Notes under the pieces: model-generated | What the model saw: the letters and a program-made list of their open reading frames with translations, nothing else | The model's database searches: none | What the model was told of the DNA's origin: nothing | Translations under genes and position numbers: made by a program | Shown here: piece after piece, positions 1-25,190 of the stretch | Layout of the letters: each line of letters opens with the position of its first letter | How positions within the stretch are numbered: position 1 is the stretch's first letter | Source of the DNA: a virus | Virus record (IMG/VR): IMGVR_UViG_3300018416_000106 | Coordinates: 1-25,190 of that record | Reading direction: 5' to 3' (one strand) | DNA length: 25,190 nt

Positions 1-3000
1 ACTATTAATGGTTTCGGTGATAATCAAAGACTGTATTTTGGCGATGCTAAGGAAGCATCGATACGACATACCTCTGGTGGTACAACTGTTATTGAAGCAG
101 GGGCTACTGAATTAGATCTTGATGGTGGTGGTCATTTATTAATAAAAAATAATGTTGGTGGCGCGAAAATTGCAGAATTTACTCCTTTTGCAGGTGTCGA
201 TCTATATCATGGAAGTGTGAAAAAATTCGCAACAACTGATTCTGGTGCTTATGTAACAGGTAACCTTACTAATGAAGGTAATATTCGTGTACAAGGAAAC
301 GTATTACCTACTGCAGATTCTACATATGATCTTGGGGATTCAAATTATAAATGGAAAGATTTACATCTTTCCGGTAGTACAATTTATCTAGGCGACGTCA
401 AACTTCAAGATAGTGGTGGAAACTTTAGGGTTACAAGCCAGACTGCCTCTAGTTCTATAATGAAGGCAGACCAATTCCATGTTGATTCAGCAGTTAGAAT
501 AGCACAAGATGGCTACATAGAATTTACTCCTACAGATTACCTATCAGCACCATCAAGACAAGAGGGAAGATTATGGTATAATGAAGATGCCAAGACTTTA
601 TATCTTCAAGGTGCTGGATCAGATTTTGATATTCAGATTGGTGAAAGAGAATGGGTAAGAGCTAGAAATAATACTGGTTCAACTATTGAAAAAGGTAAAC
701 CAGTTTATATAACAGGGGTTCATATACCAGGTCATCCTGTTCACGGTCATCATCCTCATATCGCATTAGCGGACGCGTCTGATGTAGCTAAAAAGGATGT
801 TCTTGGTATTGCTGGAGAGGATATAGCACCTAACAACCATGGTTACGTAGTTATTCGTGGTTATATAGATGGTATCGATACATCCAATTTAGTAGAAGGT
901 GCAAGAGTACATCTAGGATTTTCAAGTCCTGGTAGTTTAACATCAGCAGCTCCTGAATATCCAAATTATCCTATGGACGTCGGAACATGTCTAACCGCCG
1001 ACTCTGCTGGTGCTGGTGGCGCGCTTTATGTTACTATTTTTGACCATACCTTTGAAAGATTCCGTGTTACAGGCGGCGCAAGAGTTGATGGAAACGTTAC
1101 TATTGCTGGAAACCTAAACGTTCTAGGAACACAAACCGTTTCTTCGACAGGTGCTTTGTCAGTAGACGACACATTTATCTATCTTGGCGGTGGAGATACA
1201 ATAGGAACAGTTGGTACTAACTTTACCGGATCCGGTTTAAATGATGCAGAAATTAACGGACACTTCAATGGTGAAACTGCAACTAGCTACTATGTTCGTA
1301 TTAAGGAAAGCGATGGATCTGGTAATGATGTTATTGAATTTGCTCTTGATTCTGATTTTGCATCGATTATAGACTTTGATTCAAATGGTTCCGGATTATC
1401 TAGTTGGAATTTATCGGGCGACGGTTTAACCGCTTCTTTGAGAGACAACCAGACTATTACCTTTACTGCTTCTTCAGGTCATACTGTTGGGGATCGTTGG
1501 TACGGTCAGGCTTCTCCTATAAATGTTCAGATTGGTATTGCTGGTAACTATAATAATCCTTCGGATTCATATGCACATTCAGGATTATTTAGAGACGTAT
1601 CAGACCAAAGATGGAAATTCTTTACAGGGTATCAACCAGAACCAGAAGGAAATATTAATACTAGTGATCCTACATTTGCCTTTGCAGATCTTCAATTTAA
1701 TACGGCATACGGTAACCTAACTGGTAATGTCGAAGGTGAGGTTTCCACATTATCAAATCATAATACCGGTGATTTATCAGAAGGATCAAATCTATATTAT
1801 ACGACTGCTAGACATGATTCAGATACAAATATATTAGTAACAAAATCTTTTGTCGATGCTCTAAATGTAGATGCTGATACTCTAGATGGGTTAAATAGTC
1901 TTCAATTCCTAAGGAGTGATTTAGCTGATACTGCTTCTGGTGATATAACTTTCACCGGTGTAATTGATGCACAAAATGTTGTTACAAATAGTACTTCTGA
2001 TTTAGTATTAAAAACTTCTTCCGGTAATACATTCAATCTACGTAAAGATAATAACAGCGAACTTATCCAGGTCGATAATGATACTGGTGTAGTTGAATTA
2101 TATCATAATGGTAATAAAAAATTAGAGACTGTAGCAACAGGTATTACGGTTACAGGAGAGGTAAATGCAGATTCTGCTACATTCACTGGTGATATCGATG
2201 TAGGTGGACAATTTACTACTGTAACAACAGATGGTCTTACAGAGGGATCAACAAACTTATACTATACAACTGCTCGCGTAGATTCAGACTTTGATGCATC
2301 ATTTGCTTTAGCATCAACAGATAGCTTAGGTGAGGGATCTACAAATCTATACTTCACTGAAGCAAGAGCTAGAGCTAGTTTAAGTGCATTAGGTGATTTA
2401 TCATACGATCAAGGTACTGGTACATTTAGTATTGATGTTGAAACAATATACACCAAGGCAAACTTTGATTCCGATTTAGGCTTGGCAAATACAGGTCAAC
2501 TCCCAGAAGGTAATAATTTATATTACACCACTGCTCGAGTCGATTCAGACTTTGATGCATCATTTGCTTTAGCATCAACAGATAGTTTGGGCGAAGGATC
2601 AACAAACTTATACTATACAACTGCTCGATTTGACAGTGACTTTACTGATAATAATACAGATCAGCTAAGTGAGGGATCTACAAATCTCTATTACACTACT
2701 GCTCGCGTAGATTCGGATTTTGATGCATCATTTGCTCTAGCGTCAACTGATAGCTTAGGCGAAGGCGCTACAAATCTTTACTATACAACCACTAGATTTG
2801 ATAGTGATCTTGCAGCAACTGATTCGCTTTCCCTCAATTATCTAGATCTTTCAAAGGGAATCAATAGAACATATTCTGGTCGGGATAGTGACACTGTTGG
2901 TCCTGCTTCTGGCATTGATAGTTCTGGTGATTCTATTGTTAATCTTTATGTCCGGTCAGGTACTAAAACTACTAATCATAGACATTATGGAAACGGATCT

Positions 3001-3414
3001 CTAAACGGATATTTCATTGCTTGGGATAACGCAAGTAATCTAAATACATCATTAGAATTAGAATCACCTCATTTAGATCTTGTACCTGGTGTAACTTATA
3101 GATTCCACACAGATGATGCTTCTATGAGTACACATGATGTACGATTCTATTATGATGATGAAAGAAATAGTTTAGTAGCCGATAGTGCTGCAGATATAGT
3201 TTACTCAGGCACTGCTGGTGTATCTGGAGCTTATTCTCAAATTCGAGTAAAAGATTATGGTCCTAGATCTATTTCATATCAATGTCTAAATCATCCTTAT
3301 ATGGGTAACTCTGTGGTAACTAATGCAACTGGAGGATCTAGAATTTGGGGTACATCAACAGGTATTATTGTCGATGGAAATATCGAAGGAACCATCGATG
3401 GTGGAACATATTAA
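1..3414 (+). CDS. Large tail-fibre / structural protein, 5' end outside the window
   Basis: The reading frame is open from base 1 to the TAA at 3412-3414 (1137 codons visible), so the true start lies upstream; the GTG at 217 is an internal Val. Visible modules, in order, are: a PTADSTYDLG...KWKDL fibre motif (about 304-365); a REWVRARNNTG beta domain containing a His cluster (about 646-1060); further beta-rich segments; seven LxEGxxNLYYTxxR repeats (about 1780-2800); and a C-terminal cupredoxin-like domain (about 2940-3330) with C-x2-H-x2-M codons at 3283, 3292 and 3301. These modules are typical of long trimeric fibres of marine T4-like phages, so a fibre or baseplate-appendage role is the best reading. 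No catalytic motif is visible. The exact fibre type cannot be named without the N-terminus. A late promoter follows directly downstream, so this gene probably ends a transcription unit. Confidence 0.85.
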   Translation, partial: TINGFGDNQRLYFGDAKEASIRHTSGGTTVIEAGATELDLDGGGHLLIKNNVGGAKIAEFTPFAGVDLYHGSVKKFATTDSGAYVTGNLTNEGNIRVQGNVLPTADSTYDLGDSNYKWKDLHLSGSTIYLGDVKLQDSGGNFRVTSQTASSSIMKADQFHVDSAVRIAQDGYIEFTPTDYLSAPSRQEGRLWYNEDAKTLYLQGAGSDFDIQIGEREWVRARNNTGSTIEKGKPVYITGVHIPGHPVHGHHPHIALADASDVAKKDVLGIAGEDIAPNNHGYVVIRGYIDGIDTSNLVEGARVHLGFSSPGSLTSAAPEYPNYPMDVGTCLTADSAGAGGALYVTIFDHTFERFRVTGGARVDGNVTIAGNLNVLGTQTVSSTGALSVDDTFIYLGGGDTIGTVGTNFTGSGLNDAEINGHFNGETATSYYVRIKESDGSGNDVIEFALDSDFASIIDFDSNGSGLSSWNLSGDGLTASLRDNQTITFTASSGHTVGDRWYGQASPINVQIGIAGNYNNPSDSYAHSGLFRDVSDQRWKFFTGYQPEPEGNINTSDPTFAFADLQFNTAYGNLTGNVEGEVSTLSNHNTGDLSEGSNLYYTTARHDSDTNILVTKSFVDALNVDADTLDGLNSLQFLRSDLADTASGDITFTGVIDAQNVVTNSTSDLVLKTSSGNTFNLRKDNNSELIQVDNDTGVVELYHNGNKKLETVATGITVTGEVNADSATFTGDIDVGGQFTTVTTDGLTEGSTNLYYTTARVDSDFDASFALASTDSLGEGSTNLYFTEARARASLSALGDLSYDQGTGTFSIDVETIYTKANFDSDLGLANTGQLPEGNNLYYTTARVDSDFDASFALASTDSLGEGSTNLYYTTARFDSDFTDNNTDQLSEGSTNLYYTTARVDSDFDASFALASTDSLGEGATNLYYTTTRFDSDLAATDSLSLNYLDLSKGINRTYSGRDSDTVGPASGIDSSGDSIVNLYVRSGTKTTNHRHYGNGSLNGYFIAWDNASNLNTSLELESPHLDLVPGVTYRFHTDDASMSTHDVRFYYDDERNSLVADSAADIVYSGTAGVSGAYSQIRVKDYGPRSISYQCLNHPYMGNSVVTNATGGSRIWGTSTGIIVDGNIEGTIDGGTY
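715..765 (+). other. His-rich segment in the large fibre protein
   Basis: The translated segment has the pattern HIPGHPVHGHHPHI, with six His in 14 residues, inside an otherwise ordinary beta domain. Dense His of this kind can bind transition metals. The T4 long-fibre tip gp37 is known to bind iron through HxH motifs, but this segment is not homologous to gp37 as far as I can see. Metal binding here is inference. Confidence 0.5.
1780..2810 (+). repeat. Seven LxEGxxNLYYTxxR fibre repeats
   Basis: Seven copies of a motif of the form L-x-E-G-(S)-x-N-L-Y-Y-T-T-A-R begin near 1780, 2236, 2329, 2500, 2587, 2665 and 2755. Three copies are followed by an almost identical VDSDFDASFALASTDS linker (about 2278, 2539, 2708), and these are also near-identical at the DNA level. 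Tandem repeats of this type form shaft segments in marine phage fibres. The DNA identity could allow unequal recombination and change of fibre length. Confidence 0.85.
2940..3335 (+). other. Cupredoxin-like domain, copy 1 (C-terminus of the large fibre protein)
   Basis: The segment has the strand pattern LDLVPGVTYRF, then STHDVRF with a candidate copper-ligand His, then ISYQCLNHPYMGN. The last gives C-x2-H-x2-M with Cys at 3283, His at 3292 and Met at 3301. This spacing equals the amicyanin type-1 copper loop. Copper binding has not been shown. Confidence 0.65.
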
Positions 3415-3415
3415 G

Positions 3416-3423
3416 TATAAATA
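3416..3423 (+). promoter_or_regulatory. T4-like late promoter
   Basis: TATAAATA is an exact match to the T4 late promoter, which is read by sigma factor gp55. It lies directly after the fibre gene stop and about 50 bases before the next start codon, so it probably drives the adhesin cluster from 3473 onward. Confidence 0.7.
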
Positions 3424-3429
3424 AATGTA

Positions 3430-3455
3430 TAGTCGGGTTTTTACCCTATAGACTA
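3430..3455 (+). terminator. Hairpin after the large fibre gene (terminator or leader stem)
   Basis: GGGT (3435-3438) pairs with ACCC (3443-3446) around a T-rich loop. TAGTC (3430-3434) pairs with GACTA (3451-3455), leaving a TATA bulge; TATAG/CTATA offers an alternative pairing. A short T run (3458-3462) follows. It could end transcripts from upstream. It also falls at the 5' end of the RNA predicted from the promoter at 3416, where it could act as a leader stem. Confidence 0.35.
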
Positions 3456-3472
3456 CCTTTTTAGGAAAGAAA

Positions 3473-4690
3473 ATGGCTACTAGTATTAGACTTAAAAAGT
3501 CCTCGGTTGCAGGTAGGGCTCCAACTTCATCAGATCTTGCTTATGGCGAACTTGCCCTTAACTATTCTGATGGTATTCTCTATTATAAAAATTCATCAAA
3601 TTCTGTTTCTAGTATTTCCGGCGGAGGTGCTACTACAGATAGCGATGCGCCATCCGGGGGATCTGTTAGAGATGGTAATTTATGGTGGGATGCTACTAAT
3701 GGTAGATTAAAGGTTTATGTAGATGACGGTGATCCGTCCAGTACTCCTATTACTGTATCAATGACGGTAGATGGTGGGGCAACTACTAATACCTATTATG
3801 AATTCTCAAATGCTTGGACAGATAGAACTGGAACAAAGTCTACAGGATTACAAGATCCGAATATTGTAATTCAACAAGGTGATACAATAACCATTACTAA
3901 TAGTGTGAATGGTGTTCATCCACTATTTTTTGTGACTGCTCTAGGATTAGGTGACACATACGACTCTTCCTATAATGTAGAACTTCCAGCATCTAATTAT
4001 GGCGGTGGTACCGGTACAGTTTCTTATCAGTTTAATAGTCCGGGAACATACTATTATATCTGTAGCGTACATTCAGATATGATAGGGACAATTACAGTTT
4101 TAGATTCCGGAACAGCTTCTAAACAATGGGTTGATGCTTTCCAAACTGGTAAAGGATATACCGGTTCAGCTGGAGCAGTTACTCAATCTGATTCTGCACC
4201 AGTTAGTCCAACAGGAGGTCAGATCTGGTATGATACGGCAACTGGTAAAGCATTTATCTGGTACATTATCTCTGGAAATGGTCAATGGGTATTATTCTCA
4301 GATCCAACAGTAACAGATGGTGATACTGGTTATACAGGTTCTAGAGGCTATTCAGGTTCTCGAGGTACTATCTCACCAAGAATTATTAATTTTTTGACAC
4401 CTAGTTCTCTAGACGAAGTAACAGTTTTTTATACACCTTCTCAACTAACAGTCTCGGAGGTAAGAGGTATAATTAGAGGTAGTACAGATCTAACTTATAC
4501 TTTAAATTATGGAAATAGAAATGCTGCTGGTACAGTTATAGCTACAGATACTGTTAGTAGTACTACTACCGGTGACATAGCGGTTATTTCAAATTCAGTA
4601 ATACCAGCAAATAGTTGGGTTTGGTGTGAAGTTACCAGTGTAAATGGTAGTATTAATGAATTTTCACTTAATTTGACATTTAGCGAGTAA
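3473..4690 (+). CDS. Tail-fibre protein with inserted cupredoxin-like domain and collagen-like repeats
   Basis: The protein has 405 residues. The N-terminus (IRLKKSSVAGRAPTSSDLAYGELALN, split here only by reading) matches the recurrent phage fibre pattern R-x-K-x-S...P-x-x-x-L-x-x-G-E-L-A-x-N, thought to be an attachment module. Next comes an LWWD...GRLKVYVDDGD segment whose expected continuation, SKQWVDAF, resumes only after a cupredoxin-like insert. That insert spans residues about 90-215, with ligand candidates His149, Cys197, His200 and Met203. A second module, IWYDTATGKAFIWY...GQWVLF, repeats the LWWD theme. Short GYTGS/GYSGSRG collagen-like runs and a beta-rich C-terminus follow. A purine-rich AGGAAAG lies 4-10 bases before the ATG, and a late promoter lies upstream. 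It is a structural adhesin or connector; the exact position on the virion is unknown. Confidence 0.8.
   Translation: MATSIRLKKSSVAGRAPTSSDLAYGELALNYSDGILYYKNSSNSVSSISGGGATTDSDAPSGGSVRDGNLWWDATNGRLKVYVDDGDPSSTPITVSMTVDGGATTNTYYEFSNAWTDRTGTKSTGLQDPNIVIQQGDTITITNSVNGVHPLFFVTALGLGDTYDSSYNVELPASNYGGGTGTVSYQFNSPGTYYYICSVHSDMIGTITVLDSGTASKQWVDAFQTGKGYTGSAGAVTQSDSAPVSPTGGQIWYDTATGKAFIWYIISGNGQWVLFSDPTVTDGDTGYTGSRGYSGSRGTISPRIINFLTPSSLDEVTVFYTPSQLTVSEVRGIIRGSTDLTYTLNYGNRNAAGTVIATDTVSSTTTGDIAVISNSVIPANSWVWCEVTSVNGSINEFSLNLTFSE
3740..4118 (+). other. Cupredoxin-like domain, copy 2 (inserted)
   Basis: Canonical order is seen: QQGDTITITN strand, His149 in GVHPLFF, then YYICSVHSDMIGTITV with Cys197, His200 and Met203. 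The His-to-Cys distance of 48 residues is close to plastocyanin, while C-x2-H-x2-M matches amicyanin. The domain splits the LWWD...QWVDA module of the host protein. Confidence 0.7.
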
Positions 4691-4694
4691 AAAA

Positions 4695-5645
4695 ATGGCA
4701 CTTCTTTTTCCTTCGTCACCAACACATTTAGATAATTATACAGATCCAAATCAAGCTATCTGGCAATATGATAGTGACGGTCCTTATTGGACTGTTATAA
4801 CATCTACGACTAGAAAAAATTTTAGTGGCATTAAAAGAAGTAGCTCTGGTACTTTTGATTTAACTACTTCATATACCGCAGTCGACTTCGATACTGCAGA
4901 TTTTTCAGTTGATTCCTATTATGTTTCAGACAGTAGGTTTCAAGCTCCTACTACTGGATTTTATAGGCTTTCTATTATTTTAAATTCTAATAGTAATGGT
5001 GAAGGCTCATCATATACAATACAAATTAGGAAGAACGGAATCGCTATTGATACCTCGACATTAGGCCCAAATCAATTTGCATCATATGACGAAACTTTAG
5101 ATTTAGTTGCAGGAGACTACGTAGAGGTATGGGCAAAAGAAACTACTGGGACTGGTGGATTTACAACAAATAGTTTATTAACTTTTTATAGAATAGGATA
5201 TTCTCCTGGCACTGGTATTAGCAATCATAGTGCATTTAGTGGGGTTCGGGCAACTCTAACATTAGCTGCTAGCACCACCTCAACACCAACCGCTACTAGT
5301 TGGGCAACGACAGATTTTAATGCAAATGCAAATGTTCTCGGTGATTTATATTGGTTTAATTCAGTACCTACTAGAATAACAGTTAGATCGGATGGTTATT
5401 ATAAAGTTAGGTGTTTTGTGAAAGCAGGTACTTCAGGATCTAGTAACTCTTATACAGCAACGATTAGAAAAAATGGATCAACGTCTCTTACTACTGTTAA
5501 TTTAAGTCCAAATGATTTTGTAGATTTAGACGAGATATATAGCTTAGTAGAAGATGATTATTTAGAACTTATGATAAGTAATTCCGATAACACAGGAAAT
5601 ATTTTACCAACAACTTATTTAGAACTCGTCAGAGAGGGAGTGTAA
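4695..5645 (+). CDS. Structural protein with two tandem C1q-like jelly-roll domains
   Basis: The protein has 316 residues. The first 35 carry the FPSSPTHLDNYTD...WQYD pattern found at the N-terminus of many phage appendage proteins. Two similar beta domains follow, at residues about 42-165 and 178-316. Each has the order F-x-A/V-P-T...G-F/Y-Y-R/K, a Y-T-x-x-I-R-K-N-G strand, L-x-x-N-x-F-x-x-x-D-E, and a DDY/GDYVE-L/V-x strand. This is the layout of C1q/TNF-like trimerising jelly rolls. The internal match suggests a duplication. Such domains usually sit at the tips of trimeric fibres and bind surface ligands. Only a weak ribosome site (GCGAG) precedes the ATG, which lies four bases after the upstream stop, so translational coupling is likely. 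Confidence 0.7.
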   Translation: MALLFPSSPTHLDNYTDPNQAIWQYDSDGPYWTVITSTTRKNFSGIKRSSSGTFDLTTSYTAVDFDTADFSVDSYYVSDSRFQAPTTGFYRLSIILNSNSNGEGSSYTIQIRKNGIAIDTSTLGPNQFASYDETLDLVAGDYVEVWAKETTGTGGFTTNSLLTFYRIGYSPGTGISNHSAFSGVRATLTLAASTTSTPTATSWATTDFNANANVLGDLYWFNSVPTRITVRSDGYYKVRCFVKAGTSGSSNSYTATIRKNGSTSLTTVNLSPNDFVDLDEIYSLVEDDYLELMISNSDNTGNILPTTYLELVREGV

Positions 5646-5648
5646 TAA

Positions 5649-6017
5649 ATGGCATTCATTAAATCAACCAGCACTCTTTCTGCCGATGCTGTTACTGTTC
5701 CTGGAATATCTGGTGGAGATAATGGTAAGGTGGTTAGAATATCTGGAGCAAATACCGCAGTAAATGCAGCTAATACCGATACGGCTACTCAGTTAATGTC
5801 TATATTAGTAAAGATAGGAGATGAATATTATGCTTCTGGAGTAATATCCGGATTTAGCGCGTTAACACCAGGAACTCCATATTTCTTAGATGCTACTGGA
5901 GGTTTAACAACTTCACCACCAACCCCAACTACTAGTACACGGGCACTTCTTATCGGATTTGCTATTAATACTACAGATATTGTATTCAGACCAGGTACAC
6001 CAATTTCAGGAACCTAA
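5649..6017 (+). CDS. Small beta-rich structural protein
   Basis: The protein has 122 residues and no signal peptide or membrane segment. The pattern ALTPGTPYFLDATGGL...TSTRALLIGFAINTTDIVF recurs in phage fibre and baseplate accessory proteins as a compact beta domain. A similar fold appears within the large fibre gene at the start of the window (its PVYITG...VLGIAGE stretch). GAGGGAG, lying inside the end of the upstream gene, is 8 bases before the ATG. The junction TAATAAATG (two stops then the start) recurs at the next gene. It is probably a small appendage or decoration protein; the exact role is unknown. Confidence 0.6.
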   Translation: MAFIKSTSTLSADAVTVPGISGGDNGKVVRISGANTAVNAANTDTATQLMSILVKIGDEYYASGVISGFSALTPGTPYFLDATGGLTTSPPTPTTSTRALLIGFAINTTDIVFRPGTPISGT

Positions 6018-6020
6018 TAA

Positions 6021-9000
6021 ATGGCAATTGCTAATTTAACAAGAGAGATATCGCTAGCGCTAGACTCAGATTTTCTAGGTTTACCGGTACAACATCATAT
6101 TTCAAATGATGGCTATTGGTATACATACCACCCATCTGATTTTGATTCTAATAATGTTTTAGCTGGAAATTCTATAATTGCTTATGAATGGGATAGCGTT
6201 CTTTCTGTTGTAAGTGCTGATCGGTTATCTGGTGGTCACTCAATAAACCAAATAGAAACTGATGGAACTTTTGGGTTTATTGACGATTCCCATGGTGTTC
6301 CTGATGTTGCAGGACTTATTGATTACAGATATCATGGTGGATCCATTGTGCACATTGGTCCTGGAGTAAATGATATTACCGGTCAGACTGAAACCGATGC
6401 ATTTATGATGGCTCATTTAGGAACCTTTGGAGATGACAACACATCAGCGTTCTTACCTGGCGGTGGTTCTCTTGAAGACGATGCATTCTATTGGGATAGA
6501 ATCTATTTAGCAAGTGGTGCGTCCGATTGGGCTTTTTATCAATATCATAAACATCTTCCTTCAAACTATCTAAAATTTGATGATGGTCGTGTAGTTTATG
6601 AAGCCGACGGATATATCAATCCGTCGGATAAAGAATATGGATATATGATTAGTATACAAGCAAATAGTGGCGGCAAAGCATATGCTGTTCCACTTGCTCG
6701 TATTCATACACCCTCTGTTGGTGGTGCCCATAATTCCCATAATGATGTTACCCTACCAAATACGGCTGGTATTAATTATGTCGCCGGTGGAATCCTTAAA
6801 GGTAGCTCAAACCGATTCCATGCGTTCTATCTAGATTCTGCGGCAGGAAATACCTGGAACGTTTATTCTCGTACATATACTACTTCATCCGGAGCATTTA
6901 CTCCTGAAGTAAGTTATGGCGCATATGATATTGCCAATCCAAATTTTGACCCATATCCTACAGGAGATCAAGATGGCGAAGGAACACAAAGTGGTGTAAC
7001 TTTAAAAGCATCTAGTGGTCACGTCTTTGGATCTAAAATATATATTCCTGTTACTATGAAAGCTATAGTAAGATCATACGCCATGGCAGTGGAGGCGGTT
7101 AATGCTAATAGATATCAAATCTCAGGATCTGATAGGGAAGGTAGTCAGCCATTAGTACAACAACCGACAATGAAAATTAAAGTTGGTGATACCCTTACAA
7201 TTGAAAATCCCCAATATAGTGCACATCCCATGTATATTCGGACTAGTACTAGTCTTAGTCCATCTTTTTCAAATCATAACGTGGCTGGCGCTAGCGGAGG
7301 AGGATTGGGTAGTTCTACCCTAACATTTACCCCTACATCAGCAGGAACTGTATATTACGTTTGTTCATTACATAGCGGGATGTATGGAGAAATTATAGTA
7401 TCTGAAATAGAAGGTAAGTATGATCAGCAAATTTGGCGAATGACTGATGCAAATACAATTTCTCCTGGTACCCTAGAAAGAATTGATTTACCTTATAAAT
7501 TTCATGGAACTGATGTAAAATCTGATGTATTAATTACTAGTGTTGGTTCAAAAATGTATGTTGCCGCGGCTGGTACATACCCATATGGTGATGGTGGTGT
7601 AGTTCTTTATAGTACTGTCGATGGGGATTCTACGGGCTCATATACAGAAGAAGGACATATAGTTACAAATATTTCCCCAGAAAGCAAACGAAACCAATTA
7701 AGATTACATGGTTTTAAATATAATGCATCTAATACTAAATTTTATTGTCTAATCAGCGGGAATACTGACTCTTCCCTTGGCGGATCAACATTTACCGGTA
7801 AAGGTTTATATAGTTTTGATTTAGCTGGCGGTTCATATGATGGATATGAGCATTTGGATTGGAATACTACTTCTGGGCATTTACAAACTAGAGGGGTTTT
7901 AACTTCAGGACATCTTTCATATGATCATGCTACTAGTGTTATTTCATATGTAAATTCTCCAGAACCTGAGGGTATTCCGAATGGTACTTCTATTCTTCAA
8001 TGGGATGTTGCTTCCCCTAGTTTCTTTAATAGAAAAGAAATTAATACTAATTCAGAAGAATATTATTTCCAGGGAATATATCTTAGTGATGGAAGAAAAG
8101 CCCTAGTTGGACGGGTAGAAGGACATGAAGATAATACAGGTGGGGCGAATACCGGAGATATTCTTTTAACAATTGTTGATAACCAAAATAATGCTGTAAG
8201 TTATACTTTTAATGCAACCGGTGACGATTTTGTTACAGGAATTATTGAAGATGTTGAAAATGACAGATTGGTTCTATCTGGTTATGCAAAGGGTGAATTA
8301 GTATCAAAGGGACAACAATGGGTACACGGATGGGCTAGAAACGTACATCAAAGTAATGATTCTGCAGCATTAAGATTTACAGATATTGTTAGAGATTCTG
8401 ATGGAGGATATCTAGTATCAGCAATTGATGATCTAAATAAAGATCCTAACATTTATAAATTTGATCAAAATTATTCCTGTATAGAATCTAAATATTTTTC
8501 TATAGGAGCTGAATCTAGTGGTTTCGAAAATATTACAGTCCTAGATGATAATAGTTATATCGCTTCTGGCTATACGTATAATGGTACTACCGAAAAACAT
8601 GGTTATATAACTAGATTCGATTCTTCTAGAACTACTATAGATTGGGCAAAAAGATTCTTTTCTGTTGGAGGTAACTATCATAATATTGTAGATCATACGA
8701 TTGTAAAAAATGCTGGTATAGAATATATTGTCGGTTTTGCTACAGATCTAAATGCTGATTCTGATGTTTATACAAAGGGTATACTATTTACTGCAGATAT
8801 TAATGGTAACGTATTAACTGCAAAAACTACTAGTTCGATTTCCACTACTAAAGATACTTTTGAGCGTACAAGCAGCGGCTTTCAACTAGATCAAAATGAT
8901 GTATATATTAATAAAATTATACCAGGGAAACCAAACTCTGGTGAATTTCTTTTTGCAGGAACCCACGGCAAAAGTACTGCTATAACTCCGAGTAAAAAGC

Positions 9001-11405
9001 AACTATTCGGTTTCGGTAGAGTCCAAGATGCTGACTTAGTTAAGATGGTTATGGCAACATCTGATGATCACATCGCTGATTGGAATACTGCTGATAGTGA
9101 TCAAATAAGTTGGGCAGAATGGAAAAATCTTGCTTTATTAAAATATGATAGTTCAGCAGAAAGTGTAAATGGTGCATATACGTATCAGGTAGTATTAGTT
9201 GGATCTACAAGTAATTCTACTGATGATGGAAGAATACCACTTGTCGCTAAAGTCAAATTTAAAGATAGTGGGGGTGATTTCTTTGCAGAGGTTCCATGGG
9301 TTAATACAATTAGCACTACTTACGGATCTACTGAATATCTTTCATCAGTATTAGTAGAAGATTCAGATCAAAGAGATTGGTGGTGGAATGAAACAGCATT
9401 CTTCCATAATGGTAATAAAAGAATTATCATAGCAGGAAGTGGTACTGATCTAGATAGTGATGCTATTCACCCTGACTATACTAATGATATCTTAATGCGG
9501 CGTGATACATTTATGGTTATGCTAAATGATTCCGATGGTACTTTAGAATGGAGAAATTCATTCGGTCATATGGGTCAAGATGATATTAATAAGTCTATGG
9601 TTTGGGATGCACATGATAGAAATGCTGTTGTAGTAGGATCTTCAACTTCTCACTCAGTAGGTCAGGATGGTGTCTTATTTAGATTCTGGAAAGATGGATG
9701 GGGACAAGGAGTATATCATACTGCAGCTTCTACTTCTAATGCCTATTATTACGATTCGGCTCATTTACAATCTATAACTTGTCCAGTGGCACAAGACCCA
9801 TTTGCAGGAATACTCGATTATACTTCTGCTAATGCTAGTCATGAAGTTAATCTTTATCAGAACGGGGGTACAGCTGCTAGAGACGGTCTAACATTTGCAG
9901 GGGGATCTTTCAGTTCTGCTGATATAGGTACTTCCATTATCGATAGAACAACTGTAGCAACAGATTATAATGGATCATATGGAGAAAATGGTCTCTTTAC
10001 AGCATTCTTAGCGATCGTAGATAAAGCTAAATTGCAAGAATTTAAAAACACTGAGACTTTTCAAAATAATATTGCAGCAGGTAAAACTATACACAGTGCA
10101 GATGATGTATTCGAAATACATCAAATTTCAACTGTAGGAGATGCAACTGCTGATGATGGTAATATATTTGGATATGATGTTATTAAATCAGCTGATGGAG
10201 AGTATTACTATATAGCAGGTCAGACTTCTGGTAATCTAGCAAAACAAAATACTGGTCAATCAGGTGTTTATGATTATACTGTCTTCCAGTGGGATATCGC
10301 TAGTAAACAATTTAGAATATGGCAAAATGGTACAGCACAGGATGAAGAAATTTATGCACTAACTGAACTTCTACCACCATCTTATCATGTTACAAGCAAC
10401 GAAGCAACCGATAATGGATTATCAGTAGGTACTGTTAGCTGGATCCCTGGATCAGTTCAAACTGCATATTATCAGTGTGGGCAGCACGCGGGGATGAACG
10501 GCCAGATTACTATCGATGCAGCAAGTGGTGGTGCACAGACATTTAATATCGAAATTTCATATGCAAATGCTCCTGGTGCATTCAGATTTATCGGAAATGA
10601 TAGAAATGGTTCAATTAACTCAGCTACAGATAATCCTACACTTACATTTAGGGTTGGTGATACTATTAATTTTAGGGTTAACTCTGTAAACCATCCATTC
10701 CATATCCAAACACAAGCTGGATTATCCGGAGTACGAAATGGTCATATAGCATTTACTGGCAGATCGACCGGTAGTCTTGGGGGTCATACAAATCTGGGTG
10801 GATATGATATATTCTTAGGTATTCTAGATCCTCTTAATTGGAACGCATCTTATTATCAAAATGGGTCAGGCTTTAATGATAAAGGTATGAATTTACATGA
10901 TATATCTGCACATAAAGATGATACCTTATCAATTGTATATACTACCTTTGGTTCGGTAAATGGTGGTAATACATTTGGATCTGAAGATATCGGTGTTATA
11001 AACTTCCACTATAATCTAGATAGTTGGGACGTCGGGCAATCAACAGGATCAGAAACTTCTGAAGAAATTGAACAGAATGGTAAACCAAGTACCCTATTAC
11101 AAGATGGAAGGATAGCGGTGGTTTGTAATACATCTGGTGCATTTGCAGATAATTCAAATACATTTGGTTTATTAGATATGGGATTAGGTATATTTGATTT
11201 AGATAGTGACGGAAATGGCAATTATAAAGGTTGGAAAAAATACCAGGTTGGATCCGGATCATCTGACTTTTCATATAGTGTAGATAATAATGGTTCTACT
11301 TTACTTTTAACCGGTTACTCTGAAGCTACGTGGGATAGAGCTGTACATGGGGTGTTTGTTGAATTTGATCCTGAAAGAAACATATTAGCAAAAAGGGCAG
11401 GATAG
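6021..11405 (+). CDS. Giant beta-propeller appendage protein with two inserted cupredoxin-like domains
   Basis: The protein has 1794 residues, the largest complete gene here. Most of it consists of repeated strands such as DGGYLVSAI, NSYIASGY and RIIIAGS, each followed by a polar loop and a D/W-x-x-R/K-F strand, as in seven- or eight-bladed propellers. Near the C-terminus, SBBP-like repeats of the form T-S-G-x-L/F...G-x-x-D-x-x-x-x-x-x-D begin near residues 1399, 1580 and 1702. A cupredoxin-like insert in normal order lies at residues about 345-462 (His402, Cys448, His451, Met454). A second lies at about 1452-1571 with its halves in reversed order (Cys1486, His1489, Met1492, then His1558). 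AGGAA is 8 bases before the ATG. No peptidase or lyase motif is visible. The likely role is a host-binding or scaffold appendage on the tail; the function is inferred from fold and context only. Confidence 0.7.
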   Translation: MAIANLTREISLALDSDFLGLPVQHHISNDGYWYTYHPSDFDSNNVLAGNSIIAYEWDSVLSVVSADRLSGGHSINQIETDGTFGFIDDSHGVPDVAGLIDYRYHGGSIVHIGPGVNDITGQTETDAFMMAHLGTFGDDNTSAFLPGGGSLEDDAFYWDRIYLASGASDWAFYQYHKHLPSNYLKFDDGRVVYEADGYINPSDKEYGYMISIQANSGGKAYAVPLARIHTPSVGGAHNSHNDVTLPNTAGINYVAGGILKGSSNRFHAFYLDSAAGNTWNVYSRTYTTSSGAFTPEVSYGAYDIANPNFDPYPTGDQDGEGTQSGVTLKASSGHVFGSKIYIPVTMKAIVRSYAMAVEAVNANRYQISGSDREGSQPLVQQPTMKIKVGDTLTIENPQYSAHPMYIRTSTSLSPSFSNHNVAGASGGGLGSSTLTFTPTSAGTVYYVCSLHSGMYGEIIVSEIEGKYDQQIWRMTDANTISPGTLERIDLPYKFHGTDVKSDVLITSVGSKMYVAAAGTYPYGDGGVVLYSTVDGDSTGSYTEEGHIVTNISPESKRNQLRLHGFKYNASNTKFYCLISGNTDSSLGGSTFTGKGLYSFDLAGGSYDGYEHLDWNTTSGHLQTRGVLTSGHLSYDHATSVISYVNSPEPEGIPNGTSILQWDVASPSFFNRKEINTNSEEYYFQGIYLSDGRKALVGRVEGHEDNTGGANTGDILLTIVDNQNNAVSYTFNATGDDFVTGIIEDVENDRLVLSGYAKGELVSKGQQWVHGWARNVHQSNDSAALRFTDIVRDSDGGYLVSAIDDLNKDPNIYKFDQNYSCIESKYFSIGAESSGFENITVLDDNSYIASGYTYNGTTEKHGYITRFDSSRTTIDWAKRFFSVGGNYHNIVDHTIVKNAGIEYIVGFATDLNADSDVYTKGILFTADINGNVLTAKTTSSISTTKDTFERTSSGFQLDQNDVYINKIIPGKPNSGEFLFAGTHGKSTAITPSKKQLFGFGRVQDADLVKMVMATSDDHIADWNTADSDQISWAEWKNLALLKYDSSAESVNGAYTYQVVLVGSTSNSTDDGRIPLVAKVKFKDSGGDFFAEVPWVNTISTTYGSTEYLSSVLVEDSDQRDWWWNETAFFHNGNKRIIIAGSGTDLDSDAIHPDYTNDILMRRDTFMVMLNDSDGTLEWRNSFGHMGQDDINKSMVWDAHDRNAVVVGSSTSHSVGQDGVLFRFWKDGWGQGVYHTAASTSNAYYYDSAHLQSITCPVAQDPFAGILDYTSANASHEVNLYQNGGTAARDGLTFAGGSFSSADIGTSIIDRTTVATDYNGSYGENGLFTAFLAIVDKAKLQEFKNTETFQNNIAAGKTIHSADDVFEIHQISTVGDATADDGNIFGYDVIKSADGEYYYIAGQTSGNLAKQNTGQSGVYDYTVFQWDIASKQFRIWQNGTAQDEEIYALTELLPPSYHVTSNEATDNGLSVGTVSWIPGSVQTAYYQCGQHAGMNGQITIDAASGGAQTFNIEISYANAPGAFRFIGNDRNGSINSATDNPTLTFRVGDTINFRVNSVNHPFHIQTQAGLSGVRNGHIAFTGRSTGSLGGHTNLGGYDIFLGILDPLNWNASYYQNGSGFNDKGMNLHDISAHKDDTLSIVYTTFGSVNGGNTFGSEDIGVINFHYNLDSWDVGQSTGSETSEEIEQNGKPSTLLQDGRIAVVCNTSGAFADNSNTFGLLDMGLGIFDLDSDGNGNYKGWKKYQVGSGSSDFSYSVDNNGSTLLLTGYSEATWDRAVHGVFVEFDPERNILAKRAG
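7050..7405 (+). other. Cupredoxin-like domain, copy 3 (inserted in a propeller blade)
   Basis: Strand KVGDTLTIEN, His402 in SAHPMYI, then YYVCSLHSGMYGEIIV with Cys448, His451 and Met454. The flanks KIYIPVTM and KYDQQIWRMTD read as consecutive propeller strands once this segment is removed, so it looks like an insertion. Confidence 0.65.
10372..10735 (+). other. Cupredoxin-like domain, copy 4, apparently circularly permuted
   Basis: The C-terminal half comes first: YYQCGQHAGMNGQITI with Cys1486, His1489 and Met1492. The N-terminal half comes second: FRVGDTINFRV and then VNHPFHI with His1558. The flanks EIYALTEL and NGHIAFTGRSTGSL match consecutive strands of the SBBP-like blade pattern. The segment therefore sits as an insert whose new ends fall just after the first ligand His of a normal cupredoxin. 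Confidence 0.55.
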
Positions 11406-12605
11406 ATGGCTATTTTAAATTTTCCAGTTAATCCTATACATGAACAATCATATAGTGCCAATGGGGTTGATTATACTTGGGATAGCGACACCAGTTCTTG
11501 GTTATCTGGAGGTGTGGCAGGATATACAGGATCACAAGGTTATACTGGGTCAAAGGGATCTGGGTACACTGGCTCTAGAGGGGATCTGGGATTTACTGGA
11601 TCGGCAGGCGATCTTGGTTATACCGGCAGTGAGGGAACAGGGTATACTGGTTCTTCTGCAGCACAGGGATTAAAATATAGATTTGATACCACTACCGGCA
11701 GTCTTACCTCTACTGCTTCTGGTCATATCCGATTCGATGCTTCTCCTGGATCTGCAACAAAATTAGCTTTTCACAAAACAGGATACGATGGAAATCCTCA
11801 TAATGGATTTTTGCAGACCTGGGACGATTTTGGCAATTCTTTAATTGGATATGGATATATTCATATTAGATCAGCAGATACTTCAAGTTCTGATTTCCTT
11901 CTTTTTGCTATGGATAGCGATGCAACTACTACGACAGACCATGTTACAGTAGGCGTAAATCCATTAGCAGGTTCAGCATCTTTTAGTAATGATGAAGATA
12001 TAATTATTCAATTTAACCATTTAGCAGAAGGTATTCAAGGACCAATTGGTTTTACCGGATCGCAAGGTGATATTGGTTTTACCGGATCTAGAGGCGATAC
12101 TGGCTTTACTGGATCGCAAGGTGATATTGGTTATACAGGATCGCAGGGCAATAATGGGGCAGATGGTTCATCAGTTACTGTTTTAGGGTCGGTTGCAACA
12201 GTTGGAAATCTCCCGTCAGTAGGCAATACTGTGGCTGATGCATATGTCGTACAGGCAGACGGCCATCTTTATGTTTGGGATGGATCAGCATGGCAAGATG
12301 CTGGAGAATTTAGAGGATATACTGGATCCCGTGGTAATATTGGCTTTACCGGATCTAGAGGTGATACTGGCTTTACGGGATCGCAAGGTGATATTGGTTA
12401 TACAGGATCTAGAGGTGATACTGGCTTTACCGGATCAAGAAGTACAGCTATAGGATATACCGGATCGAAAGGTGATATTGGTTATACCGGATCCGCAGGT
12501 ACTAATGGTTATACTGGATCACCAGGTACTAATGGCTATACCGGTTCAGCGGGCCAGGTTGATCCAGGTCAAGCAGTACTATTTGCTTTAGTATGGGGAG
12601 GATAA
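11406..12605 (+). CDS. Collagen-like tail-fibre protein
   Basis: The protein has 399 residues. The start LNFPVNP...YSANGVDYTWDSDTSSWL is the same N-terminal pattern as in the gene at 4695. Gly-x-x repeats of type GYTGSxG/GFTGSRG/GDIGYTG fill residues about 39-85, 214-252 and 306-390. Between them lie a globular beta segment (about 87-205; IRFDASPGSATKL...GYIHIRS) and a SVGNTVADAYVVQADGHLYVWDGSAW module (about 262-303, quoted only in outline). Collagen-like Gly-x-x tracts form triple helices and trimerise phage fibres. The end (GQAVLFALVWGG) is short and hydrophobic, perhaps joining the next tip protein. The ATG directly abuts the upstream TAG, with GGGCAGGA just before it. It is a virion fibre; the ligand is unknown. 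Confidence 0.8.
   Translation: MAILNFPVNPIHEQSYSANGVDYTWDSDTSSWLSGGVAGYTGSQGYTGSKGSGYTGSRGDLGFTGSAGDLGYTGSEGTGYTGSSAAQGLKYRFDTTTGSLTSTASGHIRFDASPGSATKLAFHKTGYDGNPHNGFLQTWDDFGNSLIGYGYIHIRSADTSSSDFLLFAMDSDATTTTDHVTVGVNPLAGSASFSNDEDIIIQFNHLAEGIQGPIGFTGSQGDIGFTGSRGDTGFTGSQGDIGYTGSQGNNGADGSSVTVLGSVATVGNLPSVGNTVADAYVVQADGHLYVWDGSAWQDAGEFRGYTGSRGNIGFTGSRGDTGFTGSQGDIGYTGSRGDTGFTGSRSTAIGYTGSKGDIGYTGSAGTNGYTGSPGTNGYTGSAGQVDPGQAVLFALVWGG
11520..12575 (+). repeat. GYTGSxG collagen-like repeat blocks
   Basis: Three blocks (about 11520-11658, 12045-12162, 12312-12575) of 9- and 18-base-type units encode Gly-x-x triplets dominated by GYTGS, GFTGS and GD(I/T)G. At the DNA level GGATC occurs repeatedly in the Gly-Ser codons. 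The near-identical units could mispair during replication or recombination. Short versions of the same units occur in the gene at 3473 (about 4155-4370). Confidence 0.85.
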
Positions 12606-12608
12606 ATT

Positions 12609-13037
12609 ATGGGAACTCAAGGAAATATGGCTTATCCCAAAGGCGACTTTCCGTCAGATCCTTATGCGTATATGTATGGTCTCACGAATACAGGTTCTTT
12701 GATTACAGATGGCACGACCTGGTCATATTCAAATAATGTTTCGAATAAGGTAGTAATGCTTCAATCTTTAACTCTTACTAATGTTGACGGGGTTCCTTCT
12801 AAAGTTAGTGTAACTACTCAAACTAATTACCCCACGAGTACCACTTCTCATATTGTAAAGGATATATGGATTCCAGTAAGTACTTCGTTAAAAGTAATAA
12901 CTGAAAAAAATAGGGTCTATCTCCAAAAACACGATGGAAGTACTACTCCAAATATTACTGTAACAAAGGTTGAGGGCGGGGCGATTCATATAATATTAGG
13001 CGCCCATATTTCTAGAAATAGTATCACCGGTAATTGA
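12609..13037 (+). CDS. Small beta-rich virion protein, paralogue of the next gene
   Basis: The protein has 142 residues. It shares with the protein at 13073 the order: hydrophobic strand, V/T-N-V-D-G, V-x-V strand, P-V/A-S-T-x-L-x-V/I-I, R/P-x-Y-L, and a final I-H/V-I strand. This arrangement resembles small phage tail or appendage proteins with a single beta sandwich. GGGGAGGA lies 6 bases before the first ATG, which favours it over the in-frame ATG at 12627. No known name can be assigned. Its place between a collagen-like fibre and adhesins suggests a fibre-associated part. Confidence 0.55.
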   Translation: MGTQGNMAYPKGDFPSDPYAYMYGLTNTGSLITDGTTWSYSNNVSNKVVMLQSLTLTNVDGVPSKVSVTTQTNYPTSTTSHIVKDIWIPVSTSLKVITEKNRVYLQKHDGSTTPNITVTKVEGGAIHIILGAHISRNSITGN

Positions 13038-13072
13038 GCAATAATAATTTATTCTAAAAAAGGAAATTTTAA

Positions 13073-13435
13073 ATGGCAGCACCTAATCTAAAAAACGTAG
13101 CAACAATATTTGGAAACACCGATTCGGCTCTGTTGACTACTACATTAACAAGTATTGTTACTAATTCATCATCATCTGGTAAAGTATATAAAATTAATAC
13201 TATTATGGTTTCAAATGTTGATGGTACAAATGATGCAGTTATTGATGTTGCATTTTCTGATAACGGTACAACTCGTTATCTCGGTTATCAGATGGCATTG
13301 CCAGCCTCGACAACCCTTGTAATTACATCACGTGACCAACCTATATACTTGGAAGAGAACGATTCGATACAAGCTAAATGTAATACTAGCAGTGATGCTC
13401 ATATTGTTATTTCTTATGAGGATATGGCTGATTAA
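13073..13435 (+). CDS. Small beta-rich virion protein, paralogue of the previous gene
   Basis: The protein has 120 residues. Motifs MVSNVDGTNDAVIDVAF, LPASTTLVI, PIYLEENDSI and HIVISYED align in order with the protein at 12609, supporting a shared fold and perhaps duplication. The I-Y-L-E-E-N-D-x-I pattern is common in small phage structural proteins. A clear AAGGA lies 8 bases before the ATG, in a 35-base gap after the previous stop. Its stop TAATG overlaps the next start by one base, indicating coupled translation. The function beyond a structural role is unknown. Confidence 0.6.
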   Translation: MAAPNLKNVATIFGNTDSALLTTTLTSIVTNSSSSGKVYKINTIMVSNVDGTNDAVIDVAFSDNGTTRYLGYQMALPASTTLVITSRDQPIYLEENDSIQAKCNTSSDAHIVISYEDMAD

Positions 13436-14490
13436 TGGCTAAAATATTAGGAAATGGTGGTATGATAGGTACCTCAAGATTCTGGGGAGATTTTAACCCG
13501 AGGATGAATCGTATTGAGGACAAAAATGGAAATAGATTAAATATTCGTAACGGTACGATCCCAGCTGGTAATACCGGTGTTCATTCTATGGAAATGGCTA
13601 ATATCAGTATAATAGATCTGCAAAATTCGGAGCAGAATTTATATAACACTTCATCCGCAAATGATTTTAACAATTATCCCAATAGAATATACGATCGAGT
13701 CCTCGGTTTTAATGCTGGTCAAATATATTCTGAGGGGAATACCCAAGTTGGGAATAATAGCACTACCGTACCATCAACAAGTGGTCAATTCTTAGCTGGA
13801 GGACCATCGGGAGTCTCCGGTAATCAGGGTAATGCGTGGTTTCAGCTACCTGACGCGTCAAACAACGTAGGTGCTTATTATCTGTCGGGCACAGCCACAA
13901 ACCAATTTGCAGGCAGACTAGTTTTTTGGTACAGAAGCGGTACTACCTTTACCGGCGACTGTCAGCTTGCAAATGTTTTATGGAATACCGGCCAAAGCGG
14001 TGGGAGCACCTCAGCGAAAACCGCGCAGAACGGCGTTCTGAGTGGTCAAAAAGTACCAGATACTACCACCGGTGGTACCAATATAATTAATAATTGGAAT
14101 TTCGAAAGCGATGAGGCCCTTGCAGGGTGGGAAACAACCAGAAGCGCCAATGCAACAAGCTATAACGCCGCTGTTTCCGCTGGGTTTTATCAGGTCGCGA
14201 CTGGCGGCAGTGCCGGTAGATGGAATTATGTGGCATCCGGCGGCACCCCATCCGGTAGTACTGGTGTTGTGTCGGCAAATAGTTCAACGCAAGAAGGTTC
14301 CGGATTCGTATATGCTGAGGTCAGCGGATATTATAGTAGAGATATATGGCTTCGAAGTCCTGTATTTAATTTTGGTCATGGTGATGCTTTTAATTTAGTA
14401 TTAGGTATGTATGGGGCAGCAGTGGGTACATTAAGGATCTATTATATAATTGAGGATAGAGATTTGTTGGATATATATCCCGGGAGTTAA
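13435..14490 (+). CDS. Fibre/adhesin protein with C-terminal MAM-like domain
   Basis: The protein has 351 residues. Residues 1-215 are Gly/Asn/Ser-rich, with no family I recognise. Residues about 217-345 read as a MAM-like jelly roll: NWNFESDEALAGW, then GSGFVYAEVSG, LRSPVFNFG, and the characteristic LGMYGAAVGTLRIYY near residue 325. MAM domains bind ligands and carbohydrates at cell surfaces, so this is probably a receptor-binding part. The Cys residues seen in many animal MAM domains are absent. Base composition between about 13780 and 14300 is visibly more GC-rich than the neighbours, with codons such as GCG, GGC and CGC. The start overlaps the previous stop by one base. Confidence 0.6.
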   Translation: MAKILGNGGMIGTSRFWGDFNPRMNRIEDKNGNRLNIRNGTIPAGNTGVHSMEMANISIIDLQNSEQNLYNTSSANDFNNYPNRIYDRVLGFNAGQIYSEGNTQVGNNSTTVPSTSGQFLAGGPSGVSGNQGNAWFQLPDASNNVGAYYLSGTATNQFAGRLVFWYRSGTTFTGDCQLANVLWNTGQSGGSTSAKTAQNGVLSGQKVPDTTTGGTNIINNWNFESDEALAGWETTRSANATSYNAAVSAGFYQVATGGSAGRWNYVASGGTPSGSTGVVSANSSTQEGSGFVYAEVSGYYSRDIWLRSPVFNFGHGDAFNLVLGMYGAAVGTLRIYYIIEDRDLLDIYPGS

Positions 14491-14493
14491 TAA

Positions 14494-15585
14494 ATGTATT
14501 CAAGATATGGAAGTTATATTAATGCTCGACAAAGATTATCTAAATTAGGATATCATGACAGATATAATAAAGTCCGATTTATCGGTAGGGATTTAATAGG
14601 CGGTATTCATACTTTAGAAGATCTTTATGATTTTCATGACGGAGATACCATTTCTGCGTATTCAGCTAGCGTCGTCGGTCAGTTTGAAGTGGCACACCAA
14701 AGCAGTGCCAATACTACCCAATCTCTTTCTGGAACATGGACAGTTCCCAGTGGGGTTACTAGTATATCTGTATTAGCTATTGGTGGCGGTGGTGGTGCCG
14801 CGGCGACCGGTTCAAACCGTGGTGGTGGTGGAGGAAGTGGTGGTGCAATGGCATGGGTTAATGATGTTTCAGTAATCCCAGGGCAAGTTTATCAATATTT
14901 TGTCGGCGGTGGTGGAGATGGGGGCTATCAGCTATCGCAAGGCGGTCAAAACGGTCAAGCTACTTATATAGGACCGGCAGCTGGTACCCAATCTTATATT
15001 ACAGGATATGGGGGCGTCTTCGGCCGGCTGGGTAGGACCTCTAGCGGGACATCATTTCCCACTATACAACAGAATGGTGGTTATACCGCGGGCGGATTAG
15101 TTGGATCTTGGCTAGGCAATGCCGGTCAGCAAGCTGGTGTAGATTATGGTGGTTATGACGGAGGCGCCGGAGGTGCTGCTCGATATAACGACGCAGGTGG
15201 TGGTGGCGGTGGTGGACCTGGTTACACCGGTCGCGGCGGTACCGGAGCTTACGGTAATCAAAACACGGGCGGGACATCTGGTCAAGGCGGCGGCGGTGGT
15301 GGCGGTAACACAGCTAGCAGCTTTTGTCGAGGCGGCGGTGGAGTAGGTATATATGGTATTGGTGCAAATGGTGGCGTCGGCGGCAATGGTGGTTCCGGAG
15401 GATTTGGAGGCAATAGCGGCAACGGAAATTCATATGGTGGTCTTTATGGGGCCGGGGGTGGTGCTGATGATGATGATTATAGTTCTGCTACTTCGGGAAA
15501 TGGCCCTGGAGGTGCAGGGGCTCTAAGAATTATATGGCCGGGTAATGAGCGGCAATGGCCGGGTACTAGAACAGCTGACGAATAA
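14494..15585 (+). CDS. Glycine-rich adhesin / fibre-tip protein
   Basis: The protein has 363 residues. The first 80 or so are non-repetitive and Tyr/Arg-rich. A WTVPSGVTSISVLAIGGGGG motif then leads into a Gly-rich region (residues about 95-330) with many runs of three to six Gly separated by short motifs, including SFCRGGGGVGIYG and GPGYTGRGG. It ends with GGAGALRIIWPG. This WTVPxGV...GGGG...GALRIIW layout is a known Gly-rich domain in phage fibre tips. Poly-Gly tip adhesins such as T-even gp38 use similar polyglycine sandwiches to bind the receptor, although no direct homology to gp38 is claimed. GGGAG lies 7 bases before the ATG, at a TAATAAATG junction. The gene is much more GC-rich than its neighbours, partly because of GGN codons. 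Confidence 0.75.
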   Translation: MYSRYGSYINARQRLSKLGYHDRYNKVRFIGRDLIGGIHTLEDLYDFHDGDTISAYSASVVGQFEVAHQSSANTTQSLSGTWTVPSGVTSISVLAIGGGGGAAATGSNRGGGGGSGGAMAWVNDVSVIPGQVYQYFVGGGGDGGYQLSQGGQNGQATYIGPAAGTQSYITGYGGVFGRLGRTSSGTSFPTIQQNGGYTAGGLVGSWLGNAGQQAGVDYGGYDGGAGGAARYNDAGGGGGGGPGYTGRGGTGAYGNQNTGGTSGQGGGGGGGNTASSFCRGGGGVGIYGIGANGGVGGNGGSGGFGGNSGNGNSYGGLYGAGGGADDDDYSSATSGNGPGGAGALRIIWPGNERQWPGTRTADE

Positions 15586-15586
15586 T

Positions 15587-15592
15587 TATAAT
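15587..15592 (+). promoter_or_regulatory. Possible sigma-70 -10 box before the glycosyltransferase gene
   Basis: TATAAT occurs in the 17-base gap before the enzyme gene. No good -35 box is seen at the right distance. If it is used, transcription would begin at about 15599-15600, almost at the start codon, giving a nearly leaderless message. This would fit the missing ribosome site. A chance match in AT-rich DNA is quite possible. Confidence 0.2.
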
Positions 15593-15602
15593 ATATACTT
15601 AC

Positions 15603-18600
15603 ATGATGAAAATAGCGATTATTGACCTTTTAGGTCTTACATATGATGGTTCTACATTATCAAAAAGAGGATTAGGCGGATCTGAATCAGCAGTTATCCT
15701 CATGTCAAAGGAATTAGTAAAGATAGGATTTGATGTTACTGTCTTTAATAATTGTATTGATTCAGAAGCCAGCCCGGGCGAATATGATGGTGTAAAATTT
15801 ATAGATCATACCCAATTTAAAGATAATATCAATTATGATATTATTATTTCTTCAAGATCTGTTTATCCTTTCTTTTCTGATAACAAATACGCAAGAGTAT
15901 GTGCAAATGCCAAACATAAAATAGTTTGGATGCACGATACTTTTTGTGAAGGTGATAATCATATTGAAGATATGCTAAATCAAGGGGCAATAGATGAGCT
16001 ATTTACCTTATCAGATTTCCATTCTTCTTATGTTTTAAATTGTGATCATGGTAATAAAAGAAATTTTGAAGTTCTAAAAAATAAAATTTTTATGACAAGA
16101 AATGGTGCAGTTAAACATATTAAAGAAGTTGATCTTAATAAAAAAGATCATAATATGTTTATTTTTAATGCTTCTGTTACTAAGGGATTAACTCCTTTAT
16201 TAGAAGATATCTGGCCAGAGGTAAAAAAGAATATCCCGGCCGCACACCTAACTGTAATAGGTGGTTACTATAGATTCAGAGAAGGTGCAGAGCCAGATGC
16301 TCAAGAGAAAACCCTTCGGAAATTTGTAGATGAATATCCAAAGGAAATGGATGTTACCTTTACTGGTGTAATACCACAATTTGAAATAGCAAATCTTTTA
16401 GCAAAATCTACCTTTATGATATACCCAGCAGATTTTCCAGAGACTTTTGGCATATCTTCACTTGAATCTTTATTATATAAAACACCTATTATTACATGTA
16501 ACTTTGGGGCTTTAGAAGAAACTGCAATTGATTTAGCTTGTTATAAAATTGATTATGCAAATATGCCAAATAGTTTATTTCCAAATATTAATCGGAAAGA
16601 CCAAGCTAAGAAATTTATACAGAAGACTATTCAAGCTTATAAAGACAGATATCTTTTGCAGCAAAAACAAAATTATTGCGATGTTGTTGATGATGTTTAT
16701 GGCTGGGATACAGTTGCTTTACAATGGAAACAACATTTATATAGAAAATTAGAAAAATATTTACCGGTTAATGAATATAGAGAAGTAACTCGTATTAATC
16801 AAAAGGTTGCAAGAATATATGGTAGAAGATTTGCAAATCTAGAAGAAAGAGAAGTATACCAGAGTTTCGGAAAACAAAATAGAATTATTATTATCTCTCC
16901 ATATCGTAATGCTGATAATTACATTATAGATCATTGTTTATCTATTGATCAACAAGACTATGATAACTATATGCATATAGTAATTGATGACTGTTCGGAT
17001 TATGCAATACAGCTACCTCAAAGCGATAAAAGACAATATATTAGAAATGTAGAAAGGCGCGGTTGTATTGCTAATCAACTTATGGCATTTAAAAAATATG
17101 TCAGAGATGATGACATTGTTATTCTTTTAGATGGCGATGATTTCCTAGTTAGCAATAATACACTATTTCACTATTATAATGATTGTTATAATAACGGCAT
17201 AGAATTTACATATGGTTCATGCTGGAGTATGGCAGACGAGATACCATTAGTTGCGCAGGATTATCCAGCAGAAGTAAAAGCAAATAGATCCTATAGGAAG
17301 CATCATTTTAATTGGATAATTCCTTATACACATCTTCGTACATTTAAGGGTAGTCTTTTAAAAGATTTAAATGAATCTATATTTAAAAGGGATGGTGAAT
17401 TTATGATGAGTGGTATGGATAATCCACTTTTTTATGAATTAATTGAAAAATGTGATCCGGATAAGATCAAAGCAGTAAAAGAAATAATGTGTTTTTATAA
17501 TGATATAAATCCGTTAAATGATTATAAAATACATTCAGATGAACAGAACTTAAACGTTGCTGTAGCACTAGGTAATGAAAAAATGAAAAAAATATTAATT
17601 GCTATACCTACTAATAAATATATAGAGCCTGAAACATTTAAATCAATTTACGATTTAGATATTCCTGATGGTTTCGAAACTCAATTTGAATTCTTTTACG
17701 GATATCAAATTGATCAAATAAGAAATCTAATTGCTGATTGGGGTAAAAAATACGATTATCTTTTCTGTGTTGATAGTGATATTATATTACCTAAAGATTC
17801 TTTAACAAAGCTTTTAAAAGCAAATAAAGATATTATATCTGGTCTTTATATTCAAAGAAAATATGGACAACAAATACCGGAATTATTTAAAAGGGTATCT
17901 ACCGGTACAATTCATTATGATATTAATGAACTTATTTCTGGTGTTATGGAGGTAGATGCATGTGGTTTTGGGTGTGTTTTAATAAAGGGTCACGTACTAA
18001 AAGAAATGCAATATCCACATTTCTTATATAGGTCCTCAATCGATTTTAACGATACTGAATCTGAAGATACATATTTTTGTAGAAAGGCAAAGGAAAATGG
18101 GTATTCTATTTGGGCAGATACAACTATAGTTTGCAGTCATAAAGGTACCTATGAGCATGTTCCTAAAGTGAATTCAGTACAGCCTGATGTATATGATGTA
18201 AAAGAAAGACTTAGATTTCTTTCTAATGAGAAACAACTTTTTCCAAGAGATCATGTAAATTATTTAAAAGAAATAAGCCGAGAATATACGCCAAAGGTAA
18301 TATATGATATTGGCGCTTGTGTTTTACATTGGACAAATGAAGCAGAAAAAATTTGGCCGGATTCTAAATTTATTGCTTTCGAAGCAATGGATGAATGTGA
18401 ATTTTTATATAAAGAAAAGGGTATAGAATATGCAATAGGTGCATTAGGAGATAAGCAACGAATAGTTGATTTCTATAAAAATACCTATCATCCTGCGGGA
18501 AATAGCTATTACCTACAGAATGTATTAGTCGCGCCGGAAACACCTCAATATTTTAATGAGTCGCATAAGATTAAGACCGGTTTAATGCCCTTAGATACTG

Positions 18601-18866
18601 TAGTTAAAATGGGTAATTTTCCTGCACCGGATTTAATTAAGATCGATGTTCAAGGTGCAGAAATGGATATCATAAAGGGTGCTCAAGAAACCTTAAAAAC
18701 AGTACAACATCTAATATTAGAACTACAAGAGGTAGAATATAATACTGGCGCACCGTTAAGAGAACAAGTAATTGATTATTTAGATTCTATTGGATTTACT
18801 TTAATTAAAAGATTTAGTAACAACGGTCCAGATGGGGATTATCACTTTAAAAGGAAAAGTGTATAA
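15603..18866 (+). CDS. Four-domain enzyme: three glycosyltransferase domains plus FkbM-type methyltransferase
   Basis: The protein has 1087 residues. Domain 1 (about 1-400) is a GT4-like GT-B fold, with the GLGGSESA loop at 23-30 and an E-x7-E motif at Glu280 and Glu288. Domain 2 (about 424-645) is GT2-like GT-A, with SPYRNADNYI, IDDCSD and the acidic DGDD at 510-513. Domain 3 (about 662-870) starts KKILIAIPTNKY and has a DSD motif at 724-726 in FCVDSDIILP, like another GT-A sugar-nucleotide transferase. Domain 4 (about 898-1080) has the FkbM/SAM pattern: YDIGA at 901-905, FIAFEA and IDVQGAE at 1014-1020. Together they could build and O-methylate a short glycan. The context suggests virion-fibre or host-surface glycans as substrate; this is inference. 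ATG is doubled (15603, 15606), with no Shine-Dalgarno sequence in the preceding 20 bases. Confidence 0.8.
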   Translation: MMKIAIIDLLGLTYDGSTLSKRGLGGSESAVILMSKELVKIGFDVTVFNNCIDSEASPGEYDGVKFIDHTQFKDNINYDIIISSRSVYPFFSDNKYARVCANAKHKIVWMHDTFCEGDNHIEDMLNQGAIDELFTLSDFHSSYVLNCDHGNKRNFEVLKNKIFMTRNGAVKHIKEVDLNKKDHNMFIFNASVTKGLTPLLEDIWPEVKKNIPAAHLTVIGGYYRFREGAEPDAQEKTLRKFVDEYPKEMDVTFTGVIPQFEIANLLAKSTFMIYPADFPETFGISSLESLLYKTPIITCNFGALEETAIDLACYKIDYANMPNSLFPNINRKDQAKKFIQKTIQAYKDRYLLQQKQNYCDVVDDVYGWDTVALQWKQHLYRKLEKYLPVNEYREVTRINQKVARIYGRRFANLEEREVYQSFGKQNRIIIISPYRNADNYIIDHCLSIDQQDYDNYMHIVIDDCSDYAIQLPQSDKRQYIRNVERRGCIANQLMAFKKYVRDDDIVILLDGDDFLVSNNTLFHYYNDCYNNGIEFTYGSCWSMADEIPLVAQDYPAEVKANRSYRKHHFNWIIPYTHLRTFKGSLLKDLNESIFKRDGEFMMSGMDNPLFYELIEKCDPDKIKAVKEIMCFYNDINPLNDYKIHSDEQNLNVAVALGNEKMKKILIAIPTNKYIEPETFKSIYDLDIPDGFETQFEFFYGYQIDQIRNLIADWGKKYDYLFCVDSDIILPKDSLTKLLKANKDIISGLYIQRKYGQQIPELFKRVSTGTIHYDINELISGVMEVDACGFGCVLIKGHVLKEMQYPHFLYRSSIDFNDTESEDTYFCRKAKENGYSIWADTTIVCSHKGTYEHVPKVNSVQPDVYDVKERLRFLSNEKQLFPRDHVNYLKEISREYTPKVIYDIGACVLHWTNEAEKIWPDSKFIAFEAMDECEFLYKEKGIEYAIGALGDKQRIVDFYKNTYHPAGNSYYLQNVLVAPETPQYFNESHKIKTGLMPLDTVVKMGNFPAPDLIKIDVQGAEMDIIKGAQETLKTVQHLILELQEVEYNTGAPLREQVIDYLDSIGFTLIKRFSNNGPDGDYHFKRKSV

Positions 18867-18869
18867 ATA
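18862..18869 (+). promoter_or_regulatory. T4-like late promoter before gene 13
   Basis: TATAAATA, an exact late-promoter match, overlaps the TAA stop of the glycosyltransferase gene and lies 35 bases before the gp13 start. It is centred in the inverted repeat GTGTATAAATACAC (18861-18874). It probably starts the neck/terminase transcription unit. Confidence 0.7.
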
Positions 18870-18904
18870 CACAGATATAACGATAAAAACCCTAGGGGAT
18901 CTTT

Positions 18905-19660
18905 ATGGCTAATCCAACATCTCGAGCAACACTTATAGAATATTGTAAACGGAGACTCGGTGATCCTGTGATTGAAATTAATATCGACCCGGATCAAGCA
19001 GAAGATCGGGTTGACGAAGCGCTTCAATATTATCAAGAGTTTCATTCTGACGCAACTACTAAAACTTATCTCAAACATCTTGTTACTTCAACAGATGTGA
19101 CAAACGAATATATTCCTATTTCATCGGATATACTTTTTGTTTCAAAGCTGTTTCCTACGGCAAGCTCTTTTAATTCATCATTCAACTTTTTTGATATTAA
19201 ATACCAAATGATGTTAAATGATATTGCAGATCTTCAGAATTTTGCCGGAGATCTCGCATACTATGAACAAATGCAACAGTATTTAGGTATGCTTGATATG
19301 AAATTAAATGGTTCACCACAAGTACAATTTAGTAGACATCAAGATAGATTGTATATTTTCGGGGACTTTGCAGATGGAGATATAAAAGCTGGTGAATATA
19401 TCATAGCAGAAGTTTATACTATTATCGATCCAAATACACACACATCAATATACAATGATATATGGCTTAAGGAATACACTACTTCCCTTATTAAACAACA
19501 ATGGGGTCAGAATTTAATTAAGTTTGAGGGTATGCAACTACCTGGTGGTGTTACCTTAAATGGTAGACAGATATATGATGATGCAACAGGGGAAATTGCT
19601 TCACTCAGAGAAACTATAAGACTAGAGCACGAACTTCCAGCAGATTTTTTTGTAGGTTAA
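18905..19660 (+). CDS. 13: Neck protein gp13
   Basis: The protein has 251 residues; T4 gp13 has 309. The start MANPTSRATLIEYCKRRLG, followed by PVIEINIDPDQAEDRVDEAL and YYQEFHSD, is the standard opening of gp13 in marine T4-like phages. gp13 forms a ring with gp14 that closes the filled head and provides the docking surface for the tail. The middle and C-terminal parts (VSKLFP, YYEQMQQYLGML, WLKEYTTSLIKQQWGQNLIKF, quoted in outline) also follow the family. AGGGGAT lies just upstream of the ATG. Position directly before gp14 and gp15 supports the call. Confidence 0.93.
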   Translation: MANPTSRATLIEYCKRRLGDPVIEINIDPDQAEDRVDEALQYYQEFHSDATTKTYLKHLVTSTDVTNEYIPISSDILFVSKLFPTASSFNSSFNFFDIKYQMMLNDIADLQNFAGDLAYYEQMQQYLGMLDMKLNGSPQVQFSRHQDRLYIFGDFADGDIKAGEYIIAEVYTIIDPNTHTSIYNDIWLKEYTTSLIKQQWGQNLIKFEGMQLPGGVTLNGRQIYDDATGEIASLRETIRLEHELPADFFVG

Positions 19661-19661
19661 T

Positions 19662-20537
19662 ATGGCAACCAACGTATACTTTAGTCAAAGAGTAAGATCC
19701 GAACAAAATCTTTATGAAGATATTGTAATTGAATCTCTTAAAATGTATGGACAAGATGTCTATTATCTTCCTCGTGATATTGTAAACGAGGATTCTATTT
19801 TTGGTGAAGATATTCCTTCTAGATTTAATTCTTCTCATAAAATCGAAATGTATATAGAAAATACAGAAGGGTTTGATGGAGAAGGAGATTTATTTACAAG
19901 ATTTGGTGTAGAGATTAGAGACGAAGCAACACTCGTCGTATCGCGACGTAGGTGGGTTCAACAAGTTTCTAGGAAAGATAATGAATTAAATAGTGCTAGA
20001 CCAAGAGAAGGGGATTTAATTTATATCCCTCTTTCAGGATCTTTATTTGAAATAACACACGTAGAACATGAGCAACCTTTTTATCAATTAAGCAATCTAC
20101 CAGTTTTTAAAATGAGATGTCATCTCTTTGAATATAATGATGAAGATTTTGATACAGGTGTTCAGGCAATTCAAAATATTGAAAAAGAACATGCTTATCA
20201 GTATATATTAACATTAGGAGAAGATGGAGCTATTACTATCGGGGGTACAGCTTCTCAAACTCTCAGCAGTGGTGTAGTTATTAGCGGTGAAGTACAGAAA
20301 TATTCAGACTCTGATAACAAGATGCATCTTTCTCATGTAGGCGCAGATGACGGTTTATTCCATACATTTGTCACTAGTGAAACCATTTTGGTAGATGGTG
20401 TTAGTCGTACTGTTATAGCTGTTACAGAAGATAATCAGATATCTGAAAATGAACAGAATGATGACTTTAGTCCGTCTGGATTAAGCTTCCTTGATTTCAG
20501 TGAAGATAATCCATTCGGCGATCCGGAGCTTAATTAA
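19662..20537 (+). CDS. 14: Neck protein gp14
   Basis: The protein has 291 residues; T4 gp14 has 256. It begins MATNVYFSQRVRSEQNLYED and continues with a L-K-M-Y-G-Q-D-V-Y-Y-L-P-R stretch, FGEDIPSRF, and IEMYIENTEGF, which are typical of gp14. It acts with gp13 at the portal vertex in head completion and head-tail joining. The C-terminal 80 residues, after ITIGGTASQ, are acidic (many Asp/Glu) and less conserved, which accounts for the extra length. There is one base between the gp13 stop and this start, and the stop overlaps the gp15 ATG by one base (TAATG). The trio is probably translated in step. Confidence 0.93.
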   Translation: MATNVYFSQRVRSEQNLYEDIVIESLKMYGQDVYYLPRDIVNEDSIFGEDIPSRFNSSHKIEMYIENTEGFDGEGDLFTRFGVEIRDEATLVVSRRRWVQQVSRKDNELNSARPREGDLIYIPLSGSLFEITHVEHEQPFYQLSNLPVFKMRCHLFEYNDEDFDTGVQAIQNIEKEHAYQYILTLGEDGAITIGGTASQTLSSGVVISGEVQKYSDSDNKMHLSHVGADDGLFHTFVTSETILVDGVSRTVIAVTEDNQISENEQNDDFSPSGLSFLDFSEDNPFGDPELN

Positions 20538-21331
20538 TGTTTGGTACCCATTTTTATCACCAAAAAATTAGAAAATGTGTTGCTATATTTGGCGCTCTTT
20601 TTAATAATCTATATGTACTAAGAAAAAATTCTTCTGGACAAGTCGTTAGTCAGATTAAAGTTCCTTTGTCATATGCACCTAAACAAAAATATCTAGAAAG
20701 AATTAGAGAGCAGCCGGATCTGGATACGACAGATACAAGAGTTGCTATTAAGTTACCTCGTATGTCTTTCGAAATTACTAGTTTTACTTATGATACACAA
20801 AGACAATTGACAAAGATTTCTAATTTTAATACTACAGGAACAGCTTCGACAAACAGACAAAAATTCTATTCACCTGTACCGTATAATATTAATTTTCAAT
20901 TAAATGTATATGCAAAAAATCAAGATGATGCGCTGCAAATTGTAGAACAGATACTGCCAACATTTAATCCACAGTATTCTTTAACTATTAAACCATTCGG
21001 TGTAGAATATCCAGATTTTAAAGAAGATATACCAATTGTAATACAAAGTGTTTCTTTCTCCGATGATTTTGAGGGAGCAATGGAACAAAGACGTACTATT
21101 GTTTATACTCTAGATTTCGAAATGAAAGTCAATTTCTATGGAGCTATAGCTACTAAGGGTATTATCCGTAAAAGCATCGCAGATATATTTGAGATGAATA
21201 CTGGATTAGCAGACTCGGATTTAAAATTAGAAAGAATAGCAGTTGAACCAGATCCATTGTCTGCGATCGGATTAGCTGATAGTGATTTTGGATTTACGAC
21301 TACTATTACACCGTCAATTGATAGTGCATAA
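20537..21331 (+). CDS. 15: Tail sheath stabiliser / tail completion protein gp15
   Basis: The protein has 264 residues; T4 gp15 has 272. The start MFGTHFYHQKIRKCVAIFGA, then LFNNLYVLRK and a VPLSYAPKQKYLERI stretch, are the gp15 signature, as are RMSFEITSFTYD and YNINFQLNVYAKNQDDALQI. gp15 caps the tail as a hexamer, holds the last sheath ring and connects to the neck. A central PQYSLTIKPFG segment and a TIVYTLDFEMKVNFYG strand agree with the family. The last 40 residues are acidic and end in repeated ADSDF/L motifs. CGGAG lies 8 bases before the ATG. Confidence 0.93.
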   Translation: MFGTHFYHQKIRKCVAIFGALFNNLYVLRKNSSGQVVSQIKVPLSYAPKQKYLERIREQPDLDTTDTRVAIKLPRMSFEITSFTYDTQRQLTKISNFNTTGTASTNRQKFYSPVPYNINFQLNVYAKNQDDALQIVEQILPTFNPQYSLTIKPFGVEYPDFKEDIPIVIQSVSFSDDFEGAMEQRRTIVYTLDFEMKVNFYGAIATKGIIRKSIADIFEMNTGLADSDLKLERIAVEPDPLSAIGLADSDFGFTTTITPSIDSA

Positions 21332-21342
21332 GGAAATAAATT

Positions 21343-21579
21343 ATGGCTGAAAAAGACTACTCTACTCCATGGGATCTTCCGGAAAATTGGGACGAATTAA
21401 CTGAAGAGGAAAGAGAAAATATATTAGATAATTTGCTGCCTACTAATCCAGATTTCGTGCCTGAGATTTGTCCTAATTGTGGACATGATTGTCACGAAGA
21501 AGGCTACCCATGTCTTGAAGAAAATTGTTCATGTGAATCTTGTACTTGCGGTACATGTACACCGGATTATGTAGAATGA
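21343..21579 (+). CDS. Small Cys-rich, probably metal-binding protein of unknown function
   Basis: The protein has 78 residues. The first 45 are acidic and contain WDLPENWDELTEEERENIL. The remainder carries nine Cys and two nearby His in about 30 residues: CPNCGHDCHEE, then CLEENCSCESCTCGTC. CxxC, CxC and C-x2-C pairs suggest zinc-knuckle or metallothionein-like binding of one or more metal ions; this is inference from composition. I do not recognise the family. It has its own AAGGA 8 bases before the ATG. Its last four bases (ATGA) hold the start of gp16, so the two proteins should be made together. No such gene sits between 15 and 16 in T4. It might be a packaging cofactor or a regulator. 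Confidence 0.75.
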   Translation: MAEKDYSTPWDLPENWDELTEEERENILDNLLPTNPDFVPEICPNCGHDCHEEGYPCLEENCSCESCTCGTCTPDYVE

Positions 21580-21914
21580 AAGAGTCAAAAGATAATTTAA
21601 AGAATGATTATGATTATTCTCGAGAAACATATTACGAATTAATTGAAAAAGGTAAAGATGCTTTAGAGAATATGATTGAGGTCGCCCGCGAGAGCGAGCA
21701 CCCGCGAGCGTACGAAGTATTATCAGGTATGATTAAAAATGTATCTGATGTAAATGATAGATTAATGGATTTGAACAAGAAGCAGAAAGAAATTAATCGA
21801 GAAGAAGTAAAACAAGTTGGTAATACTACTAATAATGTATTTCTCGGTTCTACATCTGATCTTCAAAAACTATTACAAAATGATAAAGAAATTATAGATG
21901 TTACACCAAAATGA
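21576..21914 (+). CDS. 16: Small terminase subunit gp16
   Basis: The protein has 112 residues when started at the ATG in the ATGA overlap with the Cys-rich gene. A longer reading from 21540 would run inside that gene and lacks family support. T4 gp16 has 164 residues. The helical core, with YYELIEKGKDALENMIEVA, RESEHPRAYEVLSG and MIKNVSDVNDRLMDLNKKQK, matches the coiled-coil oligomerisation region of marine T4-like gp16. A C-terminal tail, TSDLQKLLQ, follows. gp16 forms a ring that regulates the gp17 motor and recognises DNA for packaging. The stretch 21681-21710 is strikingly GC-rich (24 of 30 bases) compared with the AT-rich surroundings. Confidence 0.9.
   Translation: MKESKDNLKNDYDYSRETYYELIEKGKDALENMIEVARESEHPRAYEVLSGMIKNVSDVNDRLMDLNKKQKEINREEVKQVGNTTNNVFLGSTSDLQKLLQNDKEIIDVTPK
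21685..21708 (+). repeat. GC-rich direct repeat in gene 16, candidate packaging site
   Basis: CCCGCGAG occurs at 21685-21692 and 21701-21708, and GCGAG occurs a third time at 21694-21698. The flanking codons are AT-rich. The peptide encoded (VARESEHPRA) is conserved in gp16, but the codon choice (CGC, GAG, CCG, GCG) is not that of the rest of the gene. In T4, a pac-like sequence has been placed within gene 16. A comparable role here is inference. Confidence 0.35.
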
Positions 21915-23493
21915 GAATTACCTCGGTAATCCAAATGTAAAACGTGACGGTGTACTTCAAGAATGGTCTGAAGATCTAGTTAGAGAATATGCAAAATGCA
22001 TGGGTGATCCTATATACTTTGCAGAAAAATACTGTAAAGTAATTTCTCTAGATGATGGATTAGTTCCATTTAAATTATATCCCTATCAAAAGAATATGTT
22101 TAGGCACTTTAATGAGCATCGGTTTAACATTGTATTGGCTTGCAGACAATCGGGAAAATCGATATCGGCATGTGCGTACTTACTCTGGTTTTCATTATTC
22201 AATTCAGAAAAAACGGTGGCGGTTCTTGCGAATAAGGGGGCAACTGCTAGGGAAATGTTATCTCGTATCACGCTTATGCTGGAGAACATTCCGTTCTTTC
22301 TTCAACCGGGATGTAAAGCGCTTAATAAAGGATCAATCGAATTTAGCAATAACAGCCGGATCATTGCTTCTGCTACTAGTGGTAGCTCTATTCGCGGTCT
22401 TTCAGTAAACCTCCTATATCTAGATGAATTTGCCTTTGTAGAAAGGGCAGCAGAGTTTTATACGTCAACCTATCCTGTGGTATCTGCTGGTAAAGATACA
22501 AAGATTATTGTTACCTCTACTGCAAACGGTATTGGTAATACTTTTTATAAGATATGGGAAGGCGCAACTCAAGGTATAAATGAATTTAATCCATTTAGGG
22601 TTGATTGGTGGGATGTACCAGGTCGTGACGAAGAATGGAAGAAACAAACAGTAGCAAATACCTCTCAATTACAATTTGATCAGGAATTTGGCAATACATT
22701 CTTCGGTACCGGTGATACACTTATTAATGCAGAAACATTAATGGGATTTAGAGCCGGTAAATATGAAAAAATATTAGAAGGTGGTAACCTTATTGTTTAT
22801 AAGGAACCTTTAAAGAATCATGATTATATTATGACAGTCGATGTTGCGAAGGGAAGAGGTCAGGACTATTCAACTTTTAACTTGATCGATATTAGCGTCC
22901 GCCCGTTTCAACAGGTTGCTGTATATCGCAATAACACTATCTCTCCTTTGCTCTTCCCGAATATTATTTATAAATACGCAAAGTCTTATAATGATGCTTA
23001 TGTAGTAATTGAATCAAATGACCAAGGAACAGTTGTCTGCAATGGTTTATATCATGATCTAGAATATGAAAATGTACATGTTGAATCCGCTGTAAAAGCA
23101 AATGCAATTGGTATTGAAATGAATCGTAAGGTCAAAAGACTTGGATGTTCAGCTATTAAGGATATATTAGAAAATAATAAGCTAAATATCGTAGATGAAA
23201 ATACTATTATGGAAATATCGACATTTGTTGCAAAGGGGCAATCCTATGAAGCATCTGATGGTAACCATGATGATTTAATGATGAATCTAGTTATGTTTGG
23301 TTATTTCTCATCGACTCAGTATTTTGGAGATATGACCGATATTAATTTAAAAGATATGTTATTTAAACATAAAATGAAAGAAATTGAAGATGATATTGTA
23401 CCGTTTGGCTTTATTGACGATGCATCGGAACACATTCAAAGGATTGAACAAGAAGAGTCGCCATGGGCGATAGAATACTCCAACGAGTTATAA
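21898..23493 (+). CDS. 17: Large terminase subunit gp17 (packaging ATPase and nuclease)
   Basis: The protein has 531 residues; T4 gp17 has 610. The ATPase domain (about 1-290) has an adenine-binding YPYQ (Gln64), Walker A CRQSGKS (82-88), Walker B LLYLDE (172-177) and a TSTAN coupling motif (206-210). The RNase H-like nuclease domain (about 300-500) has Asp315 in TVDVAKG, Glu372 in VIESND and Asp458/Asp459 in HDDL. The 57-residue spacing between the first two matches T4 Asp401 and Glu458. It pumps DNA into the head and cuts concatemers. The start overlaps gp16 by 17 bases and lacks a strong ribosome site, suggesting coupled translation. All catalytic residues are present, so it should be active. 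Confidence 0.96.
   Translation: MLHQNENYLGNPNVKRDGVLQEWSEDLVREYAKCMGDPIYFAEKYCKVISLDDGLVPFKLYPYQKNMFRHFNEHRFNIVLACRQSGKSISACAYLLWFSLFNSEKTVAVLANKGATAREMLSRITLMLENIPFFLQPGCKALNKGSIEFSNNSRIIASATSGSSIRGLSVNLLYLDEFAFVERAAEFYTSTYPVVSAGKDTKIIVTSTANGIGNTFYKIWEGATQGINEFNPFRVDWWDVPGRDEEWKKQTVANTSQLQFDQEFGNTFFGTGDTLINAETLMGFRAGKYEKILEGGNLIVYKEPLKNHDYIMTVDVAKGRGQDYSTFNLIDISVRPFQQVAVYRNNTISPLLFPNIIYKYAKSYNDAYVVIESNDQGTVVCNGLYHDLEYENVHVESAVKANAIGIEMNRKVKRLGCSAIKDILENNKLNIVDENTIMEISTFVAKGQSYEASDGNHDDLMMNLVMFGYFSSTQYFGDMTDINLKDMLFKHKMKEIEDDIVPFGFIDDASEHIQRIEQEESPWAIEYSNEL
22969..22976 (+). promoter_or_regulatory. Late-promoter-like sequence inside gene 17
   Basis: An exact TATAAATA falls in the coding sequence of the gp17 nuclease domain (Tyr-Lys-Tyr codons). 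It could give an extra late transcript for gene 18. It could equally be chance in AT-rich coding DNA. Confidence 0.25.
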
Positions 23494-23505
23494 AATTACA
23501 ATTAT

Positions 23506-23513
23506 TATAAATA
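23506..23513 (+). promoter_or_regulatory. T4-like late promoter before gene 18
   Basis: TATAAATA lies in the 83-base gap between genes 17 and 18, 63 bases before the gp18 start. A strong separate promoter fits the high copy number needed for the sheath protein. The rest of the gap shows no further gene. Confidence 0.75.
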
Positions 23514-23576
23514 ATACTAATTGAAGATAACCGTATCATGAAATTCTTATAATTCGTAACCGAGAAGGAAAATAAT

Positions 23577-25190
23577 ATGGCACTCTTTACACCGTCCGAA
23601 TCACCAGCGGTTGTCGTCAAAGAGATAGATCTGACTGGCGGTGTGCCAAATGTCCAGTCAACTACAGGCGCAATCGTAGGTAATTTTAGATGGGGTCCAG
23701 TTGGTCAGCGCACAGCTATCGCCAATGAAGCAGAATTGGTAAGTACCTTTGCTTCACCAGACTCGTCTAATACAATAGATTTCCATAACGCAGCATATTT
23801 CTTGCGTTATTCAAACTCTTTACAGGTAGTAAGAGAAGCTACTGCATCTGCATATAATGCTCGTTCTACAACAGGGCAGACAGCAGCTGATAGTAACGGA
23901 TCTTTACCTCTAGAGACTGTTAACAATAAAGATGATTTTGATGCACAACAATCTGCATTAGATTCAGATAGTCATACATTTTTGGCTAGATATCCTGGGG
24001 AAATTGGTAACTCTCTTAGAATTTCTATTTGTCCATCAAGTGATTCAGCATTTTCCGCATGGTCATATGCATCATCATTTGATACAGTACCAGGAACAAG
24101 CACATTTGCCACTAATAAAAATGCATCAAACGATGAAATTCATGTGGCAGTTATCGATAAGAATGGTACTCTATCAGGTACAGCCGGAACGATTTTGGAA
24201 ACCTTCCCCTATGTTTCAGTAGCTTCTAACGCTAAAACTGACGAGGGACAAACCAACTATGTTGTTGATGTTATCAATGAAAGATCTCAATATGTTCATA
24301 TGGTTGGATTTGATTCCAATTACGCAAATGCATCAGCAGGAGCGGGATCAACTGCAGATAGCGGAGATAATTTCTCTCCAGGATTAACTGCAGCAACCAA
24401 CTACGATTTTGCAAATGGTGCTAATTCAGGCGCTTTGACTACATCAGAATTTCTATCAGGATTTGATCTTTTTGAAGATAAAGACACTGTAGAAGTTGAC
24501 TTTTTGATTGCGCCAGGTATGGTAACTCGTGTAGATCAAACGACTGTTGTTAATGATTTGGTTTCAACAGCCAGTTCATTAAGAAAAGATTGTGTTGTTA
24601 TAGGTTCACCAGCAAGAAATGATGTTATTGGTATTACTTCTGCAGCAACAGCGGTAACAAATGTAGTTGCAACTGCCAATACCTTTACTAAGAGTTCTTA
24701 TCTAATAACTGATAATAACTATCTGAAAGTCTACGACAAATATAACGATCAGTATATCCAAATTCCAGCTTCTTCTTCAACAGCTGGTATTATGGCAGCA
24801 ACTGATTTGAATAGAGCCCCATGGTTTTCACCAGCAGGTTCTAGACGTGGTCAATACTTAGGTATTACTTCACTAGCATATACACCTTCTAAATCACAAA
24901 GAGATACTCTTTATAAAGCAGGTGTAAATCCAATTGCAAACATTCCTGGTCAAGGGGTACTACTGTTTGGTGATAAAACCAATCTTGGAAGACCTTCTGC
25001 ATTCGATCGTATTAACGTACGTCGTCTTTTCTTGGTTCTTGAAAGAGCAATCGGTAGAGCAGCAGAACAAGTTATGTTCGAATTCAATGATGAATTTACA
25101 AGAGCAGAATTTGTTAACATCGTAGAGCCAGTATTAAGAGAAGTAAAAGGCAGACGTGGTATTACTGATTTCCGTGTCGTTTGTGACGAA
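23577..25190 (+). CDS. 18: Tail sheath protein gp18, 3' end outside the window
   Basis: The frame is open from the ATG at 23577 to the last base (538 codons); T4 gp18 has 659, so roughly the last fifth is missing. The start MALFTPSESPAVVVKEIDLT, then VQSTTGAIVGNFRWGPVGQ, is the classic sheath opening. Further family motifs are FLRYSNSLQVVRE, ARYPGEIGNSLRISI, FLIAPGM, APWFSPAGSRRGQ, LYKAGVNPIANIPGQG, INVRRLFLVLERAI and FEFNDEFTR. gp18 stacks as hexameric rings around the tail tube and contracts during infection. Insertions in the middle (about residues 100-300) are variable in the family. GAGAAGGA lies 7 bases before the ATG, and a late promoter lies further upstream. Confidence 0.96.
   Translation, partial: MALFTPSESPAVVVKEIDLTGGVPNVQSTTGAIVGNFRWGPVGQRTAIANEAELVSTFASPDSSNTIDFHNAAYFLRYSNSLQVVREATASAYNARSTTGQTAADSNGSLPLETVNNKDDFDAQQSALDSDSHTFLARYPGEIGNSLRISICPSSDSAFSAWSYASSFDTVPGTSTFATNKNASNDEIHVAVIDKNGTLSGTAGTILETFPYVSVASNAKTDEGQTNYVVDVINERSQYVHMVGFDSNYANASAGAGSTADSGDNFSPGLTAATNYDFANGANSGALTTSEFLSGFDLFEDKDTVEVDFLIAPGMVTRVDQTTVVNDLVSTASSLRKDCVVIGSPARNDVIGITSAATAVTNVVATANTFTKSSYLITDNNYLKVYDKYNDQYIQIPASSSTAGIMAATDLNRAPWFSPAGSRRGQYLGITSLAYTPSKSQRDTLYKAGVNPIANIPGQGVLLFGDKTNLGRPSAFDRINVRRLFLVLERAIGRAAEQVMFEFNDEFTRAEFVNIVEPVLREVKGRRGITDFRVVCDE

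Follow-up and report, generated by a model that had tools for sequence, protein, structure and literature searches.

Can a cupredoxin be assembled in nature with its two halves in reverse order, and be carried as an insert within an unrelated fold? This question is raised by one region of the window, the whole stretch of 25,190 nucleotides analysed here, which is a piece (25 kb) of a T4-like marine myophage genome. Its terminase shares 74% identity with that of Phage C48C1 (Kyanoviridae) and about 45% with those of cyanophages. Azurin-type proteins have been circularly permuted as an engineering exercise. To our knowledge there is no natural cupredoxin permutant, and none was found as published in the open literature searched. 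A preliminary description of the window had proposed such a permutant inside a beta-propeller, in a 1794-aa ORF whose neighbours are fibre-like, collagen-like, neck, terminase and sheath genes. Our analysis makes it very likely that residues 1451-1572 of this protein are a permuted, folded cupredoxin inserted in a propeller. The features discussed below are as follows.

3761..4105, + strand: normal-order cupredoxin of a neighbouring ORF of 405 aa (Pfam PF00127)
6021..11405, + strand: propeller-type protein of 1794 aa, clustered with tail and structural genes (ORF translation, gene neighbours, Foldseek)
7077..7406, + strand: normal-order cupredoxin inside the 1794-aa protein, residues 353-462 (one 94.3-bit profile match)
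10344..10370, + strand: propeller strand EEIYALTEL preceding the insert (model strand 113-120; empty-site alignment with homologues L107 and L114)
10371..10736, + strand: circularly permuted cupredoxin module, residues 1451-1572 (split-and-swapped profile match; insert conserved)
10395..10517, + strand: original C-terminal half, strands 6-7-8, YYQC..H..M, residues 1459-1499 (HMM positions 65-107)
10476..10496, + strand: predicted copper ligands Cys1486, His1489 and Met1492, C-x2-H-x2-M loop (conserved columns)
10518..10538, + strand: new linker AASGGAQ, residues 1500-1506, from the old C-terminus to the old N-terminus (sequence)
10539..10733, + strand: original N-terminal half, strands 1-4, GDT...HPFHI, residues 1507-1571 (HMM positions 7-61)
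10692..10694, + strand: predicted copper ligand His1558 (conservation)
10737..10763, + strand: propeller strand NGHIAFTGR following the insert (model strand 247-253; empty-site alignment)

Order of the two halves

The sequence of residues 1451-1572 reads LPPSYHVTSNEATDNGLSVGTVSWIPGSVQTAYYQCGQHAGMNGQITID-AASGGAQ-TFNIEISYANAPGAFRFIGNDRNGSINSATDNPTLTFRVGDTINFRVNSVNHPFHIQTQAGLSGVR. The four ligands of a cupredoxin, His, Cys, His and Met, are all present, and in the translation of ORF 6021-11405 Cys1486, His1489, Met1492 and His1558 fall where they had been placed; amicyanin has the same C-x2-H-x2-M spacing. The strand with the first His does not lie ahead of the C-x-H-x-M strand. The ligand order is reversed, and we therefore describe the module as a permuted relative, not as an ordinary member of PF00127 or PF13473.

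A profile of length 108, built on a non-redundant set of 66 normal-order cupredoxins from related phages, matched the module as it stands in two pieces with their order swapped: profile 65-107 on module 11-51 (36.7 bits) and profile 7-58 on module 67-120 (43.3 bits). This bears out the proposal that the C-H-M half comes before the GDT...HPFHI half. When the module sequence was doubled, a single 79.2-bit match ran over positions 7-107 of the 108, so that no part is missing and none is duplicated. The two pieces were also recovered from the full 1794-aa protein in a search among 2560 ORFs, residues 1459-1499 on profile 65-107 (E 1.7e-8) and residues 1516-1571 on profile 8-61 (E 1.5e-10). As in a natural circular permutant, the halves are homologous to the parent family, swapped, complete in coverage and free of duplication. 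The old termini are joined by the short linker, and the new ones lie in the loop past the HPFHI strand; the break had been put just after the first ligand His, 10-14 residues too early, since it lies beyond that whole strand.

The normal-order phage family matched the solved structures of plastocyanin (1b3i, E 5e-6) and amicyanin (2gb2, E 2e-5), and the profile of the permuted family aligned with plastocyanin 2plt in swapped pieces (profile 89-113 on chain 18-41, 27-49 on chain 74-98). With these cupredoxins (PF00127) the module shares the ligand set His...Cys-x2-His-x2-Met and a strand-by-strand sequence match. It differs from them in its swapped halves, in the linker across the old ends, and in lying inside another fold and not being a free soluble carrier. 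Pfam returned no family at E <= 1 for the whole 1794-aa protein and none reaching its curated score for the separate halves of the module, and querying the PDB with the sequence of the raw region produced just one weak, irrelevant match. The PDB search and the whole-protein Pfam search both rely on sequence order; the blank Pfam result on the 1794-aa protein illustrates how sequence-order profile searches overlook a class of domain.

Cupredoxins of normal order stand nearby. That at residues 353-462 of the same protein gave a single match over profile positions 2-107 (94.3 bits) and is spanned by a match to PHROG 27200/9158 at residues 308-466, and that of the 405-aa ORF passes the Pfam PF00127 cut-off (24.0 against 21.2 bits). 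A further divergent, normal-order cupredoxin-like copy (STHDVRF ... YQCLNHPYMG) lies at the C-terminal end of the product of window positions 1-3414, a tail-fibre-like protein in which EGSTNLYYTTARVDSDF units recur.

Predicted fold within the propeller

AlphaFold2 modelled residues 1330-1702, from a shallow alignment of 14 rows, with a pLDDT of 81.7 and a pTM of 0.80 (1329 is added to the model numbering to obtain the protein residue). In this model, eight module strands in permuted order lie between propeller strands 113-120 and 247-253: those of the C-terminal half at 140-145, 151-157 and 160-170 (residues 1469-1474, 1480-1486 and 1489-1499), and those of the N-terminal half at 178-184, 193-195, 212-215, 219-225 and 231-234. 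Modelled alone, the permuted module was again compact (pLDDT 83, pTM 0.79). The halves might have belonged to separate folds, but this was not seen, the insert being modelled as one confident unit, and the reading is well supported that the two halves would fold into one barrel with one predicted type-1 copper site (His1558, Cys1486, His1489 and Met1492). Tail appendages are usually oligomers, as would suit a domain swap in which the halves complete barrels between subunits of the appendage and not within one chain. The compactness predicted for the single-chain module, with its linker of about 7 residues, argues against such a swap, which we consider very improbable.

The best solved structural match of the surrounding propeller, of which a part is modelled, was the beta-propeller enzyme CylK (PDB 7roo; Foldseek with the 1330-1702 model, E 1.8e-6). 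CylK is an alkylating enzyme, unlike the window protein, and the likeness is to the propeller. The blade had been called SBBP-like; the propeller stands on the match of the predicted structure to CylK, but the SBBP name does not, no Pfam family having been reached at E <= 1. Foldseek with the module alone found no match in the PDB at E <= 1e-3, and no cupredoxin, as would be expected when an order-keeping aligner meets a permuted topology; this blank provides no positive evidence either. Among viral proteins, the best structural match of the module was the predicted structure of the permuted S-CAM1 protein described below (E 7e-7, TM 0.63 over 95 columns).

What would be gained by permuting a domain that is to be inserted? 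The preliminary description had suggested that the permutation brings the two ends together, which is half right: in a normal cupredoxin both ends are also close together, at the pole away from the copper, and the normal-order copy at residues 353-462 appears loop-inserted as well. The permutation alters the position at which the domain is attached, the ends shifting to a side loop, and the copper pole should as a result face another direction than in the 353-462 copy.

Conservation, empty sites and origin

Homologues were sought in IMG/VR contigs by a swapped-order pattern scan and a profile of the insert flanks. The same insert, in the same propeller hairpin of the same protein, is present in 21 further contigs (22 with the window) from many metagenomes, and is thus conserved and not a one-off. 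Many of the pattern-scan matches are tandem normal arrays; whether all of them are was checked match by match, and those counted here are not. No isolated phage with a propeller-type permuted copy was found. Propeller homologues without the insert do exist (n=2): L107 reads EEIYALTEMANGKIAFVGRT and L114 reads EEIYALTEISTSGSSHWGEVAFVGRT, uninterrupted, showing that the flanks EEIYALTEL and NGHIAFTGR join without the insert, as had been supposed. A normal-order copy broken by deletion was sought and not found; the homologues keep an intact permuted copy with all ligands, and have empty-site relatives besides. On the evidence of these alignments and profile matches, residues 1451-1572 are shown to be a complete cupredoxin of the amicyanin/plastocyanin kind, permuted, in the hairpin turn of a propeller blade.

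The propeller-type modules have identities of 37-54%, differing at up to about 60% of residues, and all keep the four ligands, which are intact in every one of the 40 distinct permuted modules (40/40). Across the whole family, the most conserved columns are the ligand His, Cys, His and Met, the adjacent Pro and one Tyr. As the ligand columns are the most conserved and 139 of 149 distinct cupredoxin copies have HCHM complete, metal binding is probably under selection in the family, and we infer from sequence that the permuted module would bind copper. Where it could be estimated, dN/dS of the module was 0.01-0.29, indicating purifying selection, with the flanks about equal or somewhat lower.

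How could such a module arise? Tandem normal cupredoxin copies are common in these phages, and the spacing from Met to the next His is 60-68 in most permuted modules and 56-68 in tandem normal copies. If a segment were cut out of two tandem normal copies so as to begin with the rear half of the first and end with the front half of the second, it would be a ready-made permuted module, which may then have been inserted in the propeller loop. The common arrays and the equal spacing would also be expected if the region were a remnant of two tandem normal cupredoxins, each half deleted, whose remainder does not fold, and tandem copies are a possible origin of the segment. But such a remnant is hard to reconcile with ligands kept in 40/40 permuted modules, purifying selection on the module, profile positions 7-107 covered with no strand missing, conservation across deep divergence (37-54% identity) and a fold confidently predicted by AlphaFold2, and we give it very little credence. 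A chimeric assembly or a sequencing artefact confined to a single contig is refuted as the source of the module: the insert is found in 21 other contigs, drawn from many metagenomes, and an independent permuted copy is present in isolates of S-CAM1. The probability of such an artefact is negligible. What is seen is a recurrent natural circular permutation of the cupredoxin fold, not a broken gene.

A scan of 84,980 prokaryote species, with one genome per species, found only normal-order relatives, in Bacteroidetes. The closest cellular relatives of normal order that we found are those of marine Bacteroidetes (L208-L216; e.g. YYYQCGKHKNMVG), a possible source of the phage cupredoxin domain.

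Other permuted copies and possible function

Normal cupredoxins of the same domain family occur in the structural and tail-fibre genes of T4-like cyanophages (gp9 connector, tail fibre-like proteins, S8 peptidases), where, unlike in the window module, His comes first and Cys-His-Met follows. Another natural permuted cupredoxin is found in Synechococcus phage S-CAM1, in the subtilisin-like product AOV57849.1 (annotation: 'putative proximal tail fiber protein'). It resembles the window module in being inserted in another protein and in having all four ligands. Its break point is different, between strands 6 and 7 (the last two strands come first) and not between 4 and 6, its host is subtilisin-like and not a propeller, and its annotation does not mention the permutation. 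This subtilisin-type copy is present in about 37 IMG/VR contigs (about 38 loci with S-CAM1), and in one relative, L202, the site is empty. Thirteen of these contigs have a second permuted copy at another loop of the same protein, which is about 867-878 aa long with the second copy (except in the cut-off L139 and L161) and about 751-756 aa in the rest, which lack it. L141 and L142 are 94.6% identical apart from a permuted-cupredoxin insert of 114 residues. Across L141/L142, L137, L138, L144, L146-L150 and L160-L162, proteins that are otherwise about 83-95% identical either have or lack the permuted cupredoxin at one fixed loop.

In a nested type (L042, L058, L078), the permuted copy lies within a normal cupredoxin, in the loop just ahead of the ligand His, and its break point is nearly that of the window module. 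When the insert is omitted, the outer domain finds matches in 307 phage records, each covering 80% or more of the domain.

The best tree of the family needs at least 4 changes of cupredoxin order. AU tests do not reject grouping of all permuted copies (p 0.055), of propeller with nested (0.26), of propeller with subtilisin (0.11) or of subtilisin with L069 (0.15). The tree was consequently dropped as proof of independent origins, and independence rests on the differing break points: because two of these are clearly different, there are, by sequence comparison, at least two separate permutations, and the tree suggests that there may be more. In L032 (ORF from 5297), cupredoxin copies have another kind of insert, Ala/Thr-rich stretches that separate strand 6 from strand 7. 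In L174, L175, L177, L179, L180, L183 and L186, cupredoxin back halves are found with no clear front half upstream and an incomplete front half after them; these may be degenerate or may represent another permuted type.

Rearranged fold elements in a phage structural protein have a precedent in the HK97-like capsid fold of BPP-1, although the permutation there is non-circular and the fold is different from that of cupredoxin (PMC5701804). Taken together, our data raise the possibility, to which we give almost an even chance, that marine T4-like phages repeatedly build permuted cupredoxins, with at least two break points and in at least three host contexts, as plug-ins that come and go at set loops of tail proteins, with the orientation of the copper site determined by the permutation. 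The shifted ends would turn the domain and its copper site relative to the host fold, unlike in the normal-order copy of the 1794-aa protein.

As to function, our guess, which we hold as possible rather than probable, is that the permuted module serves a tail-region adhesin as an exposed display or contact element stabilised by metal. The metal site could instead serve electron transfer, or copper capture and delivery at the host surface, and not stabilisation of a display. The intact type-1 ligand set would suit such roles, and the closest solved relatives, plastocyanin and amicyanin, are electron carriers. Against them, no redox partner gene was seen within the window, and cupredoxin domains are present in many copies within structural proteins; we consider electron transfer or copper capture unlikely, and less likely than a display or contact module.

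These phages supply natural permutants of two break points, together with homologues whose site is empty and near relatives that either have or lack the insert, so that the way a permutation arises, the loops that tolerate it and the reorientation of a metal site become directly testable.

Two other genes of the window are worth recording. The product of positions 11406-12605 is collagen-like, with numerous Gly-X-Y units (GYTGSRGDTGFTGS) and a score of 79.8 bits for Pfam Collagen, and at positions 15603-18866, amid structural genes, a single 1087-aa ORF fuses glycosyltransferase-like parts with a methyltransferase-like part.
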